From: Shimia sp. CNT1-13L.2 | Lineage (GTDB): Bacteria; Pseudomonadota; Alphaproteobacteria; Rhodobacterales; Rhodobacteraceae | Assembly (NCBI RefSeq): GCF_024331145.1 | Contig: NZ_JANDJO010000006.1 | Span: forward strand, 1 to 64,000 | Direction of reading: 5' to 3' | Length of the DNA: 64,000 nucleotides | In this document: positions 1-64,000 of the stretch, in pieces | Numbering within the stretch: position 1 is the first letter of the stretch | How the letters are laid out: each line of letters begins with the position of its first letter | Notes under the pieces: model-generated | Seen by the model: only the letters and a program-made list of their open reading frames with translations | The model's database searches: none | What the model was told of the DNA's origin: nothing | Program-made: the position numbers and the translations under genes

Positions 1-1
1 G

Positions 2-523
2 AATTCGGCGATCTTCCCCGGCATCCAGGGCGGCCCGCTGATGCACGTGATCGCGGCCAAGGCCGTGGCCTTCGGCGAGGCGCTGCGTCCCGAGTTCAAG
101 GCCTACCAGAAGCAGGTACGCGCCAACGCGGTGGCCCTGGCCGACCAGCTGATCAAGGGCGGTCTCGACATCGTCACCGGCGGCACCGACACCCACGTGA
201 TGCTGGTTGACCTGCGCCCCAAGGGCGTGACCGGCAACATCGTCGACAAGGCCCTGGGCCGCGCCCACATCACCACCAACAAGAACGGCATCCCGTTTGA
301 CCCCGAAAAGCCGACCGTGACCTCTGGCATCCGCCTCGGCACCCCGGCGGGCACCACCCGCGGCTTCGGCGAAGCGGAATTCCGCGAGATCGCCGACCTG
401 ATCGTCGAAGTCGTCGACGGCCTCGCCGCCAACGGGGAAGACGGCAACGCAGAAGTCGAAGCAAACGTCCGCGCAAAGGTCAAAACCCTCTGCGACCGCT
501 TCCCGCTCTATCCGAACCACTGA
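2..523 (+). CDS. glyA: Serine hydroxymethyltransferase, C-terminal part
   Basis: The reading frame is open from the window edge and starts with [12 protein letters not shown], the stretch that follows the PLP-lysine region in SHMT. It then has the [10 protein letters not shown] helix, a T-D-T-H motif and [14 protein letters not shown], all typical of the C-terminal half. It ends in LYPNH. The enzyme interconverts serine and glycine with tetrahydrofolate in the cytoplasm. The N-terminus and the catalytic lysine lie outside the window. A malyl-CoA lyase gene follows after 38 bp, so this copy may belong to a serine-cycle cluster rather than being only the housekeeping copy. Confidence 0.95.
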
Positions 524-561
524 AAAACCACGCGCATTAACGCATTCCAGGAGTCCAACAC

Positions 562-1539
562 ATGAGTTTCTTCCCCATCGAGCAGGCCCCCGGCCGTCTC
601 AACCGTTCCGAACTGGCCGTTCCCGGCAGCCAGCCCGGCATGTTCGAAAAAGCCGCCCAATCGGACGTCGACGTGATCTTCCTTGATCTCGAAGACGCGG
701 TTGCGCCGGACGAAAAGGAACAGGCCCGCAAGAACATCATCGAAGCCCTGAACGACATCGACTGGGGCAACAAGACCATGTCGGTGCGCATCAACGGTCT
801 CGACACCCACTACATGTACCGCGACGTGGTCGACGTGGTCGAACAGGCCGGTGAACGCCTCGACCTGATCATGATCCCCAAAGTCGGCACCGCCGCCGAC
901 GTCTATGCCGTCGACATGATGGTCACCCAGATCGAAGACGCCAAGGGCCTGAAAAAACGCATCGGTTTCGAACACATCATCGAAACCGCGCTTGGCATGC
1001 AGAACGTGCACGAGATCGCCGCCGCCTCCAAGCGGAACGAAAGCCTGCACTTCGGCGTCGCCGACTATGCCGCCTCGACCCGTGCCCGCACCACCATCAT
1101 CGGCGGCGTGAACCCCGACTATTCGGTCCTGACCGATCCGGCCGCCGACGGATCGCGTGAAACCCACTGGGGCGACATGTGGCACTATGCGCTGGCCCGC
1201 ATGGTCGTGGCGGCCCGTGCCAATGGCCTGCGCCCGATCGACGGCCCCTTCGGCGACTTCCAGGATGCCGACGGCTACCGCGCCGCCGCCAAGCGCGCCG
1301 CCGTTCTGGGGTGTGAGGGCAAATGGGCCATCCACCCCTCGCAGATCGCGCTGGCCAACGAAGTCATGTCGCCTTCCGAGGCAGAGGTCACCAAGGCCAA
1401 GCGCATCCTCGAAGCCATGGCCGAAGCCGAAGCCGCCGGAAAAGGCGCGGTCTCTCTCGACGGACGCCTGATCGACTATGCCTCGATCCGCCAGGCCGAA
1501 GTGCTGGTGGAAAAAGCCAAGCAGATCGCGGGCAACTAA
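562..1539 (+). CDS. mcl: L-malyl-CoA / beta-methylmalyl-CoA lyase (HpcH/HpaI aldolase family)
   Basis: This 325-residue protein of the citrate-lyase beta / HpcH family has VIFLDLEDAVAPD near residue 38 (Mg-binding acidic motif), SVRINGLDTHYMYRD near 75, LIMIPKVG near 103, a FGVADYAASTRART motif near 172 and GKWAIHPSQ near 255. As I remember the family, it resembles the methylotroph MclA, which splits malyl-CoA into glyoxylate and acetyl-CoA, more than the Rhodobacter ethylmalonyl-CoA-pathway Mcl1. A good AGGAG site precedes the ATG, and glyA is directly upstream. With glyA this suggests the serine cycle. The glyoxylate could equally come from the ethylmalonyl-CoA pathway. Confidence 0.88.
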   Translation: MSFFPIEQAPGRLNRSELAVPGSQPGMFEKAAQSDVDVIFLDLEDAVAPDEKEQARKNIIEALNDIDWGNKTMSVRINGLDTHYMYRDVVDVVEQAGERLDLIMIPKVGTAADVYAVDMMVTQIEDAKGLKKRIGFEHIIETALGMQNVHEIAAASKRNESLHFGVADYAASTRARTTIIGGVNPDYSVLTDPAADGSRETHWGDMWHYALARMVVAARANGLRPIDGPFGDFQDADGYRAAAKRAAVLGCEGKWAIHPSQIALANEVMSPSEAEVTKAKRILEAMAEAEAAGKGAVSLDGRLIDYASIRQAEVLVEKAKQIAGN

Positions 1540-1559
1540 GCCGCGCAACCACCCACAGG

Positions 1560-1593
1560 AAAGGCCCGGCCAGTATTGGCGCGGGCCTTTTTT
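1560..1593 (+). terminator. Intrinsic terminator after malyl-CoA lyase
   Basis: A 9-bp stem (AAAGGCCCG paired with CGGGCCTTT) with a 13-nt loop is followed by a T run. It sits 20 bp past the malyl-CoA lyase stop and ends the glyA-mcl transcript before the TetR promoter. Confidence 0.85.
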
Positions 1594-1610
1594 ATGTCTG
1601 CCTGAAATTG

Positions 1611-1647
1611 TTGCAAAATGAATTATGAATCAGTATTCATGTTTCAT
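1611..1647 (+). promoter_or_regulatory. TetR-gene promoter with operator O1
   Basis: A sigma70-type promoter, TTGCAA (1611-1616), 17 bp, TATTCA (1634-1639), overlaps an inverted repeat ATGAAT-N4-ATTCAT at 1625-1640 that continues as ATTCATGTTTCAT to 1647. The same 23-nt pattern recurs in front of the substrate-binding protein gene (10910-10932), also in the sense direction. The operator fills the space between -35 and -10, a repression geometry. The predicted transcription start falls at about 1646, the ATG itself, so the TetR mRNA may be leaderless. Confidence 0.7.
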
Positions 1648-2233
1648 GACTATTCAAGCCCCCAAGACCAAACGCGGCACCGCGCGCCGTGAAATCCTGC
1701 TCCGTTCCGCCGAGAAAGTCATCGGCGAAAAGGGCTATGCCGCTGCATCCATCGCCGACATCACCCGCGATTCCAGCACCGCCCAAGGCACATTCTATCT
1801 CTATTTCGCCTCCAAGGCCGAAGTTTTCCGCGAACTTGTTCTGGAAATGGGCGCGCTCATCCGGAAAGTGATGAGCGAGGCCATCGCAAGCGCCCCCAAC
1901 CGTCTCGAGGCCGAACGCCTCGGGCTGCGCGCCTTTCTCGGCTTTGTATCCGAACGCCCCCACCTCTATCGCATCGTTGAAGAGGCCCGTTTTGTCGATC
2001 CCGAGGCCTATCGCGATTACTTCTCGCTGTTCGAACAGGGCTACCGCGACCAGCTTGAAAAAGCCGCCGCGTCCGGCGAGATCAGCCCCGGCAACGCCGA
2101 AGTCCGCGCTTGGGTTCTTATGGGCATCGCCAAGAACCTTGGCGACCGCTACGTCCTGCTTGACCAGAGCGCCGATCTTGACGCCGTCACAGACGAAGCC
2201 TTTGACATGATCAAGAACGGATTGGCCCCGTGA
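1646..2233 (+). CDS. TetR-family transcriptional regulator of the catabolic island
   Basis: This 195-residue protein has a TetR helix-turn-helix in residues about 20-65: ILLRSAEKVIGEKGYAAASIADI, then STAQGTFYLYFASKAEVFREL. A ligand-binding helical domain follows. An ATG also exists at 1625, but it lies inside the inverted repeat and upstream of the predicted transcription start, so 1646 is preferred. Neither start has a Shine-Dalgarno sequence. The gene leads the acyl-CoA catabolic genes and its stop overlaps the next start (GTGA). An identical operator in front of the transporter genes at 10.9 kb indicates that it represses both arms, probably released by an acyl-CoA or its acid; that ligand is an inference. 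Confidence 0.88.
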   Translation: MTIQAPKTKRGTARREILLRSAEKVIGEKGYAAASIADITRDSSTAQGTFYLYFASKAEVFRELVLEMGALIRKVMSEAIASAPNRLEAERLGLRAFLGFVSERPHLYRIVEEARFVDPEAYRDYFSLFEQGYRDQLEKAAASGEISPGNAEVRAWVLMGIAKNLGDRYVLLDQSADLDAVTDEAFDMIKNGLAP

Positions 2234-2997
2234 CCCAAGGAAGCGATCTCCTGTCCCTGACCGAGCACCGCGACGGTATCTGGCACATGAAGCTCTCGGC
2301 ACCCCGCGCCAATGCACTTGAGCCGGTGTTTCTGGATACCATCCGTGCGGCATTGGACCAGATCGAAACCACCGCGCCAAGCGCCCTTGTCATGACGGCC
2401 GGGCGCAACTTCTGTTCTGGCGGTGACGTGGCGCGCTTCTTCGAAGCGGTCAAGGCCGGCCAAGGCAAGGCCTATGCCCAAAGCGTCGTGCCCGTGCTGC
2501 AAGAGATCGTCCTGCGTCTCACCGCCCTGCCCGCCCCCGTCGTCATCGCCGCGCGTGGTGCCAACACGGGCGGCGGATGCGGGTTTCTCTTTGCCTCCGA
2601 TCTGGCCGTCATCCACCCGACAAGCTTTGTGCAGCCCTACTACGCCCGCGTCGGATTTGCCCCTGACGGAGGCTGGACAGCCCTTCTGCCAGAACGGATC
2701 GGTGCCGGACCTTCCTTGGCATGGCTTCAGGAAGACGCGCGCAAATCCTGCGCCGACCTGCGCGCCCTTGGCCTCGCGAGCCACGTCTCCGACACCCCCG
2801 AGGCAAAGGCGTTTTCGCTTCTGGACGACGTCAATCTGGCAACGCTCGCAACCGCTAAAACCCTCGTCTGGGATGCCGAGCGCCTTGCCCGTCTCGATCG
2901 CCGTCTCAAGGCCGAGACCGAAGCCTTTTACCAACGCATTGACCAGCCCGACACCCTTAAGGGCATGACCGCATTCCTGTCGCCACAAGAGGCCTGA
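2230..2997 (+). CDS. Enoyl-CoA hydratase/isomerase family protein, atypical active site
   Basis: This 255-residue crotonase-fold protein starts with GTG overlapping the TetR stop. Oxyanion-hole segments are visible: AGRNFCSGGDVARF near 57 and ANTGGGCGFLFASDLAV near 110. Both catalytic glutamates of classical hydratase are absent. GGGCE is GGGCG, and the PE of the second motif is replaced in VQPYYARVGFAPDGGW. The Asp in APDGG matches the PaaG/enoyl-CoA-isomerase type. A delta3-delta2 or ring-type isomerase role is therefore more likely than plain hydration. The neighbouring MaoC proteins could supply the hydratase activity. Confidence 0.85.
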   Translation: MTQGSDLLSLTEHRDGIWHMKLSAPRANALEPVFLDTIRAALDQIETTAPSALVMTAGRNFCSGGDVARFFEAVKAGQGKAYAQSVVPVLQEIVLRLTALPAPVVIAARGANTGGGCGFLFASDLAVIHPTSFVQPYYARVGFAPDGGWTALLPERIGAGPSLAWLQEDARKSCADLRALGLASHVSDTPEAKAFSLLDDVNLATLATAKTLVWDAERLARLDRRLKAETEAFYQRIDQPDTLKGMTAFLSPQEA

Positions 2998-3002
2998 AAA
3001 AC

Positions 3003-4490
3003 ATGTTCGACATCGTCACCGACATGGCCGCCAAGCGCGCCGAGATCACGCCGGACCGTATCGCCTTCGTGGAACAGGCCACCGGCCGGAACTGGAGCTT
3101 TTCTGAGATCAACCGCGCCGCCAATGGCATGGCAGCAGGCCTGATGGACTTGGGCCTGAGCGAAGGTGACCGTGTCGCGATCCTCTGCCCCAATACGACA
3201 ACCTTCTTCATTGCGCTCTTTGCCTGCCAGAAATCCGGTCTGGTCCTGTGCCCGCTGAACTGGCGTCAACCCGCCCCCGAACTGATCGACACGCTGGCCC
3301 CGTTTCCGCCACGTGTCATCCTGCATGACACCACCTTCGCCGGACCGGCCTATGACGTGGCCGAGGCCTTCTCGATCCCTGCCGTCGCGTTTGAGGGGCA
3401 GGTCACCGAATGGATCGACGCCGGCACCGATGGCTCTGCAGGCGTCATCCCCGCCGACAGGCTCTGGTATCTGCTGTTCACCTCCGGCACCACGGGCCGC
3501 CCCAAGGCGGTGATCCAGACCGCCCGCATGAGCTGGGCCAATGCCGTCAACATCGGGCAGGCCATCGACCTCACCAGCCAGGACCGCGCAGTCAACTTCC
3601 TGCCCCTCTTCCACACCGCTGGCATCAACCTCTACACCCTGCCAGTGTTCCTCAATGGAGGTTGCTCCACGGTTCTGTCCAAGTTCGATGATGCCACCGT
3701 CCTGACCATGCTTCAGGCGGGCGACATCAGCCAGTTTTTCGGCGTCCCCGCCATCTATCAGGCCCTCAGCCTGTCACCCGACATTGATCGCGTCGACTGG
3801 ACTACCATCCGCTGCGGCTGTGGCGGTGCGCCTCTGCCCGAACCTCTGATCCGCTTTTTCGCCGACCGCGGCGCGCGCGTTCTGAACGGTTTCGGCATGA
3901 CGGAAACCGGCCCCACGGTGTTCCTGATGGACGAGGCAAACGCCGAGGCCAAGATCGGCTCGGTCGGGCGGCCGCAGATGCTCACCGAATGCCGCCTCGA
4001 CGGCGTGGCGGACGGCGAGACCGGCGAGGGCGAAATTCAGTTTCGCGGCCCCAACATCACCCCCGGCTACTACCAGAATGACGAGGCCACCAGGGGCGCG
4101 TTCACCAAGGACGGCTGGCTCAAGACCGGCGATGTCGGCCATCGCGACGCGGATGGCTTCTATTTCATCGTCGACCGCATCAAGGACATGTACATCTCGG
4201 GCGGCGAAAACGTCTATCCGGCCGAAGTCGAGCGCATCCTCGTGCAACACCCGGATGTCCTCGAGGCGGCCGTGATCGGTGTGCCCGACAGCAAGTGGGG
4301 CGAGGTTGGCGCGGCCTACCTGATGCCCCGCCCCGGCCACGCCATTGATGGCGAGGCCTTGCGCCTGTGGTGCCGCGAACGCCTCGCCGCCTACAAGGTT
4401 CCGGCGCACGTCGCACAGGTTGACGATTTCCCCCGCACAGCCGCCGGCAAAATCCGCAAACCCGATCTTCGCAAGGAATTCTCAGCATGA
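3003..4490 (+). CDS. AMP-dependent acyl-CoA synthetase (ligase)
   Basis: This 495-residue ANL-superfamily enzyme has the P-loop motif YLLFTSGTTGRPKAV near 157, the GFGMTETGP adenine motif near 297, WLKTGDVG near 375, the hinge RIKDMYISGGENVYPAEVE near 395 and the C-terminal catalytic lysine in AAGKIRKPDL. It activates a carboxylic acid to its CoA thioester with ATP in the cytoplasm. The order of enoyl-CoA isomerase, ligase and two MaoC proteins marks a beta-oxidation-like module fed by the Liv-type importer. The substrate (short, branched, cyclic or aromatic acid) cannot be read from the sequence. Confidence 0.92.
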   Translation: MFDIVTDMAAKRAEITPDRIAFVEQATGRNWSFSEINRAANGMAAGLMDLGLSEGDRVAILCPNTTTFFIALFACQKSGLVLCPLNWRQPAPELIDTLAPFPPRVILHDTTFAGPAYDVAEAFSIPAVAFEGQVTEWIDAGTDGSAGVIPADRLWYLLFTSGTTGRPKAVIQTARMSWANAVNIGQAIDLTSQDRAVNFLPLFHTAGINLYTLPVFLNGGCSTVLSKFDDATVLTMLQAGDISQFFGVPAIYQALSLSPDIDRVDWTTIRCGCGGAPLPEPLIRFFADRGARVLNGFGMTETGPTVFLMDEANAEAKIGSVGRPQMLTECRLDGVADGETGEGEIQFRGPNITPGYYQNDEATRGAFTKDGWLKTGDVGHRDADGFYFIVDRIKDMYISGGENVYPAEVERILVQHPDVLEAAVIGVPDSKWGEVGAAYLMPRPGHAIDGEALRLWCRERLAAYKVPAHVAQVDDFPRTAAGKIRKPDLRKEFSA

Positions 4491-4840
4491 CCGAGCTTAG
4501 CGCCCTCTGGCGCCCTACTCAGGATGATTTCAACCTCTTCGCCGAAGTCTCCGGCGACGACAATCCGATCCACGTCGACGAAGAGTTTTCGCGCAACTCG
4601 GCCTTCGGGCGCACGGTCAGCCACGGCATGCTGATCTATTCGAAACTCTGGGGCATGGTCTGCGCCCATCATCCCGGCGCGCGGTCGGTGGAACAGAAGA
4701 TGATGTTCCCGAACCCCACCTACACCGGTGAAGACATCCGCCTCATGGTCACCGGCGCCATTCCCGGCCACATCGAGATGCGCGCGGTTCGGGTTGCCGA
4801 TGGCGCAGAGGTCTTTCTTGGCGAAGCGGAGGTCGCATAA
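4487..4840 (+). CDS. MaoC-like (R)-specific enoyl-CoA hydratase, catalytic subunit
   Basis: This 117-residue hot-dog protein carries the hydratase-2 motif FAEVSGDDNPIHVD near residue 18, with the catalytic Asp and His in place, followed by FGRTVSHGMLI. It would add water to a trans-2-enoyl-CoA. Its ATG overlaps the ligase stop (ATGA) and its stop overlaps the next start (TAATG), so the three genes are translationally coupled. Its short length suggests that it works as a dimer, possibly with the next gene product. Confidence 0.88.
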   Translation: MTELSALWRPTQDDFNLFAEVSGDDNPIHVDEEFSRNSAFGRTVSHGMLIYSKLWGMVCAHHPGARSVEQKMMFPNPTYTGEDIRLMVTGAIPGHIEMRAVRVADGAEVFLGEAEVA

Positions 4841-5199
4841 TGGAGGTTGGACAAAAGGCGGAACTGACCCGCACCTTCACCCCCGAGGACATCGCGGGAT
4901 ATGACGCGCTCGCGTCGGGCCGCACAGAGGGCCAGGTGCCCGAACCCCTGATCGCGGCGCTGTTTTCCTATCTCCTAGGCGTCAAACTGCCCGGCCCCGG
5001 AACCAACTACCTGAAACAAGAGATCGCCTTCCCCGAAAAGGCCCCGCTGGACATGGCTCTGACCGCTTCGGTCGAAGTCACCCGCCTGCGGCCCGAAAAA
5101 CAGATCGTGGATCTCTGGGCCAAGGCCACCCTGCCCGACGGCACCGTTGTCGCCGAAGGCCGGTCGCTGGTGAAATACGCCGACACCGGCCACGTGTAA
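4840..5199 (+). CDS. MaoC/hot-dog family protein lacking the catalytic dyad
   Basis: This 119-residue protein has hot-dog features: a GQKAELTRTFTPEDIAGYDAL start as in MaoC domains, then EPLIAALFSYLLGVKLPGPGTNYLKQEIAF. The Asp-x4-His hydratase dyad seen in the upstream protein is absent. Overlapping genes for one complete and one degenerate hot-dog protein fit a heteromeric hydratase in which this subunit shapes the acyl pocket. This is inferred from layout; a non-catalytic thioesterase-like fold is the alternative. Confidence 0.8.
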   Translation: MEVGQKAELTRTFTPEDIAGYDALASGRTEGQVPEPLIAALFSYLLGVKLPGPGTNYLKQEIAFPEKAPLDMALTASVEVTRLRPEKQIVDLWAKATLPDGTVVAEGRSLVKYADTGHV

Positions 5200-5215
5200 T
5201 CACGTCACAAGACTA

Positions 5216-5264
5216 AAACACCAAGGGCTGTGTCCGCTGAAAGCAGGCACAGCCCTTGGTGTTT
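5216..5264. terminator. Bidirectional hairpin between the two convergent arms
   Basis: A perfect 17-bp inverted repeat (5216-5232 with 5248-5264) with a 15-nt loop is flanked by A and T runs. It lies between the convergent MaoC and hydrolase genes and is the meeting point of the two arms of the island. Confidence 0.85.
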
Positions 5265-5293
5265 GGTAAGATCGAAAACCAGAGAGCGGGCGA

Positions 5294-6061
5294 TCAAAGA
5301 CCGTCTTCAAACGCCCGAAGCGCGGCCAGAAAGGCCTCCGGCTCCTCAAGGTTCGCCGAATGCCCCGACTGCGCAAATCCGACCGAACGCGCCCGCGGCG
5401 CGGTGTTCGCCATCCAGAGCGCCGTCGCCTCCGGGTAGACACGGCTCCTTTCGCCGTAGCCAACCAGCCAGGGCACATCGACCCTGGCAACCACATCCCA
5501 CAGATTCAGCGCCATCAGGTCATCCCAGTAGGCCGCCATGATCGCGGGATCATTCGACAGCACCTGCGAAAGGGCGGCGTCACGCGAAAAGGCGGGCGCG
5601 CCCTCGCGGGTTGCGAACATGGTCGTGGCGATCTTTTCCGCCGCACTGGCCCAGTCTTCGTGGATTTCGCGGGTCGAGGCCGCAAGGCGTTCCGGCGTAG
5701 AGCCAAGCAACCCCAGATCCCAATCCGAACCATTTGCCGGACGCGGGCTCATGTCGAGGGTCACGAGGCCAGACAGGCGCGCGGTCCCGTGATCGCGGAT
5801 ATAGGACCACGCCACCGCCGCCCCCATCGACCATCCCACCAAAAGAACGTCCTCACGCCCCGTGGCACGGATCAACGCATCGACCTGCGCAACACAGGCA
5901 TCAAGGCCGGTCGGATGGACCGTATTGTCGCCATGGCCGGGAAAATCCGGGGCCATGGCCCGTGGTCCAAGGGCGTCAACAAGCGGATCGAACACCGATC
6001 CCCGCATCGTCCACCCATGCAGGAACAGGACTGGCCGGTCGTTAGGTTTGGTCGTCATCAT
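5294..6061 (-). CDS. Alpha/beta-fold hydrolase
   Basis: This 255-residue protein has PVLFLHGWTMRGSVFDPL near residue 10 (HG oxyanion motif), the nucleophile elbow GWSMGA near 94 and a C-terminal SGHSANLEEPEAF with the catalytic His. Its ATG overlaps the permease stop, so it is the last gene of the Liv-type operon. It may release a free acid from an ester or lactone before CoA activation. Specificity is unknown. Confidence 0.87.
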   Translation of the reverse strand: MMTTKPNDRPVLFLHGWTMRGSVFDPLVDALGPRAMAPDFPGHGDNTVHPTGLDACVAQVDALIRATGREDVLLVGWSMGAAVAWSYIRDHGTARLSGLVTLDMSPRPANGSDWDLGLLGSTPERLAASTREIHEDWASAAEKIATTMFATREGAPAFSRDAALSQVLSNDPAIMAAYWDDLMALNLWDVVARVDVPWLVGYGERSRVYPEATALWMANTAPRARSVGFAQSGHSANLEEPEAFLAALRAFEDGL

Positions 6062-7110
6062 TTACCGGACCGCAAGCGCCCCACGATCCCCGTCGGGAAG
6101 AAATACACACTCAGGATGAACAGAACGCCCAGCCACAAAAGCCACCTATCGGGATCAAGCAGGCGCGACAACAGCGGGATCGCCTCGGTCGCCGCCGCCG
6201 CACTTCCCATCAGGTCCTGCAAATAGGTCTGAGCCAGAACCAGAAGCGTCGCCCCGATGGCCGCCCCCCAGATCGTGCCCATGCCGCCAATCACCACCAT
6301 CAAGAGGATATCCAGCATGATCGCAAAGCTCAGCGTCGTATCCGGCCCGACATAGCGCAGCCACAGGGCAAAAAGGCTCCCCGCCAGCGCCGCAATCGCC
6401 GCCGACAGACAGGTCGCAATCGTCCTGTAAGCCACCACCCGATAGCCAATCGCCTCGGCGCGGAAATCGTTTTCCCGGATCGCCTGCAACACACGGCCAA
6501 AGGACGAGTTCACCACCCGCAGCATCAGCAGGAACAGCATGAGCGAGCAGAAGAAGACCACATAGTAGTTCAGCAGCTTGCCATTGATCTTCACACCGGC
6601 AAATTCGCCCATCCGGTTGGCCGGACCAAGCGCGCGGGGGATCTTGAAGGTAAACCCGTCTTCGCCGCCCGTCAGCCAGGACAGCTGGCTGACCAGCACC
6701 GCCACGGCGGATGCCACCGCAAGGGTAATCATCGCGAAGAAAATCGCCCGTACACGCAGCGAAAACAGTGCGATCACAAAGGCCAGCGCCGCCGCAAGCA
6801 GGGCACCGGAGAGCGAGCCGACAATCAGCGCACCAAAGCCGCGCCCCATGTGCTGCGAGGCAAGGCCAACCCCATAGGCGCCAATGCCGAAGAACATGGT
6901 GTGGGCAAAGCTCACGACGCCGGTATAGCCCAGCAACAGGTCATAACTCGCCGCCAGCACGATGAAAATCGCGATGCGTGCGGCGGTATCAAGCGACCGG
7001 ACACCGGGGAACAGGAACGGCGCAAGCGCCAGCCCGAGGAAAATCGCGATCAACACCAGCGTCAGGGTCTTGGAACGCGGCGCATCGCCGGAAATCAGGG
7101 ACATGATCAT
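6058..7110 (-). CDS. livM: Liv-type ABC transporter permease (LivM family)
   Basis: This 350-residue membrane protein has about nine hydrophobic helices. The LivM signature is ASYDLLLGYTGVVSFAHTMFFGIGAYGVG near residue 54, followed by the cytoplasmic EAA-like loop FGRVLQAIRENDFRAEAIGY near 205. It pairs with the LivH-type permease encoded just upstream. A GAGG site overlaps the end of that gene. Imports the substrate bound by the periplasmic protein at 9.7-10.9 kb. The name reflects family, not proven leucine specificity. Confidence 0.92.
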   Translation of the reverse strand: MIMSLISGDAPRSKTLTLVLIAIFLGLALAPFLFPGVRSLDTAARIAIFIVLAASYDLLLGYTGVVSFAHTMFFGIGAYGVGLASQHMGRGFGALIVGSLSGALLAAALAFVIALFSLRVRAIFFAMITLAVASAVAVLVSQLSWLTGGEDGFTFKIPRALGPANRMGEFAGVKINGKLLNYYVVFFCSLMLFLLMLRVVNSSFGRVLQAIRENDFRAEAIGYRVVAYRTIATCLSAAIAALAGSLFALWLRYVGPDTTLSFAIMLDILLMVVIGGMGTIWGAAIGATLLVLAQTYLQDLMGSAAAATEAIPLLSRLLDPDRWLLWLGVLFILSVYFFPTGIVGRLRSGK

Positions 7111-7120
7111 CTCTTGGTCC

Positions 7121-8155
7121 TCACTTCGCCTTGACCACGGGCATCATGCCCTGGGGTCGCCACAACAGGATCACGGTCATCAGGCCGATGTTGGAAATCA
7201 GCGCGAGCTTGGGTTCGAGGAAGGCGATATAGTTCTGCATCAAGCCCACCAGAAGCGCGCCGATAAAGGCCCCTTCCACCGATCCAAGGCCGCCGATGAT
7301 CACCACGATGAAGACAAGGATCATCATCTCCTCGCCCATTCCGGCGGTGATCACCTCTTCGTATAGGCCCCACATCACACCGCCCAGACCGGCCAGCGCC
7401 GATCCCGCGATGAACACGCCGACAAAGACAACCCGCAGCCGATAACCAAGCGCCTCGACCATCTCGCCGTTCTCGACACCGGCCCGCACAATCAGGCCGA
7501 TCTTGGTGCGGCGAAACACAAGGCGCATCGCCACGAACAGAACCAACCCGACAGCCACGGCCAACAGACGGTATTTCTCAAGCGCCGCGCCCCAGAAGGT
7601 CACCGCCCCCTTGAACATCTCCGGGCGCGTCAGGAAAATCTCTTCCGGCCCCCAGATCACGTGGATCATCTGCTCGATCACGATCAGGCCGCCCACGGTG
7701 ACAAGAATCTGTTTGAGGTGAGCGCCGTAAACCGGCTTTACGATCACCTTCTCGAAGGCCCACCCAAGCAGGCCTGTGACCGCCATCGCGGCCAGAACCG
7801 CCAGCAAAATCGCCGTCAGGTTCAGAACAAGCGAGGGTGCCGCCGCCCATTGCCCAAAGGCGAACAACACGCTGACCCCGACAAAGGCGCCAACCGAAAT
7901 AAAGGCACCGTGGCCAAAGTTGATCACGTCCATCAGGCCAAAGACCAGCGTCAGGCCGGATGCGATGATGAAGATCATCATCCCCATCGCCAGCCCCGAA
8001 ACGGTCAGCGTCAGCCAGCTGGACGGGTTGCCAATCGCCACAAAGCCGAACACCACAAGGATCGGGATCAGCAGGAACGGCATCGCCTGCGCGATCCGCG
8101 CGGAAAGCGGAACATCCGCAAAAGTAGGTTTATGATCGGGGGCTGCTGTCATCAT
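7121..8155 (-). CDS. livH: Liv-type ABC transporter permease (LivH family)
   Basis: This 344-residue protein has multiple hydrophobic helices and the LivH motif GLTLVFGLMDVINFGHGAFISVGAF near residue 68. The loop LVFRRTKIGLIVRAGVENGEMVEALGY near 205 contacts the ATPases. The C-terminus has GALLVGLMQNYIAFLEP. Its ATG overlaps the stop of the LivF-type ATPase (ATGA). Unusually the permeases follow the ATPases in this operon (SBP-livG-livF-livH-livM-hydrolase). Confidence 0.92.
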   Translation of the reverse strand: MMTAAPDHKPTFADVPLSARIAQAMPFLLIPILVVFGFVAIGNPSSWLTLTVSGLAMGMMIFIIASGLTLVFGLMDVINFGHGAFISVGAFVGVSVLFAFGQWAAAPSLVLNLTAILLAVLAAMAVTGLLGWAFEKVIVKPVYGAHLKQILVTVGGLIVIEQMIHVIWGPEEIFLTRPEMFKGAVTFWGAALEKYRLLAVAVGLVLFVAMRLVFRRTKIGLIVRAGVENGEMVEALGYRLRVVFVGVFIAGSALAGLGGVMWGLYEEVITAGMGEEMMILVFIVVIIGGLGSVEGAFIGALLVGLMQNYIAFLEPKLALISNIGLMTVILLWRPQGMMPVVKAK

Positions 8156-8874
8156 CCCGCCTCCATGCTCAGGCCCATCAACTGCTCTTGCAGCTGGGCG
8201 CTTTCTGCCAGTTCACGCATCTCGCCAGTCCAGACAATCCGCCCGTCATCCATCACCGCGGCATAGTCGCCAATCGCCTTGGCAACGCCAAAGTTCTGCT
8301 CGACCATCAGGATCGACGCCCCCTGCGCCTTCAGCTCCTTCAGGGCCGAGGCCATCGTCGAAACAATCGCCGGCGCAAGGCCCTTGGTCGGCTCGTCGAT
8401 CAGGTACAGCGACCTGTCTTCGGCCATCGCACGGGCAATCGACAGCATCTGCTTCTGTCCCCCCGAAAGGTTGCCGGCTTCCGATGTCCAGAAGGTCTTG
8501 AGCGGCGGGAAAGCCGTGAAAATCCACTCGCACCGCTTTGCATCCAAAGGTCCGGTCGACGCCGCAAGCATCATGTTCTCTTCCACCGTCAGGTCGGTGA
8601 AAATGCCCATGTCTTCGGGCACAAACCCGATACCCGCCCGCGCCCGCGCCGGTGTGGCCGCCTGGGTGATATCCTCCCCGTCAAAGGTGATACGGCCCTG
8701 CTTGGCTACCCAAAGGCCCATGATGGTGCGCAATGTCGTGGTCTTGCCAACGCCGTTGCGACCCAACAACATGGTCACCGCACCACGCGGCACCGCAAGA
8801 TCAACGCCATGCAGGATGTGATACTGGGCAATGTCGGTATAGACGCCCTCAAGGGTCAGGATCGCATCAGACAT
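8152..8874 (-). CDS. livF: Liv-type ABC transporter ATP-binding protein (LivF family)
   Basis: This 240-residue ATPase has Walker A GRNGVGKTT near 40, the signature LSGGQKQ near 138 and Walker B LYLIDEPTKGLAP near 158. The frame is open further upstream, but MSDAILTLEGVY at 8874 matches the usual LivF start and overlaps the end of the LivG gene by 8 bp. It energises import together with the LivG-type ATPase. Confidence 0.93.
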   Translation of the reverse strand: MSDAILTLEGVYTDIAQYHILHGVDLAVPRGAVTMLLGRNGVGKTTTLRTIMGLWVAKQGRITFDGEDITQAATPARARAGIGFVPEDMGIFTDLTVEENMMLAASTGPLDAKRCEWIFTAFPPLKTFWTSEAGNLSGGQKQMLSIARAMAEDRSLYLIDEPTKGLAPAIVSTMASALKELKAQGASILMVEQNFGVAKAIGDYAAVMDDGRIVWTGEMRELAESAQLQEQLMGLSMEAG

Positions 8875-9631
8875 CTTCCAGCTCCTTGCCCATATAGGCG
8901 TTCTGGACAACATCCGACGCCATCACCTCACCCGGTTCCCCGTCCGCCACAAGCGCGCCGTTGTGCAACACGATGATCCGGTCCGCCAGCGCGCGGATCA
9001 CGTCCATCTTGTGTTCCACCAACAGGATCGTGCGATCCCGGTCCGCCTTCAGCTCGGCAATCAGATCAAGCACCACCGGCGCTTCGTCCACGCTCATGCC
9101 AGCGGTCGGCTCGTCAAACATGTAGACCTTGGGATCAATCGCGATCAGCATCGCGACCTCCAGCTTGCGCTGGTTGCCGTGGCTCAGCTCCGAGACAAGC
9201 TGATCCTTCAGCGTATCCAGCCGCACCCGCTCAAGCACCGACATCGCCTCGGTGGTCAGCGCCGTATGGCTGTCCGCCATCGTCAAGAGCGACATCCCGG
9301 CCCCGCGATGCGCCTGCACGGCCAGACGCACGTTCTCAAGAACGCTTAGGCCCGGAAACAGGTTGGTCAGCTGAAAGGCCCGTCCCAAACCGCGATGGCA
9401 CCGCTCCGAGACCGACAGGCGCGTAATATCCTCGCCCATCAGTTCGACACGGCCTTCGCTGGCCGGAATCTGGCCGGAGATCAGGTTGAAATAAGTGGTC
9501 TTGCCCGCACCGTTCGGCCCGACAATCGCGGTCAACTCACCGGCATGAAAGGCGCTGCTGACAGCATCCACTGCCACATGCCCACCAAACCGCACGGTGA
9601 GCCCGTGGGTTTCCAGAAGCGTCTGGGTCAT
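8867..9631 (-). CDS. livG: Liv-type ABC transporter ATP-binding protein (LivG family)
   Basis: This 254-residue ATPase has Walker A GPNGAGKTTYFNLISG near 39, a LivG-type insertion GLGRAFQLTNLFPGLSVLENV near 80, a signature region SELSHGNQRKLE near 148 and Walker B YMFDEPTAGMS near 170. LSHGNQ in place of LSGGQ is common in LivG proteins. It sits 64 bp after the substrate-binding protein gene, with a hairpin between them. Confidence 0.93.
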   Translation of the reverse strand: MTQTLLETHGLTVRFGGHVAVDAVSSAFHAGELTAIVGPNGAGKTTYFNLISGQIPASEGRVELMGEDITRLSVSERCHRGLGRAFQLTNLFPGLSVLENVRLAVQAHRGAGMSLLTMADSHTALTTEAMSVLERVRLDTLKDQLVSELSHGNQRKLEVAMLIAIDPKVYMFDEPTAGMSVDEAPVVLDLIAELKADRDRTILLVEHKMDVIRALADRIIVLHNGALVADGEPGEVMASDVVQNAYMGKELEDV

Positions 9632-9665
9632 GGTTTCGCTCTTGATTGGAAAATCGAAAGTGGCA

Positions 9666-9682
9666 GGGCGCGAAAGGCGCCC
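9666..9682 (-). other. Intercistronic hairpin after the substrate-binding protein gene
   Basis: GGGCGC-GAAAG-GCGCCC forms a perfect 6-bp stem in the gap between the substrate-binding protein gene and livG. There is no T run. Such hairpins in ABC operons often protect the 3' end of the binding-protein mRNA or partly attenuate readthrough, giving more binding protein than membrane components. The role here is inferred. Confidence 0.5.
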
Positions 9683-9695
9683 CGCCCGTGGTGTG

Positions 9696-10877
9696 TTACT
9701 GGTTGCGGACCGGAATGTTCATCTCGTCCATGCCCAGTTCACGTACCAGCACCGGTACGCCGTAATCCTTGCCGTCCTGCACTTCGGTACGGAAGTGATA
9801 CATCGACTGCATCGCCTGATGGTCTTCGGCGCGGAACTTCATGGTGCCCTTCGGGGTCTCCCACTCCATGCCTTCCATCGCACCGATCAGCGCGTCGGTA
9901 TCCTCGGCGCCACCGGCCTTCTTGATCGCCTCGACAACCGCGATACCGGCTGCCATGCCACCTGCGGTGAAGAAATCCGGCGGGCTGTCATAGCGCTTGA
10001 AGTGCTCTTCAACCAGCCAGTCGTTCACAGGATTGCTGGGGATTTCATAGTAGTAATAGGTCGCGCCTTCGAGACCCGGCATTTCCTTGTAGGCCTTCAG
10101 CGCCGCGAGGATGTTGCCACCGGTTGCAATCTCGATGCCGAAACGCGAGGGATCCATCGCGTTGATCTTGCTCATCGGGTTGCCGCCACCGGCCCAGATC
10201 AGGAACAGCTTCTTCTCGCCGCTTTCCCCTTCCATCGCGGTAAAGATACGCTCTGCCGCCGCGGTAAAGTCCGTGGTGTCGGTCGGCACGTATTCCTCGT
10301 GGGCGATCTTGGCACCGGTGGCCTCAAGCGCCTCCTTGAAGGCGGCCACGCCGTCACGGCCAAAGGCATAGTCCTGCGCGAGCGTCGCGATGGTCACCCC
10401 TTCGCCGCCAAGCGCCACCGCGTTGGCAATCGCATCCTGCGACGAGTTGCGGCCGGTGCGGAAAATGTAGCGGTTCCACGCCTTGCCGGTGATCGAGTCC
10501 GCCACCGCGGGCTCAACGATCAGCACGCGCTCGTATTCTTCGGCCACCGGCAGCATCGCCAGCGCCACGCCCGAGCTGACCGGACCGACCGCGATATGCG
10601 CGTCGTCGTCACCATAGGCTTCCGCCAGCAGGCTGCGGCCCTTGGCCGGATCAAGCTGGGTGTCCTTTTCGATCACTACCAGCGGCTCACCATTGATTTC
10701 CATGGTCCCGCCGGTTGCATATTCCAGACCCATCATCAGGCCATCATGAGATTGCTTGGCGTAGGCCTCGAACGGGCCGGTTTTGCCATAGACATGAGCA
10801 ATACGAATTTCAGCCGAAGCCGCCGTGGCAAGCGCCAGCACGGCAGTGGCTACACCGAGTTTCAAAAAGCGTTTCAA
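9696..10877 (-). CDS. Periplasmic substrate-binding protein of the Liv-type ABC importer
   Basis: This 393-residue protein starts with TTG at 10877. A strong GGGAGGAG site lies six bases upstream, and the protein then opens with a signal peptide, KRFLKLGVATAVLALATAASA. The ATG reached by extending the frame upstream would lie in the operator. The mature part has type-I periplasmic binding features: IRIAHVYGKTGPFEAYAKQ, then DPAKGRSLLAEAYGDDD near 85, VGPVSSGVALAML near 105 and TLAQDYAFGRDGVAAF near 175. It captures the substrate in the periplasm. Family members bind branched amino acids, amides, or aromatic acids; the acyl-CoA genes nearby favour a carboxylic acid. Confidence 0.9.
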   Translation of the reverse strand: MKRFLKLGVATAVLALATAASAEIRIAHVYGKTGPFEAYAKQSHDGLMMGLEYATGGTMEINGEPLVVIEKDTQLDPAKGRSLLAEAYGDDDAHIAVGPVSSGVALAMLPVAEEYERVLIVEPAVADSITGKAWNRYIFRTGRNSSQDAIANAVALGGEGVTIATLAQDYAFGRDGVAAFKEALEATGAKIAHEEYVPTDTTDFTAAAERIFTAMEGESGEKKLFLIWAGGGNPMSKINAMDPSRFGIEIATGGNILAALKAYKEMPGLEGATYYYYEIPSNPVNDWLVEEHFKRYDSPPDFFTAGGMAAGIAVVEAIKKAGGAEDTDALIGAMEGMEWETPKGTMKFRAEDHQAMQSMYHFRTEVQDGKDYGVPVLVRELGMDEMNIPVRNQ

Positions 10878-10909
10878 GAAAGACTCCTCCCATCCTTGTC
10901 GCACCAAAA

Positions 10910-10937
10910 ATGAAACATGAATCACCATTCATGTCAA
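10910..10937 (-). promoter_or_regulatory. Transporter promoter with operator O2
   Basis: A perfect inverted repeat ACATGAAT-N4-ATTCATGT lies at 10915-10934. Read in the gene direction it gives ATGAAT-N4-ATTCATGTTTCAT, identical outside the four spacer bases to operator O1 in front of the TetR gene. TTGACA (10937-10932) is a good -35 box, overlapped by the operator. The predicted transcript would start about 25 nt before the TTG start codon. Confidence 0.72.
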
Positions 10938-11124
10938 CGAAAGGATATTCGAATTCACAAACTCCTTTGAAATCAAAAGGAAGGCTGCATCAACGCCCAC
11001 GCCGCCTGCATGAACCTTCGCAAACTTCAGGGAGGAGGAGTCAGTAAATTCAGAAGCGAAAACCCTGCGCCCCTGTCACAGTCACACCGACGTGCAGGTC
11101 CGTGGGATCACCAAAGGTCAGTCT

Positions 11125-11709
11125 TCACCAGACAATAACGTTTTTGTCGTAAACAAAGACTTTGATGTCTCCCGAAGCCGTTCGAAGGATACCTTCGAAC
11201 GTGTTCAATGCCATCCGAATTCTACAAAGATATATTACATTCTCCGGTCGAGAACCTGACTTCTTTGCGTATTTTTCGGCAAGCACCCTGTTGGTCTCGA
11301 GTTCATCAACGCAATCGTCCCACTCAGCAAATAACAAACGTTCGATTTCCATCGATACCGAATCCTGATGTAGATCCATCAACATCCCATCCGGTTCGAG
11401 CAACGCCTCAATTGGCCTTTTGGACACGATCAGGGCACCACATGAATCGTCTCTATGCGCAACAAACAAAGCGCGATCATCCAGTGTATAGACCTCAAGA
11501 TCACTGCTTTTCACATCCGCCAAAAAGAAGGGGTAGTAGTCGATATGTTGTAGGTTTCGGCTACTCTCCGGACGGAAGTCCGCCAAGCAATGCTCGCGCA
11601 CGGTGACAAACCCAAGCTTGTTTGTGATCTCAAGTGCTGAAATTTTACATCCCGAGAGAACCCCGACCATGAGGACAAAAACTGCGACGTGCCTAAAGAT
11701 CCTCGTCAT
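11125..11709 (-). CDS. Hypothetical lipoprotein
   Basis: This 194-residue protein starts MTRIFRHVAVFVLMVGVLSGCKIS, a clear lipoprotein signal with the lipidated Cys at residue 21. The mature part contains several cysteines (EHC, DDSC, DDC, YLC) and no domain I recognise. Its base composition is noticeably more AT-rich than its neighbours. It stands alone between the transporter operon and tRNA-Ser with about 190 and 160 bp of non-coding sequence on each side, which is compatible with recent acquisition. Function unknown. Confidence 0.7.
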   Translation of the reverse strand: MTRIFRHVAVFVLMVGVLSGCKISALEITNKLGFVTVREHCLADFRPESSRNLQHIDYYPFFLADVKSSDLEVYTLDDRALFVAHRDDSCGALIVSKRPIEALLEPDGMLMDLHQDSVSMEIERLLFAEWDDCVDELETNRVLAEKYAKKSGSRPENVIYLCRIRMALNTFEGILRTASGDIKVFVYDKNVIVW

Positions 11710-11869
11710 ATTGGTCTCTCAATTTAGGGTGCAATAAAGTGAGTAAATCAGCGCAAAGCGTTCATGGCCCCAGAAGGGCGCGCCCCTATACCTGACGTCT
11801 ATTGACGCCAGAGTGTCAACTGCGGTTTTTGGCGCACATCTCACAGGACAAACAGAAAAAGAAGGAAAA

Positions 11870-11959
11870 TGGCGGAGCGACAGGGATTCGAACCCTGGAG
11901 ACGGTTTCCCGCCTACACACTTTCCAGGCGTGCGCCTTCGACCACTCGGCCACCGCTCC
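11870..11959 (-). tRNA. tRNA-Ser (GGA)
   Basis: A 90-nt class II tRNA with a long variable arm, CCA encoded at its 3' end, and the T-loop GGTTCGAATCC. The acceptor arms GGAGCGG and TCGCTCC pair. The anticodon loop reads CTGGAAA, giving anticodon GGA. Confidence 0.95.
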
Positions 11960-12032
11960 GTGCGACGCTCTTTAGCGTTTCAGGGAAGGGATGCGCAAGA
12001 GGCAAAACCACCCTTCGCGCGTTTTGTCGAAA

Positions 12033-12752
12033 TCAGCTGTCCAGATGCAGGTTCACGCGCCTGTTCTGACGGCCTTTTTTCTCGATCTTGCCAATCCGCA
12101 CCCGCCCGATCTCGGAGGTGCGTGCCACATGGGTGCCGCCGCAGGGTTGCAGGTCGATCCGGTTCGCCCCTTCGCCGATATAGACTAGGCGCACACGCCC
12201 CTGCCCCATTGGCGGCTTGACCGACATGGTTTTCACCAGCCCCGGATTGGCCTTCAATTCATCATCGGTGATCCAGTCCTGGCCCACGGTCAGGTCCAGT
12301 TCGATAAGCGCATTCAGCGCCTCGTCCAGCGCCTCTTTCTCTTCCGGCGCATCCGGCATGTCGAAATCAAGACGCCCCTTTTCGGCACTGATCGACCCGC
12401 CCGTCACCGGCAGCGGAATCACCACCGACAGGATATGCAGCGCGGTGTGGATGCGCATGTGACGATAGCGGCGCTCCCAGTCGAGCTCCTGCGTCACGGT
12501 CGTGCCCACCGCAGGAAGGCCCGCCGGCTCGGCCGCGACCAGCGCCACCTGATCGCCCTCGGCCTTGACCGTGGTGGCGATCTTCATCTCGCCCCCGCTC
12601 CAGCGCAGCATCCCGCTGTCGCCCGGCTGACCGCCCCCCGTGGGATAGAACAGCGTGCGATCAAGAACGATGCCGCCCTCCGGCGTATGCGCCACGACAA
12701 CCGCCTCGGCCTCGCGCAGATAGGCGTCCTCACGGAACAACAACTCGCTCAT
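12033..12752 (-). CDS. alaX: Alanyl-tRNA editing protein (AlaX family)
   Basis: This 239-residue protein matches the editing half of alanyl-tRNA synthetase. It has LDRTLFYPTGGGQPGDSG near residue 30, the first zinc motif HTALH near 101 and the second CGGTH near 206. It removes serine (or glycine) wrongly attached to tRNA-Ala. Its ATG overlaps the stop of the mechanosensitive-channel gene (ATGA), making it the last gene of the cfa-trg operon. A tRNA-Ser gene lies just downstream, which I take to be coincidental. Confidence 0.92.
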   Translation of the reverse strand: MSELLFREDAYLREAEAVVVAHTPEGGIVLDRTLFYPTGGGQPGDSGMLRWSGGEMKIATTVKAEGDQVALVAAEPAGLPAVGTTVTQELDWERRYRHMRIHTALHILSVVIPLPVTGGSISAEKGRLDFDMPDAPEEKEALDEALNALIELDLTVGQDWITDDELKANPGLVKTMSVKPPMGQGRVRLVYIGEGANRIDLQPCGGTHVARTSEIGRVRIGKIEKKGRQNRRVNLHLDS

Positions 12753-15151
12753 CGGTCTCCTCCATCGCCATCCGGCGCGTCCACATCCGACAGGTCCGGC
12801 GGCATGGCCGCAGTCTGCGCCACGCTCACGGGCTCAACCTGCACCGGATGGGATGTATTCAGTTTTTCGGGGTTGCGCAGCCAGATATCCTGTTGCGGGA
12901 ACGGGATTTCGATCCCCGCCTCCATGAAACGCTGCGCAATGTCATAATTCATGTCCGACCGCACGCTCAGAACCCAGTTCACATCCCGCAGGATGGCGCG
13001 GATTTCAAAGTCCAGCGAACTGGCGCCGAACCCCTGGAACACGACATAGGGCGCGGGCGTCGCCAGCACCATCGGGTGGGCATTGGCCACGTCTAGCAGG
13101 ATTTTCTCGACCAAACGCGGATCGGTGCCATAGGCCACGCCCACGGGCACGATCACACGCCCCACCGTGTTGCCACGGGTATAGTTCGTCACCGTTCCCG
13201 CCACGAGATCACTGTTAGGAATGATGACATCGGTCCGGTCAAAGGTCTCGATCCGCGTCGAGCGCACGGAAATATCGCGCACATAGCCCATCTGGCCATT
13301 CACCTCGATCCAGTCGCCCTCGGCGATCGGACGTTCAATCAGCAGGATGATACCGCTGACAAAGTTCGACACCACGGTCTGCAGGCCGAAACCGATCCCG
13401 ACAGAGAGGGCTGACGCCACCAGCGCGATCGAGCCAAGATCAATCCCGGTGTTCTGAATCGCGATGATTGCGGCCACGGTCAGGCCGACATAGCCCACAC
13501 CCGCCACAACCGCATTCTGCCCGCCCGCATCCAGCTTGGTGCGCGGTAGAACCGAGTTGCGCAGCGTGCTCTGGAGAAGGCGCGTCAGCCCATAGCCAAC
13601 CCCGAAGACCGCGATGAAGATCAGCACCTCGCGCGGCGAAATCGTGACATCGCCCACCCGCAGGCCCGCGCCGATTTTTTGGATCAGCTCCGAGATATAC
13701 TGTGGCCCTGCTCCCCAGAACAAAAGCACCAGCGGCACGGCGGCAATCAGCAGAAGGAAGGCAAGAAGCACCGACCACAAGGAGCTTTCAACGCTTTCCT
13801 GATCTCCGGACAAGAGCGACAGGAACCGGATCAGCCCGCGATGCAGGATACCGATCAACCCGCCAAGGAACACCGTGTAGATCGCAGGAAACACCAGCGC
13901 CGCCGCGCCACGGGCATAGCCCACGGCAACCAGCACCATGCCAACGATGGCAACCGCACGCAGCGCCTTGGCCAGCAACGAGACCACCTGCGCCGAAATC
14001 GCGCCGTCGGCCTTTGCATCGGCCCGCACGGTATCGACATGCGCCCGCAAGATGCGCGCGAACCGCAACATCAGAAGACCGGAGACAAGGATCAGCGGGA
14101 AATATACGACCGCAGAGGCGGTCTCACTCCAGTTGTCATAGCGCGACACGTCCCTGATCATGGTTTCGACACCAAGAACCACACCGATCAGTAAACAGTC
14201 GTACCGCCCTTCCCGGCGGTGCTGTTCGCTTAGAACCAGAACGCCCTGCTCTCCCTCGCGGATCGGAAACAACCTGCGACCGATCCAGACCGGCATCAAC
14301 GACATGAAGGCCGCCACCGGCAACGCCTGCAACAGGATGCCCCCGCGAATACCCGCAAGATCGGTGACATAGAGCGCCTCGGTCACAAGGAAAACGCCCA
14401 CCAGCGGCAGGATCACGTGCCCCAGCGAGATCAGGAACACCCCGAGCCAGCGACCGCTCGACATACCCTCTTGATACAATGAAGCCTGCGCCCGGTCGGT
14501 CCAGTTGCGACCACGCACCACCAAGAGCGCGCCCAGAAGGAACAGGAACAGAATACGCGGAAGATTGCGTTGGAATTCCTTGTTGGTCCACTCATAGGCC
14601 CAGGCCGTGCGGACTTCGCCGATGACATGCACCATCGACTGCGTGATCGCATCCCAACCCGACGCCCAGTTCGCGGGGTTCAGCGGTGTCGGACCCCGTT
14701 GCAAGAGCTCGGCTGTCCGGCGCTCCTGCAAGACCTTGTCGACCCCGGCAATGAGCTCATCGGCCTCGGTTTCCGCAAGTTCCGCCTGAAGGATCGGCTC
14801 GCGTGCCTGCGCCAGCGCAGTTTCCAGTCGCGCACGCTCTGCGGCCACGGCTTCGGTGTCACCGCCTTCCGGCACTGGCCCCAACCGGTCAAGCTGCGCT
14901 TTCAGGGTCTGGATATTGACCGAATAGGCCGATTGCGCATTGGCAAATGTGGACCGCCAGTCCACCAGCTGCCCGCGCAGGGTTTCCATCGCCACCTGCG
15001 AGGCCCGCCCCGCGTCAATGGCTTCGGCTGCCCGCGCAGATACCCGCCCCCAACGTTCGAAATCTGGCGGATCCGTCTGCGCCGCAAGGCCGCTCAATCC
15101 CGGTAGAACAACGAGAAGAAGAACGGCAAGCGCGCGGCGCAGAAATGTCAT
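12749..15151 (-). CDS. Large MscS-family mechanosensitive channel with N-terminal DUF3772-like region
   Basis: This 800-residue inner-membrane protein starts at 15151 with a signal sequence (FLRRALAVLLLVVLPGLSGLA). A periplasmic coiled-coil region of about 150 residues follows, then a series of roughly ten hydrophobic helices. The MscS pore and beta domain near residues 575-680 includes SVGIGFGLQTVVSNFVSG and ERPIAEGDWIEVNGQMGYV, then IIPNSDLVAGTVTN. It should relieve osmotic downshock. It lies 8 bp after cysK and overlaps alaX, so it is part of the same transcript. Confidence 0.9.
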   Translation of the reverse strand: MTFLRRALAVLLLVVLPGLSGLAAQTDPPDFERWGRVSARAAEAIDAGRASQVAMETLRGQLVDWRSTFANAQSAYSVNIQTLKAQLDRLGPVPEGGDTEAVAAERARLETALAQAREPILQAELAETEADELIAGVDKVLQERRTAELLQRGPTPLNPANWASGWDAITQSMVHVIGEVRTAWAYEWTNKEFQRNLPRILFLFLLGALLVVRGRNWTDRAQASLYQEGMSSGRWLGVFLISLGHVILPLVGVFLVTEALYVTDLAGIRGGILLQALPVAAFMSLMPVWIGRRLFPIREGEQGVLVLSEQHRREGRYDCLLIGVVLGVETMIRDVSRYDNWSETASAVVYFPLILVSGLLMLRFARILRAHVDTVRADAKADGAISAQVVSLLAKALRAVAIVGMVLVAVGYARGAAALVFPAIYTVFLGGLIGILHRGLIRFLSLLSGDQESVESSLWSVLLAFLLLIAAVPLVLLFWGAGPQYISELIQKIGAGLRVGDVTISPREVLIFIAVFGVGYGLTRLLQSTLRNSVLPRTKLDAGGQNAVVAGVGYVGLTVAAIIAIQNTGIDLGSIALVASALSVGIGFGLQTVVSNFVSGIILLIERPIAEGDWIEVNGQMGYVRDISVRSTRIETFDRTDVIIPNSDLVAGTVTNYTRGNTVGRVIVPVGVAYGTDPRLVEKILLDVANAHPMVLATPAPYVVFQGFGASSLDFEIRAILRDVNWVLSVRSDMNYDIAQRFMEAGIEIPFPQQDIWLRNPEKLNTSHPVQVEPVSVAQTAAMPPDLSDVDAPDGDGGDR

Positions 15152-15159
15152 GTCAGGCC

Positions 15160-16188
15160 TCAAACGTCCTCGAAAACACCCGGGATGCTCGCCGGACCGG
15201 ACGTCAGCCATTCCGGCGTCGGCAGGCCCTTTTCACGCAGGAAGTCAGGGTTGAACAGCTTCGATTGGTAGCGCGTACCATAGTCGCACAGCACCGTCAC
15301 AATGGTGTGGCCCGGCCCCATTTCCTTGGCCATGCGGATCGCACCGGCCACGTTGACACCAGAAGATCCCCCAAGACACAGGCCCTCTTCCTGCAACAGG
15401 CCAAAGACCACCGGCAGGGATTCCTCGTCGGGGATCTTATAGCACATGTCCGGCGTAAACCCTTCCAGGTTCGCGGTAATCCGGCCCTGGCCGATGCCCT
15501 CGGTGATCGAGTCGCCGCCGTGATCTTCACCGGTATAAAGCTTGAACATGCCCGATCCGCCCGGATCAGCCAGCGCTACCTTCACGCCCTTGGGCTGAAG
15601 CGCCGCGCCAACACCGGCCAGCGTGCCGCCCGAGCCGACAGCACAGACAAAGCCGTCAACCTTGCCCTCGGTCTGCTGCCAGATTTCCGGCCCCGTGGTC
15701 TCGACATGCGCCTGACGGTTGGCAACATTGTCAAACTGGTTCGCCCAGATCGCGCCGTTCGGCTCGGTCTTGGCCAGCTCCTCGGCCAGACGCCCCGAAT
15801 AGCGCACATAGTTGTTCGGGTTCGAGTACGGCGCCGCCGGCACCTGAACCAGCTCGGCCCCCGCCAGACGGATCATGTCCTTCTTTTCCTGGCTCTGGGT
15901 TTCCGGGATCACGATGACCGTCTTGAACCCCATGGACGCACCCACCAGCGCAAGGCCAATCCCGGTATTGCCCGCGGTGCCCTCAACTATGGTCCCGCCC
16001 GGGCGCAGATCGCCGCGCGCAATGGCATCCTTGATGATAAACAGCGCGGCCCGGTCCTTGACCGACTGGCCGGGGTTCATGAACTCGGCCTTACCATAGA
16101 TCTCGCAGCCCGTGGCCTCGCTGGCCTTGTTCAAGCGGATCAGGGGAGTGTTTCCAACGGCAGCAGCCAGGTCGGCAGCAATTCGCAT
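15160..16188 (-). CDS. cysK: Cysteine synthase (O-acetylserine sulfhydrylase), trg-linked
   Basis: This 342-residue PLP enzyme has the lysine motif MNPGQSVKDRAALF near 38, the phosphate-binding loop VEGTAGNTGIGL near 68 and a GSGGT loop near 180. It makes cysteine from O-acetylserine and sulfide. The start at 16188 (MRIAADLAAAVGNTPLIRLN) has an AGAAGGAA site. The order trgA-trgB-cysK is that of the tellurite-resistance locus known from Rhodobacter sphaeroides, where cysK contributes to oxyanion resistance. Confidence 0.93.
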   Translation of the reverse strand: MRIAADLAAAVGNTPLIRLNKASEATGCEIYGKAEFMNPGQSVKDRAALFIIKDAIARGDLRPGGTIVEGTAGNTGIGLALVGASMGFKTVIVIPETQSQEKKDMIRLAGAELVQVPAAPYSNPNNYVRYSGRLAEELAKTEPNGAIWANQFDNVANRQAHVETTGPEIWQQTEGKVDGFVCAVGSGGTLAGVGAALQPKGVKVALADPGGSGMFKLYTGEDHGGDSITEGIGQGRITANLEGFTPDMCYKIPDEESLPVVFGLLQEEGLCLGGSSGVNVAGAIRMAKEMGPGHTIVTVLCDYGTRYQSKLFNPDFLREKGLPTPEWLTSGPASIPGVFEDV

Positions 16189-16244
16189 CAGCGCGTTCCT
16201 TCTAAATCTCTTGGCATCCTGTGTAGGACGCCCGCATCCCGAAC

Positions 16245-17369
16245 TCAAGCAGCGTTGCGCAACCGATCACGATGCCGTGCAAGCCACAGGGCCGCCAGAA
16301 CAAGCGGCGCATTGACCGCCTGCATGGTGTCCACCATCTCCATCAGGTCCTCAAAGCCGAACAGGTAGGATCTGATGTCTTCCGCCTCGCTTTCAAGCCC
16401 CGACACGCCATCAATGCCATCCGGCAGATCGGCAATCCCGATATAGATGTCGTAATACTCGGTCGAACACCCCGGCGAGGCATAGCAATGCGCCACGTCA
16501 TGCAATTCCCGGAGTTCGATCCCCGCCTCTTCCTGCGCCTCGCGATGGGCGGTCTTCTCCGGCGTCTCGCCTGCATCCACCCGCCCCGCAATCGGCTCAA
16601 GCTGCCACGGACGCTCATCCCCCCGCGCCAGAGGGCCGGGGCGAAACTGCTCGACCAAGAGCACCCGATCCCGCACCGGATCATAGGGCAGCACGATCAT
16701 CGCGTCGGTCGCAAGGAACACGGCCCGGTTCACCATCTCGCTCTGACCGCCATCATAGCGGCGGAATGTCAGGTCGTATTCATCCAGCGCGAAGTATTTC
16801 ACATAAGGGCGCTTCACCCTGTGGACCCGCGCATCCTGCGCACCAAACCCGCTGGGGCTATGGGCAAGGTTACGCGCCTTCGCATTCACCTTGGCCGTCG
16901 CCCGGGCACGGATCATCGGGAACAAATCAGCCACCTCGCCCGCGGTCTTCTCGCCGAAATACCCCATGACCTCCCGCGCCGCAAAGCAACTCATCTCGCC
17001 CCAACGCTCGCTCCAAGCCTCAAGGCTCCAGAGCTCCCCCTGCGGCCAGCTTCCCGGCTCCGGGAAATAGACTTCGGTCGCAATGGCGCCCACCGAGGTG
17101 TCCACCGTCACCGGCTTCAGGGCATAATCAAAGCCGCCCTCATAGAAATTTAGACGCGCCACATCCTCATCGCTCAGGCCCGACACGACAACGCCTTCAG
17201 CCCCGTCACCACCTTCGACAATCATCGGAAACGCCTGTCCGTCGGCCCAGTGCACGGCATGATCCGCAAGGCTGGCCGCCCGCATCTCGATCAAGTCCGC
17301 CGGCCGGCCAAGCACAATCGACAGCAGCGGCACATGTCGCAATGTGCCGTAGAAAAACAGGGATTTCAC
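16245..17369 (-). CDS. trgB: TrgB: gamma-glutamylcyclotransferase-like domain fused to Nudix hydrolase
   Basis: This 374-residue protein has two domains. Residues 1 to about 150 begin KSLFFYGTLRH, the GGCT/AIG2 signature. Residues about 190-374 hold a Nudix hydrolase with box GRVDAGETPEKTAHREAQEEAGI matching GX5EX7REUXEEXGU and a PWQLEPIAGR lead-in typical of ADP-ribose pyrophosphatases. The GTG at 17369 is chosen over the ATG at 17405 because GGAGAT precedes it and it gives the standard GGCT N-terminus. It overlaps or abuts trgA. Its role in tellurite resistance is known only by locus; the biochemical substrate is uncertain. Confidence 0.85.
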   Translation of the reverse strand: MKSLFFYGTLRHVPLLSIVLGRPADLIEMRAASLADHAVHWADGQAFPMIVEGGDGAEGVVVSGLSDEDVARLNFYEGGFDYALKPVTVDTSVGAIATEVYFPEPGSWPQGELWSLEAWSERWGEMSCFAAREVMGYFGEKTAGEVADLFPMIRARATAKVNAKARNLAHSPSGFGAQDARVHRVKRPYVKYFALDEYDLTFRRYDGGQSEMVNRAVFLATDAMIVLPYDPVRDRVLLVEQFRPGPLARGDERPWQLEPIAGRVDAGETPEKTAHREAQEEAGIELRELHDVAHCYASPGCSTEYYDIYIGIADLPDGIDGVSGLESEAEDIRSYLFGFEDLMEMVDTMQAVNAPLVLAALWLARHRDRLRNAA

Positions 17370-17373
17370 GTGG

Positions 17374-17820
17374 TTATCTCCAGTGACGATGGGCGAGCTC
17401 GGCAAGCAGCCCCGACAGGAGCGCCCCGATCACCAAGGCTGCAATCACCTTCACATCCAACAGGTACCGCGCATAGTCAATGGCGATCTGGATAATCCCG
17501 CGCAGCGCCTCCATCGGCTCCGAATAGGCATTGCGCAGCGCCTGGTCCAGCATCTCGTAAGTGCCAAACACAAACAGACCCAGGAACAGCAGAGCAATCA
17601 CCGATGTGATGCCATTGTTGATCGCATCGGTCACCGATCCCCCGGCCTTCGCCCCCAGCATTTTCCAACCGACAAAGAGGCCGAGACCCGCCGAAACCGG
17701 AGTGAAATAACCAAAGTTCATCGAGATTTCGCGCAGGATCACCGCCTTCACCAGTTCTGCCACCACGGCACCAAGGATCCCAAGACAAAGGGCGGCAACC
17801 AATTTCGAACCTGTGGGCAT
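17374..17820 (-). CDS. trgA: TrgA-family membrane protein
   Basis: This 148-residue protein has about four hydrophobic helices: near 5-27 (LVAALCLGILGAVVAELV), 38-55, 70-88 (VIALLFLGLFVFGTYEML) and 120-142. It matches the TrgA tellurium-resistance membrane protein family by position and size. It starts 3 bp after the cfa stop and runs into trgB. Molecular function is unknown even in characterised organisms. Confidence 0.82.
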   Translation of the reverse strand: MPTGSKLVAALCLGILGAVVAELVKAVILREISMNFGYFTPVSAGLGLFVGWKMLGAKAGGSVTDAINNGITSVIALLFLGLFVFGTYEMLDQALRNAYSEPMEALRGIIQIAIDYARYLLDVKVIAALVIGALLSGLLAELAHRHWR

Positions 17821-17823
17821 ATG

Positions 17824-19032
17824 CTATTCCGGCCTGCTGATAGTCACTTGTGTCACGTCACAGTTTCCGCTGTGAAACGCCGCCGCGCAAGAGGTGAGAT
17901 AGAAATTCCACATCCGCCGGAACCGGTCATCAAACCCGAGATCCTGCACCCGGTCCCACTGCGCATTGAATGTCTCGTGCCAGCGCCGCAACGTCTGGCT
18001 GTAGCTCTCGCCAAACTCCACCGATTTCACGAAATGCAACCCCGCCTTGGCCACCTCGTCCTTCAGGGCCGTCCGGCTTGGCAACATACCACCGGGAAAG
18101 ATGTATTTCTGTATGAAATCAACACCTTTCCTGTAGGTCTCAAAGCGCGCCTCGGTCAGGGTGATGATCTGCAAGGTCGCGTTCTTTCCGGGCCGCAGGC
18201 GGTCTCGCACGGTCTCGAAATAGGCCGGCCAGTATTTCTCTCCGACCGCCTCGAACATCTCGATACTGGCAATCCCGTCATACTGGCCCTGCTCGTCGCG
18301 ATAATCCTGAAGCTTGAAATCAACAAGATGCGAAAGTCCTGCCTTTTCAATGCGTTCCTTGGCAAACTTGAGCTGCTCTTCGCTGATCGTAAGCCCCGTC
18401 ACCCGCAACCCGCGTTCCTTGGCCGCATATTCCGCAAACCCGCCCCAGCCACATCCGATCTCCAGCACGTGATCACCCGGCTGCGCCCCCATCTCGTCCA
18501 CCATCGAGGCATATTTCGCCGTCTGCGCCGCCTCCATGCTCTCTTGTCCCGTCTGGAACAGCGCCGAGGAATAGGTCATCGTCTCATCCAGCCACAGGGC
18601 ATAGAATTCGTTCCCGAGATCATAATGATACGAGATGTTCTTCTTGGCCTGCTCCTTGGTGTTGCGGTTCATCCAATGGCGCATACGTTCGTAAATCCGG
18701 ACAAAAAACATGCCGGGAAACCCGTCATACAGCACGTCATTGTCACTTTGCAGGAAATCCAGAAACGCCTGAAGGTCCGGTGTGCTCCACCCGCCTTCGA
18801 TATAGGCATCGCAAAACCCCAGATCCCCCTCGCGCACCAACCGGGCAAAGGTATCCTCGTCATGCACCCTGAGTTCCGCAACAGGCCCCGCCTCCGGCCC
18901 CTCGGCCCGGAACACACGCCCATCGGGCATCACGAAATCGATCCGCCCCCGGTTGATCTTGGTGGCAACATCAAAGACGTTGGAAAAATACCTCGGCAGG
19001 CCCTCCTGCCCCTCGGTCGTCGTCAGGATCAT
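17824..19032 (-). CDS. cfa: Cyclopropane-fatty-acyl-phospholipid synthase family methyltransferase
   Basis: This 402-residue protein has an N-terminal lipid-binding part and a SAM-dependent C-terminal part. Motifs include ISYHYDLGNEFYALWLDETMTYSSA near 135, the SAM motif VLEIGCGWGGFAEYA near 195, SIEMFEAVGEKYW near 258, and FIQKYIFPGG near 309. It would methylate or cyclopropanate unsaturated membrane lipids. The start at 19032 is set by GGGGAGG six bases upstream. It is the first gene of the cfa-trgA-trgB-cysK-mscS-alaX operon, a membrane- and oxyanion-stress set. Confidence 0.9.
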   Translation of the reverse strand: MILTTTEGQEGLPRYFSNVFDVATKINRGRIDFVMPDGRVFRAEGPEAGPVAELRVHDEDTFARLVREGDLGFCDAYIEGGWSTPDLQAFLDFLQSDNDVLYDGFPGMFFVRIYERMRHWMNRNTKEQAKKNISYHYDLGNEFYALWLDETMTYSSALFQTGQESMEAAQTAKYASMVDEMGAQPGDHVLEIGCGWGGFAEYAAKERGLRVTGLTISEEQLKFAKERIEKAGLSHLVDFKLQDYRDEQGQYDGIASIEMFEAVGEKYWPAYFETVRDRLRPGKNATLQIITLTEARFETYRKGVDFIQKYIFPGGMLPSRTALKDEVAKAGLHFVKSVEFGESYSQTLRRWHETFNAQWDRVQDLGFDDRFRRMWNFYLTSCAAAFHSGNCDVTQVTISRPE

Positions 19033-19140
19033 CCGCATCCTCCCCTCGCGGTTATGCCCCGATGCTAGGACGGATTGTCGCAATTCGGCAAGATTTTCAT
19101 ACCAATCCGGGAAAACACTGTGTTTCCAGCGCCTTGAAAC

Positions 19141-19170
19141 GGAAAAGGGCGCCCGAAACCGGACGCCCTT
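19141..19170 (-). terminator. Terminator after the class V aminotransferase
   Basis: AAGGGCG (19145-19151) pairs with CGCCCTT (19164-19170), with extra CC/GG pairing inside the loop. On the minus strand the stem is followed by TTTTCC. Confidence 0.75.
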
Positions 19171-19239
19171 GCTTCAAAGCACCGTAAATACTCCCGCCGG
19201 AGGCATCCCAAGGGCGCCTCCAGCGCGGCCACTTCGGCC

Positions 19240-20466
19240 TTACAGCACCGCTTCCAGCGCGTTCAGCAACTGGTCGACCTCGGCCTGCGAGGTGTAATGC
19301 ACGAAACTCACGCGCAGCACCCCCTTCTCCATGTCGACACCCTGCGCTTCAAGCGCGCGTACCGCATAGAAATCGCCGCCTCCGGCCATGATGCCGTGAC
19401 CGGCCAGTTCGGCGGCCAGATCCTCTGCCGATTTCTCGCAGGCCAGCGCCACGGTCGGCGCCCGTTTCTCGGCCTGATCCGGCCCCAACAGACGCACCGA
19501 ATTGCGCGCCTTGGCGAAATCCAGCACCGGCTGCAAAAGCGTCACCTCCTGCGCGCGCATCAGGTCATGCACCGCCTCGCCACGCCCCGCATCGGTCTCG
19601 GCTGAAACCCCGTGATGGGCCGCCATCGCGTCGATGTAGTCGGCCATCCCCGCACAGGCCGCCACCTGCGCATGATCCGGCCCTGCCGGCGTGAACCGCT
19701 TGTAGAGAACGTCGGCATTGAAATAATGCGCCTGATTGGGAAGCATCATGCCAAGGTTGCGCCGGATCACCATGCAACCCTGGTGCGGCCCATAGGTTTT
19801 ATAGCTTGAAAACAGGTAGATATCCGCCCCAAGCGCCCCCACATCCGGCAGGCCGTGCGGCGCATAGCTCACACCATCGACGCAGACAAACGCCCCCGCC
19901 GCATGGGCCCGCGCGGCAGTATCTGCCACCGGATTGATCTCGCCCACCACGTTGGAACAATGCGGGAAACACACCAGCCGCACCTTCTCATCCAGCAAGT
20001 CATCAAGTTTTGCCACGTCAAGATGCCCGGTCTCCGGATCAATCTGCCATTCGCGCACCTCGATGCCCGCATCCGCCAGCCGCCGCCACGGGCCGGTATT
20101 GGCCTCGTGATCCTGATTGGTCACGATGATCGCATCCCCCGGTGTCATCCACTGCCGAAAGGCCTGCGCCAGAACATAGGTGTTCTGCGTGGTCGACGGG
20201 CCGAAGGACAGCTCATCTGTCTCCACCCCCATCAGCGCGGCAAGACGGCGACGGGCCTCGTCCATTTCCTCCCCCCCAAGGCGCGAGGCCTCGTAAGGCG
20301 CATAGGGCTGCACCTTGCGCTGGTGGTAAAACCGCATCAGGCGATCAATCACCGGCTGGCAGGTATAGGACCCGCCCGCATTTTCGAAAAACGCCTGCCC
20401 CTGCAAAGCAGGTTCCGCAAAAGCCGGGAACTGATCCCGGACCCAGTTGATATCGAGTGAGGTCAT
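19240..20466 (-). CDS. Class V aminotransferase (cysteine desulfurase-like)
   Basis: This 408-residue PLP enzyme has the Schiff-base lysine in LFSSYKTYGPHQG near 228, the pyridoxal Asp in GAFVCVDGVSYAPHG near 205 and the substrate-side FENAGGSYTCQPV near 25. It is like the VC1184-type, cysteine-desulfurase-like subfamily rather than IscS/SufS, because no mobile-loop Cys motif is visible. The start at 20466 has ACAGGAG seven bases upstream. It is monocistronic between two terminators. Substrate not known. Confidence 0.85.
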   Translation of the reverse strand: MTSLDINWVRDQFPAFAEPALQGQAFFENAGGSYTCQPVIDRLMRFYHQRKVQPYAPYEASRLGGEEMDEARRRLAALMGVETDELSFGPSTTQNTYVLAQAFRQWMTPGDAIIVTNQDHEANTGPWRRLADAGIEVREWQIDPETGHLDVAKLDDLLDEKVRLVCFPHCSNVVGEINPVADTAARAHAAGAFVCVDGVSYAPHGLPDVGALGADIYLFSSYKTYGPHQGCMVIRRNLGMMLPNQAHYFNADVLYKRFTPAGPDHAQVAACAGMADYIDAMAAHHGVSAETDAGRGEAVHDLMRAQEVTLLQPVLDFAKARNSVRLLGPDQAEKRAPTVALACEKSAEDLAAELAGHGIMAGGGDFYAVRALEAQGVDMEKGVLRVSFVHYTSQAEVDQLLNALEAVL

Positions 20467-20654
20467 CTTCGCTCCTGTGTCCTCAGAAGCGCACCGGTCC
20501 GACAGGTGACCAGACGGGCGCGCAAATTTACCCAATCCGGCAGGTCTTCCAGCCAGCCGCACGGGATGTCTCTCCGTGGGCAGCCGCGCATCACGCGACA
20601 ATGGCAAATTGCTATCCGGGCTTGTGGAACCGGTCAAGTCACGCACCTGTCGAA

Positions 20655-20684
20655 AACGAAAAAAGGGGCCGCGAACGGCCCCTT
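20655..20684 (-). terminator. Terminator after the BCCT transporter
   Basis: AAGGGGCCG-CGAA-CGGCCCCTT is a 9-bp stem with a tetraloop, followed on the minus strand by TTTTTTCG. Confidence 0.88.
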
Positions 20685-20707
20685 CTCCCTGCGTGAAAAC
20701 GCGCCTC

Positions 20708-22288
20708 TTACTTGCGGCGTTCGCGGGTCAGACCGATAAAGATCGACAGGCACATCAGCACCAGAACGATGGCAAAGGGGAATCCCGTTGCAATCGCTGC
20801 GGCCTGCAATGCACCAAGACCACCACCCAGCAACAGCACGATCGCGATCGCACCTTCCAGAACACACCAGAACACGCGCTGCGCGGTCGGTGCGTTGGTC
20901 TTGCCACCTGCGGTGATGGTGTCGATCACCAGCGAGCCCGAATCCGACGAGGTCACGAAGAACACAACAACGAGGATGATACCGATGAACGACAGGATGC
21001 CGGTTAGCGGGAAGGCCTCGAACATCTTGAACATCTTCAGCTCAAGCGCCGCATCCTTGAGCGCGGCACCGCCGTCACCCATGATCTGCTCCAGCGCGGC
21101 ACCGCCGAAAACGGTCATCCACAGCGCGCCGACGATGGTCGGGATCACGAGAACGCAGACAATGAATTCGCGCACGGTACGACCACGCGAAATACGCGCG
21201 ATGAACATGCCGACGAACGGGGACCAGCTGATCCACCAAGCCCAGTAGAAGGTGGTCCAGCCCTGCATAAAGTTGGTGTCTTCACGACCAACCCAGTTCG
21301 ACAGCGCAGGCAGTTCCTTCACATAGGCCACCATGTTGTCGAAGAACCCGGTCAGGATCGCGACAGTCGGCCCCAAAACAAGCACCAGAAGCAGCAGCAC
21401 AGCGGCAAGGATCATGTTGGCCTCGGACAGGCGCTTCACACCCTTGTCCAGACCGGCCACAACCGAGACCAGCGCAAAGACGGTGATCACGATGATCAGC
21501 AGAACCTTCATGCCATCGCTTACCGGCACACCGAACAGATAGTTCAGACCGGCCAGCGCCTGGCTCGCCCCCAGACCCAGCGAGGTCGCAAGACCGAAGA
21601 TGGTCGCGAACACGGCCAGAACGTCAATGACATGACCCAGGATACCCCAGGTGTACTTGCCGAACAGCGGGTAAAAAACCGAACGCATGGTCAGCGGCAA
21701 ACCACGGTTGAAGCTGAAGAAGGCAAGCGCCAGCGCCACAACGGCGTAGATCGCCCAGGGGTGCAGCCCCCAGTGGAAGATCGTCGCGGCCATTGCCAGA
21801 TCACGCGATGCCGCCGCGTCTCCGGCAGCGGCCCCAAGCGGTGCCCAGTCGGTCCGAACACCGTTTTCTGCGGCCGTTCCGCCAATCGACGAACCGTAAT
21901 GCGAAATCGGTTCTGCAACACCCCAGAACACGAGGCCAATGCCCATACCGGCTGCGAACAGCATCGAGAACCACCCCGCATAGCTGTAGTCAGGCTTGGC
22001 ATCCTTGCCACCCAGACGGATACCGCCATAGGGCGTCACGATCAGGAACAGGCAGAACAGGACAAAGATGTTACATGCGATCATGAACACCCAGTCGAAA
22101 TTGCTTGTCAAAGCGGGGCGCAACCAGCCAAAGAATTCGCCTGCCTCTTCCTGGAAAACCAGCGAAAAGAACACGAATGCAATGATGGTCAGGCCCGAAA
22201 CCCCGAAAACGGGGTTGTGAATATCCAGTCCCATGATCTGGATATTGTCCTGGCCGACTTCATAGTCGGCCTCTTTCTTGTCAGACAT
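20708..22288 (-). CDS. BCCT-family betaine/choline/DMSP-type transporter
   Basis: This 526-residue inner-membrane protein has about 12 helices. It contains MGIGLVFWGVAEPISHY near 115 and the BCCT signature around residues 340-370, WTTFYWAWWISWSPFVGMF followed by IARISRGRTVREF, which provides the aromatic box for quaternary ammonium or sulfonium groups. The start at 22288 is set by GAGGAGTAG. It would import glycine betaine, choline, carnitine or DMSP by cation symport. DMSP is attractive because a dmdA locus lies 2-5 kb away, but the sequence alone does not decide. Confidence 0.92.
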   Translation of the reverse strand: MSDKKEADYEVGQDNIQIMGLDIHNPVFGVSGLTIIAFVFFSLVFQEEAGEFFGWLRPALTSNFDWVFMIACNIFVLFCLFLIVTPYGGIRLGGKDAKPDYSYAGWFSMLFAAGMGIGLVFWGVAEPISHYGSSIGGTAAENGVRTDWAPLGAAAGDAAASRDLAMAATIFHWGLHPWAIYAVVALALAFFSFNRGLPLTMRSVFYPLFGKYTWGILGHVIDVLAVFATIFGLATSLGLGASQALAGLNYLFGVPVSDGMKVLLIIVITVFALVSVVAGLDKGVKRLSEANMILAAVLLLLVLVLGPTVAILTGFFDNMVAYVKELPALSNWVGREDTNFMQGWTTFYWAWWISWSPFVGMFIARISRGRTVREFIVCVLVIPTIVGALWMTVFGGAALEQIMGDGGAALKDAALELKMFKMFEAFPLTGILSFIGIILVVVFFVTSSDSGSLVIDTITAGGKTNAPTAQRVFWCVLEGAIAIVLLLGGGLGALQAAAIATGFPFAIVLVLMCLSIFIGLTRERRK

Positions 22289-22633
22289 GACTCTACTCCT
22301 CTGTAGTGGAGCAGTGATCGGCCAGATCGGCGGAAACGCGCCTGACAAAATGGACTTCATCTAGACAAAAGCGACAAAGTTTAACGGAAACCGGACAGAA
22401 AAAAGACGGCGCTTCCACGGAGGAAGCGCCGCTCACCGAAGACAGGCCTTTCTGGGGATCAAGGCCCGTTTCACCACTAAGAAGCACGTAAGGCGCGCCC
22501 GAAACTCTGTCAGGATTGCGGAGGAAACATACATCCCGAACACACCTTACAAAACGACAATTGCCGACCCTTGCGAGTCGGCAACATGATCCAGATCAAA
22601 TAAATGCTGAATTTGGAATATTTCTTGCGCGCG
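22289..22633. other. Intergenic region: BCCT promoter side and HIT terminator
   Basis: 345 bp without a gene. It contains the ribosome-binding site of the BCCT gene at the left end and the HIT-gene terminator at 22398-22431. I see no further gene, repeat or RNA in the rest. Confidence 0.6.
22398..22431 (-). terminator. Terminator after the GNAT-HIT pair
   Basis: CGGCGCTTCC-ACGGA-GGAAGCGCCG is a perfect 10-bp stem. On the minus strand it is followed by TCTTTTTTC. Confidence 0.85.
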
Positions 22634-23050
22634 TCAGCCCAGGGCCGCCCGGATCTTATCGGCATGCTCCTTGAGAACCCCGAAATCCGCCATCTGTCCC
22701 GGCGGACGCAGCTTGACGCCCTCGTGGCGCGGCAGCACATGGTAATGCAGGTGGAACACCTCCTGCCCGCCCGCGGCCTCGTTGAACTGCTGCACGGTCA
22801 CCCCTTCCGCGCCAAAGGCCTTCATCACCGCGTGGCCCATCCGACGCACGGTCTTCAGACAGGCCGCGAGTTGTTCGTCCGACGCATCCAGCATGTTGCG
22901 GCAGGGCGTTTTCGGAATGATCAGGCAATGCCCGTCCGCGCGCGGCATGATGTCCATGAACACATAGGTGTCCTCGTCCTCATACAGCTTCTCGCTGGGG
23001 ATCTCGCCCCGCAGGATCTTGGCAAAAATATTGTCGGTGTCGTAGCTCAT
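22634..23050 (-). CDS. HIT-family nucleotide-binding hydrolase
   Basis: This 138-residue protein starts MSYDTDNIFAKILRGEIPSEK and carries the histidine triad FHLHYHVLPR near 100. Family members hydrolyse AMP-linked compounds such as AMP-lysine or dinucleoside polyphosphates. It follows the GNAT gene by 33 bp and is probably cotranscribed with it. Confidence 0.93.
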   Translation of the reverse strand: MSYDTDNIFAKILRGEIPSEKLYEDEDTYVFMDIMPRADGHCLIIPKTPCRNMLDASDEQLAACLKTVRRMGHAVMKAFGAEGVTVQQFNEAAGGQEVFHLHYHVLPRHEGVKLRPPGQMADFGVLKEHADKIRAALG

Positions 23051-23083
23051 CGGCCTCTCCAGAATCACTTGGTTGCCCCAAGA

Positions 23084-23458
23084 TTAGCCCGCCGCCTTGG
23101 CAAGCGACAGCCAGCCTTCGCCGTTCTGGCAGGCCTGCGCCCGCGCCGCCGCCACCAGAGAGCGCGCCACCCCCTTGGTCCGTCGCCCCGGCACCACGTA
23201 CAGATAGCGCAGTTCCACACCTCTCTGCCCGCTGAACAGGTCTAGGCGCGGCTCGGTCACCGCATACCCGGTCAGTTCCCCACGGGTTTCCGCCACCAAC
23301 AGCGTCGCCATACCCTGTGCGCCGAACACCTCGCGCCAAAGCCCGTTGGCATCCACCTCGGCGGCCTGCCCGCGTTCCTTCGCATCCGCCCGGATCAGCG
23401 CCAAAAGCGGCTCCATGTCCGCCACCTTTGCGCCGCGAATAGCCATGTTCTGTGTCAT
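23084..23458 (-). CDS. GNAT-family N-acetyltransferase
   Basis: This 124-residue protein has the beta4-alpha3 acetyl-CoA motif ELRYLYVVPGRRTKGVARSLVAAA near residue 85. The frame is open further upstream, but MTQNMAIRGAKVADMEPLL at 23458 is the natural start and lies just past the acuI terminator. The acceptor substrate is unknown. Confidence 0.82.
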   Translation of the reverse strand: MTQNMAIRGAKVADMEPLLALIRADAKERGQAAEVDANGLWREVFGAQGMATLLVAETRGELTGYAVTEPRLDLFSGQRGVELRYLYVVPGRRTKGVARSLVAAARAQACQNGEGWLSLAKAAG

Positions 23459-23494
23459 CTCGTGTCTCCAGTCTCCTGTGCCGCGAGACCAGAA

Positions 23495-23520
23495 ACAAAA
23501 AGACCGCCTCGCGGCGGTCT
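23495..23520 (-). terminator. Terminator of the dmdA-acuI operon
   Basis: AGACCGCC-TCGC-GGCGGTCT is a perfect 8-bp stem with a tetraloop, followed on the minus strand by TTTTTGTTTC. It lies 130 bp past the acuI stop and before the GNAT start. Confidence 0.82.
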
Positions 23521-23652
23521 CATCACACATACCTGTTCCCGCCAACCCTATGTCGAGGTGGCAAAAAAGAAAGGGGTTTGGTTCAGGTACATCATGCGTT
23601 GCACCCTAAGTCGGGAACCGGGCGGCGGTCAACCCCGCGGCCCGGATTGCCC

Positions 23653-24645
23653 TTATGCGTTCACGTCAACAACAACGCGGCCCTGCACCTGACCCTTGAG
23701 GATATCGGCGCCAAGCTGCGGCAGGTCCGAAAGAACCGCCGGACGGATCATCGCCTCAAGCTTGTCCATCGGCAGGTCCTTGGCAATCCGCTCCCACGCG
23801 CGCAGGCGGTTGTCGTAAGGCTGCATCACCGAGTCGATGCCCAGCAGGTTCACACCGCGCAGCAGGAACGGAATCACCGTGGCAGGCAGACCGGCACCAC
23901 CGGCAAGACCCACGGCCGAAACGCTCGCACCATACTGCATCTGGCCCAGAACACGCGCCAGCATGTCGCCGCCCACGGCATCCACACAACCCGCCCATGT
24001 CTCTTTCTCAAGCGGACGCTTGGTGGTCTCGTTCAGCTCTTCACGCGGAACGATCTGCGTCGCACCCAGCGATTTCAGATAGTCCTCGGTGTCCGGACGG
24101 CCGGTGACGCCGGCAACTTCATAACCAAGGTTGGCGAGGATCGCGGTCGCAACCGACCCCACACCACCTGCCGCGCCGGTCACCAGAACCGGACCATTGC
24201 CAGGCTTCAGCCCGTGGTCTTCCAGCGCCATCACAGCCAGCATCGAGGTGAAACCAGCGGTCCCCACGGCCATCGCCTGCTGCGGGCTCAGACCCTCGGG
24301 CAGCGGCACAAGCCAGTCGGCATTCACACGCGCCTTCTGGGCATAGCCACCCCAGTGCATCTCACCAACACGCCAGCCGGTCAGAACAACCTTGTCACCC
24401 GGCTTGTAGCGATCATCGTCCGACGACTCGACGGTTCCGGCAAAGTCGATGCCCGGCACGTGGGGATAGTTGCGCACAAGGCCGCCCCCCTTCGCCGAAA
24501 GGCACAGCCCGTCCTTGTAGTTCACCGTCGAATACTCGACGGCCACGGTGACATTGCCCTCGGGCAACTGTTCCTCACCGATCTCCTTGATCGACGCCGA
24601 CGCCAGGCCCTCTTCGTTCTGTTCCATGATCAATGCGTTGAACAT
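23653..24645 (-). CDS. acuI: Acryloyl-CoA reductase (NADPH), MDR family
   Basis: This 330-residue medium-chain reductase has STVNYKDGLCLSAKGGGLVRNYPHVPGIDFAGTV split over residues 39-72, VLTGWRVGEMHWGGYAQKARV near 87 and the nucleotide-binding LVTGAAGGVGS near 152. It lacks the catalytic zinc ligands, as the YhdH/AcuI group does. It closely matches roseobacter AcuI as I remember it. AcuI reduces acryloyl-CoA to propionyl-CoA, removing a toxic electrophile made during DMSP catabolism. It is 89 bp downstream of dmdA, the arrangement known in Ruegeria pomeroyi. Confidence 0.93.
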   Translation of the reverse strand: MFNALIMEQNEEGLASASIKEIGEEQLPEGNVTVAVEYSTVNYKDGLCLSAKGGGLVRNYPHVPGIDFAGTVESSDDDRYKPGDKVVLTGWRVGEMHWGGYAQKARVNADWLVPLPEGLSPQQAMAVGTAGFTSMLAVMALEDHGLKPGNGPVLVTGAAGGVGSVATAILANLGYEVAGVTGRPDTEDYLKSLGATQIVPREELNETTKRPLEKETWAGCVDAVGGDMLARVLGQMQYGASVSAVGLAGGAGLPATVIPFLLRGVNLLGIDSVMQPYDNRLRAWERIAKDLPMDKLEAMIRPAVLSDLPQLGADILKGQVQGRVVVDVNA

Positions 24646-24734
24646 GTCTATCTCCCACTCTTGACCGCGGCCTGCGCCCCGGCTTCATCTCATCCAAATT
24701 CCACGCCGCGAGCCGAACCCCGCAGACGCATGTC

Positions 24735-25823
24735 TCAGGCCCAGAACTGCGCCTTCACTTCTGCCGGACGCATCCCGTCCGGCGTTTCCACTTCCAGCTT
24801 GGTGCCAGCGTCCCAATGGGACTTTTCGACCATGGCAATCGACACGTTGGTCTGGAAATCCGGCGACCATGCCGCCGTCGTGACCTGCCCAACCCATTTG
24901 CCATCCGCCAGAAGCGGCCATTCCTTGTCGATCAGCGGGATCTCTCCACCGATCTCGACCGCCCGGATCTGACGCTCCGGCTGGGACCGCGCCATCAGGC
25001 CCGCCTTGCCGATATAGTCCTTGGGCGAATTCACGAACTTGCCCAACCCGATCTCGAAAGGCGTGTTGTTCTGGTTCATGTCGTTGCCATAACTCAGCAA
25101 ACCACCCTCTGTGCGCTCCATCGTCGACGGGCACCCGGCCCGCACCTCAAGGTCTTCGCCTGCCTTGAACAGCGCGTCCCACAGCGGCATGCCATAGTCC
25201 GAACCGTCGAGGTAGATTTCGAAACCGCCCTGCTTGGAATAACCCGAGCGCGCGACAACCATCTCGCGGCCCTCGAAAGCCAGCTTCTTGTAACGGAAGA
25301 AACGGATATCCCGCACGGCATCGCCAAAGACCCGCGCCATCAGCTCATCCGCCTTCGGCCCCTGCACCGCCAGCGGGCTGACGTCAGGCTCCCAAACACG
25401 CACGTCCAGCCCAAGGGCATCCGCCACCCCCGCCACGTATTGCAGGTAGTCGCTGTCCGCGATGGAGATCCAGAAATGATCCTCGGCCAGTTTCACCAGC
25501 ACCGGATCGTTGAGCATACCGCCGTTGCGATCAATCGCCGGCATGTAAAAGCACTGGTCCGCCGCCATCTTGTCTAGATCACGCGGGCTCAGCATATCCA
25601 GAAGCTTGCGCGCGTCCGGCCCCTGCACCGCCACCTGGCGTTCACAGGACACGTCCCAGACCTGCACATGGGTCTTGAGGTGACGATAGTCTTCCTCCTG
25701 CGAGGCAAAGACCGAGGGCAGGATCATGCGGTTGTATACCGTGCAAACGGTCATGCCAGCCGCTTTGACACCCTCACTGAATGGCGTACGCCGCACCCGG
25801 CGCGATGGAAAGATCATGGCCAT
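24735..25823 (-). CDS. dmdA: DMSP demethylase (GcvT-like, tetrahydrofolate-dependent)
   Basis: This 362-residue protein of the glycine-cleavage T family starts IFPSRRVRRTPFSEGVKAAG and has DVSCERQVAVQGPDA near 56, DRNGGMLNDPVLVKL near 97, SPLAVQGPKADEL near 148 and RSGYSKQGGFEIYLDG near 193. Where T proteins have an Asp in the GG..DD motif, this protein has Asn (GGMLND), as described for DmdA. DmdA moves a methyl group from DMSP to tetrahydrofolate, giving methylmercaptopropionate. The acuI gene downstream and the GntR gene upstream support the call. Two membrane/metal genes are placed ahead of it in the same operon. Confidence 0.9.
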   Translation of the reverse strand: MAMIFPSRRVRRTPFSEGVKAAGMTVCTVYNRMILPSVFASQEEDYRHLKTHVQVWDVSCERQVAVQGPDARKLLDMLSPRDLDKMAADQCFYMPAIDRNGGMLNDPVLVKLAEDHFWISIADSDYLQYVAGVADALGLDVRVWEPDVSPLAVQGPKADELMARVFGDAVRDIRFFRYKKLAFEGREMVVARSGYSKQGGFEIYLDGSDYGMPLWDALFKAGEDLEVRAGCPSTMERTEGGLLSYGNDMNQNNTPFEIGLGKFVNSPKDYIGKAGLMARSQPERQIRAVEIGGEIPLIDKEWPLLADGKWVGQVTTAAWSPDFQTNVSIAMVEKSHWDAGTKLEVETPDGMRPAEVKAQFWA

Positions 25824-25927
25824 CTGTCAATCTCCAGCGGTCCCGCTCCAAAAGCGGCCGCTCGTTGTTCGCTTGCGTTTCCGACGGACCGGGAATGTCT
25901 TCCCGCTCCGCCGTACCTACCTCTGGA

Positions 25928-26614
25928 TCAGCGCGGACCGTGCCAATCAATTTGGCAGATCTCGGCCGACCGTCCATCAAAGTCCCAGACCCGGCCATAG
26001 GCGCGTACACGGCCCTTCGACGCGGTGGCCACGGTGATGTCCGGACCCATCCAGTACTTGGTGTTCTTGATGACGATCTCTTCGTCCTTGTCCTTGCCTT
26101 CCACCGGGAAGACAACGCCGTCGATCTTGCGGCCCACGGTGATGTGGCGGGTCTTGCCGTCGGTCTCATAGCTGACCGGCTGACGCTCAACGCCGATGAT
26201 CTCGCCGACCAGAACGCTGAAAAGACCGGTCGTGCCCTTGGCCTTGCCCGAGAAGATGTCGATCAGCGCGTTATAGGCTTCGGTGCTGGCGCGTTCGTCG
26301 ATGAACAGCGCGACTTTCCAGTTGCCGCGGCTCATCATGCCCGGGATCTCGATCAGCAGACCGATGTTCAGCCCCGACAGGTCCACGTCGCCATAATGGC
26401 CTTCGTCGATCCGCACACCACCCCAGGTCTGGCAGTGGCCCTCTGTCGGCGGATGCAGACCCAGCGACACAACGCAGGGGCAGAACACCGTACAGTTACA
26501 GTTCAGGATCAATTCGCCCTTGATGCCCCATGGAATGGTGCCGAGACCCGACTTCGCGGCCTCCGGGTGGCGGTTGTCAATCTTGACAGGCGCCTCGATA
26601 CGATCAGATGCCAT
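25928..26614 (-). CDS. DUF1326 family cysteine-motif protein
   Basis: This 228-residue soluble-looking protein has a cysteine cluster LNCNCTVFCPCVV (Cys 39, 41, 45, 47) plus Cys61, and a conserved WGG and WMGPD. No signal peptide is seen. The family is of unknown function and is commonly found beside DUF2182 membrane proteins, as here (25-bp gap). The Cys cluster suggests metal (perhaps copper) binding; this is inference. It sits between DUF2182 and dmdA in one leftward operon. Confidence 0.85.
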   Translation of the reverse strand: MASDRIEAPVKIDNRHPEAAKSGLGTIPWGIKGELILNCNCTVFCPCVVSLGLHPPTEGHCQTWGGVRIDEGHYGDVDLSGLNIGLLIEIPGMMSRGNWKVALFIDERASTEAYNALIDIFSGKAKGTTGLFSVLVGEIIGVERQPVSYETDGKTRHITVGRKIDGVVFPVEGKDKDEEIVIKNTKYWMGPDITVATASKGRVRAYGRVWDFDGRSAEICQIDWHGPR

Positions 26615-26638
26615 TGGCTTTCCTCCTCATCTCACAAT

Positions 26639-27400
26639 TCAAAAGGCGCCCACCCCGACAAAGACCGCGCCTCCAATAAGCGCGAACCCAAGCGGCCGTG
26701 TCACCCAACGCCCGATATCGGGCAGTTTCTCCAAAACCATGATCACTGTCGCCAGCCCCATGAAAGCGATGTTCATAACCCCGCCGACAAACGCCAGCAG
26801 CATCAGCGCCCAGCAGCATCCCAGGCAGACCAGCCCAAGCCGCACCCCATTGCGCAGCGCCCCCTCGTCCCAGTGCTGCATGAAAAACATCATCGGCGCG
26901 CGGCACTTGCTCAGGCAGGCTTCCTTGACGGTCGAAAACTGGTAACCGCCCGCGACCAAAAGCAAGAAGGCCGACAAGAGCACCGAACGGCTGTCACCAA
27001 AGGTCGTGACCAGATCAGCTGCGAAAAGCGCCATCTGCACCGACGCGGCAATCACCGAAAACCCGATCCAGACCACGAGATAGCCCCAGACCAGATGCGC
27101 AAACCGCCCGCTGGACGTGGTTTTGCTCAGCTCTTCATAGGTCGCGAAAGCGGGCAATGCGGTCGGCGCCATCATCGCCGCCGACATCAGGACCCACATC
27201 AGGAACACGCGCAGGAATCCGGCCGCATCCGGCGTCACCGTGCACAGGCTCTCCCAGAACTCCGCCCCATAGATCATGCCCGCCTCGCGCATTTCGGCAG
27301 GCAGGGCCATCGCGAAAAGCACCGCCCATGCCGCCAGAATGCCCCCGAACAGGGCAAGCCAGTGCCAACCGGTCATAGCTCTGATGCGCGCTGCTACCAC
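26639..27400 (-). CDS. DUF2182 family integral membrane protein, putative metal binding
   Basis: This 253-residue protein has about six to seven hydrophobic helices. Conserved polar/sulfur motifs include VLMSAAMMAPTALPAF near 70, the KEACLSKCRAP motif near 159 and LGCCWALMLLAFV near 193. These Met/Cys motifs define the DUF2182 family and suggest metal coordination in the membrane. A GTG at 27400 with GGAGAG eight bases upstream is the chosen start. It is the first gene after the divergent operator region, so it should respond to the GntR regulator together with dmdA. Confidence 0.85.
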   Translation of the reverse strand: MVAARIRAMTGWHWLALFGGILAAWAVLFAMALPAEMREAGMIYGAEFWESLCTVTPDAAGFLRVFLMWVLMSAAMMAPTALPAFATYEELSKTTSSGRFAHLVWGYLVVWIGFSVIAASVQMALFAADLVTTFGDSRSVLLSAFLLLVAGGYQFSTVKEACLSKCRAPMMFFMQHWDEGALRNGVRLGLVCLGCCWALMLLAFVGGVMNIAFMGLATVIMVLEKLPDIGRWVTRPLGFALIGGAVFVGVGAF

Positions 27401-27434
27401 GGCAGTCTCTCCGACGACTCAATCCTTGTATTTA

Positions 27435-27480
27435 AATTGTCAGACAATTAAACTCAGATCAAACAATAAATGTCAGACAA
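27435..27480. promoter_or_regulatory. Two FadR-like operators in the divergent promoter
   Basis: Site A is a perfect 15-bp palindrome AATTGTC-A-GACAATT at 27435-27449. Site B, ATGTCAGACAA, lies at 27470-27480 and ends at the base before the GntR start codon. Both fit the FadR-subfamily pattern T-N-GT-N3-AC-N-A. Their centres are 33 bp apart, three helical turns. Binding would cover the promoters of both the regulator and the DUF2182-DUF1326-dmdA-acuI operon. Confidence 0.78.
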
Positions 27481-28218
27481 ATGAAAATAGACCCCAAAAG
27501 CCGCGCCGACCTCTCTGCCCAGATTGCCAAGGCGATCCGCGACTCCATCATCAACGGAGAGATGGACGTCGACGAACGCCTGCCGTCCGAGGCGGAACTG
27601 TCCGAACAGTTCGACGTCTCGCGCCCCACCGTGCGCGAAGCCTTGAAACGCCTTGCAGCCCAGAACCTGATCCGCACCCAACGCGGCGCGTCCGGCGGCG
27701 CCTTCGTGCGCCGTCTGTCCTATGAAGACGCCTACGCCAACCACATCACCACCTCGACACTTCTTCTGTCGATGAACGCAGTGGATTTCGAAACCGCCTG
27801 CGAAGCCCGCTATGCCCTTGAACGGGCCTGCGCCCCGATGTCCGCCAAGCGCCGCTCACCCGACCACCTCGCCACCATGCGCGCCGAGATTCACCGCCAG
27901 TCCCAACCCGGCCTGACCGACGAGAGTTTCTGCGACAGTGACGTCGCCTTTCACCGCGCACTGGTCGATGGCGCCGACAACCCCGTACTCTCCTATCAAC
28001 TTGCCGGCGCGGTCGAGGCCATGCAGCCGCTGATGAACATGATCACCTTCACCGAACGCAACCGCGAGATGATCGTCGGCCTGCACACCCGCATCGCCGA
28101 CGCCCTCGAAGCCCGGAATGCCGAAGACGCAGACACAGCCCTTGCGGAACTCACGGCCTACACCCTGCAACTGGGTGAAGAGGCCATGAAAGCGCGTGAA
28201 GCGCGCACGGCCAAATGA
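27481..28218 (+). CDS. GntR-family regulator, FadR (FCD) subfamily
   Basis: This 245-residue protein has an N-terminal winged helix: AIRDSIINGEMDVDERLPSEAEL, then FDVSRPTVREALKRLAAQ and TQRGASGGAFV. A C-terminal all-helical FCD domain follows, with FCDSDVAFHRALVDGADNPVL near 145 carrying the metal/ligand residues. No Shine-Dalgarno precedes the ATG; the region is occupied by operator B, so a leaderless transcript is likely. By position it should regulate the dmdA operon and itself. A GntR gene also accompanies dmdA in Ruegeria pomeroyi as I recall. The effector is unknown. Confidence 0.9.
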   Translation: MKIDPKSRADLSAQIAKAIRDSIINGEMDVDERLPSEAELSEQFDVSRPTVREALKRLAAQNLIRTQRGASGGAFVRRLSYEDAYANHITTSTLLLSMNAVDFETACEARYALERACAPMSAKRRSPDHLATMRAEIHRQSQPGLTDESFCDSDVAFHRALVDGADNPVLSYQLAGAVEAMQPLMNMITFTERNREMIVGLHTRIADALEARNAEDADTALAELTAYTLQLGEEAMKAREARTAK

Positions 28219-28231
28219 AACGAGCGCCCCG

Positions 28232-28615
28232 ATGATCATCCGCAAGCGCACTGACATCGAACAGACCGACAGGTTCGTCCACTGGGGCAACGGCACCAGC
28301 CACCGCTTTTTGGTGGAATCCGACGGCATGGGTTTCACCCTGTGCCACACGATCGTTTTCGCGGGCACCTCTACCGAGTTGAAATACGAAAACCATCTCG
28401 AGGCCTGCTACTGCATTCAGGGCGCAGGCTGGGTCAGCAGCGGCGGCAGAACACATCGCATTGAACCGGGCACCCTCTATGCGCTCGACCAACACGATGA
28501 ACATGTCCTCACCGCCGATGATGCGGGCGATCTTGTTCTGGTGAGCGTCTTTAACCCGCCCCTGACGGGCACGGAATCCCACGACCCGAACGCCCAAGGC
28601 CCATCCGGTTATTGA
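28232..28615 (+). CDS. ectC: Solitary ectoine synthase
   Basis: This 127-residue cupin starts MIIRKRTDIEQTDRFVHWGNG. The residues reported as important in EctC are present: Arg25, Thr40, Tyr52, Glu57, Tyr83 and His91 (metal site), Phe107, Glu115 and His117 in FNPPLTGTESHD. YENHLEACYCIQG and EPGTLYALDQHDEH are family hallmarks. EctC cyclises N-gamma-acetyl-diaminobutyrate to ectoine. No ectA, ectB or ectD is in the window. It follows the GntR gene by 13 bp and may be under the same control. It may salvage an imported precursor or act on another substrate. Confidence 0.9.
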   Translation: MIIRKRTDIEQTDRFVHWGNGTSHRFLVESDGMGFTLCHTIVFAGTSTELKYENHLEACYCIQGAGWVSSGGRTHRIEPGTLYALDQHDEHVLTADDAGDLVLVSVFNPPLTGTESHDPNAQGPSGY

Positions 28616-28685
28616 ATTGGTAACTGCTGGAAATCACCGCACTTTCCATTAGGGTTTTGCGATTCCCCGACGGCGCACCTCCGCA

Positions 28686-28718
28686 ATACCGACATGATAC
28701 CGACGCAATACCGACGTG
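28686..28718 (+). repeat. Three 11-bp tandem repeats (ATACCGACNNN)
   Basis: ATACCGAC occurs at 28686, 28697 and 28708, exactly 11 bp apart, that is, on one face of the helix. The array lies 35 bp upstream of the tmRNA promoter. The same motif in the opposite orientation and with the same 11-bp step occurs at 59066-59095. It looks like a multi-site protein-binding element. Confidence 0.65.
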
Positions 28719-28752
28719 GGTTTCACCGTTAACACGACAGCCCTCAAACCCC

Positions 28753-28781
28753 TTGCAACCGCCCCGATTGCCGCCTATCTA
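28753..28781 (+). promoter_or_regulatory. Promoter of the tmRNA gene
   Basis: TTGCAA (28753-28758), 17-bp spacer, TATCTA (28776-28781). The predicted start is about 28788, just before the acceptor piece. Confidence 0.7.
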
Positions 28782-28787
28782 AGCCCT

Positions 28788-29098
28788 GTTCCCTCGGGAA
28801 CTATGGACATAAACGCGCTCATAATAAGCGGATCGGACCCGGGGGCGGTACCCGGCGGCTCCACCAACATCCTTCGTTTGGGGATCAAGGGGCCGAAATA
28901 GGATCGACGAACGTCTAAAGGGGTTAGCTTTGTCTCGGCTGTCTGCCACCGTTATCGGCGAAACTAGTACAATTGCAAACGACAATCGTGCTCCGGTTGC
29001 TCTGGCTGCGTAAGCAGTTCGAGTCGAACCGACTTTAAGCCCTGATGCCTAGCCGCGTCAGGCGGGGTTCGCAGGTACCTGGCAACAGAAACCTGCAC
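28788..29098 (+). ncRNA. ssrA: Circularly permuted two-piece tmRNA
   Basis: The acceptor piece ends ...CGGCTCC-A-CCA at 28866. After a short intervening stretch (about 28867-28888) the coding piece begins GGGGCCG at 28889, and these seven bases pair with CGGCTCC. The downstream GGATCGACG resembles the usual tmRNA 5' region. The tag frame is 28975-29010, encoding ANDNRAPVALAA, with TAA at 29011-29013. A GCAGGT/ACCTGC stem closes near 29098. The CCA-bearing part lies upstream of the tag part, the alphaproteobacterial permuted layout. tmRNA rescues stalled ribosomes; tagged proteins go to ClpXP, and its adaptor sspB lies 2 kb downstream. The outer ends are approximate. Confidence 0.93.
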
Positions 29099-29175
29099 TC
29101 ATTTCCCTTAACCAAATCCTCAGACCTCTGGCTTAGCCTGCTTCTTGCGCGACCTGCACAGGAGCATTTAACCCA

Positions 29176-29601
29176 ATGGGAAAAAAAGAAATTCTGGAAG
29201 AATGGTATCGTCGCGTCTGGCGCGAGGGCGAACTTGAAGCAATAGATGAACTGTTCGCTCCAGACACCCAGGCCGCCGGGCTAATCCCCGAAATGCGCAT
29301 GGGCCCTACCGAGTTTCGCGAACTTGTCCCGATGTTCCTCGAACTGGTCGACAGCCCGAAATTCACCCTCGACAAGGTCATGGAAGACGGCGATTGGGCC
29401 GCGGCGCTCTTGTCCGTCAATGCCACCGTTTCCGCCACCGGAAAACCCGTCTTCGCCACCGGTCAGCTTTTTGCCCGTTTCGAGGGGGATACAATGGTCG
29501 AAACCTACAATTGCTTTGATTTCATGGGCTTCTTTGAACAACTCGATCTCCTGCCCGAGCAATCCATGGCCCTTTGCCTCACGGGACAGGCCATCGGCTG
29601 A
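29176..29601 (+). CDS. SnoaL/NTF2-like protein
   Basis: This 141-residue protein has the features of SnoaL-like cone folds: KEILEEWYRRVWREGELEAIDELFAPD at the start, MGPTEFRELVPMFLELVD near 40 and a C-terminal GQLFARFEGDTMVETYNCFD. Members include polyketide cyclases, limonene-epoxide-hydrolase relatives and many uncharacterised proteins. A GGAG lies rather far (about 13 bases) upstream of the ATG. No neighbour points to a substrate. Confidence 0.75.
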   Translation: MGKKEILEEWYRRVWREGELEAIDELFAPDTQAAGLIPEMRMGPTEFRELVPMFLELVDSPKFTLDKVMEDGDWAAALLSVNATVSATGKPVFATGQLFARFEGDTMVETYNCFDFMGFFEQLDLLPEQSMALCLTGQAIG

Positions 29602-29654
29602 TCCTGTCACCGATTTTGCTTGCGTGAATCGCGACACCGTGTTGCTTGCCCTAC

Positions 29655-30899
29655 ATGAGCACCACACCGACACTGCCCGACCTCTTCCGCGTCTTTGGCC
29701 GCATCGGCATCCTGTCCTTTGGCGGGCCTGCGGCCCAGATCAGCCTGATGCACCGCGAATTGGTCGATCGCACCGGCTGGATCAAGGAAGAGCAGTTTCT
29801 TGGTGCCCTGTCCTTCTGCATGTTCCTTCCCGGCCCCGAAGCGATGCAACTTGCCACCTACGCCGGCTGGAAGCTACGCGGTGTCCCCGGCGGGCTAATC
29901 GGTGGCCTGCTTTTCGTTCTGCCCGGCGCGCTTACCATTTCTTTACTGGCCTACCTCTATATTGCCTTCGGTTCGGTCCCCGCTGTTGAGGCGGCCTTTC
30001 TGGGCATTCAGGCAACGGTGATCGCGATCATAGTTCAGGCGATGTTTCGCCTGTCTTTCAAGGTGTTGAACGGAGCGCTAAACCTGATCGTTGCGGCACT
30101 CAGTTTCCTCTGCCTTTACACGGGCCTCCTGCCTTTCCCGGCGGTGATCCTGCTTGCGGGTGTATTGGGCGCCCTGCTTGCACAACCCGAGGTAAGTTCT
30201 GACGCGCCCGCGTCACCGATGCACAATCGGCCCCTTTCGACCGTGTTGACCTGGGCCGGTCTCTGGGCTGCCCCCATCCTGTTGGTATGGATGCTGGACC
30301 ACCAGTTCCTGCTGACTCTCGCCCTGTTTTTCTCGAAACTGGCCGTGGTCACCTTCGGAGGTGCCTACGCAGTGCTTGCCTATATGGTTCAGGCCGTGGT
30401 GAACGACTATCAGTGGCTGGAAACTGCCCAAATGATGGACGCTCTCGGCCTTGCTGAAACGACTCCCGGTCCGCTCATCCTCGTCACCCAGTTCACCGGT
30501 ATCCTTGCAGGCAACGCCCAAGGCGGCCTTTCGCTGGCGATCCTGGCAGGCCTTCTCACCTTATGGTGCACCTTCACACCGTGTTTTCTCTGGATCTTCT
30601 CAGCGGCTCCTTACGTGGAAAACCTGCTTTCTCAACCCAGGCTCACAGGCGCTCTGAAAATGATTTCTGCCGCCGTACTTGGCGTCATCGCAAACCTAAG
30701 CCTTTGGTTTGCAATGCACTTCCTGTTCGACGAAGTGTCCCAAACAGTCTTTGGCGCGGTCCCGAAACTTGACAGTTTCGCGATGATGCCAGCTTTCCTT
30801 GCAGGCGTTGCCGCGCTTCTTCTGCTCGCTTTAAGGCTGCCCCTTCTGGCAACTCTCGCCGCCATGGCGGTGCTCGCAACCGGAATTTCCCTTACGTAA
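29655..30899 (+). CDS. chrA: Chromate transporter family protein (ChrA-like)
   Basis: This 414-residue membrane protein has two tandem CHR-type halves. The first has FGRIGILSFGGPAAQISLMHRELV near 14 and FLPGPEAMQLATYAGW near 57. The second has SKLAVVTFGGAYAVLAYM near 223 and ETTPGPLILVTQFTG near 270. Known members export chromate; many marine homologues are of unproven specificity. The ATG at 29655 is preferred over an upstream TTG. It is not adjacent to other metal-resistance genes. Confidence 0.88.
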   Translation: MSTTPTLPDLFRVFGRIGILSFGGPAAQISLMHRELVDRTGWIKEEQFLGALSFCMFLPGPEAMQLATYAGWKLRGVPGGLIGGLLFVLPGALTISLLAYLYIAFGSVPAVEAAFLGIQATVIAIIVQAMFRLSFKVLNGALNLIVAALSFLCLYTGLLPFPAVILLAGVLGALLAQPEVSSDAPASPMHNRPLSTVLTWAGLWAAPILLVWMLDHQFLLTLALFFSKLAVVTFGGAYAVLAYMVQAVVNDYQWLETAQMMDALGLAETTPGPLILVTQFTGILAGNAQGGLSLAILAGLLTLWCTFTPCFLWIFSAAPYVENLLSQPRLTGALKMISAAVLGVIANLSLWFAMHFLFDEVSQTVFGAVPKLDSFAMMPAFLAGVAALLLLALRLPLLATLAAMAVLATGISLT

Positions 30900-30995
30900 A
30901 TTAATCCCGTACAGGCCACGTAAAATTTGCCTGCCTCTCTTTTGTTTCCCTCCGAATCTTCTATGGTGGGAGACAGATCATCCAATGGTGAACCG

Positions 30996-31469
30996 ATGCC
31001 CCGAACTATCGACTACGGAAACCTTATGCACCGTGCCATGCGCAGCCTGATTCAGGATGTGTTATGCGACGTTGAAAAGAACGGTCTTCCGGGTGAGCAT
31101 CACTTTTTCATCACCTTTGACACCCACCACCCCGACGTTCAGATCGCGGATTGGCTGGTGGATCGTTACCCCGGCGAAATGACCGTCGTCATGCAGCACT
31201 GGTATGAAAACCTGCATGTCACCGACGAAGGGTTCTCGGTCACGCTGAACTTCGGCGACTCTCCGGAACCGCTCTACATTCCCTACGATGCCATCAAGAC
31301 CTTCGTTGATCCCTCGGTCGAGTTCGGTCTGCGCTTTGAAACGCAGGACGATGACGATGATCTCGAAGATCTGGAAGACATTGTCGAAGAAGACGAGATC
31401 GAAGCAGAGGACGAACCCGAACGCAAAGAAGCCGACGTTGTCAGCCTTGACAGCTTCCGCAAGGGATAA
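30996..31469 (+). CDS. sspB: SspB, ClpXP adaptor for ssrA-tagged proteins
   Basis: This 157-residue protein starts MPRTIDYGNLMHRAMRSLIQDVL and has the SspB core LPGEHHFFITFDTHHPDV then VVMQHWYENLHVTDEGFSVTLNFG. A long acidic linker (DDDDDLEDLEDIVEEDEIEAE) leads to the C-terminal ClpX-binding tail VVSLDSFRKG. It tethers tmRNA-tagged proteins to ClpXP. The start at 30996 is chosen by family alignment; an upstream in-frame ATG exists. It lies beside fumC and 2 kb from ssrA. Confidence 0.93.
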   Translation: MPRTIDYGNLMHRAMRSLIQDVLCDVEKNGLPGEHHFFITFDTHHPDVQIADWLVDRYPGEMTVVMQHWYENLHVTDEGFSVTLNFGDSPEPLYIPYDAIKTFVDPSVEFGLRFETQDDDDDLEDLEDIVEEDEIEAEDEPERKEADVVSLDSFRKG

Positions 31470-31585
31470 ATCCTGCGACTGGGCCAATTTGCCGCCTAAC
31501 GCCCATTGTATTCCACTGTATACCGCATTGAAATTCTCGCCGGTTTCTCTATGAAACGGGCTGACACTGTTACGGAGCCTGACCG

Positions 31586-32980
31586 ATGACCAACACCCGC
31601 ACCGAAACCGACAGCTTTGGCCCTCTCGAGGTGCCCTCCGACAAGTATTGGGGCGCCCAGACCCAACGCTCGATCATGAACTTCCCCATTGGCTGGGAAA
31701 AGCAGCCCGTCGCCATCGTCCGCGCGCTGGGCGTGATCAAACAGGCCTGCGCAATGCAGAACAAGGCAACCGGCAAGATGGACGCAAAGATTGCAGACGC
31801 CGTCATTCAGGCCGCAAGCGAAGTGGTTGCGGGCAAGTTTGACGACAACTTCCCGCTCGTCGTCTGGCAGACGGGGTCTGGCACCCAGTCGAACATGAAC
31901 TCGAACGAGGTGATCGCCAACCGTGCCATCGAAATCCTCGGCGGCGTAATTGGGTCCAAGGATCCGGTTCACCCCAACGATCACTGCAACATGGGCCAGT
32001 CCTCGAACGACACTTTCCCGACCGCGATGCATATCGCCGCCGCGATGACCGTGCGTGACGTTCTGCTTCCCGGCCTGAACAAGCTGGCTGCGGGCCTCGA
32101 GCAGAAGTCCGAAGAATTCAAGGACATCATCAAGATCGGCCGCACCCACACCCAGGACGCGACTCCGCTGACCCTGGGCCAGGAATTCGGCGGCTACGCC
32201 CACCAGATCCGTCAGGGCATTGCCCGCGTCGAAGCCGCCCTGCCCGGCATCTATGAGCTCGCACAAGGCGGCACCGCGGTTGGCACCGGCCTGAACACCC
32301 AGAAAGGCTGGGGCGAAGCCGTTGCCGCGAACATGGCAGAAATCACCGGCCTTCCCTTCGTGACGGCCCCCAACAAGTTCGAAGCTCTGGCAGCACATGA
32401 CGCGATGGTCTTCATGTCCGGCGCTCTGGCAACCGTTGCCGGTGCGATGTACAAGATCGCCAACGACATCCGCTTCCTCGGCTCGGGCCCCCGTTCGGGC
32501 CTTGGCGAACTGATCCTGCCAGAGAACGAACCCGGCTCGTCGATCATGCCGGGCAAGGTCAACCCGACCCAGGCCGAAGCGATGACGCAGGTTGCCGCGC
32601 ATGTCATGGGCAACAACGCCGCGATGACCTTTGCTGGTTCGCAGGGCCACTTCGAGCTGAACGTCTACAACCCGATGATGTCCTACAACCTGCTGCAATC
32701 CATGCAGCTGCTGGGCGACGTCGCAGACAGCTTTACCGAGCGTATGCTGCTGGGCATCAAGGCCAACGAGCCGCGCATCGACAAACTGATGAAAGAGTCG
32801 CTGATGCTGGTCACCGCCCTGGCACCCACCATCGGCTATGACAACGCAACCACCGTTGCCAAGACCGCCCACAAGAACGGCACCACGCTCAAGGAAGAAG
32901 CCATCGCGCTTGGCTTTGTTGACGAAGCCACCTTCGACGCGGTTGTGCGCCCCGAGCAGATGATCGGGCCGAAAGACTGA
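31586..32980 (+). CDS. fumC: Class II fumarate hydratase
   Basis: This 464-residue enzyme has the fumarase/aspartase signature [13 protein letters not shown] near 318, [14 protein letters not shown] near 98, [13 protein letters not shown] near 138 and [16 protein letters not shown] near 186. It interconverts fumarate and malate in the TCA cycle, without an Fe-S cluster. A GGAG site precedes the ATG. Its stop overlaps the ATG of the DUF4169 gene (TGATG). Confidence 0.97.
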
Positions 32981-33159
32981 TGTCAGAGCCGGTCAATCTG
33001 AACCGGTTCAGAAAACAAAAAGCGCGGGCCGAGAAAAAGGCCCGCGCTGACGAAAACGCGGTAAAATTCGGCCGGACGAAGGCCGAGAAACAACGCGAAA
33101 CGGCAGAGCGCGAAAAATCCATCCGGCGCATCGACGATCACAAGCGTGAAGAACCATGA
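32980..33159 (+). CDS. Small basic DUF4169-type protein
   Basis: This 59-residue highly charged protein ([20 protein letters not shown] at the start, rich in Arg, Lys, Glu and Ala) matches the DUF4169 family found next to fumC in Rhodobacteraceae. Its ATG overlaps the fumC stop and its stop overlaps the next start (ATGA). A perfect 10-bp inverted repeat lies within its coding sequence. Function unknown. Confidence 0.85.
   Translation: MSEPVNLNRFRKQKARAEKKARADENAVKFGRTKAEKQRETAEREKSIRRIDDHKREEP
33021..33048 (+). repeat. Perfect inverted repeat inside the DUF4169 gene
   Basis: AGCGCGGGCC-GAGAAAAA-GGCCCGCGCT is a 10-bp stem with an 8-nt loop, 41 bp after the fumC stop. There is no T run. It could stabilise the fumC mRNA end or slow ribosomes. 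Confidence 0.6.
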
Positions 33160-33383
33160 ACGCGCGTCCTGTCAAACGTTCCCTTACGCTCCGCGGCCAC
33201 CGCACCAGCGTCTCGCTTGAAGATGCCTTCTGGAATGCCTTCAAAGATATCGCTGAAGAAAAGAAACAGCCAATCAACGCCTTGGCGGCCGATATTGATG
33301 CCGAACGCGAATTGGAAACCGGACTGGCGACTGCCATCCGGCTCTTTGTACTCGATCACTACAAACGCAAATCTGAAACCTGA
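33156..33383 (+). CDS. Ribbon-helix-helix domain protein
   Basis: This 75-residue protein reads KRSLTLRGHRTSVSLEDAFWNAFKDIAEEKKQPINALAADID, an RHH (CopG/Arc-like) fold with a short N-terminal strand. It overlaps the DUF4169 gene by ATGA and ends 4 bp from the convergent sufE gene. It probably binds DNA; the target is unknown. Confidence 0.8.
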   Translation: MNARPVKRSLTLRGHRTSVSLEDAFWNAFKDIAEEKKQPINALAADIDAERELETGLATAIRLFVLDHYKRKSET

Positions 33384-33387
33384 AGTC

Positions 33388-33798
33388 TCAGGCAGCCTCG
33401 CTCGCCACAAGCCGGATGCGTTCGATCATGGCGCGCAGACCGTTTGAGCGTTGCGACGACAGGTGTTCGTTCATGCCAAGCCGTTCCATCTCGGCACGCG
33501 CATCAACCTTGCCCACCTCTGCAACGGGCAACTCGTTATAAAGAGCACGGAGGACCGCGATCAAACCTCTTACGATCATCGCGTCGCTATCCCCATCAAA
33601 GGAAAACACGCCACCTTCGATCTTGGGATGCAGCCAGACCTGGGAGGCACAGCCATCCACCTTGGTCGCCGGAACTTTCAGCGCATCATCCAACGGATCC
33701 ATCGCCTTGCCCAACTCGATGACATGGCGATATCGGTCTTCCCAATCCTCGATGAACTCGAAGTCCTCGACGATCTCTTCGAATGCGGCAGTGGCCAT
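33388..33798 (-). CDS. sufE: SufE family sulfur-acceptor protein
   Basis: This 136-residue protein has the SufE pattern FEFIEDWEDRYRHVIELGKAM near 12 and KVDGCASQVWL near 48, whose Cys accepts persulfide from SufS. It supports Fe-S cluster assembly. The frame is open far upstream, but MATAAFEEIVEDF at 33798 with AGGGAGCAG upstream is the family start. No other suf gene is in the window. Confidence 0.92.
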   Translation of the reverse strand: MATAAFEEIVEDFEFIEDWEDRYRHVIELGKAMDPLDDALKVPATKVDGCASQVWLHPKIEGGVFSFDGDSDAMIVRGLIAVLRALYNELPVAEVGKVDARAEMERLGMNEHLSSQRSNGLRAMIERIRLVASEAA

Positions 33799-33926
33799 GT
33801 TCTGCTCCCTCTTGGCTTTCTTTTCAACTAGGCCGCAAAAAGGAAAAGGTCCAGCCCCCGATGGATGCTTTTCAACTGGCTTGGGATACGATAATTGTTC
33901 CTGCAAAAGTTGACGAGGTCGAGCCG

Positions 33927-34436
33927 ATGAACAAGAAACTGCTCTTTGCCATTTTGATTGCAACGACGGGTCTCAGCGCCTGCTCGACGCGGCTGAACCC
34001 GTTCAACTGGTTTGGCCGTAGCGAAGAGGTCGTTGTACCCGCAGGCGAAGCCAGGGAAATCAATCCCCTTATTCCAACCCGCGAAACCAGCCTGTTTCGC
34101 CGCCCCGAAGCCGAATACGCAGGTACACCGGTTCTCCAGATCAAGGAAATGGCTGTTGAGCGTGTTCCCGGAGGGGCCATTATCCGCGCAGAAGGGGTGG
34201 CAAAAGTTCAGGGCGCCCATGATGTTGTACTGAAGGCCCGCAATGGTGGTATTCCCGAGAAAGGTGTACTCACCTTTGATTTCCTTGCGGTGCAGCACCC
34301 ACGCGCGCCCCAAGGCGGACCGGAAGCCACGCGCTTGCTCACCGGTGCGATCCAGATGACCGATCAGCAGCTTGAGGGCGTCCGTACAATTCAGGTGGTT
34401 GGAGAAAGCAACGCGCGTCAAACGCGCCGCCGTTGA
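33927..34436 (+). CDS. Conserved lipoprotein of unknown function
   Basis: This 169-residue protein starts MNKKLLFAILIATTGLSAC, a lipoprotein signal with lipobox LSAC. It continues with STRLNPFNWFG and a beta-rich domain (ALIP-like turn INPLIPTRETSLFRR). I recognise it as a roseobacter-type conserved lipoprotein without assigned role. The GACGAGG upstream sets the start. Its stop codon directly abuts the convergent rnd stop with no spacer. Confidence 0.82.
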   Translation: MNKKLLFAILIATTGLSACSTRLNPFNWFGRSEEVVVPAGEAREINPLIPTRETSLFRRPEAEYAGTPVLQIKEMAVERVPGGAIIRAEGVAKVQGAHDVVLKARNGGIPEKGVLTFDFLAVQHPRAPQGGPEATRLLTGAIQMTDQQLEGVRTIQVVGESNARQTRRR

Positions 34437-35597
34437 TCAGTTCAAGCGAATGGTCTTTACCGAATTGCCCTTAGCCGCGAGGGCAATTTTCCCTTCGCAC
34501 AGGCGAAGTGCTTCCTCACCAAAGACTTCGTGACGCCAACCGCTGAGTGCCGGCACATCTCTCTCGCCAGCGGCAATAAGATCCAGATCCGACGCTGTTG
34601 CAATCAACTTGGACGCCACACCGGAACTCTCGGTTTTCGCCTTAAGCAAAACGCGAAGAAGATCAGCCAAGGCCTGATTAACCTGAAGCTTTTCACGCGA
34701 GGTATCTACACGAGGCATGTCTTCCGGCTTGCATTCGGTGCCAACCTTGATCGCCGCCAGAATACCGTCTGCGATTTCGCCCTTTCGGGCTTCACGCAGC
34801 AGAAGGCGCGAGCGCCCCAGGTCTTGCATGCTGCGAGGCTTCGTCGACGCAAGCTCGATGAGCGCATCATCCTTGAACACGCGATTGCGGGGAATATTCC
34901 GGCTTTGCGCATAGCCTTCACGGAACCGCGCAAGCTCTCTGACGACCGCAAGAAACTTTGGTGTCGTCGTACGTGTCTTTACCCGCTTCCACGCTTCCGA
35001 CGGACGGATTGTGTAGGTTTCGGGATTGGTAAGGATCTGGATTTCCTCGGCCACCCAATGCGTACGGCCATTTTCAGCAATCTTGGCAGCAAGGAACTCA
35101 TAGATCTTGCGCAAGTGTGTCACGTCGGCAATCGCGTACTTCTGCTGTGCTTCGGTCAGGGGACGGCGCGACCAATCCGTAAATCTGCTCGATTTATCAA
35201 GACCCTGCTTGGCGATCTTGCGAACTAGGGTTTCATAGCCAACCTGTTCACCAAAACCACAGACCATCGCAGCGACCTGCGTGTCAAACAGCGGCTCAGG
35301 GAAAACCTTGGCCTCAACAAAGAAGATTTCCAGGTCCTGCCGCGCGGCGTGGAACACCTTGACGACAGATGTATCCCGAAACAGTTCGTAAAGCGGCTCG
35401 AGCGACAGATCGCCCACCAGAGGATCAACCAGAACGGCATCATCGCCGTCGTGATCGGGCACCGCAAGCTGGATCAGACACAACTTCGAATAGTATGTCC
35501 GCTCTCGCAGGAACTCGGTGTCGATCGTTACATAAGGCTTGGTCCGCGCCAGTTCACAAAACTGGGCCAGTTCCTCGGTCGTGGTCAGAGTTTTCAT
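34437..35597 (-). CDS. rnd: Ribonuclease D
   Basis: This 386-residue exonuclease has the DEDD motifs: VTIDTEFLRERTYYSKL near 23 (Exo I), KVFHAARQDLEIFF near 82 (Exo II) and YAIADVTHLRKIYEFL near 168 (Exo III). A C-terminal HRDC-like region (VRELARFREGYAQSRNIPRNRVFKD split around 215-245) follows. It trims tRNA 3' ends. The start MKTLTTTEELAQFC at 35597 is the family start; an upstream in-frame ATG would add an unrelated leader. Confidence 0.92.
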   Translation of the reverse strand: MKTLTTTEELAQFCELARTKPYVTIDTEFLRERTYYSKLCLIQLAVPDHDGDDAVLVDPLVGDLSLEPLYELFRDTSVVKVFHAARQDLEIFFVEAKVFPEPLFDTQVAAMVCGFGEQVGYETLVRKIAKQGLDKSSRFTDWSRRPLTEAQQKYAIADVTHLRKIYEFLAAKIAENGRTHWVAEEIQILTNPETYTIRPSEAWKRVKTRTTTPKFLAVVRELARFREGYAQSRNIPRNRVFKDDALIELASTKPRSMQDLGRSRLLLREARKGEIADGILAAIKVGTECKPEDMPRVDTSREKLQVNQALADLLRVLLKAKTESSGVASKLIATASDLDLIAAGERDVPALSGWRHEVFGEEALRLCEGKIALAAKGNSVKTIRLN

Positions 35598-35690
35598 ACT
35601 CGGGGCGTCTTCATTTGTTGTTCTGTATTCCCTGAAGCAAGCCTTACGGGGAAAACAGGTGAATTGCAAATGCGCCCCCGGAAGGTCGCA

Positions 35691-36284
35691 TCAAAGCTCG
35701 AGAAAGCTCGTGTCGCCTGCCGCAAATCTACGCAGCACCGCAGGATAAAGCTTGTGCTCCTTCGTCAAAACCCGCGCGGCCAAGGCGTCGGGGGTATCCC
35801 CGTCGAGAACCGGCACACGGGCCTGACCAAGCATCGGTCCATCGTCAAGCGCGGGCGTCACCAGGTGCACCGTGCAACCATGCTCGGCGTCCCCAGCCTC
35901 AAGCGCTCGGGCATGCGTGTGAAGCCCCTTGTACTTGGGCAGCAAAGAAGGATGGATATTGAGCATCCGACCTTCCCAGGGCGCCACAAAGCTCTCGGTC
36001 AGGACACGCATGAAACCGGCAAGGCAGAGGATATCGGGCTGAACCCCGTCCAACTCTGCTTGCAGCGCCTTCTGAAAGGCTTCCCGGTCTCCCTTGAAGG
36101 GGCGGTGGTCGACAACCGCGGTTGCAACACCCATGTCCGCCGCTTTTTTCAGACCGCCTGCCTCTGCATCATTGGCAAGCACAAGAACGGGCTCTGCCGG
36201 GTGGTCGCCGCTTTGCATATCTTCGACGAGGCGGACCATGTTGGAACCGCCCCCGGAGATGAAGATCGCTACGCGTTTCTTCAC
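35691..36284 (-). CDS. purN: Phosphoribosylglycinamide formyltransferase
   Basis: This 197-residue GAR transformylase starts with GTG ([22 protein letters not shown]). It has the folate-site motif [13 protein letters not shown] near 88 and the catalytic [22 protein letters not shown] near 104, with the Asn, His and later Asp (VTPALDDGP) expected. The start codon overlaps the purM stop (GTGA). It performs the third step of purine synthesis. Confidence 0.95.
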
Positions 36285-37327
36285 AGGAGCTTGCCCGAGA
36301 AGCGCATGCCCGCGCCTTCGGTGACGGTCCCGAGACGGAACACACTTTCGCCCTGCTCTTCGAGGCCAGCCGCAAGCGCATCTGCCTGCTCGGCGTCCGC
36401 GACAAGGATCATGCCGATGCCACAGTTGAAGGTCTTGAGCATTTCTGCTTCTTCCATGCCACCGGTCTTCGCCAGCCATTGGAAAACCGCCGGCAGATCC
36501 CAAGCGCCAAGATCGATGTCTGCCCCCAGATCATCAGGCAGCACGCGCGGCAGGTTCTCGGTCAGACCACCGCCGGTGATGTGGGCCAGAGCATGCACGC
36601 CCCCTGCCCGCACGGCATTTAGAGACTGCTTCACATAGAGACGCGTCGGTGCCAGCAGCGCTTCGCCCAGGGTACCTTCGCCCCAAGGACAGTCGGCATC
36701 CCAGCCCAGTCCGGAGATTTCAACCAGCCTACGCACCAAGCTATAGCCGTTCGAGTGAACACCATTCGACCCCAGGCCCAGCAGGACATCGCCCGCCTTG
36801 ACGCCAGCCGGCAGATCCGCGCCACGCTCCATCGCGCCAACGGCAAACCCCGCGAGGTCAAAGTCGCCCGCTTCATACATGCCGGGCATTTCCGCAGTTT
36901 CACCACCGATCAGCGCACAGCCCGACTGATAACAGCCTTCGGCAATGCCTTCGATAATACGCGCGGCCTTTTCGGTCTCCAGCTTGCCAGTGGCAAAGTA
37001 GTCGAGGAAGAACAGCGGCTCGGCGCCCTGACAGACCAGATCGTTCACACACATGGCGACCAGATCGATACCCACGCCATCGACGTTGCCCGTATCGATG
37101 GCAATGCGCAGCTTGGTACCAACGCCGTCTGTCGCACCAACGAGGATCGGATCGACATAGCCCGCATCTTTCAGGTCAAACAATGCCCCGAACCCGCCAA
37201 GGCCCGCCATGACACCCGAGCGCATGGTGCGCTTCGCTGCCGGTTTGATCCGATCCACAAGGGCGTTGCCCGCGTCAATATCCACGCCCGCGTCTGCATA
37301 GGTGATACCGTTCTTGCCGTCGCTCAT
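36281..37327 (-). CDS. purM: Phosphoribosylformylglycinamidine cyclo-ligase
   Basis: This 348-residue protein has [20 protein letters not shown] near 8, [14 protein letters not shown] near 63, the catalytic [21 protein letters not shown] near 91, [11 protein letters not shown] near 141 and [14 protein letters not shown] near 248. It is the AIR synthetase of purine biosynthesis and forms an overlapping pair with purN. Confidence 0.97.
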
Positions 37328-37435
37328 CGTCCACTCCGTATTTCGCTTGCGCAGGCACTAGACCATAGCTGCACCAGAGGCAACGGTAAGCCTTGACGCG
37401 GGCGCGGCTTCTGGTAGCAAAAGGGCCTCAAGGTA

Positions 37436-37512
37436 GGGCCTGTAGCTCAATTGGTTAGAGCAGAGCGCTCATAACGCTTTGGTTGCGGGTTCAAGTCCTG
37501 CCGGGCCTACCA
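37436..37512 (+). tRNA. tRNA with CAU anticodon, probably tRNA-Ile2 (lysidine type)
   Basis: A 77-nt cloverleaf with encoded CCA, TAGCTCAATTGGTTAGAGC D-arm and GGTTCAAGTCC T-arm. The anticodon is CAT. The anticodon arm lacks the GGG/CCC pairs of initiator tRNA-Met. The variable region TTGGTTG resembles bacterial tRNA-Ile2, in which C34 becomes lysidine, more than elongator tRNA-Met. The 1-72 pair is G-U. Elongator Met is the alternative. Confidence 0.9.
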
Positions 37513-37529
37513 AATTTCCCGAATCGAAA

Positions 37530-38840
37530 TCACCGCGCAATGACGATGTCGGCGCAAAGCCCGCCCATGTCCTCGCTTTCACCAAGGCGCAGAACACCGC
37601 CATGGGCACGCGCGACATCTGCCGCGATGGACAGCCCAAGACCGACACCCGTTCCCTTGTTCTGGTTCCGCGCGGGATCAAGGCGGGCAAAGGGCTTGAT
37701 CGCCTCGCTGCGGGCTTCCGCCGGGATGCCCGGGCCGTCATCTTCCACACGAATACGAAGTGACTTATCTGAAAGACGCACCGAAACACGCACGGCATTC
37801 CCATAGCGTACGCCGTTGCCAATCAGATTTTCCAGCGCCCGCTTGATACCGACCACACGAAGCGGAATCGTGCCCGCACCTTCGACCGATCCCACGGTCA
37901 CATTCGTGCCGCCTCGCGCGGCATCTTCTACGGCACTTTTGACGAACTGGATCGGATCCGTAAGTTCCGGCTCCCCTTCGTGCGCGCCGCGGGCAAAGCT
38001 CAGGAACTCGTCAAGCAAACGCTGCATGTCTTCTACATCCCGCTCAAGGGGTTCGGCTTCGTCGTGATCCAAAAGGCTAAGGCCTAGTTTCAGGCGCGTC
38101 AGGGGGGTGCGCAGGTCGTGGCTCACTCCGGAAAGCATCAGGGTGCGCTGTTCAATCTGCCTTTCAATCCGCGCACGCATATCAAGAAAGGCATTGCCCG
38201 CAGACCTGACCTCAATCGCGCCGCCAGGAGTATAGGCAACATGCCGCCCGCGTCCGAAGGCCTCGGCCGCAGCGGCGAGACGGGTGATCGGGCGCAACTG
38301 ATTGCGCAGGTAGACATAAGCAATCAAGGTCATCAATCCGCCAAAAAACACCATATTCACCAAAAGCTGGTGAGGATTGGTCGCAGAAACGCGCAGGCGG
38401 TCAAACTCGAACGTCGCCAAACCTTGAGCGGTCGCGGCATAAACGAGAATTTTCCTGTTGTCCGGAAGCTCGACCCCACGTACCGACGGCACCAGTTTTT
38501 CCAAGGTTCTTATGACAACGAGGCCCGAGAAATCGTACCAACGCCGAAAGTCCTCCTGGGGCGGCCGCTCCCCAAGCACCACCGTGTACTCTAGAGAATC
38601 GGCAAGACGCACAAACCCCGCCATGTCGCCCCCCTTGTCGGACTGCGCAAGGGTATCGATGAGCAGAACCAGTTCACGCGAAACAGTACGCGTCATCTGT
38701 TCCGTCACGTCCTCGAAATGTCGCTGGATGAATACGAAGGACACCACCAATTGCAGCGTCACGACCGGCAGGATGAGAATCATCGCCGCGCGACCATAAA
38801 GCCCTCTGGGTAAATAGAGTTTGAGCCACCTGAAGTTCAT
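37530..38840 (-). CDS. EnvZ-like sensor histidine kinase
   Basis: This 436-residue protein has a first transmembrane helix near 18-40, a periplasmic domain of about 120 residues, and a second helix near 160-180. HAMP follows, then the dimerisation/phosphoacceptor motif LSGVSHDLRTPLTRLKLGL near 238. The N box NLIGNGVRYG, the G1 box EDDGPGIP and the G2 box GTGVGLGLSIA complete the ATPase. It resembles EnvZ in layout. No response regulator gene is within the window on either side, so its partner is elsewhere. Confidence 0.9.
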   Translation of the reverse strand: MNFRWLKLYLPRGLYGRAAMILILPVVTLQLVVSFVFIQRHFEDVTEQMTRTVSRELVLLIDTLAQSDKGGDMAGFVRLADSLEYTVVLGERPPQEDFRRWYDFSGLVVIRTLEKLVPSVRGVELPDNRKILVYAATAQGLATFEFDRLRVSATNPHQLLVNMVFFGGLMTLIAYVYLRNQLRPITRLAAAAEAFGRGRHVAYTPGGAIEVRSAGNAFLDMRARIERQIEQRTLMLSGVSHDLRTPLTRLKLGLSLLDHDEAEPLERDVEDMQRLLDEFLSFARGAHEGEPELTDPIQFVKSAVEDAARGGTNVTVGSVEGAGTIPLRVVGIKRALENLIGNGVRYGNAVRVSVRLSDKSLRIRVEDDGPGIPAEARSEAIKPFARLDPARNQNKGTGVGLGLSIAADVARAHGGVLRLGESEDMGGLCADIVIAR

Positions 38841-38880
38841 GAGCTAAACCATGCCGTGAGCAGTACTGGAAGGAAAGACT

Positions 38881-39798
38881 ATGGACGCGGAAATCCTGAA
38901 ATTCGATCCCCCTGCGGGCGTAGCACAAGATCTGGAACTCGGTCTGCGCCGCCTTCTTGCACCAAATCCATCGCCGATGACCTTCCGTGGTACCAATACC
39001 TATCTTCTTGGCACCAAGGAGATCGCCGTCATCGATCCCGGCCCTGACCTTGATGACCATCTCGACGCCATCCTTGCGTCCATCACGGGCGATCAGCGGA
39101 TTTCACATATCCTTGTAACTCACGCACATGTGGATCACTCCCCCCTGTCGCGAAAACTCGCAAAAGCAACCGGCGCGCCGGTTCTGGCCTTTGGTGACGT
39201 TCTCGCCGGCCGTAGCCCCGTCATGGCCGATCTCGCGGCGCATGGCCTTGCAGGGGGCGGCGAAGGCGTTGATGCAGAGTTCGTTCCCGACCAGATTGTC
39301 CGCGAAGGCGAGATCATCTCGGCCGACGGCTGGGAAGTCGAGGCCATCCACACACCGGGCCACTTTGGTAATCACCTCGCATTTGCCTGGGGCGATGCCT
39401 GTTTCACAGGGGATCTTGTCATGGGATGGGCAAGCTCGCTTGTTTCGCCCCCCGACGGGGATTTGACCGACTTCATGACCTCTTGTCGCCGCCTCAACCA
39501 AAGAAAGTGGCGCGTCTTTCACGCCGGACACGGCGCACCGATCGAAGCGCCGAACGACCGGTTGGACTGGCTGATTGCCCACCGCGAGGGGCGCGAACGC
39601 GAAATTTTGGAGACCCTTGGCAAGACAGGCGCGGCCAGAGCCTATGACCTCGCCTGCCAGATTTACACGGAAACCCCGACGGCGCTGATGGGGGCCGCGA
39701 CGCGAAATGTCTTTGCGCACCTCGTCGACCTGACAGGAAGAGGCATTGTCAGACCACAGCAAACCCTTGAATCAGAAGCCATTTTCGAACTCACCTGA
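38881..39798 (+). CDS. Metallo-beta-lactamase fold hydrolase (LACTB2-like)
   Basis: This 305-residue protein has the zinc motif VTHAHVDHSPLSRKLAKATG near 79, HTPGHFGNHLAF near 158, CFTGDLVMG near 175 and an HAGHGAP motif near 216. A C-terminal winged-helix-like extension (AYDLACQIYTETP) is typical of LACTB2-type hydrolases and nucleases. Substrate unknown. It is divergent from the histidine kinase with 40 bp between. Confidence 0.88.
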   Translation: MDAEILKFDPPAGVAQDLELGLRRLLAPNPSPMTFRGTNTYLLGTKEIAVIDPGPDLDDHLDAILASITGDQRISHILVTHAHVDHSPLSRKLAKATGAPVLAFGDVLAGRSPVMADLAAHGLAGGGEGVDAEFVPDQIVREGEIISADGWEVEAIHTPGHFGNHLAFAWGDACFTGDLVMGWASSLVSPPDGDLTDFMTSCRRLNQRKWRVFHAGHGAPIEAPNDRLDWLIAHREGREREILETLGKTGAARAYDLACQIYTETPTALMGAATRNVFAHLVDLTGRGIVRPQQTLESEAIFELT

Positions 39799-39877
39799 CT
39801 TTTTGAAACGAAAACGAAAAAAATATGACGCCCCCTCTGGACGCCGCAAATATCGTTGGCTATACGGTGCCTCGTGT

Positions 39878-39952
39878 TCCGGCGTAGCTCAGCGGTAGAG
39901 CAGTTGACTGTTAATCAATTGGTCGTAGGTTCGATCCCTACCGCCGGAGCCA
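39878..39952 (+). tRNA. tRNA-Asn (GUU), copy 1
   Basis: A 75-nt cloverleaf with encoded CCA. Acceptor TCCGGCG pairs with CGCCGGA. The anticodon loop ACTGTTAAT gives GTT. Identical to copy 2. Confidence 0.96.
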
Positions 39953-39953
39953 G

Positions 39954-39969
39954 ACCTTCCTCGGAAGGT
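39954..39969 (+). other. Hairpin between the two tRNA-Asn genes
   Basis: ACCTTC-CTCG-GAAGGT lies in the 33-bp spacer of the tandem tRNAs. It may guide cleavage of the dimeric precursor. Confidence 0.5.
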
Positions 39970-39985
39970 GCTACAAGATTGATGT

Positions 39986-40060
39986 TCCGGCGTAGCTCAG
40001 CGGTAGAGCAGTTGACTGTTAATCAATTGGTCGTAGGTTCGATCCCTACCGCCGGAGCCA
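39986..40060 (+). tRNA. tRNA-Asn (GUU), copy 2
   Basis: Identical in all 75 bases to copy 1, with encoded CCA. The tandem pair is probably cotranscribed. Confidence 0.96.
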
Positions 40061-40246
40061 ATCTTCTCCCTCTCCTCGCATAATCCCAGACTGTCTCGGT
40101 CGCCCGAGGTCTCATCAGAGCTGGAACTCGAATTCCCGATTCCCGGCAAATTTGGGCCACATTGATCTGCTTTACTTAAGGGATAACAAACCCTCGCGCG
40201 CCAGTCGGCGCATACCGGCTGGCCTGCACAAAACAGGAGCAGTCCC

Positions 40247-40357
40247 ATGCCATTCACAGGCCAGGAAACACCGCCCAAGCAACCTGCGCAGCAAAAACCG
40301 CAGGCGCCCAAAGATGAGCCGCGCAAGCCGACTTTTTCGGATTGGGCCTCCATCTGA
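40247..40357 (+). CDS. Possible small proline-rich protein, 36 residues
   Basis: An ATG with AGGAG seven bases upstream opens a 36-codon frame rich in Pro, Gln and Lys, beginning MPFTGQETPPKQPAQQKPQ and ending PTFSDWASI. Third-position GC is high, as in real genes nearby. A 9-bp inverted repeat (40200-40223) lies just upstream. It ends 39 bp before the TfoX-domain gene. No known family is recognised; it may be a genuine small protein. Confidence 0.45.
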   Translation: MPFTGQETPPKQPAQQKPQAPKDEPRKPTFSDWASI

Positions 40358-40396
40358 ATCGGTGACAAGGTCAAAGGGGCCTCGTATTGTCTGCGA

Positions 40397-40738
40397 ATGT
40401 CCCGTCCCGTTTCGTCACTCCGCAATCTCGGCCCAGCCGTAGAGGCCGCCTGCGCCAGGGCTGGCATACACTCTGCCGAAGATCTCATTGCCCTAGGTGC
40501 GGACGAGACATATCGGCGTTTGCTCGCAAACGGCACCAAACCCCACTTCATCGGGTACTACGTTCTTGTAATGGCACTTCAAGGACGACCTTGGAATGAC
40601 TGTCAGGGCAAAGAAAAAGACGATTTGCGCATTCGGTTTGACGCCCTCAAAACCGAACATGCAGCAAAAAAGAAAAAGGATCGCCCCGAACTCGAAGCGA
40701 TCCTTGATGAGATCGGGGTAATCCCCCGGAAACTCTAA
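40397..40738 (+). CDS. TfoX/Sxy C-terminal domain protein
   Basis: This 113-residue protein has the helix-hairpin-helix-like TfoX C-terminal domain: SSLRNLGPAVEAACARAGIHSAEDLIALGADETYRRL across residues 6-43, followed by GRPWNDCQGKEKDDLR. It contains no TfoX N-terminal domain. In other bacteria the full protein regulates competence; standalone versions are uncharacterised. Confidence 0.85.
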   Translation: MSRPVSSLRNLGPAVEAACARAGIHSAEDLIALGADETYRRLLANGTKPHFIGYYVLVMALQGRPWNDCQGKEKDDLRIRFDALKTEHAAKKKKDRPELEAILDEIGVIPRKL

Positions 40739-40748
40739 TTTATTTGGC

Positions 40749-41171
40749 TTAGCCTACCAGCTCGAGGCCCGAGAAGAAGTAAGCGATCTCGACAGCTGCG
40801 GTTTCCGGAGCGTCGGAACCGTGAACCGAGTTTTCACCTACCGATTCAGCGAACTCTGCGCGGATGGTGCCTTCAGCCGCGTCGGCCGGGTTGGTTGCGC
40901 CCATGACTTCGCGGTTCTTCGCGATGGCACCTTCGCCTTCCAGGACCTGTGCAACGATCGGAGCCGAAGCCATGAACTCGCACAGTTCGTCGTAGAAGGG
41001 GCGCTCTTTGTGAACGGCGTAGAACTCGCCCGCTTGCGCTTTGGTCAGGTGAATGCGTTTCTGAGCAACGATGCGCAGGCCCGCTTCTTCGAACTTGGCG
41101 TTGATTTTACCGGTCAGGTTGCGGCGGGTTGCATCGGGTTTGATGATCGAGAAGGTGCGTTCCAGAGCCAT
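40749..41171 (-). CDS. ndk: Nucleoside diphosphate kinase
   Basis: This 140-residue protein starts [22 protein letters not shown] and contains the active-site motif [12 protein letters not shown] near 113 with the phosphorylated His. It equilibrates nucleoside triphosphates. GAGGG upstream of 41171 decides the start. Confidence 0.97.
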
Positions 41172-41408
41172 GATTTTCCCTCGGCTTGAAAGTTGAAATT
41201 GCGCGGGCAGTAACATGCAGGCGCTGCTTTGGGAAGACCCTTGCAACCAAAGTGTTCCCCAACTTCCCAACAGCCCTCTTACGACCAGGTGCCACCCAAA
41301 GCGCGACGAAAGTCTTCCAACGCGAAAATACAGATAATTGACTTAAATCGAAATTTCTCTCTAACTAAAAATATCAAACTAATACTGAAAAACTAACTTG
41401 GTCTAATT

Positions 41409-41777
41409 TTGGAACAAATTGAAGAAACACAGGATGCACTATGCGCCGTCACACATTGCTCTCGCCTTGTCGGGGGCAAATGGAAGCTGATCATCCTGTT
41501 CAGGATTTCCGGCAAACTGAACCGTTTCGGTGCCCTGCACCGCGCAATCCCCGGCATCACCAAACAGATGCTGACGCAGCAACTGCGCGAGCTGGAGGCC
41601 GACGGCATCCTGAACCGGAAGGTTTTTGCGGAAATACCGCCACGTGTTGAGTATTCCCTCACCAAGCGTGGCCGCAGTATCATGCCACTGGTCAAGGCCA
41701 TGAAAGCCTGGGGAGAAGAGGACCTGCGCAAAGCCGGGGAGGCCAAGCGTCGAAATCAACTTGATTTGCCGCTCTGA
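41409..41777 (+). CDS. HxlR-family transcriptional regulator
   Basis: This 122-residue winged-helix protein has C-x-V..C near residue 12, then the HxlR hallmark LVGGKWKLIILFRI, FGALHRAIPGITKQMLTQQLRELEADG in two parts and YSLTKRGRSI. The first usable start is TTG at 41409 because a stop lies five codons upstream. A promoter TTGACT (41338)-18 bp-TAACTA lies in an AT-rich stretch in front. HxlR proteins often sense electrophiles or redox change through a conserved Cys. Its target is not evident; the next gene may be independent. Confidence 0.87.
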   Translation: MEQIEETQDALCAVTHCSRLVGGKWKLIILFRISGKLNRFGALHRAIPGITKQMLTQQLRELEADGILNRKVFAEIPPRVEYSLTKRGRSIMPLVKAMKAWGEEDLRKAGEAKRRNQLDLPL

Positions 41778-41830
41778 CAACGCTGATCCGTCATTGACAA
41801 GCCCCATCCCCTGATAGACTTGTCTCAGCC

Positions 41831-43681
41831 ATGTTGCGGATTGAAGATATCTCCTATTCGGTGGCTGGCAGGCCGCTCATCGTGAACGCTTCGGCGACCA
41901 TTCCGACAGGTCACAAGGTTGGCCTTGTGGGGCGCAATGGCACGGGCAAAACCACCCTCTTCCGTTTGATCCGGGGCGAGCTGGCCCTTGAAACCGGATC
42001 GCTGTCGATACCGCAACGCGCCCGTATTGGCGGCGTCGCCCAAGAGGTTCCGTCGACCGATGTGTCACTGCTGAACACGGTCTTGGCCGCCGATACCGAA
42101 CGCTCTGCCCTGATGGCCGAGGCGGACACCGCCCAAGACCCTGCCCGCATTGCGGAAATACAGACACGGCTTGCCGACATCGACGCCTGGAGTGCCGAGG
42201 CGCGGGCGTCTTCGATCCTCAAGGGGCTCGGGTTCGATTTCGGCGATCAGTCGCGCCCCTGTTCCGATTTCTCGGGCGGTTGGCGTATGCGCGTCGCATT
42301 GGCCGCGGTTCTGTTTTCACAGCCCGACCTCCTTTTGCTCGACGAACCGACCAACTATCTCGACCTTGAAGGCGCGCTTTGGCTTGAGAGCTATCTCGCC
42401 AAATATCCGCACACCGTCATCATCATCAGTCACGACCGCGGCCTGTTGAACCGTGCCGTGAGCTCGATCCTGCACCTCGAAGACAAGAAGCTCACCTTCT
42501 ATCAGGGGCCCTACGATCAGTTCGCCAAGCAACGCGCCGAGAAACTCGCGCAGGCCGAGGCGATGGCGAAGAAACAGGAAGCCAGGCGCGCGCACCTTCA
42601 GTCTTATGTCGACCGCTTCCGCTACAAGGCGGACAAGGCCAAACAGGCGCAATCCCGTCTGAAGGCCCTTGCCCGAATGGAACCGATTTCTTCTCCGCAA
42701 GAAGCCGCGCTGCGCAGTTTTGCCTTTCCAACACCGGAAGAGCTTTCTCCTCCGATCATCCGGGTTGAAAGCGGGTCCGTTGGGTACACCGAGACTCCTG
42801 TCCTCAAACGTCTGAACCTGCGGATTGATCAGGACGACCGCATCGCGCTTCTCGGCAAGAACGGGCAAGGGAAATCCACCCTGTCAAAACTTCTGTCCGA
42901 CCGCCTTGTGCTGATGGACGGACAGATGGTGCGCTCGAACAAGTTGCGCATCGGGTACTTTGCGCAGCACCAGGTGGACGAGTTGCATCTCGACGAAACG
43001 CCTCTTGATCACTTGCGCCGGGAACGTCCCGATCATCTTCCGGCGAAACTCCGCGCCATCCTCGCGGGTTTTGGCCTTGGCGCGGATCAGGCGGAAACCG
43101 TGGTGGCTCAGCTCTCCGGCGGACAAAAAGCGCGGCTATCGCTGCTGCTTGCAACACTGGATGCGCCGCACCTTCTGATCCTCGACGAACCCACCAACCA
43201 CCTCGACATCGAAAGCCGCGAAGCGCTTGTCGAGGCACTGACCGATTACTCGGGCGCGGTGATCCTTGTCAGCCACGACATGCATCTGCTTAGCATGACC
43301 GCTGATCGTCTTTGGCTTGTGTCAGACGGAACAGTAAAACCCTACGAGAGCGATCTCGAAACCTACCGCGCCGAACTGCTTGCCTCGGACAAACCTGTGC
43401 AAAAGCCCAAGGCCGACGTCCAAGCCCCCAAGAAAGCGTCGCGTGACACGATCCTTGCCCTGCGCTCAGATGTGCGCAAGTGCGAAGCGCGGGTCGAAAA
43501 ACTGACCGAGATGCGCGAGAAGCTGGATGAGAAACTCGCCGATCCGACTCTCTACGAGGTGGGCAAGACCGATGACATTGCCAAGTGGCAGAAGAAACAT
43601 GCCGAAGTTCTGGACGGTCTCGAACGCGCCGAAGCGCTTTGGATGGACGCCCTCGAAAAGCTTGAAACCGCCGAAGCTTGA
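41831..43681 (+). CDS. ABC-F family ATPase
   Basis: This 616-residue protein has two ABC cassettes without membrane domains. Cassette 1 has GRNGTGKTTLF near 34 and DFSGGWRMRVALA near 144. Cassette 2 has GKNGQGKSTLSKLL near 344 and LSGGQKARLSLLLA near 430. The interdomain linker carries the long charged ABC-F helix (KKQEARRAHLQSYVDRFRYK near 250), and a C-terminal coiled coil follows. ABC-F proteins act on the ribosome E site. It resembles the Uup/YheS group. Confidence 0.93.
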   Translation: MLRIEDISYSVAGRPLIVNASATIPTGHKVGLVGRNGTGKTTLFRLIRGELALETGSLSIPQRARIGGVAQEVPSTDVSLLNTVLAADTERSALMAEADTAQDPARIAEIQTRLADIDAWSAEARASSILKGLGFDFGDQSRPCSDFSGGWRMRVALAAVLFSQPDLLLLDEPTNYLDLEGALWLESYLAKYPHTVIIISHDRGLLNRAVSSILHLEDKKLTFYQGPYDQFAKQRAEKLAQAEAMAKKQEARRAHLQSYVDRFRYKADKAKQAQSRLKALARMEPISSPQEAALRSFAFPTPEELSPPIIRVESGSVGYTETPVLKRLNLRIDQDDRIALLGKNGQGKSTLSKLLSDRLVLMDGQMVRSNKLRIGYFAQHQVDELHLDETPLDHLRRERPDHLPAKLRAILAGFGLGADQAETVVAQLSGGQKARLSLLLATLDAPHLLILDEPTNHLDIESREALVEALTDYSGAVILVSHDMHLLSMTADRLWLVSDGTVKPYESDLETYRAELLASDKPVQKPKADVQAPKKASRDTILALRSDVRKCEARVEKLTEMREKLDEKLADPTLYEVGKTDDIAKWQKKHAEVLDGLERAEALWMDALEKLETAEA

Positions 43682-43697
43682 ACGGTAGCCTAGTCTC

Positions 43698-44309
43698 ATG
43701 GATACACCCGCGCTCATCACGGCCTTTGTCACGCTCTTCGTGATCATCGACCCCCTTGGACTGGCACCGCTCTACGTGACCATGACGCACGACATGGACT
43801 CGGCCCATCGTCGTGGTATTGCCATTCGCGCCTGTGTCATCGCGTTCATCATCCTGTCGGTCTTCGCGTTCTTTGGCGAAGCGGTTCTCGGCTTCATCGG
43901 TATTTCAATGCCGGCATTCCGGATCGCTGGCGGGATCCTGTTGTTCCTGACCGCTTTAGACATGTTGTTCGAGAGGCGCACGAAACGTCGTGAGGATCAG
44001 GCGGACGAGCGCCCTGACCCGTCGGTTTTCCCACTGGCGATTCCGCTGATTGCCGGGCCCGGATCAATCGCCACCGTCATTCTCTTGTCTGGTCAGCACT
44101 CGGGAATCGAAAACACGGTACTTGTTCTGGCGGTTGCCCTGGCGGTGTTGGCGGTCGTGTTCATTCTGTTCATGGCAAGCGGGCTTCTGGCACGTGCCCT
44201 TGGCAAGACCGGCATCAATGTCGCCACACGATTGCTGGGGATGCTGTTGGCGGCCCTCGCTGTTCAATTCGTGCTCGAAGGTCTTCGCGACTTCGGATTT
44301 ATGGGCTAG
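43698..44309 (+). CDS. MarC/YhgN-family membrane protein
   Basis: This 203-residue protein has about six hydrophobic helices. It starts LITAFVTLFVIIDPLGLAPLYVTMT and has the family motifs FRIAGGILLFLTALDML near 74 and FPLAIPLIAGPGSIATVILL near 110. Function of the family is unsettled. It lies 16 bp after the ABC-F gene. Confidence 0.88.
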   Translation: MDTPALITAFVTLFVIIDPLGLAPLYVTMTHDMDSAHRRGIAIRACVIAFIILSVFAFFGEAVLGFIGISMPAFRIAGGILLFLTALDMLFERRTKRREDQADERPDPSVFPLAIPLIAGPGSIATVILLSGQHSGIENTVLVLAVALAVLAVVFILFMASGLLARALGKTGINVATRLLGMLLAALAVQFVLEGLRDFGFMG

Positions 44310-44364
44310 GCCCTTCTGTGCTCCCCTGCCCGACACTATATCAAGGGAAAGGATTGAGGGTGTC

Positions 44365-44946
44365 ATGAGCGGCGACCAGATTGCACAACTAAGTTATTTT
44401 GCGGTCCTAGGGGCTGCTATCGTGTTCTGGTTCGTGGCCAGCAACCGCCAAAGCCTCTCGAAGACGGTTCAGCAAATTCTCGTCTGGGTCCTGATTTTCG
44501 TCGGGATCATTGCCGCCTATGGCATGTGGGGAGATATACGTTCAACGGTCATCCCAACTGCATCGGTGCATTCTGCGGAAGGCCGGATTGAAATCCCGCA
44601 AAGTCCGGACGGACACTATCGCCTCTCGCTGGATGTGAATGGCACGCCAGTGAATTTTATTGTCGACACCGGCGCAAGCAATGTCGTGTTGAGCAAACGG
44701 GACGCCGAACGCGCAGGGTTTGATCCGGACACCCTCCCCTTCTTTGGCCGCGCACGAACCGCAAATGGCGAAGTTCGCACGGCACCCATCACGATCGACA
44801 CGCTCAGCCTGCAGGGGGTAACAGAAAGGAATGTTGTCGCCGCGGTGAACGGAGGCGAATTGGATGAATCTCTTTTGGGGATGAGTTACCTAGGACGGTA
44901 CAGCCAGATCACCATTGCAAGCGGGAAACTCATTCTCGTGCAATAG
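44365..44946 (+). CDS. Retropepsin-like aspartic protease, membrane anchored
   Basis: This 193-residue protein has two N-terminal hydrophobic segments (near 6-25 and 37-55). The protease domain DGHYRLSLDVNGTPVNFIVDTGASNVVLSKRDA (split across about 90-120) carries the single D-T-G-A active site, and a LLGMSYLGRY motif follows near 175. It belongs to the bacterial single-domain, clan AA proteases (TIGR02281 type) that work as dimers in the periplasm. ATG at 44365 has a GAGGG upstream. It ends 1 bp from the convergent holC gene. Confidence 0.88.
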   Translation: MSGDQIAQLSYFAVLGAAIVFWFVASNRQSLSKTVQQILVWVLIFVGIIAAYGMWGDIRSTVIPTASVHSAEGRIEIPQSPDGHYRLSLDVNGTPVNFIVDTGASNVVLSKRDAERAGFDPDTLPFFGRARTANGEVRTAPITIDTLSLQGVTERNVVAAVNGGELDESLLGMSYLGRYSQITIASGKLILVQ

Positions 44947-44947
44947 G

Positions 44948-45421
44948 TTAGCTGGCCGCCTTTTCGGCCTTCTTCTGCCAATTACCGCTTTCTTCCGACC
45001 AGTATTGCGCCGCACAGCCGGCATCCGTCAGCGTTTTCCATTGGACGCGTGCGTGCTGCACCGCACCCTCGTCAAACCCGTCAAACAGAATGCAGCACCG
45101 GTCTGCGGCATTGATCTCTTCCGCGGTAAGTTCGGCACCGTCAATGCTCATGACGCAATTGGCCTCGTTCGCGTTTTCCGCAGTGGTCGTGAGCAACACC
45201 GGCTGATCCTTGTCATGGGGGCCACCAGACACGCCATGCGGCAGAAAACTCTCATCACCGCCCAGCCACAGCTTCTGATCCAGCCACTCCAGTCGATCCT
45301 TGGCGGTCCCGCGCACCAGAATGCGCCAGCCCTGCCCGCGCGCCTTGCCGATAAGGGTAGCAAGCGTCACGTCCACGGGCTGTCGCGTCAGATGATAGAA
45401 ATAGACCCCTCCCACGATCAC
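44948..45421 (-). CDS. holC: DNA polymerase III subunit chi
   Basis: This 157-residue protein starts with a GTG overlapping the pepA stop (GTGA). It has VYFYHLTRQPVDVTLATLIGKA, GWRILVRG and LWLGGDESFLPHG near 55, then QPVLLTT and DRCCILFDGFDE near 105, the usual chi pattern. It links the clamp loader to SSB. holC next to pepA is a common bacterial arrangement. Confidence 0.93.
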   Translation of the reverse strand: MIVGGVYFYHLTRQPVDVTLATLIGKARGQGWRILVRGTAKDRLEWLDQKLWLGGDESFLPHGVSGGPHDKDQPVLLTTTAENANEANCVMSIDGAELTAEEINAADRCCILFDGFDEGAVQHARVQWKTLTDAGCAAQYWSEESGNWQKKAEKAAS

Positions 45422-46893
45422 TCGGCCTTTTCACACATATCCTGAACAAGACGGTTCAAAGCCATCACACCCCAACCCGTTGCACCCTTGGGCGCATAGT
45501 CCGTGTCGGCCTTCACGCTGGCCACACCTGCAATATCGAGGTGAATCCAGGGCGTGTCTTCCTGAACGAAACGATGGAGGAATTCGGCAGCCGTAACGGA
45601 ACCGGCCGGACGACCGCCGGTGTTCTTCAGATCGGCAATCCGCGACTTGAGCTGGTCGGCGTAGGCCTTTCCAAGCGGCATGCGCCACGCGCCTTCGCCT
45701 TCTGCTTCGGCCGCCTTCAGAAACTGGGCGCAGAGTTTGTCATTATTCGAGAACACACCCGCCTTTTCGTGACCAAGGCCAATGATGATCGCACCTGTCA
45801 AAGTCGCCAGATCGATCATCCCCTGCGGTTTGAACCGCTCCTGCGCATAGTGCATCACATCGCAAAGTACCAAACGGCCTTCGGCGTCCGTGTTGATGAC
45901 TTCGATGGTGTCGCCCTTCATCGAGGTGACGACGTCGCCCGGGCGCGTCGCACGACCCGATGGCATGTTTTCAACCAGCCCGACAAGACCCACAACATTG
46001 GCTTTGGCCTTGCGCATGGCAAGCGTGCGCATCACGCCCGCCACAACCCCGGCACCACCCATGTCCATTGTCATGTCTTCCATGCCGGCCGCCGGTTTGA
46101 GCGAAATGCCGCCGGTATCAAAGACGACGCCTTTGCCCACCAACGCCAAAGGCGCCTCTCCCTTTTCGCCGCCATTCCATTGCATGATCGCCACTTTGGA
46201 GGGGCTTTCAGATCCTTCGCCAACGGACAGAAGTGCACCCATCCCGAGCTTCTTGAGGTCCGCCTCTTCCAGAACTTCAACCTCAAGGCCAAGCGAAGAC
46301 ATGTCCTCGATGCGCTTGGCAAACTCGGTCGTGGTAAGCACATTCGCGGGCTCATTCACCAGATCGCGGGTGAAGAAAACACCTTCAGCAATCGCTTGGG
46401 TCGTGACGGCAGCGTGGTTGAACTCTTCCGGCTTGGAGACCAACAGCGTGACTGCCGCGCGTGTTTCTTCCTGCTCGCCTGCCTTGTGTGCATTGAAGGA
46501 GTAATCCCTAAGAGCGACCCCCAAAGCCAGTTGTGAAGCGCGTTTTTGGCTACCAGCGCAGATTGTAAGGGCGGCCCCCGAACGGATTTTTCCCAAGGCG
46601 GCACCCGCCTTGCGCGCTTCGACGTCCGTGCAACGGCGCGGCAGGAAAACCACGTCAACACTCTCGGCTTTCATCCCAACTGGAAAGGCCAGTGAAAAGG
46701 TCTGGCCTGTCGACGCCGCTTCTGCCTTTGCCTCTACCAGACGTGCAACGGCCCCTTTCGTCAGTCGGTTAACGCGTCGCGCGGCTTTGTCCAGCGATCC
46801 GTCCGGTGCGACAAGTAATGCCACGCGCCCCTCCACCTCTGCCAAGAGATCAATATCTGTTTCCTTGAACTGAATGGATGCCGGCTTAAGCAA
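45418..46893 (-). CDS. pepA: Leucyl aminopeptidase (M17)
   Basis: This 491-residue protein has the M17 motifs VGKGVVFDTGGISLKPAAGMEDM in two parts near 260, NTDAEGRLVLCD near 337 (signature) and LTGAIIIGLGHEKAG near 370. It is a cytoplasmic dimetal aminopeptidase. Divergent from lptF with 132 bp between, and coupled to holC. Confidence 0.96.
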   Translation of the reverse strand: MLKPASIQFKETDIDLLAEVEGRVALLVAPDGSLDKAARRVNRLTKGAVARLVEAKAEAASTGQTFSLAFPVGMKAESVDVVFLPRRCTDVEARKAGAALGKIRSGAALTICAGSQKRASQLALGVALRDYSFNAHKAGEQEETRAAVTLLVSKPEEFNHAAVTTQAIAEGVFFTRDLVNEPANVLTTTEFAKRIEDMSSLGLEVEVLEEADLKKLGMGALLSVGEGSESPSKVAIMQWNGGEKGEAPLALVGKGVVFDTGGISLKPAAGMEDMTMDMGGAGVVAGVMRTLAMRKAKANVVGLVGLVENMPSGRATRPGDVVTSMKGDTIEVINTDAEGRLVLCDVMHYAQERFKPQGMIDLATLTGAIIIGLGHEKAGVFSNNDKLCAQFLKAAEAEGEGAWRMPLGKAYADQLKSRIADLKNTGGRPAGSVTAAEFLHRFVQEDTPWIHLDIAGVASVKADTDYAPKGATGWGVMALNRLVQDMCEKAE

Positions 46894-47025
46894 TGGACTA
46901 CTCCCCTGTTTGTTACAACGAGTCCTACCGCGCTGTCCGCTGGATGACCAGATAGCAGTTTTCCAGGTCGGGCATTTCCTCTAAGGTTTGGCAAAAGAAA
47001 AGAAACCGTGGGGGATTCTGGAAAC

Positions 47026-48144
47026 GTGAGCAGATTCGACAGATACCTGCTGTCGCAGCTTTTGGTTCTGTTCAGCTTTTTTGCCCTCGTGTTGGTCTCA
47101 GTCTACTGGATCAACCGGGCGGTTTCGCTGTTCGACCAGATTCTTGCCAACGGCCAGTCGGCGGTAGTGTTCCTTGAGTTCACCCTGCTCAGCCTGCCCA
47201 ACGTGATCCGGCTTGTGCTGCCCATGTCCGTATTTGCGGCCACGGTCTATGTGACCAACAGGTTGAGCAGTGAAAGCGAACTGACCGTGATGCAGGCCAC
47301 GGGGTTCAGCCCCTGGCGGCTGGCGCGGCCGGTCATGTTCTTTGGCGTTCTTGTCGCTCTCATGATGAGCATGCTAACCCATTTCCTTGTCCCAAGCAGT
47401 TCATCGCAACTGGACCAGCGACAGCGCGAAATCACCGAGAACATCACCGCGCGCCTTCTGACCGAAGGCACATTCCTCCATCCGACCGAAGGGGTTACGT
47501 TCTACATCCGTGAAATCTCACCCGAGGGGATTTTGAAGGATGTTTATTTGTCGGATCGACGTCGCGATAGCGAAGTCTGGACCTATACAGCGTCCGAAGC
47601 ATACCTTCTGCGAACCGAGACCGGCCCCAAGCTGGTTATGGTTGACGGCCTTTCGCAGATTGAAGTGTCCGGCGACGAACGCCTCTTCACGACCAACTTC
47701 TCGGACTTTACCTATGACATCAGCGGTTTGATCGACGCCAGTACGAAGCGGCGTGAAGACATCAAATTCATAGGCACGGCAGCTCTTCTAAGCGACGCCG
47801 GTGCCATTTCCCAGCGTTTGAATATCCCTCTTGGCTGGATCGCCGAAGAAGCGCATGGGCGCATCAATCGCCCGCTCATGGTTATTTCCGCCGCCATCAT
47901 CGGTTTCGCGACCCTGCTGCTTGGCAGCTACAGCCGTTTCGGCGTCTGGAGGCAGATCATCGTGGCTTTCGTGCTGTTGATCTTCATGGAAATCGTCCGC
48001 AGCGCCACAATTGATCCCGTGCGATCCGATGCCTCCCTATGGGCGCTTATGTACGTACCGGCGATGCTTGGTTTCACCCTCAGTTTCGTGTTGTTGTGGC
48101 TGGCGTCCCACCCAAACGCACTCCGCGGGAGGGTCACGGCATGA
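47026..48144 (+). CDS. lptF: LPS export ABC transporter permease LptF
   Basis: This 372-residue protein has SRFDRYLLSQLLVLFSFFALVLVSVYW at the N-terminus, a periplasmic beta-jellyroll in the middle (LLTEGTFLHPTEGVTFYIREI) and helices at the C-terminus. GTG at 47026 fits the family N-terminus; a GTG at 47008 is also possible. With LptG and LptB it extracts LPS from the inner membrane. First gene of the lptF-lptG-lptD-surA-pdxA-rsmA operon. Confidence 0.9.
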   Translation: MSRFDRYLLSQLLVLFSFFALVLVSVYWINRAVSLFDQILANGQSAVVFLEFTLLSLPNVIRLVLPMSVFAATVYVTNRLSSESELTVMQATGFSPWRLARPVMFFGVLVALMMSMLTHFLVPSSSSQLDQRQREITENITARLLTEGTFLHPTEGVTFYIREISPEGILKDVYLSDRRRDSEVWTYTASEAYLLRTETGPKLVMVDGLSQIEVSGDERLFTTNFSDFTYDISGLIDASTKRREDIKFIGTAALLSDAGAISQRLNIPLGWIAEEAHGRINRPLMVISAAIIGFATLLLGSYSRFGVWRQIIVAFVLLIFMEIVRSATIDPVRSDASLWALMYVPAMLGFTLSFVLLWLASHPNALRGRVTA

Positions 48145-49238
48145 CCATTCATCTCTATTTCGCGCGGCGTTTTCTTTTGATCCTTCTCGGGATGACTGCC
48201 GTGTTCTTTGCACTGCTGGCCCTCATCGACCTTATGGAGCAGCTGCGGCGCTTCAACGTGGATGAGATCGGCTTTGCTCAAATCCTGCGTCTGACTTTGT
48301 TGCGCGCGCCAGAGGGCCTCTACCAGATCCTGCCACTCTTGGTCATCCTGTCCACGGTCACCCTTTTTATCGGCCTTGCACGCAGCAGCGAGCTTGTTGT
48401 TGTCCGCGCAACAGGGAGGTCTGCGCTAGTATCCCTTCTGTCACCGGTATCGGTGGCGCTTATCTTGGGACTGCTGGCGGTTTCAACGTTCAACCCTATC
48501 GTTGCGGCAACGTCCGATCAGTATCACGCGCTCGCAGATCGCTTCCGTTCCGGAGGCGGCAGCACCTTGTCTATCAGCAGCGAGGGTCTTTGGTTGCGTC
48601 AGGGGGGCGTGGGCGGCCAAGCCGTCATTCACGCGGAGTCAACAAACCCTGATGCCAGCACATTCTTTGATGTGACGATCCTTTCCTATGCCACGGGAGG
48701 CACCCCGTCTCACCGCATCGTCGCCGACTCGGCGACACTTGTCGACGGAGGCTGGGAATTGAAGAATGCGCGGGTCTGGCCGCTGATACCGGGTATCAAC
48801 CCGGAAGCCGGAAAAAAGGACCATGAAACCCTAGTAATTGAAACAAGCCTGACACGAGATCGAATCCGAGACCGGTTTGGTACGCCATCGGTCGTCTCCG
48901 TCTGGGATCTCCCGCAGTTCATTCGCGAACTTGAAGAGGCAGGCTTTTCCGCACGCCGCCACAGCGTCTGGTTACAGATGGAACTTGCACAACCAATTTT
49001 CCTTGCAGCGATGGTATTGATTGCAGCGGCCTTCACCATGCGTCATACCCGATTTGGACGCACTGGCTTGGCCGTATTGACGGCTGTGATGACGGGTTTT
49101 GCATTGTATTACGTTCGGAATTTCGCACAGATCCTGGGGGAAAATGGCGAAATTCCGGTATATCTCGCCGCATGGGCACCCCCCTTCGCAAGTGTCATGT
49201 TGGCACTGGGCTTGTTGTTGCATATGGAGGATGGATGA
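48141..49238 (+). CDS. lptG: LPS export ABC transporter permease LptG
   Basis: This 365-residue protein starts MTIHLYFARRFLLILLGMTAV, overlapping the lptF stop (ATGA). It shows the same layout as LptF: N-terminal helices, periplasmic domain, and C-terminal helices with FLAAMVLIAAAFTMRHTRFGRTG. Partner of LptF. Confidence 0.93.
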   Translation: MTIHLYFARRFLLILLGMTAVFFALLALIDLMEQLRRFNVDEIGFAQILRLTLLRAPEGLYQILPLLVILSTVTLFIGLARSSELVVVRATGRSALVSLLSPVSVALILGLLAVSTFNPIVAATSDQYHALADRFRSGGGSTLSISSEGLWLRQGGVGGQAVIHAESTNPDASTFFDVTILSYATGGTPSHRIVADSATLVDGGWELKNARVWPLIPGINPEAGKKDHETLVIETSLTRDRIRDRFGTPSVVSVWDLPQFIRELEEAGFSARRHSVWLQMELAQPIFLAAMVLIAAAFTMRHTRFGRTGLAVLTAVMTGFALYYVRNFAQILGENGEIPVYLAAWAPPFASVMLALGLLLHMEDG

Positions 49239-51376
49239 AAGCTGCCATTACATCGGTGTCGCTGGCTCTGCTCGTCGCCGGCACCACACCTGCAACTGCC
49301 CAATCCCTGCCAAATGGTGGGAACATGGTCTTGATTGCGGATCGGGTTTACATGACCCGGTCAAACCTTCTTGTTGCCGAAGGGCATGTTGAAGCCCTCC
49401 AAGGCGATGTTCGCATCCGCGCCAATCGGATCGAATATAACGGCCAGTCAGACATTGTTCGGGTTACGGGCCCAATCCGACTTGAGCAAGGCGACACCGT
49501 TCACGTGCTTGCATCCTACGCGGAACTAAGTGACGGATTCCGCACAGCCCTATTGAAGAGCGCGCGCGTCGTTCTCGATCAGCAGCTACAAATGGCCTCC
49601 GCGCAGATGAACCGCGTCGATGGGCGTTACAACGTTTTGCACAAAACAACCGTCAGCTCGTGCAAAGTGTGTGACGATGGCCGCCCACCAATCTGGCAAA
49701 TTCGTGCTAAGCGTGTCGTACATGACCAAGAGGAGCGGCAGATCTATTTCGATCACGCGCAGTTCCGTATTATGGATATGCCAGTGGCGTACTTCCCGCA
49801 ATTACGGCTGCCCGACCCTACTCTGGAACGTGCAACGGGTTTCCTTATCCCGGAGATCACTCAGAACAGTGACCTCGGTTTCGGCTTCAAAGTTCCGTAT
49901 TTCATCACTCTTGGAGATCACCGGGACCTGACGCTCGTTCCCTATCTGGCAGAGCATACCAACACACTTGAATTCCGGTATCGCCAAGCATTCAGGAGTG
50001 GCGGCATTGAAATCAATGGTGCGATTTCCGATGATTCAATATACCCCAACCAGCCAAGGTTCTATGGCTTCATCCACGGCTGGCAACTGCTCCCGCGCAA
50101 CTATACGCTCACGTATAAACTTCGCACCGTGTCAGATAACGCCTATCTTCTTGACTACGACTATTCAGACCTTGATCGTCTGGAAAGCGATGTAACGGTG
50201 CGCCGCATCGAACGGGATGAAAACACCCGTTTTTCGCTCATTCACTTTGAATCACTGCGCGCAAACGAGAACAACAATACGATTCCATCGGTTGTCGGTG
50301 TCGCAGAGACAGAACAGCGCTTCTTTCCCACCTCTATTGGCGGTGAAGCCCGCCTCAGCCTGCAACTTCACGGGCACTACCGAGAAGCTGATGCCGACGT
50401 GATCGGCCGCGATGTCGCAAGAGCGACCGCCTCGCTGTCCTGGCAACGCAACTGGAGCCTAGCCAACGGTTTGCGTCCGGGCCTGAGTTCATCTCTTGCA
50501 TTTGATGCTATCGATACCCATCAGGATGCCAGCTTTGTCGGAACAGAAACGCAGGTTACACCCGCAATTGCGGCGCACCTTCGGTATCCGATGAGCAAAG
50601 TTGGTCCGAACGGCGAAACCTATATTCTTGAACCCCTCGCCCAGGTTGGTTGGGTTGGTGGAAACACGCTCAACGTTGAGAACGAAGAAAGCACTTTTGT
50701 AGAATTCGATGAGGGCAACCTGCTGGCTTTGTCTCGGTTTCCGTCAAGTGATCGGCGCGAACGCGGTGCAACAGCGGCCGTAGGCCTCAACTGGTCTCGG
50801 TTTGCTGAAAACAGCTGGAACGCACATTTCTCTCTGGGACAGGTCTACCACTGGGAAACGCAACCGGATTTCACGCAGAGCTCCGGCCTCTCCGGCAAGC
50901 GCTCGGATCTGCTGGTTGCTGGTCAGATCGCGATGCAAAACGGGTTTTCTTTCATGGCCCGCGGGTTGTTCGATTGGGACACTGGTGTCGATAAGGCAGC
51001 AACCCGGGTCGCATGGACCAATGACAAGGTTTGGTTGGACGCAAGCTATATTTGGCTGGGGTCAGATGTAGCCGAAAACCGCACAGGCACACTGTCCGAG
51101 TGGAACATCGACGGCCGCTACCGGCTAGATCGCCATTGGACTGCACTGGCTGACTGGCGGTATGATACCGGCTCGAACCAAACTGCCGAAGCGGGCGTCG
51201 GTCTTGAGTACCGAAACGAATGTGTGAAAGTTGGCCTTTCTCTCTCGCGAAACTTCACAACGTCCAATACAGTTCAGCCCAGTACATCAATCGGATTGAC
51301 GGTCGCCCTCTTGGGCTTCAGCGTCAACTCTGGTGATAAGAGTTACAGCCGCACGTGCAAACAGAGCGCAGGATAA
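49235..51376 (+). CDS. lptD: LPS-assembly outer-membrane protein LptD
   Basis: This 713-residue protein has a signal peptide (KAAITSVSLALLVAGTTPATA), an N-terminal OstA/LptA-like domain (VLIADRVYMTRSNLLVAEGHVEALQGDV in part), a short SSCKVCDDG cysteine element near 140, and a long beta-barrel with FRIMDMPVAYFPQLRLPDP near 175. It inserts LPS into the outer leaflet. Its start overlaps the lptG stop and has GGAGG upstream. The region is lower in GC than the rest of the window, usual for this protein. Confidence 0.93.
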   Translation: MKAAITSVSLALLVAGTTPATAQSLPNGGNMVLIADRVYMTRSNLLVAEGHVEALQGDVRIRANRIEYNGQSDIVRVTGPIRLEQGDTVHVLASYAELSDGFRTALLKSARVVLDQQLQMASAQMNRVDGRYNVLHKTTVSSCKVCDDGRPPIWQIRAKRVVHDQEERQIYFDHAQFRIMDMPVAYFPQLRLPDPTLERATGFLIPEITQNSDLGFGFKVPYFITLGDHRDLTLVPYLAEHTNTLEFRYRQAFRSGGIEINGAISDDSIYPNQPRFYGFIHGWQLLPRNYTLTYKLRTVSDNAYLLDYDYSDLDRLESDVTVRRIERDENTRFSLIHFESLRANENNNTIPSVVGVAETEQRFFPTSIGGEARLSLQLHGHYREADADVIGRDVARATASLSWQRNWSLANGLRPGLSSSLAFDAIDTHQDASFVGTETQVTPAIAAHLRYPMSKVGPNGETYILEPLAQVGWVGGNTLNVENEESTFVEFDEGNLLALSRFPSSDRRERGATAAVGLNWSRFAENSWNAHFSLGQVYHWETQPDFTQSSGLSGKRSDLLVAGQIAMQNGFSFMARGLFDWDTGVDKAATRVAWTNDKVWLDASYIWLGSDVAENRTGTLSEWNIDGRYRLDRHWTALADWRYDTGSNQTAEAGVGLEYRNECVKVGLSLSRNFTTSNTVQPSTSIGLTVALLGFSVNSGDKSYSRTCKQSAG

Positions 51377-51383
51377 ACAAAAA

Positions 51384-52622
51384 ATGAAACCGCATCGTGT
51401 TCTTACCAATCTGGCAGCCGCAGCAGCACTTTGTCTAGGTCTGACAACCACCCAGCTAAGCGCCCAAAGTGCGTTTTCTCCGGCGGTTGTCGTGGGTGAC
51501 AAAGTGGTGACCTACTACGAGGTTGAACAACGCGCTTTGTTGCTTGCTCTGATGAATGCGCCCGGCGACACCTACAAACTCGCCCAAGAGCAGTTGATCA
51601 ACGAGCGTCTGCAAAAACAGGCAGCCGACACTATTGGCATCGAAGCCAATCAAGAGGGGATTGAAAGGGGCGTCATCGACTTTGGCAAACGTGGGAACAT
51701 CGAAGATCCCGAGCAACTGTACAAGGTTCTGGCACAAGCCGGCGTTCACAAGGAAACACTTCAGGCGTTCGTTCGCGCTGGAATTGAGTGGGGTGCCGTT
51801 GTTCAGGCCTTATACGGCGGCGCGGTGCAAGTCTCTGAAGCTGAAATCGACCGCGCAATCGCATCAAATGTTGGAAGCAGCGGCATCAACGTCCTTTTGT
51901 CCGAGATTGTCATTCCGGTAACACCGCAAACTGCGGAGCAGGTCCAGACGATCGCGGACCAGATTGCTCAAGTCCAGAGTCAAGCCGACTTCGAAGAGGC
52001 CGCGCGCCGCTATTCGCAATCGGCAACGAAAGACAAAGGTGGCCGACTGAACTGGCTGTCGATCACGCGGCTCCCTGTTCAAATTCGCCCCCTTGTTTTG
52101 GCCCTTGGCCCCGGCGATGTCAGCGAGCCCGTCGCACTTCCCAATGCAGTGGCCATTTTCATGATGCGCGGCAAGCGCGAGACCGATGTTCCGGCGCCGC
52201 GCTACTCGGCCATCGACTACGCCATGTTCAAGATTCCGGGCGGACGTACACCGGAAGCACTGGAAGATGCGGAAGAGCTGAAGGCACGTGTCGACACTTG
52301 CGATGACCTTTATGGCGAAGCAGTTGACCTGCCAGAAGACCGTCTGCTTCGCCAGGCCGTTGAACCCGCAGCGGTACCACGCGACATCGCTCTTGAGTTG
52401 GCCAAGCTGGACGACAACGAGATCTCGACAACCCTCGCGACAACGATGTCGGATGGGCAACCTGCGCTGGCAGTTCTCATGCTGTGTGGGCGTTCTGCGG
52501 AACTGCGGGAAGAAATCGAGCGTGAAGACGTTGCGGCCCGCTTGCGAAACCAGCGCTTGCAGTCTTATGCAGAAAGCTACCTCGAGCAACTTCGCGCAGA
52601 AAACACGATCGTCGTGAAATGA
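51384..52622 (+). CDS. surA: SurA-like periplasmic chaperone / PPIase
   Basis: This 412-residue protein has a signal peptide (VLTNLAAAAALCLGLTTTQLSAQ), a SurA N-terminal region (VVGDKVVTYYEVEQRALLLALM) and one parvulin domain near 170-275 (SEIVIPVTPQTAEQVQ and YSQSATKDKGGRLNWLSI). It would fold outer-membrane proteins such as LptD, encoded just upstream. Only one PPIase domain is present, unlike E. coli SurA. The pdxA start overlaps its stop. Confidence 0.9.
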   Translation: MKPHRVLTNLAAAAALCLGLTTTQLSAQSAFSPAVVVGDKVVTYYEVEQRALLLALMNAPGDTYKLAQEQLINERLQKQAADTIGIEANQEGIERGVIDFGKRGNIEDPEQLYKVLAQAGVHKETLQAFVRAGIEWGAVVQALYGGAVQVSEAEIDRAIASNVGSSGINVLLSEIVIPVTPQTAEQVQTIADQIAQVQSQADFEEAARRYSQSATKDKGGRLNWLSITRLPVQIRPLVLALGPGDVSEPVALPNAVAIFMMRGKRETDVPAPRYSAIDYAMFKIPGGRTPEALEDAEELKARVDTCDDLYGEAVDLPEDRLLRQAVEPAAVPRDIALELAKLDDNEISTTLATTMSDGQPALAVLMLCGRSAELREEIEREDVAARLRNQRLQSYAESYLEQLRAENTIVVK

Positions 52623-53611
52623 ACCCTGCCCCAATTGCCCTAAGCTGTGGCGAACCCGCCGGGATCGGATTGGAACTGGTGGAGAAATCCTGGCAAGCTC
52701 TGAAAGACGAGCTTGCCTTTTTCGTGATCTGCGATCCTTCTCACCTTCCCGGTTCGGTTCCTGCACAGGTCATCACTGATCCCTCCGAAGCCGCCCAAAC
52801 AATGGCGACGGCCCTTCCCGTTATGCCGTTGGCCTTTGACGGTGTCGCGACGCCAGGCACCGCGGACCCCGACAATGCCTCCGGCGTCATGGATGCCATC
52901 GCGATGGGGGCGCAAATGGCCATGGACGGTGAAGCCTCGGCGCTTTGCACGTCACCGATCCACAAGAAGGCGCTGAAGGATGGCGCTGATTTCCCCTTCC
53001 CCGGCCATACAGAGTATCTTGCCCATCTGGCTGGTATCGACAGGGTTGTGATGATGCTGGCCAGCACGCAACTTCGCGTGGTTCCCGCGACCATTCACAT
53101 TGCCGTTTCTGACGTTCCCGATGCCCTGACGCCGGAACTCCTTCGGGAAACGATCGAAATCACCCACAGCGCCCTACAGGATCAGTTCGGCATCCCGAAA
53201 CCGCGCATCGCCATTGCAGGTCTGAACCCGCACGCTGGCGAAGGCGGCGCGATGGGAGACGAAGAGATCACCATGATTGCGCCCTTGGTCGATGAACTGC
53301 GTGCCGAAGGCTACAATCTGCTTGGCCCACTGCCGGCTGACACCATGTTTCACGCCGCTGCCCGCAGCAAGTATGACACAGCGATTTGCATGTATCACGA
53401 TCAGGCGCTCATCCCGATCAAGACTCTGGACTTCGACAAGGGGGTAAACGTGACCTTGGGCCTTCCCTTTATCCGCACGTCGCCCGATCACGGCACCGCC
53501 TTTGACATCGCGGGACAAGGTATCGCCAATCCCTCAAGCATGATCGAAGCCTTGCGGATGGCATTTGAAATGGCCACTGCACGTTCAATGAACCAAGGAA
53601 ACACTGCCTGA
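52619..53611 (+). CDS. pdxA: 4-hydroxythreonine-4-phosphate dehydrogenase
   Basis: This 330-residue protein starts [20 protein letters not shown], the PdxA N-terminus. Metal-binding histidines lie in [13 protein letters not shown] near 130, [10 protein letters not shown] near 202 and [16 protein letters not shown] near 258. It works in vitamin B6 synthesis. The surA-pdxA-rsmA order is classical, here with overlaps at both ends (ATGA, TGATG). Confidence 0.95.
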
Positions 53612-54453
53612 TGAGCGCAATTGACGATCTTCCACCATTGCGGCAAGTCATCGCCGATCACGGCCTCTCTGCACGCAAGTCCCTTGGGCAGAACTTTCTT
53701 CTCGACCTCAACCTGACAGCCAAGATCGCGCGGCAGGCGGGCGATCTGAGCGAATGTGACGTTCTTGAAATCGGTCCGGGCCCCGGCGGTTTGACACGCG
53801 GACTCTTGTCCGAAGGCGCACGCAAGGTGCTTGCCATCGAGAAGGACACCCGCTGCATTCCGGCACTGTCCGAAATCGCCGTGGCCTATCCCGGACGCCT
53901 TGAGGTCATCAACGGAGATGCGCTTGAAATCGACCCGCTCTCGCATCTCACCCCGCCGATCCGTATCGCTGCCAACCTTCCCTACAACGTCGGGACCGAG
54001 CTTCTCGTGCGCTGGCTGACACCCAAGGAATGGCCGCCCTTCTGGCAAAGCCTGACGCTGATGTTCCAACGCGAAGTCGCCGAGCGTATCGTCGCGCAGC
54101 CGGGATCAAAGGCATATGGTCGCCTGGCAATCCTCGCACAATGGCGGGCCGAGGCCAGGATCGTGCTGAGCCTTCCGCCCGGCGCCTTCACGCCGCCGCC
54201 AAAGGTCAACAGCGCCGTCGTGCATCTCAAATCCCTTGAAAAGCCCCGCTTCGAGGCCGAGGCAGCCACGCTGAGCCGCGTCGTTGCCGCAGCCTTCAAT
54301 CAGCGTCGCAAGATGCTGCGGGCGTCCCTCAAGGGCGTGGCACCAGATATCGAAGATCGCCTCCTGGCCGCGGGCATCAAGCCAACGGAACGTGCAGAGC
54401 AGGTATCTCTCGAAGAGTTCTGCGCCCTCGCCCGACAGGTGGACGCGATCTAA
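53611..54453 (+). CDS. rsmA: 16S rRNA (adenine(1518/1519)-N6) dimethyltransferase
   Basis: This 280-residue protein (KsgA) has [20 protein letters not shown] near 20, [16 protein letters not shown] near 51 and the N6-adenine motif [15 protein letters not shown] near 121. It modifies two adenosines near the 3' end of 16S rRNA. Last gene of the lpt operon, followed by a terminator. Confidence 0.96.
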
Positions 54454-54456
54454 AGA

Positions 54457-54482
54457 AAAGCCCGGGTCATTGCCCGGGCTTT
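54457..54482. terminator. Bidirectional terminator between rsmA and DUF4167
   Basis: AAAGCCCGGG-TCATTG-CCCGGGCTTT is a perfect 10-bp stem with A/T flanks, placed between convergent genes. Confidence 0.9.
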
Positions 54483-54486
54483 GTTC

Positions 54487-55077
54487 TTATTCTGCGGCTT
54501 CAGGCTTGTCGCCTTCGGCGGGCTTGGCGCTGCTCTCGGGCGCGTCCTCGGCCTTTTTCGGCTCGGGCTTTTTGCGCGGAGAGGAACGACGCGGCTTGCG
54601 TGTCGATTTTGGTTTTTCCTCGGCCTTGGCCTCGGGGGTTTCAACCAGACCGGTGTCGCCGCTTTCGTTCACGTCAATCACATCAGGTTGCGCCGCGCTG
54701 CCGGGATCGGCGGCGGGTGCCGACGCATTGGCCTCGCGCTCCTGACGGTCCATACGTTCCTGACGCTCGCGGTCACGCTCTGCTTGGCGTTCGCGGTTCT
54801 GACGCTCCTGCTCTTCGCGGCGGGCGTCCATTTCGCGCTGCGCCTCGGAAAGCATGCGCTGATAATGTTCTGCGTGCTGTTGGAAATTCTCGGTCGCAAC
54901 ACGATCGTTCGCCAACTGTGCGTCACGCGCCAGCTGGTTGTACTTGTCGATGATCTGCTGCGGCGTGCCACGCACCTTGCCCTCGGGACCGGAGCTGTCG
55001 AACACGCGGTTGACGACGTTCCCGGAAGGACGATTTCTATTATTCTTGTTCCGCGAACGGGATTTGGACGATCTCAT
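54487..55077 (-). CDS. DUF4167 domain protein
   Basis: This 196-residue protein starts MRSSKSRSRNKNNRNRPSG and has the DUF4167 core NRVFDSSGPEGKVRGTPQQI then DKYNQLARDAQLANDRVATE. A highly charged Arg/Glu coiled-coil and a Lys/Pro/Ala-rich tail follow (KPRRSSPRKKPEPKK). The basic ends suggest nucleic-acid binding. It is found next to prmC-prfA in alphaproteobacteria. GAAGAT upstream of 55077 marks the start. Function unknown. Confidence 0.87.
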   Translation of the reverse strand: MRSSKSRSRNKNNRNRPSGNVVNRVFDSSGPEGKVRGTPQQIIDKYNQLARDAQLANDRVATENFQQHAEHYQRMLSEAQREMDARREEQERQNRERQAERDRERQERMDRQEREANASAPAADPGSAAQPDVIDVNESGDTGLVETPEAKAEEKPKSTRKPRRSSPRKKPEPKKAEDAPESSAKPAEGDKPEAAE

Positions 55078-55294
55078 ATCTTCAGTAATCCAGCCTTGAA
55101 CCGTTGTCGGTCGATGAACCCGTTTCGCGCCTCTTGCGCTCAAAAGAACCCGGGTTCCGACATTTGGGCTTGATGTCCTTCGTGACAGAATTCGCGTTCG
55201 GTCTCTGCAAGGACACCTCCTGAGTAATCCGGTCACGCTTCGTATACAAGGGGTTCTATGAAAAAACCTTGAAAAACCGTGTCTATTGGGCACT

Positions 55295-56128
55295 TCACAC
55301 GGGGCTTCGTGCACTCACGACACGATCGCGCCCATCAAGATCGGGCAAAACCGCACAATCACAAAGGCCAGCCGCTTCGAAAATGGCTTTCACATCCGGA
55401 CCTTGCTTCCAGCCAATCTCTACCAGAAGGCGTCCTCCGGGTTCCAGAAACGCGGCCACATCCCGCGCGATAGTCCGATAGGGATCGAGGCCATCGCCAC
55501 CCGGTGTCAAAGCAAGGTGAGGGTCGTGTTCACGCACTTCTCTGGAAAGCTCTTCCATCTCGTCGTCCGTGATATAGGGCGGATTGGAAACGATCAGATC
55601 GAAACGCCCCTCAACAGCCGAGAACCAGTCGGAAACGCCAAAGCCCAATCTCTCGTCTATCTGATGGACCCTCGCATTTTCCTGTGCGACCTGAAGCGCG
55701 GCTTGGGAAACATCTACGGCAAGGCCCTGCGCCATTGGGCGCTCTGCAAGAAGGGTGATTGGTATACACCCTGTCCCCGTACCTAGATCCAATAGCCGTT
55801 CAAAACGATGCTCAAGCGCCGCCACGATCAGGGTTTCCGTCTCGGGACGCGGGTCAAGAACATCCGGCGTCACCTTGAACTCACGCCCCCAGAATTGCCG
55901 TTTTCCTACAATTTTGGAAACCGGCTCACGTGCGATACGACGCGCACAAAATCCTTTGAAAACAGACGCCTGCTCCGCGCTCACATCCATTTGCGCTTCC
56001 AAGGTGACCCGATCTGCCGGTATCCCGACTGCATGCGCAACCAGGACCCGCGCATCCCTTTGCGCCCCCTCAATCCCCGCCTCGCGCAGTTGGCGGGTGG
56101 CTTGGGTTAGGAGGGTTTGGAGGATCAT
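55295..56128 (-). CDS. prmC: Peptide chain release factor N5-glutamine methyltransferase
   Basis: This 277-residue protein has [16 protein letters not shown] near 90, the SAM motif [16 protein letters not shown] near 111 and the catalytic [12 protein letters not shown] near 179. It methylates the GGQ glutamine of release factors. Its ATG overlaps the prfA stop, so it is coupled to its substrate's gene. Confidence 0.95.
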
Positions 56129-57180
56129 GCGTTCATTTCGGCGAGGAGACGGGCCTGATCGTCAGCTGTGAGGGCGTCCACGATTTCGTCCAGATCACCG
56201 TTCATGATTTGATCAAGTTTGTAGAGCGTGAGGTTGATCCGGTGGTCCGTCATGCGCCCCTGCGGGAAATTGTAGGTGCGGATACGTTCAGAGCGGTCCC
56301 CAGAGCCGACCTGGGATTTCCGGTCTGCCGAACGTTCGGAATCGATGCGCTGGCGCTCCATGTCATAGAGCCGCGTCTTCAGCACCTGCATCGCGATCTC
56401 CCGGTTGCGGTGCTGGGATTTCTCGGAGCTCGTGACCACGATCCCCGACGGAATATGGGTGATGCGCACAGCCGAGTCGGTGGTGTTGACGTGCTGCCCC
56501 CCGGCCCCGGACGATCGCATCGTATCAATGCGCAGATCGTTGGCATCGATCTGGATGTCCACATCTTCGGCCTCGGGCAGAACTGCCACGGTCGCGGCCG
56601 AGGTGTGAACGCGGCCACCGGATTCGGTTTCCGGCACACGTTGCACCCTGTGTACGCCGGATTCGTATTTCAAACGGGCAAAGACATCCTCGCCCTTGAT
56701 ATGGGCGACCACTTCCTTGATGCCGCCCAGTTCGGTCTGCTGTTCCTCGATGATCTCGATCCGCCACCCCTTGGAGTCGGCGAACCGTTGGTACATGCGC
56801 AACAGGTCACCGGCAAAAAGCGCAGCCTCATCCCCGCCGGTGCCGGGACGGATCTCGATCATCGCTGGGCGGGAATCCGCTTCGTCCCTGGGCAAAAGCG
56901 CAAGTTGCAGCGCGTGTTCAGCCTCGGGAAGTTGCGCCTTCAAACCTGGCAGTTCTTCTTCCGCCAGCTCTTTCATGTCCGGATCATCCAGCATCAGTTC
57001 GGCCTCTTCGAGGTCGCCAAGTAACTGGCGATAGGCCTGAATTTGCTCAACAACCGGACGCAGGTCGGAATATTCCTTGGCCAGCGCGGCGATATCCTCG
57101 CCCGCTGCCCCTTCTGCCATCTTGGCTTCGAGAAACTCGAAACGCTGGGTGATCTGTTCTAGACGCTCTATAGGAACCAT
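56125..57180 (-). CDS. prfA: Peptide chain release factor 1
   Basis: This 351-residue protein has the GGQ loop [17 protein letters not shown] near 228 and a RF1-type anticodon-like loop after [18 protein letters not shown] near 108, with the codon-recognition element in [11 protein letters not shown]. It ends translation at UAA/UAG. Confidence 0.97.
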
Positions 57181-57241
57181 GAGGCTAAGTGGGACAAACC
57201 GGAGACTTGGTCAAGAGCCGTGGTTGGGATATACTATTTCT

Positions 57242-57559
57242 ATGCGATATCTTGTTCTTCTGGCCATGCTCGTTCCGGGCGCCGCGCTTGCCGATTACAA
57301 CCTCAATGGCAAGACGATCGACTGTTATTGCACCGACACCGCTGGCAATCGCGTGGAACTTGGCGAGATGATCTGCCTACATGTCGACGGGCGCATGTTC
57401 ATGGCGCAATGCCAGATGTCGCTGAACGTCCCGATGTGGCGCGAGATTTCACCTGCCTGCCTGTCGTCTGACGCGGCACCGTCAATTGGTGGACAAAGCC
57501 GCAATCCAGCCATCGACGCGCTGCGCATTGACACCAAAATCACGCCGCCCAAAACGTGA
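57242..57559 (+). CDS. Hypothetical exported cysteine-containing protein
   Basis: This 105-residue protein starts RYLVLLAMLVPGAALA, a signal peptide. The mature protein begins DYNLNGKTIDCYCTDTAGN and contains five cysteines (CYC, C, C, C). No known family. Its 3' end overlaps the convergent DUF1499 gene by 78 bp. It is divergent from prfA by 61 bp. Confidence 0.7.
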   Translation: MRYLVLLAMLVPGAALADYNLNGKTIDCYCTDTAGNRVELGEMICLHVDGRMFMAQCQMSLNVPMWREISPACLSSDAAPSIGGQSRNPAIDALRIDTKITPPKT

Positions 57560-57889
57560 GCGACCGTGGATCAACAGGGTGTCGCCGTCCTGCTTGATCG
57601 TCGTGAAATCCGGATATCCCATCAGTTTCGTGCGCGAAACATAGGTCACCATGCCGCTTGCAACATCGCCCGCAAGAACTTGTGTTGAAACATCTTTTCC
57701 AATCACTTCATGCAGTTTCTCAAGACCGTTGGGAGCGTTTTCAATCCGCCGTAACACCCCGTTCGAATAGGCTTTATCGCGATCCACCTCGGGCGCGACA
57801 TGCCATTTTTCGGGCGAGTTGGGTGACAAGCGAATATAGGCAATCAACGCGACACACAGGACAATCAACACCGCAAGGAACTTCATCAC
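57482..57889 (-). CDS. DUF1499 family protein
   Basis: This 135-residue protein has an N-terminal hydrophobic helix (MKFLAVLIVLCVALIAYI) and a DUF1499-like domain containing VTYVSRTKLMGYPDFTTIKQDGDTL (in part) and IHGRSRFGRRDFGVN. The start may be 57889 or 57886; GGAG lies just ahead. Its last 78 bp overlap the opposite-strand gene. Function unknown. Confidence 0.82.
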   Translation of the reverse strand: MMKFLAVLIVLCVALIAYIRLSPNSPEKWHVAPEVDRDKAYSNGVLRRIENAPNGLEKLHEVIGKDVSTQVLAGDVASGMVTYVSRTKLMGYPDFTTIKQDGDTLLIHGRSRFGRRDFGVNAQRVDGWIAALSTN

Positions 57890-57982
57890 ACACTCCGCAA
57901 TTCGACAGGAACCGGGCTTTACCGGCCCGTCCCGAAAGATTGCATTGAAGGTTTGCCGTGTAAACGCTTGCGTGGCGTCACG

Positions 57983-58951
57983 TCAGGTTTTTGTACGGCG
58001 GCTGGAGGCCCAGATGCACAGAAGTTCAGTGGCGACATGTGCGCCCGCGATTGCCGTGGCCCCCGTCGTATCAAACGGCGGAGAAACTTCGACCACATCG
58101 CCGCCCACCATGTTGATGCCTTCCAGATCACGTAGCATGATCGACGCCTGCGCCGAGGTCAGTCCCCCCCAGACCGGCGTGCCCGTGCCCGGTGCGAATG
58201 CCGGGTCAAGCGCGTCAATGTCAAAGGTGAGGTATGTAGGGTTATCCCCAAGTATTTCCTTGATTTTCTTAGCCGTAGCACCCGGCCCGGCCTCATGCAC
58301 TTCGCGCGCGTCGATGATGTTCACACCCAGCGTGTCTTCGTTGGTCGTGCGGATGCCCACCTGCACCGACCGCTTGGGATCGACAAGTCCAAGCTTGACC
58401 GCCTTGTAGAACATGGTGCCGTGGTCGATCCGGTCCATATCGTCATCGGGCCACGTATCGGTGTGGGCGTCGAACTGCAAAAGCGAAAGCGGGCCGAATT
58501 TTTCGGCATAGGCGCGCAGGATCGGGAAGGTGATATAGTGGTCCCCGCCCAAAACGATGCTGGCCGCCCCCGCATCAAGGATCGTGCGGATGTGTTCGGT
58601 CAGTGCGGCAGGAAACGCGGGGACGTTGGCATAGTCGAACGCCAGGTCGCCATAGTCCACCACCGAAAACTCTTCTAACACATTGAATCCCCAGCCATAA
58701 GGCGCGTCGGGGCTTTGCAGGGCCGAGGCCTCGCGGATTGAGCGTGGCCCAAGGCGCGTGCCGGGACGGTTGGTCACCGCCTGATCAAAGGGAACCCCTG
58801 TCACGGCGACATCAACACCCGTCAGATCCTTGCTATAGCGGCGGCGCAGGAAGGACGTCGCACCGCCAAAGGTGTTTTCAAAGCTCGGTCCGAGGTTGTT
58901 GTCGCGGGTAAAGGCTTCGTCCACGACCTTTTTTGCATCTTCCAGTGCCAT
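57983..58951 (-). CDS. speB: Agmatinase-like ureohydrolase
   Basis: This 322-residue protein has the Mn-binding motifs LGGDHYITFP near 134, LLQFDAHTDTW near 157 and TFDIDALDPAFAPGTGTPVWGGL near 240. The last is typical of agmatinases and relatives acting on guanidino acids. It releases urea from a guanidino compound. The upstream neighbour in the same direction is an M20 amidohydrolase. A palindrome TGATCAA-N5-TTGATCA lies directly upstream of the start at 58951. Guanidinobutyrase is an alternative. Confidence 0.87.
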   Translation of the reverse strand: MALEDAKKVVDEAFTRDNNLGPSFENTFGGATSFLRRRYSKDLTGVDVAVTGVPFDQAVTNRPGTRLGPRSIREASALQSPDAPYGWGFNVLEEFSVVDYGDLAFDYANVPAFPAALTEHIRTILDAGAASIVLGGDHYITFPILRAYAEKFGPLSLLQFDAHTDTWPDDDMDRIDHGTMFYKAVKLGLVDPKRSVQVGIRTTNEDTLGVNIIDAREVHEAGPGATAKKIKEILGDNPTYLTFDIDALDPAFAPGTGTPVWGGLTSAQASIMLRDLEGINMVGGDVVEVSPPFDTTGATAIAGAHVATELLCIWASSRRTKT

Positions 58952-58962
58952 GCGGATTTCCG

Positions 58963-58981
58963 TGATCAAGAAATTTGATCA
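58963..58981 (-). promoter_or_regulatory. Palindrome in front of the agmatinase-like gene
   Basis: TGATCAA-GAAAT-TTGATCA is a perfect 7+7 inverted repeat 11 bp upstream of the start codon, followed by a half-site ATTGATAA. It is well placed for an operator near the transcription start. Confidence 0.55.
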
Positions 58982-59065
58982 AAAAATTGATAATCCGGCC
59001 TTGCAAGTCAAGCAGGAAATCCGCCGCGACGCAGAATGACGGTCAAAAACCGCTGTCTGCATCAC

Positions 59066-59095
59066 GTCGGTATTACGTCGGTATCGCGACGGTGC
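59066..59095 (-). repeat. 11-bp repeats matching the array near the tmRNA gene
   Basis: GTCGGTAT occurs at 59066 and 59077, and a weaker GACGGTGC at 59088, again exactly 11 bp apart. On the minus strand this reads ATACCGAC. The array lies about 115 bp upstream of the agmatinase-like start, in the gap after the M20 gene. Confidence 0.6.
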
Positions 59096-59115
59096 TGCCG
59101 TGCAGCGTAAAATTC

Positions 59116-60276
59116 CTACAGTGGCTGGGCCTTTTCCACGACACGCGCAAAGAACGACGCGCCGATCGGAGAGATGTCGTCGTTGAAGTCGTAGTTCGGA
59201 TTGTGCAGCGCGGCCCCCGGCCCCTGGCCAATGAACAGATAGGCCCCCGGGCGTTCCTGGAGCATGTAGGAAAAATCCTCGGCGCCCATCTCTTTTCCGG
59301 TATCATCCTGCACCGCATCGGATCCGGAAATCTCGCGTGCGACCTCGGCGGCGAAGGCAACCTTGTCGGCGTCGTTCACGGTGGCGGGATAACCGCGCTC
59401 ATAGCGCAGGGTGGCCTCGACATCATAGGCGGCCGCCTGCCCTGCTACGATGGCCTCCATGCGAGATATGATCATATCCTGCACTTCGGGCTCGAACGTG
59501 CGGACGGTTCCATTGAGATAGGCCGTATCGGGAATCACGTTGTCGGTGCTGCCGGTATGGATCTGGGTGACCGAGACCACCGCCTCTTGCCGGGCGTCGT
59601 GATTGCGGCTGATGATGGTCTGGATGGCCTGGGCGATGGCGACCGAGGCCATGACCGGATCAGCCGTTTCATGCGGATAGGCGCCGTGACCGCCACGCCC
59701 CTTGATGTCGATGTGGAACTCGTCAACCGCTGCCATGATCGGGCCGGGCGTGGTGTAGAAATTGCCCACGGCGATCTCGGGGACGTTGTGCAGGGCATAG
59801 ACCTGATCGATGTCGAAACGATCCATGATCCCCTCTTCCACCATCACGCCGGCCCCGCCGCCGCCTTCTTCGGCGGGCTGGAAGATCAGCGCGACACGGC
59901 CGGAAAAGTTGCGCGTCTCGGCAAGGTATTTCGCCGCCCCAAGCAACATGGTGGTGTGGCCGTCGTGACCGCAGGCGTGCATTTTGCCGTCAACCGTCGA
60001 GGCATAGTCGAGCCCGGTGGTCTCGGGCATCGGCAGCGCGTCCATGTCAGCGCGCAGCCCGATGGTGCCGCCCTCGCCCTTGCCGTTGATGATGGCGACA
60101 AGGCCGGTGGTCGCGATTCCCTCGTGCAACTCATCGACGCCGAACTCACGCAGACGCGCGGCAACAAAGGCGGCGGTCTCGTGACAGTCGAATTCCAGTT
60201 CGGGGTGCATATGCAGGTGGCGACGCCAGGTTTTCATCTCTTCGGCGTTGGCGGCAATGCTGTTGAGGACGGGCAT
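59116..60276 (-). CDS. M20-family amidohydrolase (hippurate hydrolase/aminoacylase-like)
   Basis: This 386-residue protein has RRHLHMHPELEFDCHETA near 17, GLRADMDALPM near 72, the metal motif HACGHDGHTTMLLGAAKYLA near 99, FQPAEEGGGGAGVMVEEG near 131 and KGRGGHGAYPH near 180. It belongs to the dimetal amidohydrolases that cleave N-acyl amino acids. The start MPVLNSIAANAEEM at 60276 fits the family. It lies upstream of the ureohydrolase gene on the same strand. Confidence 0.92.
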   Translation of the reverse strand: MPVLNSIAANAEEMKTWRRHLHMHPELEFDCHETAAFVAARLREFGVDELHEGIATTGLVAIINGKGEGGTIGLRADMDALPMPETTGLDYASTVDGKMHACGHDGHTTMLLGAAKYLAETRNFSGRVALIFQPAEEGGGGAGVMVEEGIMDRFDIDQVYALHNVPEIAVGNFYTTPGPIMAAVDEFHIDIKGRGGHGAYPHETADPVMASVAIAQAIQTIISRNHDARQEAVVSVTQIHTGSTDNVIPDTAYLNGTVRTFEPEVQDMIISRMEAIVAGQAAAYDVEATLRYERGYPATVNDADKVAFAAEVAREISGSDAVQDDTGKEMGAEDFSYMLQERPGAYLFIGQGPGAALHNPNYDFNDDISPIGASFFARVVEKAQPL

Positions 60277-60340
60277 GGGGTGGACTCCGGGTTCGCGTTT
60301 ATCTGATATGCATGTGAACACCGCCAAGGAGAGATGTGCA

Positions 60341-61168
60341 ATGGCCGACGACCTGATCCACGATCCCAAGGGGGGCATGCCGCGCCTGCTGGAAATCATG
60401 CGCCGCCTGCGCGATCCCGAAACCGGATGCCCGTGGGACATCGAACAGGATTTCTCGACCATCGCGCCCTATACCATCGAGGAAGCCTATGAGGTGGCCG
60501 ATGCGATCGAACGCGAGGCCTGGGACGAGTTGAAAGGCGAATTGGGCGATCTGCTGTTTCAATCGGTGTTCCACGCGCAGATGGCGACCGAACGGGGCCT
60601 GTTCACCTTTGACGAAGTGGCCGACACCATGTCGGACAAGATGGTCGCGCGGCATCCGCATGTGTTTGGCGATGAAAGCAACCAGAAATCCGCCGACCAG
60701 CAGACCCGCGACTGGGAAACCATCAAGGCGGCCGAACGCGCCAGCAAGAAACAGCAGGGCACGCTGGATGGCGTCGCGGTTGGCCTGCCTGCCCTGCTGC
60801 GCGCGGTGAAGCTTCAGAAACGGGCCGCTCGGGTGGGATTCGACTGGCCCGACATTCGCCACGTGGTCGACAAGATCGTCGAGGAAGCCGGCGAGCTGGC
60901 CGAAGCGCGCGACACCATGAGCCAGACCGAGATCGAAGAAGAGTTCGGTGACATGCTGTTCGTCATGGCCAACCTTGCCCGCCATCTTGATCTTGATCCC
61001 GAGGCCGCGCTGCGGGCAACCAACCAGAAGTTCATTCGCCGGTTTGAGGCGGTCGAGGCAAAACTGTCCAAGCGCGGCAAGCGTCCCGAAGAGTCGACCC
61101 TTGAAGAAATGGATGGCCTTTGGGACGCGGTCAAAATCGAGGAAAAGGCCAAGGCTTCGGATACCTGA
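60341..61168 (+). CDS. mazG: Nucleoside triphosphate pyrophosphohydrolase MazG
   Basis: This 275-residue protein has the tandem MazG domains: LRDPETGCPWDIEQDF and TIEEAYEVADAI near 20-50 with EELGDLLF-like LKGELGDLLFQSVFHAQ, then a second EEAGELAEARDTM and EEFGDMLFVMANLARHL near 190-225. It hydrolyses NTPs to NMPs. GGAGAG precedes the start. Its stop lies inside the RirA-like box of the next gene. Confidence 0.95.
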   Translation: MADDLIHDPKGGMPRLLEIMRRLRDPETGCPWDIEQDFSTIAPYTIEEAYEVADAIEREAWDELKGELGDLLFQSVFHAQMATERGLFTFDEVADTMSDKMVARHPHVFGDESNQKSADQQTRDWETIKAAERASKKQQGTLDGVAVGLPALLRAVKLQKRAARVGFDWPDIRHVVDKIVEEAGELAEARDTMSQTEIEEEFGDMLFVMANLARHLDLDPEAALRATNQKFIRRFEAVEAKLSKRGKRPEESTLEEMDGLWDAVKIEEKAKASDT

Positions 61169-61213
61169 ATATTTTATTCAGGTATTGACCCTATAAAAAC
61201 ACTCAGGTAATTG
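61161..61213 (+). promoter_or_regulatory. RirA-like iron box and promoter
   Basis: A perfect 25-bp inverted repeat (61161-61185; arms ATACCTGAATA and TATTCAGGTAT, spacer TTT) contains TGA-N9-TCA at 61166-61180, the iron-rhodo-box pattern recognised by RirA in alphaproteobacteria. It overlaps a -35 box TTGACC (61185-61190), 17 bp before TAATTG (61208-61213). Repression under iron sufficiency is expected. Confidence 0.75.
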
Positions 61214-61245
61214 CTTCGCCAATCGAAACAGCAATCACCTGAGTG
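61200..61245 (+). promoter_or_regulatory. Leader hairpin reaching the ribosome-binding site
   Basis: 61200-61215 pairs with 61230-61245 (16 bp, one mismatch, 14-nt loop). The 3' arm overlaps the start of the GAGTGAG ribosome-binding site of the next gene. The arm sequence CTCAGGTAATTG also resembles the RirA-box half TTCAGGTATTG, so it may be a further operator instead of, or as well as, an RNA element. Confidence 0.6.
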
Positions 61246-61251
61246 AGTCCC

Positions 61252-62265
61252 ATGTTTGCACGTCTCAAATCTGCCTTCCTTGCCGCGTCCGCAATCACCG
61301 TTGCCGCGCCTGTCGTTGCCGAAGAAGTCAACGTCTACTCGTACCGTCAGCCCGAGCTGATCAAGCCGCTGACCGATGCCTTCACCGCCGAGACCGGCAT
61401 CAAGGTGAATGTCGCCTACCTCAAGAAGGGTATGGTTGAGCGGATGCAGGCCGAGGGCAAGCGCTCGCCGGCAGACCTCGTTCTGACCGTTGACATCTCG
61501 CGCCTGGCTGCCGTCGTGAACGCGGGCCTGACCCAAGCCGTCGAAAGCGACACGCTCAACGCCAACGTGCCCGCCCAATACCGCGACCCCGACAACCAGT
61601 GGTACGGCCTGACCACCCGCGCCCGCATCGTCTATGCCTCGAAAGAGCGCGTTGCCGAGGGTGAAGTCACCACCTACGAAGATCTGGCGGACCCGAAATG
61701 GAAAGGCCGTATCTGCACCCGCTCGGGCACCCATGCCTACAACGTTGCGCTGACCTCGGCAGTTGTGCATCACCACGGCGAAGAAGGTGCCGCGAAGTGG
61801 CTGGAAGGCATCAAGGCCAACCTCGCCCGCAAACCGCAGGGCAACGACCGCGCGCAGGTCAAGGCGATCTGGGCCGGTGAATGCGACATCGCGATCGGCA
61901 ACACCTATTACATGGGCAAGATGCTGGCCGATGAAGAACAAAAGGCCTGGGCCGACAGCGTGAACGTGCTGTTCCCGACCTTTGAAAACGCGGGCACCCA
62001 CGTGAACATCTCGGGCGTTGCGATGGCGAAAAACGCGCCGAACCCGGAAGCGGCGCTGAAGATGATGGAATTCCTGACCTCGCCGCAAGCGCAGGAAATC
62101 TATGCCAAGGCCAACTATGAATACCCGATCGCACCGGGCACCTCGCCCGACCCGCTGGTCAAGGGCTGGGGTGAGTTCACCGCGGACGACGTGAACCTGA
62201 TGACCCTGGCTGGCAACCGCCCCGCCGCTCTGAAAATCACCGAAACGGTTGATTTCGACGGCTGA
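61252..62265 (+). CDS. Iron(III) ABC transporter substrate-binding protein
   Basis: This 337-residue periplasmic protein has a signal peptide ending PVVAEEVNVYSYRQ. The FbpA/FutA fold is shown by VYSYRQPELIKPLTDAF, GLTTRARIVYASKERV near 117 and the twin tyrosines of the iron site in GNTYYMGKMLADEE near 217. It delivers ferric iron to an inner-membrane importer not encoded in the window. A RirA-like box lies upstream. ATG at 61252 is preferred to GTG at 61243. Confidence 0.92.
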   Translation: MFARLKSAFLAASAITVAAPVVAEEVNVYSYRQPELIKPLTDAFTAETGIKVNVAYLKKGMVERMQAEGKRSPADLVLTVDISRLAAVVNAGLTQAVESDTLNANVPAQYRDPDNQWYGLTTRARIVYASKERVAEGEVTTYEDLADPKWKGRICTRSGTHAYNVALTSAVVHHHGEEGAAKWLEGIKANLARKPQGNDRAQVKAIWAGECDIAIGNTYYMGKMLADEEQKAWADSVNVLFPTFENAGTHVNISGVAMAKNAPNPEAALKMMEFLTSPQAQEIYAKANYEYPIAPGTSPDPLVKGWGEFTADDVNLMTLAGNRPAALKITETVDFDG

Positions 62266-62289
62266 TCCGCCAGTTGATATTGCGTCTGG

Positions 62290-62322
62290 AAGGCGTCCCG
62301 CATGGGGCGCCTTTCTTTATTT
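62290..62322 (+). terminator. Terminator after the iron-binding protein gene
   Basis: AAGGCGTCCC-GCAT-GGGGCGCCTT is a 10-bp stem (one G-T) followed by TCTTTATTT. It runs into the end of the convergent LysR gene. Confidence 0.88.
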
Positions 62323-63159
62323 CAGAACGTGATCGAGGCCAGGCAGAACCTGCGCGACCGTGCTTGCCGCAGGACCGCCGGGTTCATAGACGGCCAGACA
62401 GGGCACGGTGAAATCCTGCCCGCCAGACACGGGGGACAGGTGGCCGCTTGCCCTCAGGGGGGCTGCCATCCGCTCTGGCAGAAAGGCCATGCCACCCCTG
62501 TTCTGCATGTAGTGCAGCGCCATGGCGGCGTTGCCAAGAAACAGGTGACCAGATCGGCCAGCAAGCTGTTCCCGCACGGCGGCATCATAGGCCGGACCCA
62601 GCTGAAGATTGAGGAACAGCGGCAGATCGCGATTATTCAGATCACAGGGCTCGGCCGCCATCAGGATCATACGTTCCGGTGGCAATTCGTGCACTGTCAG
62701 ATCGTTTCCGGCGGGCATTTCGTGGGTGATCGAAATATCAAGCATCCGATTGCGAAGCAGCTCCAACGCATTGCTTTCGTGATCAAAATTCAAGGTCAGC
62801 GGCAGCTTTCCCAACTCTTCTTCGGCCCAGATTGTCAGGTCCACCAGCAATGTATCCCAGATCGACAGCTGACAGCCGATCCGAAGCGCGATGCGATTGG
62901 CGAATTGCTGGCCAAGACCCTGGCGAATCTGGTGCCACTGGCTCAGCATCTGTTCGGCATAGGGGCGAAGATGGTGGCCCGCCTCGGTTAACGCGGTGCC
63001 GCCGGGGCCACGGGTGAAGAGGTCGACATCCAGCTGCATTTCAAGAGCGCGGACCCGGCTGCTTACTGCGGCCTGCGTGATGTTCAGACGCGCGGCGGCG
63101 CGGTGAAAGCTGTGGGTGTCGGCGATTGCCAGAAAGGTGCGCAGGTGTTTTTCGTCCAT
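62317..63159 (-). CDS. LysR-family transcriptional regulator
   Basis: This 280-residue protein starts MDEKHLRTFLAIADTHSFHRAAARL, the LysR helix-turn-helix, with NITQAAVSSRVRALEMQL and LFTRGPGGTALTEAG following. The effector domain covers about 90-280. It is divergent from an HD-domain gene with a 98-bp spacer that holds a palindrome, so it probably controls that gene. Effector unknown. Confidence 0.92.
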   Translation of the reverse strand: MDEKHLRTFLAIADTHSFHRAAARLNITQAAVSSRVRALEMQLDVDLFTRGPGGTALTEAGHHLRPYAEQMLSQWHQIRQGLGQQFANRIALRIGCQLSIWDTLLVDLTIWAEEELGKLPLTLNFDHESNALELLRNRMLDISITHEMPAGNDLTVHELPPERMILMAAEPCDLNNRDLPLFLNLQLGPAYDAAVREQLAGRSGHLFLGNAAMALHYMQNRGGMAFLPERMAAPLRASGHLSPVSGGQDFTVPCLAVYEPGGPAASTVAQVLPGLDHVLK

Positions 63160-63174
63160 GTGAAAACAAAAGAC

Positions 63175-63187
63175 TATCAGATTGATA
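63175..63187. promoter_or_regulatory. LysR-type operator candidate
   Basis: TATCA-GAT-TGATA is a perfect palindrome in the divergent spacer, 15 bp from the LysR start. It fits a T-N11-A box. Confidence 0.5.
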
Positions 63188-63257
63188 AAAACAATACGTT
63201 TTTCCGATCAGATGAACTTCGCTAGGCTTCCTGCAAACGCAGATCAGGAGACAAGCC

Positions 63258-63848
63258 ATGCTCGACAAATCGCACAAACCCACATGGACCAGCTTTGAAG
63301 AGGCGACACAGGCCGATTGGGACGCGGTGATGGACTATGAAGAACAGTTCAACGCCGAACTGGTCGACCGCATCATCGCCATGCTGAAATCGCTGGACGA
63401 AGAGTGGACGCCCTACCCGATCAACCGCTACCAGCACTGTCTGCAGGCCGCGACACGTGCCCATGCGGATGGCGCGGATGAGGAAATCGTGGTGGCCGCG
63501 CTGATCCATGACATCGGCGATATCCTGTCGCCCTACAATCACGGCGAACTCGCCGCCGCCATGGTGCGCCCCTACATGAGTGAAAAAGCCCGCTGGATCA
63601 TCGAACATCACTGCGTGTTCCAGGGGTATTACTACAACCACATGCTGGGCGGGGATCGCAATGCGCGGGACAAGTACAAGGACAGCCCGTATTACGACGA
63701 CGCGGTCTATTTCTGCCACAACTACGACCAGAACGCCTTTGATCCGAACTACCCCTCCAAGCCGCTGGAGTTCTTTGAACCGATGCTGCGGCGGGTGTTC
63801 TCGAAATCGGGCGGGCATATGGAGTTGAACGAAACCGCGAACGACTAA
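63258..63848 (+). CDS. HD-domain protein, possibly an HD-domain oxygenase (PhnZ-like)
   Basis: This 196-residue protein has the HD metal ligands spaced as in mixed-valence diiron enzymes: YQHCLQAATRAHADGAD near 54, VAALIHDIGDILSPYNHGELAA near 75 and WIIEHHCVFQGYYYNHM near 113. The order H...HD...H...D and the segment INRYQHCLQAA resemble PhnZ/TmpB-type oxygenases that split phosphonates. The substrate-gating Tyr/Glu of PhnZ is not clearly aligned. It is divergent from a LysR gene. A phosphohydrolase role is the alternative. Confidence 0.75.
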   Translation: MLDKSHKPTWTSFEEATQADWDAVMDYEEQFNAELVDRIIAMLKSLDEEWTPYPINRYQHCLQAATRAHADGADEEIVVAALIHDIGDILSPYNHGELAAAMVRPYMSEKARWIIEHHCVFQGYYYNHMLGGDRNARDKYKDSPYYDDAVYFCHNYDQNAFDPNYPSKPLEFFEPMLRRVFSKSGGHMELNETAND

Positions 63849-63868
63849 TCGTTCGGGAAAAGGCGTTG

Positions 63869-63898
63869 GGGCGGCAGGCGATGGTCTGCCGCCCTTTT
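63869..63898 (+). terminator. Terminator after the HD-domain gene
   Basis: GGGCGGCAG-N8-CTGCCGCCC is a 9-bp stem followed by TTTTGCTTTT. Confidence 0.9.
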
Positions 63899-63959
63899 GC
63901 TTTTGGCTGGACAAGGTCACGTGGTTTGCCCAAGGTCGCCGCGACCACAGGAGGCCCCC

Positions 63960-64000
63960 ATGAGCGCGCGAAAGATCATCATTGATACAGACCCCGGACA
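63960..64000 (+). CDS. Nucleoside hydrolase, N-terminal fragment
   Basis: An ATG with GGAGG six bases upstream opens MSARKIIIDTDPGQ up to the window edge. DTDPG is the calcium-binding start of inosine-uridine nucleoside hydrolases (usually DTDPGxDD). Only 13 codons are visible. Confidence 0.8.
   Translation, partial: MSARKIIIDTDPG

Follow-up and report, generated by a model that had tools for sequence, protein, structure and literature searches.

The window analysed here was the whole stretch of 64,000 nt from Shimia sp. CNT1-13L.2 (NZ_JANDJO010000006.1 of GCF_024331145.1, positions 1 to 64,000 of the forward strand). It carries an island of ~9 kb with 11 genes, including those of an importer, two operator sites, and two converging arms. 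The plus-strand arm consists of TetR, a crotonase-superfamily protein, an acyl-CoA ligase, and two MaoC-like subunits, in that order, while the minus-strand arm runs from operator 2 through the binding protein, LivG, LivF, LivH, LivM, and an alpha/beta hydrolase. The features were as follows.

1621..1644, no strand: operator 1, palindrome AATTATGA-ATCAGTAT-TCATGTTT, 14/16 consensus positions, ending 1 base 5' of the TetR start codon
1646..2233, plus: TetR-family regulator, 195 aa (PF00440, 2.3e-12; closest PDB 6el2, 2.6e-26)
2230..2997, plus: crotonase-superfamily protein with isomerase-like active site; GTG start, overlapping the TetR stop (PF00378, 5.8e-22)
3003..4490, plus: acyl-CoA ligase, 495 aa (PF00501, 4.3e-68; closest PDB 8weu/8wev, 4e-104)
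4487..4840, plus: MaoC-like hydratase subunit 1, catalytic-type D24/H29 (PF01575, 2.6e-18)
4840..5199, plus: MaoC-like subunit 2, without the Asp/His pair (PRK08190, 1.3e-15; PDB 1iq6, 1.2e-12)
5218..5262, no strand: hairpin between the converging arms (fold energy against shuffles, z -7.88)
5294..6061, minus: alpha/beta hydrolase (PF12697, 3.3e-22)
6058..7110, minus: Liv-type permease LivM (PF02653, 1.8e-34)
7121..8155, minus: Liv-type permease LivH (PF02653, 6e-31)
8152..8874, minus: ATPase LivF (PF00005, 6.5e-31)
8867..9631, minus: ATPase LivG (PF00005, 4.3e-30)
9696..10880, minus: periplasmic binding protein, near relative of PDB 3n0x/3nnd (phmmer, 541 bits)
10913..10936, no strand: operator 2, palindrome AAACATGA-ATCACCAT-TCATGTCA, overlapping a TTGACA -35-like element
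10932..10937, minus: TTGACA, hexamer resembling a -35 element, at one edge of operator 2 (from the sequence)

Pfam and NCBIfam agreed with the gene calls of the preliminary description. The exception was MaoC-like subunit 2, for which Pfam gave nothing at E 0.001 and the assignment came from NCBIfam PRK08190 and PDB 1iq6. The converging arms with a hairpin between them, also described earlier, proved to be real. The hairpin comprises 17 pairs, including one G-U, between 5218-5234 and 5246-5262, and its fold energy was -40.4 kcal/mol, whereas shuffles averaged -16.8; it is a probable two-way terminator. The word "island" was likewise appropriate. No TetR match was found at E 1e-30 in 24 other genomes of the same genus, and plasmids of three genera carry the same gene set (8 of the 10 distinct plasmid records read). 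Across the order, TetR was present in 18 of 332 genomes, and all 18 of these genomes also have the transporter.

The 23-nt pattern noticed initially was found exactly at 1625-1647 (+) and 10910-10932 (-), with the four spacer bases (CAGT and GGTG) as the sole difference between the two sites; the number expected per window was 0.00 in 100 dinucleotide shuffles. The genome scan proposed for this motif, run over 4,135,578 bases and allowing 3 mismatches at most, returned three matches: the two sites themselves and, on the opposite strand, one that overlaps the first. The reversed-pattern control gave 0 matches. Both sites thus stood, but not their "sense direction": the 23-mer frames a longer palindrome (at 1621-1644 and 10913-10936) off its centre, and therefore its orientation carries little meaning. 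The consensus of the 24-bp palindrome is AAACMTGA-N8-TCAKGTTT. Operator 1 extends to the TetR start codon, the ATG at 1646, whereas the ATG at 1625 falls within the operator itself. The binding protein probably starts from the TTG at 10880, which follows GGAGGAG, rather than from the ATG at 10928. Of the 14 convergent loci, 13 were listed, the window among them; TTGACA or TTGACG was found in 11 of the 13, and the operator ended no more than 7 bases 5' of the approximate TetR start codon in 11 as well. This closeness to the start codon suggests that the TetR message may be leaderless. The promoter scan gave no sigma-70 match at either operator.

When the own genome was scanned with the 24-bp consensus at up to 2 mismatches, the sole third place was C2:51996; it lies at the 3' end of a methylmalonyl-CoA mutase-like coding region that adjoins a convergent NhaA-like gene (both named by reading). 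As the 3' end of a coding region is hardly a promoter, this place was rejected as a further regulon promoter. A larger regulon in the same genome was also rejected, since nothing else beyond the two operators appeared at this stringency.

At exactly 3 mismatches, the same scan gave 35 further places, whereas the reversed control, allowed up to 3 mismatches, gave 7; this excess is a point against the picture of a local two-site regulon.

The operator was then counted in related loci. The homologue search kept the best 80 of 534 relatives, and the counting cut-offs were at least 40% identity for TetR and >60 bits for the SBP (>45% identity in part of the transporter-without-TetR set). The 69 counted loci hold both TetR and binding-protein genes and come from Alpha- and Gammaproteobacteria, Actinomycetota, and one Bacillota; L209, with TetR DNA the same as that of L005, the island-bearing locus of Histidinibacterium aquaticum, and L001-L003, which are pieces of the window, were excluded from the operator and layout counts. 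An operator of at least 13/16 was present upstream in 68/69 loci, and 62/69 reached at least 14/16. The consensus was drawn by eye from 24 loci, 22 of them among the 69, and 46 of the 47 held-out loci also reached at least 13/16. Dinucleotide shuffles of the 69 loci reached 13/16 in 9 of 1380 cases and 14/16 in 1 of 1380, and the reversed pattern reached 13/16 in none of the 69. Transporter loci without TetR carried the operator in only 2 of 35 cases. In one of these two (genome G595), the TetR arm lies ~132 kb away with its own operator, the unlinked arms carrying sites of 16/16 and 14/16. L201 scored only 12/16, and L151 has a 14/16 site in a genome whose sole TetR relative is 38% identical and located elsewhere. 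L237, which has both genes and stands outside all counts, showed a best site of 13/16 approximately 90 bases before the binding-protein match. The operator was also found at TetR-only loci in Deinococcota. In a tree of 88 TetR rows (window included), 27 were without the operator, among them L064, a short contig, and L074, where a 15/16 site precedes another gene. As 19 of the 27 form one Nevskiaceae-type clade, the operator does not characterise the family as a whole.

The loci with split, flipped, or fused arms provide a natural test of whether operators follow promoters. The layout was counted for 70 loci, window included. The operator was found at both ends in 13/14 convergent loci, and only before the first gene in 35/36 co-directional loci. 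Within the latter arrangement, transporter-first loci had it before the transporter in 30/31 and before TetR in 0/31, while TetR-first loci had it before TetR in 5/5 and before the transporter in 0/5. Divergent loci carried it at the transporter end in 20/20 and at the TetR end in 19/20, mostly as one shared region. The predicted operator is therefore shifted together with the predicted promoters as gene order changes. These counts show that the TetR protein and the palindrome travel together, with a copy at the start of nearly every predicted transcription unit of the set. The same putative control site in very distant bacteria points to a widely shared, uncharacterised nutrient-uptake switch.

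It had been proposed that one TetR protein switches import, CoA activation, and degradation together. The protein has the TetR_N helix-turn-helix domain (PF00440, 46.9 bits against a cut-off of 24), and all 14 NCBIfam families listed for named TetR equivalogs (FadR, BetI, AcuR, ScbR, and others) were below cut-off, the best at 46.9 against 150 bits. Of that proposal, the joint control of both arms gained strong support, because the operator is present with TetR (68/69), rare without it (2/35), and moves with the promoters. Judged from these comparisons, both arms very probably answer to a single TetR protein. Another regulator may bind the palindrome, the link to TetR being only the shared ancestry of the cluster; this is quite improbable, as the site is absent from 33 of the 35 transporter clusters without TetR and is kept across phyla, rearrangements, and unlinked arms. 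Promoter-like stretches do overlap both sites, but a chance likeness of the two promoter regions is ruled out for practical purposes by the shuffles (0.00 expected), the uniqueness of the sites in 4.1 Mb, and the 68/69 relatives.

In the mechanism that we propose, two transcription units form a local regulon under one TetR-family repressor. Without substrate, a TetR dimer would sit on both operators and keep both arms low, covering both the point where its own message begins and the -35 element of the importer promoter. Incoming substrate would be turned into a CoA ester by the importer and the ligase, and this ester, or the free acid, would release TetR, so that import, CoA activation, and the initial reactions of the CoA ester would increase in parallel. 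The hydrolase would cleave an ester or oligomer to yield a carboxylic acid, whose CoA thioester would be formed by the ligase. The crotonase-like protein may move a double bond, the MaoC pair (one subunit catalytic, one degenerate) may interconvert (R)-3-hydroxyacyl-CoA and trans-2-enoyl-CoA, and housekeeping beta-oxidation would complete the last steps.

The enzymes were examined for hints to the substrate. The crotonase-like protein had been called a PaaG-type isomerase. The type held, as the Asp of PDGG (Asp146) is conserved in 21/21 aligned sequences and no conserved Glu was found at residues 50-165 of these 21; the name PaaG did not, since the protein scored 65.6 bits with the PaaG model TIGR02280, below its cut-off of 345. 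Enoyl-CoA hydratases have a pair of catalytic Glu, known from the rat enzyme, and the protein is set apart from them by the absence of such a conserved pair from the alignment. The MaoC domain with Asp/His that marks MaoC/PhaJ proteins was found in subunit 1 only, with D24 and H29 in 20/20 sequences. The nearest PDB entries were 3ir3, followed by the (R)-specific hydratase 5cpg, for subunit 1 and the (R)-specific enoyl-CoA hydratase 1iq6 for subunit 2. The second PDB match of the ligase is named feruloyl-CoA synthetase. No NCBIfam equivalog reached its cut-off for the ligase (25 of 106 families listed) or the crotonase (25 of 63 families listed), and none of those listed did so for the MaoC subunits and the hydrolase; accordingly, assignment to a named pathway was rejected.

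The importer has the parts of a Liv-type ABC importer, that is, a binding protein, two BPD_transp_2 permeases, and two ATPases. The NCBIfam Liv/Urt models for LivH, LivF (25 of 186 families listed), and the binding protein remained below cut-off. Liv-type importers are commonly named for branched amino acids, and many carry other substrates. The binding protein resembles 3n0x/3nnd over near full length at 541 bits; these structures presumably come from Rhodopseudomonas palustris, and we take 3N0X to be RPA4397. A ligand of 3N0X/3NND was not found in the open-licence literature, as judged by titles. According to the accessible part of one report, Liv-type binding proteins of R. palustris mostly bind aromatic, fatty, or dicarboxylic acids and not branched amino acids (PMC3223731).

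The single most likely substrate class comprises short (R)-3-hydroxy acids, for example 3-hydroxybutyrate, and their esters or oligomers; this assignment is tentative, at well under an even chance. Among actinobacterial loci, 21/23 carry a protein sharing at least 45% identity with the 3-hydroxybutyrate dehydrogenase of L047, and 16/23 carry both SCOT subunits. The dehydrogenase and SCOT subunits of L047 pass family cut-offs, and the dehydrogenase counterpart of L077 fails. In Mariluticola, a 3-hydroxybutyrate dehydrogenase passing the cut-off adjoins a binding protein of 73% identity. The likeness of the MaoC subunits to (R)-specific hydratases also counts on this side. Against it, the CoA ligase would be partly redundant with a dehydrogenase/SCOT route in Actinomycetota. 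No relative of the L047 dehydrogenase or SCOT at 45% identity was found in 42 alphaproteobacterial TetR loci (0/42), and the island genes of the window include no 3-hydroxybutyrate dehydrogenase or CoA-transferase, so that the island does not qualify as a 3-hydroxybutyrate catabolic cluster.

All other aliphatic acids together (branched, dicarboxylic, or unsaturated) fall somewhat short of an even chance. The regulon would be the same, with the crotonase acting as a delta3-delta2 isomerase before MaoC hydration. This is consistent with the isomerase-like active site and with the fatty and dicarboxylic acids listed for R. palustris in the part of the report cited above (PMC3223731), but the window island has no acyl-CoA dehydrogenase or thiolase, and no locus singles out one such acid.

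An aromatic or arylalkanoic acid is a less likely substrate of the same regulon; the ligase, MaoC pair, and crotonase would then shorten or rearrange a side chain, with ring cleavage elsewhere. Relatives of the binding protein with 76-79% identity, without TetR, lie near homoprotocatechuate or homogentisate genes: that of L224 within ~9 kb of HpaE, HpaD, and HpaH, and that of L220, from the same genus, within ~9 kb of HmgA and fumarylacetoacetase, all above NCBIfam cut-offs. L009, which has TetR and the operator, carries FAA-hydrolase family, MarR, and metallo-hydrolase genes no more than 4 kb downstream of the ligase/hydrolase, and the downstream genes of L011 and L012 are similar to these in size. 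As the gene maps of relatives came from a codon-score caller, genes were possibly missed or misplaced, and few neighbours were named. The name of the ligase's second PDB match and the aromatic acids among the R. palustris ligands in that partial source (PMC3223731) point the same way. However, the window island has no oxygenase or ring-cleavage gene, and the Actinomycetota and Mariluticola loci hold a 3-hydroxybutyrate dehydrogenase.

A more specific and rather doubtful version of the 3-hydroxy acid assignment is that the operator marks a regulon for 3-hydroxybutyrate oligomers or esters from decaying PHB granules, in which routes were swapped under a conserved regulator and operator. The regulon, with its Liv-type importer and cytoplasmic hydrolase, would be common to Pseudomonadota, Actinomycetota, and Bacillota; Actinomycetota would use a dehydrogenase/CoA-transferase route, and Alphaproteobacteria a ligase and a two-subunit (R)-hydratase. 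If true, this would provide a means of taking up what is released when a common storage polymer is degraded.

For any of these substrates, an orphan importer, ligase, and regulator become a testable unit of one protein, a 24-bp operator, two promoters, and one inducer. The same regulator-operator pairing occurs in several phyla and sets one Liv-type subgroup apart from look-alike transporters in aromatic clusters. Searches of the open-licence literature with structure codes, gene combinations, and operator letters, judged by title and the start of the abstract, gave nothing on this system.

Comparison with known systems places the locus as follows. The nearest solved relative of the window TetR is PDB 6el2/6en8 (96 bits, residues 2-180), presumably Sulfolobus FadR, whose gene set and source organism we take to be unlike those of the window. 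The D/H motif of PhaJ (1iq6) and of two-subunit HadAB dehydratases recurs in MaoC subunit 1, and subunit 2 is nearest to 1iq6. Unlike PhaJ/HadAB, the window encodes two small subunits separately, the D/H pair being absent from the second, and HadB was only a weak match of subunit 1. The PsrA, FadP, and LiuQ regulons resemble the island in TetR-family control of CoA-ester catabolism through palindromic operators, and their acyl-CoA ligand served as an analogy. According to the part of the source available, FadP and LiuQ occur only in Betaproteobacteria, where their regulons average 17.9 and 5.2 target genes per genome, respectively (PMC5343134). The present system is set apart from these two by target number, with 11 genes, those of an importer among them, behind two sites, and by distribution, the operator extending to Actinomycetota, Bacillota, and, through loci with TetR only, Deinococcota.

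The pattern ATGAAT-N4-ATTCATGTTTCAT, which the preliminary description had placed before the TetR and binding-protein genes, was recovered as exact matches at both ends of the island, 1625-1647 (+) and 10910-10932 (-), while its expected count in shuffles of the window was 0.00. When the genome was scanned with up to 3 mismatches, the sole match beyond both sites was the opposite strand of the first site. The 23-nt pattern was real, but its frame was not, as it is an off-centre reading of a 24-bp palindrome, AAACMTGA-N8-TCAKGTTT, evident from the upstream regions of relatives. The features concerned are as follows.

1621-1644: operator 1 (predicted TetR site), palindrome, 14/16 consensus positions
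1646-2233 (+): TetR gene
5218-5262: hairpin of 17 pairs
9696-10880 (-): binding-protein gene
10913-10936: operator 2 (predicted TetR site), palindrome, 14/16 consensus positions

Operator 1 ends one base before the TetR start codon (ATG at 1646). Of the 13 convergent loci listed, 11 had the operator ending no more than 7 bases from the approximate TetR start. Because an operator ending so near the start leaves scant space for a ribosome site, this spacing indicates that the TetR message is likely leaderless. Operator 2 overlaps a TTGACA hexamer; at this position, 11 of these 13 loci carry TTGACA or TTGACG.

The rightward arm encodes, in order, TetR, a crotonase-like protein, an acyl-CoA ligase, and two small MaoC-like proteins, with genes that overlap or stand 5 bases apart. 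The leftward arm encodes the binding protein, two ATPases, two permeases, and an alpha/beta hydrolase, and the arms converge on the hairpin, as previously described. In MaoC subunit 1, D24 and H29 were kept in 20/20 aligned sequences; subunit 2 was without the D/H pair and had a distinct block (vPEpL, LPG.GTNYLKQ). The crotonase-like protein kept D146 of PDGG in 21/21 sequences, with no conserved Glu within residues 50-165. The nearest solved structures by sequence were 6el2 for TetR, 3n0x/3nnd for the binding protein, 3ir3 and then 5cpg for MaoC subunit 1, and 1iq6 for subunit 2.

Relatives were collected by scanning genomes with TetR as the query (best 80 of 534 relatives taken as loci, several phyla), by binding-protein searches of the class (matches in 24/385 genomes) and the order (56/341), and from plasmids, for which 8 of 10 distinct records were read. 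For the class search, which had matched 23 other genomes, context was sampled in 18, plus one place each from two further searches; for the order search, it was sampled in 36 of the 56 places, plus two more regions. The operator was then scored in 69 loci with both genes (42 Alphaproteobacteria, 3 Gammaproteobacteria, 23 Actinomycetota, and 1 Bacillota), using the 300 bases that precede the start of either TetR or the binding protein. At least 13 of 16 positions were matched in 68/69 loci and at least 14 in 62/69. Dinucleotide shuffles reached 13 in 9/1380 and 14 in 1/1380 cases, and the reversed pattern reached 13 in none of the 69 loci. As the consensus had been drawn with 22 loci already seen, 47 were held out; 46 of these passed, the sole miss being L201 (12/16).

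In the case of transporter loci without TetR, the operator was found in 1/12 and 1/23 (two samples). The positives were L151 in the first sample, which carries the operator though its genome's only TetR relative is 38%, and L226 in the second. In TetR-only loci it was found in 8/35 and 2/3 (two samples), including four Deinococcota loci (L043, L046, L081, and L083). A large share of the TetR-only negatives came from a Nevskiaceae-type TetR clade, all 19 rows of which were without the operator (L023, L024, L025, L028, L029, L030, L033, L034, L039, L040, L042, L044, L045, L049, L051, L054, L060, L063, and L066); no binding-protein relative was found in the stretch examined around TetR in this clade.

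Gene layout was counted in 70 loci including the window, with one duplicate dropped. Convergent loci had the operator at both ends in 13 of 14. Where both arms ran in one direction with the transporter first (n = 31), the operator preceded the transporter in 30 and TetR in 0; with TetR first (n = 5), it preceded TetR in 5 and the transporter in 0. Divergent loci (n = 20) had it at the transporter end in 20 and the TetR end in 19, mostly as one common region. In genome G595 (L226 and L236), about 132 kb of a single contig separates the arms, which have an operator each, and the TetR arm there, holding ligase and MaoC genes alongside TetR, has a 14/16 operator. Operator number tracks the number of transcription units, which is the strongest argument for one regulator over both arms, as first proposed.

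TetR was found in 18/332 genomes of the order (E 1e-45), all 18 also with a transporter match, and in none of 24 other same-genus genomes (E 1e-30). The gene set is plasmid-borne in Hoeflea, with an IS6 transposase nearby, in Mameliella alba, on a conjugative plasmid, and in Roseinatronobacter. In the window, the island's neighbours are genes for malyl-CoA lyase on one side and tRNA-Ser (11870-11959) on the other. Its GC content resembles the surroundings (0.61-0.64); thus, composition gives no mark of foreign origin. Between island and tRNA-Ser, the DNA is richer in AT (GC 0.52 over 10501-12000), and 11125-11709 there encodes a protein of 194 aa whose N-terminus resembles that of a lipoprotein. 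The first base of the window is also the first of its contig, G000:C16, and 1-1539 holds a cut serine hydroxymethyltransferase gene and the lyase gene. As the nearest relative of this lyase is in a single genome of the genus, G394 (78% DNA, 93% protein), and a second copy lies at C1:440340 (68% DNA), the stretch may be a sporadic serine-cycle cluster. The G394 lyase cluster also holds serine hydroxymethyltransferase.

As to the substrate, a 3-hydroxy acid or ester is tentatively proposed. The majority order in the 23 actinobacterial loci was binding protein, Liv genes, ligase, TetR, 3-hydroxybutyrate dehydrogenase, hydrolase, CoA-transferase A and B, and second hydrolase. By similarity to the L047 proteins, the dehydrogenase was present in 21/23 and the CoA-transferase in 16/23, which favours 3-hydroxybutyrate. 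Both L047 proteins passed family cut-offs; the L077 dehydrogenase fell below, and the second L047 hydrolase resembled PHA depolymerases only weakly (99 bits vs a cut-off of 300). Also in favour, a 73% identical binding protein in Mariluticola is preceded by a sigma-54 regulator and a cut-off-passing dehydrogenase. On this Mariluticola halotolerans plasmid (L168 6370-14699), the regulator, the 3-hydroxybutyrate dehydrogenase, the same-family binding protein, LivGFHM, and a hydrolase form one run. However, near relatives of the dehydrogenase and CoA-transferase occurred in 0/42 alphaproteobacterial TetR loci, binding-protein relatives without TetR adjoin homoprotocatechuate or homogentisate genes, and the TetR arm of L009 is followed by an FAA-hydrolase family gene. 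Other aliphatic acids, all together, are slightly more probable than the proposed class, and an aromatic acid is somewhat less probable than it.

Liv-type importers 76-79% identical to the island's, without TetR or operator, were seen at L213, L220, L224, and L135. That of L224 lies near homoprotocatechuate genes, with L213 alike by size and N-termini; those of the same-genus L220 and L135 lie near homogentisate genes and a PLP decarboxylase, respectively. At L138, L139, L140, and L142, the same importer family adjoins a PAS/sigma-54 activator, with an HGLAR-bearing hydrolase in three of the four; these represent a similar transporter under a different control system. A KAS III-like protein accompanies other TetR relatives in Deinococcota, Salinisphaera, a Peptococcaceae, and one Actinomycetota, and follows TetR next to the ligase at L027, L035, L046, L059, L077, and L083. 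The three scanned (L027, L059, and L077) passed the NCBIfam PRK06840 cut-off.

No paper on this regulon was found in the open-licence literature searched. Acyl-CoA catabolism under TetR regulators is a known kind of system, as are Liv-type importers accompanied by CoA ligases; the regulon predicted here, with its unusually wide operator-regulator pairing, appears to be a new example within these kinds.
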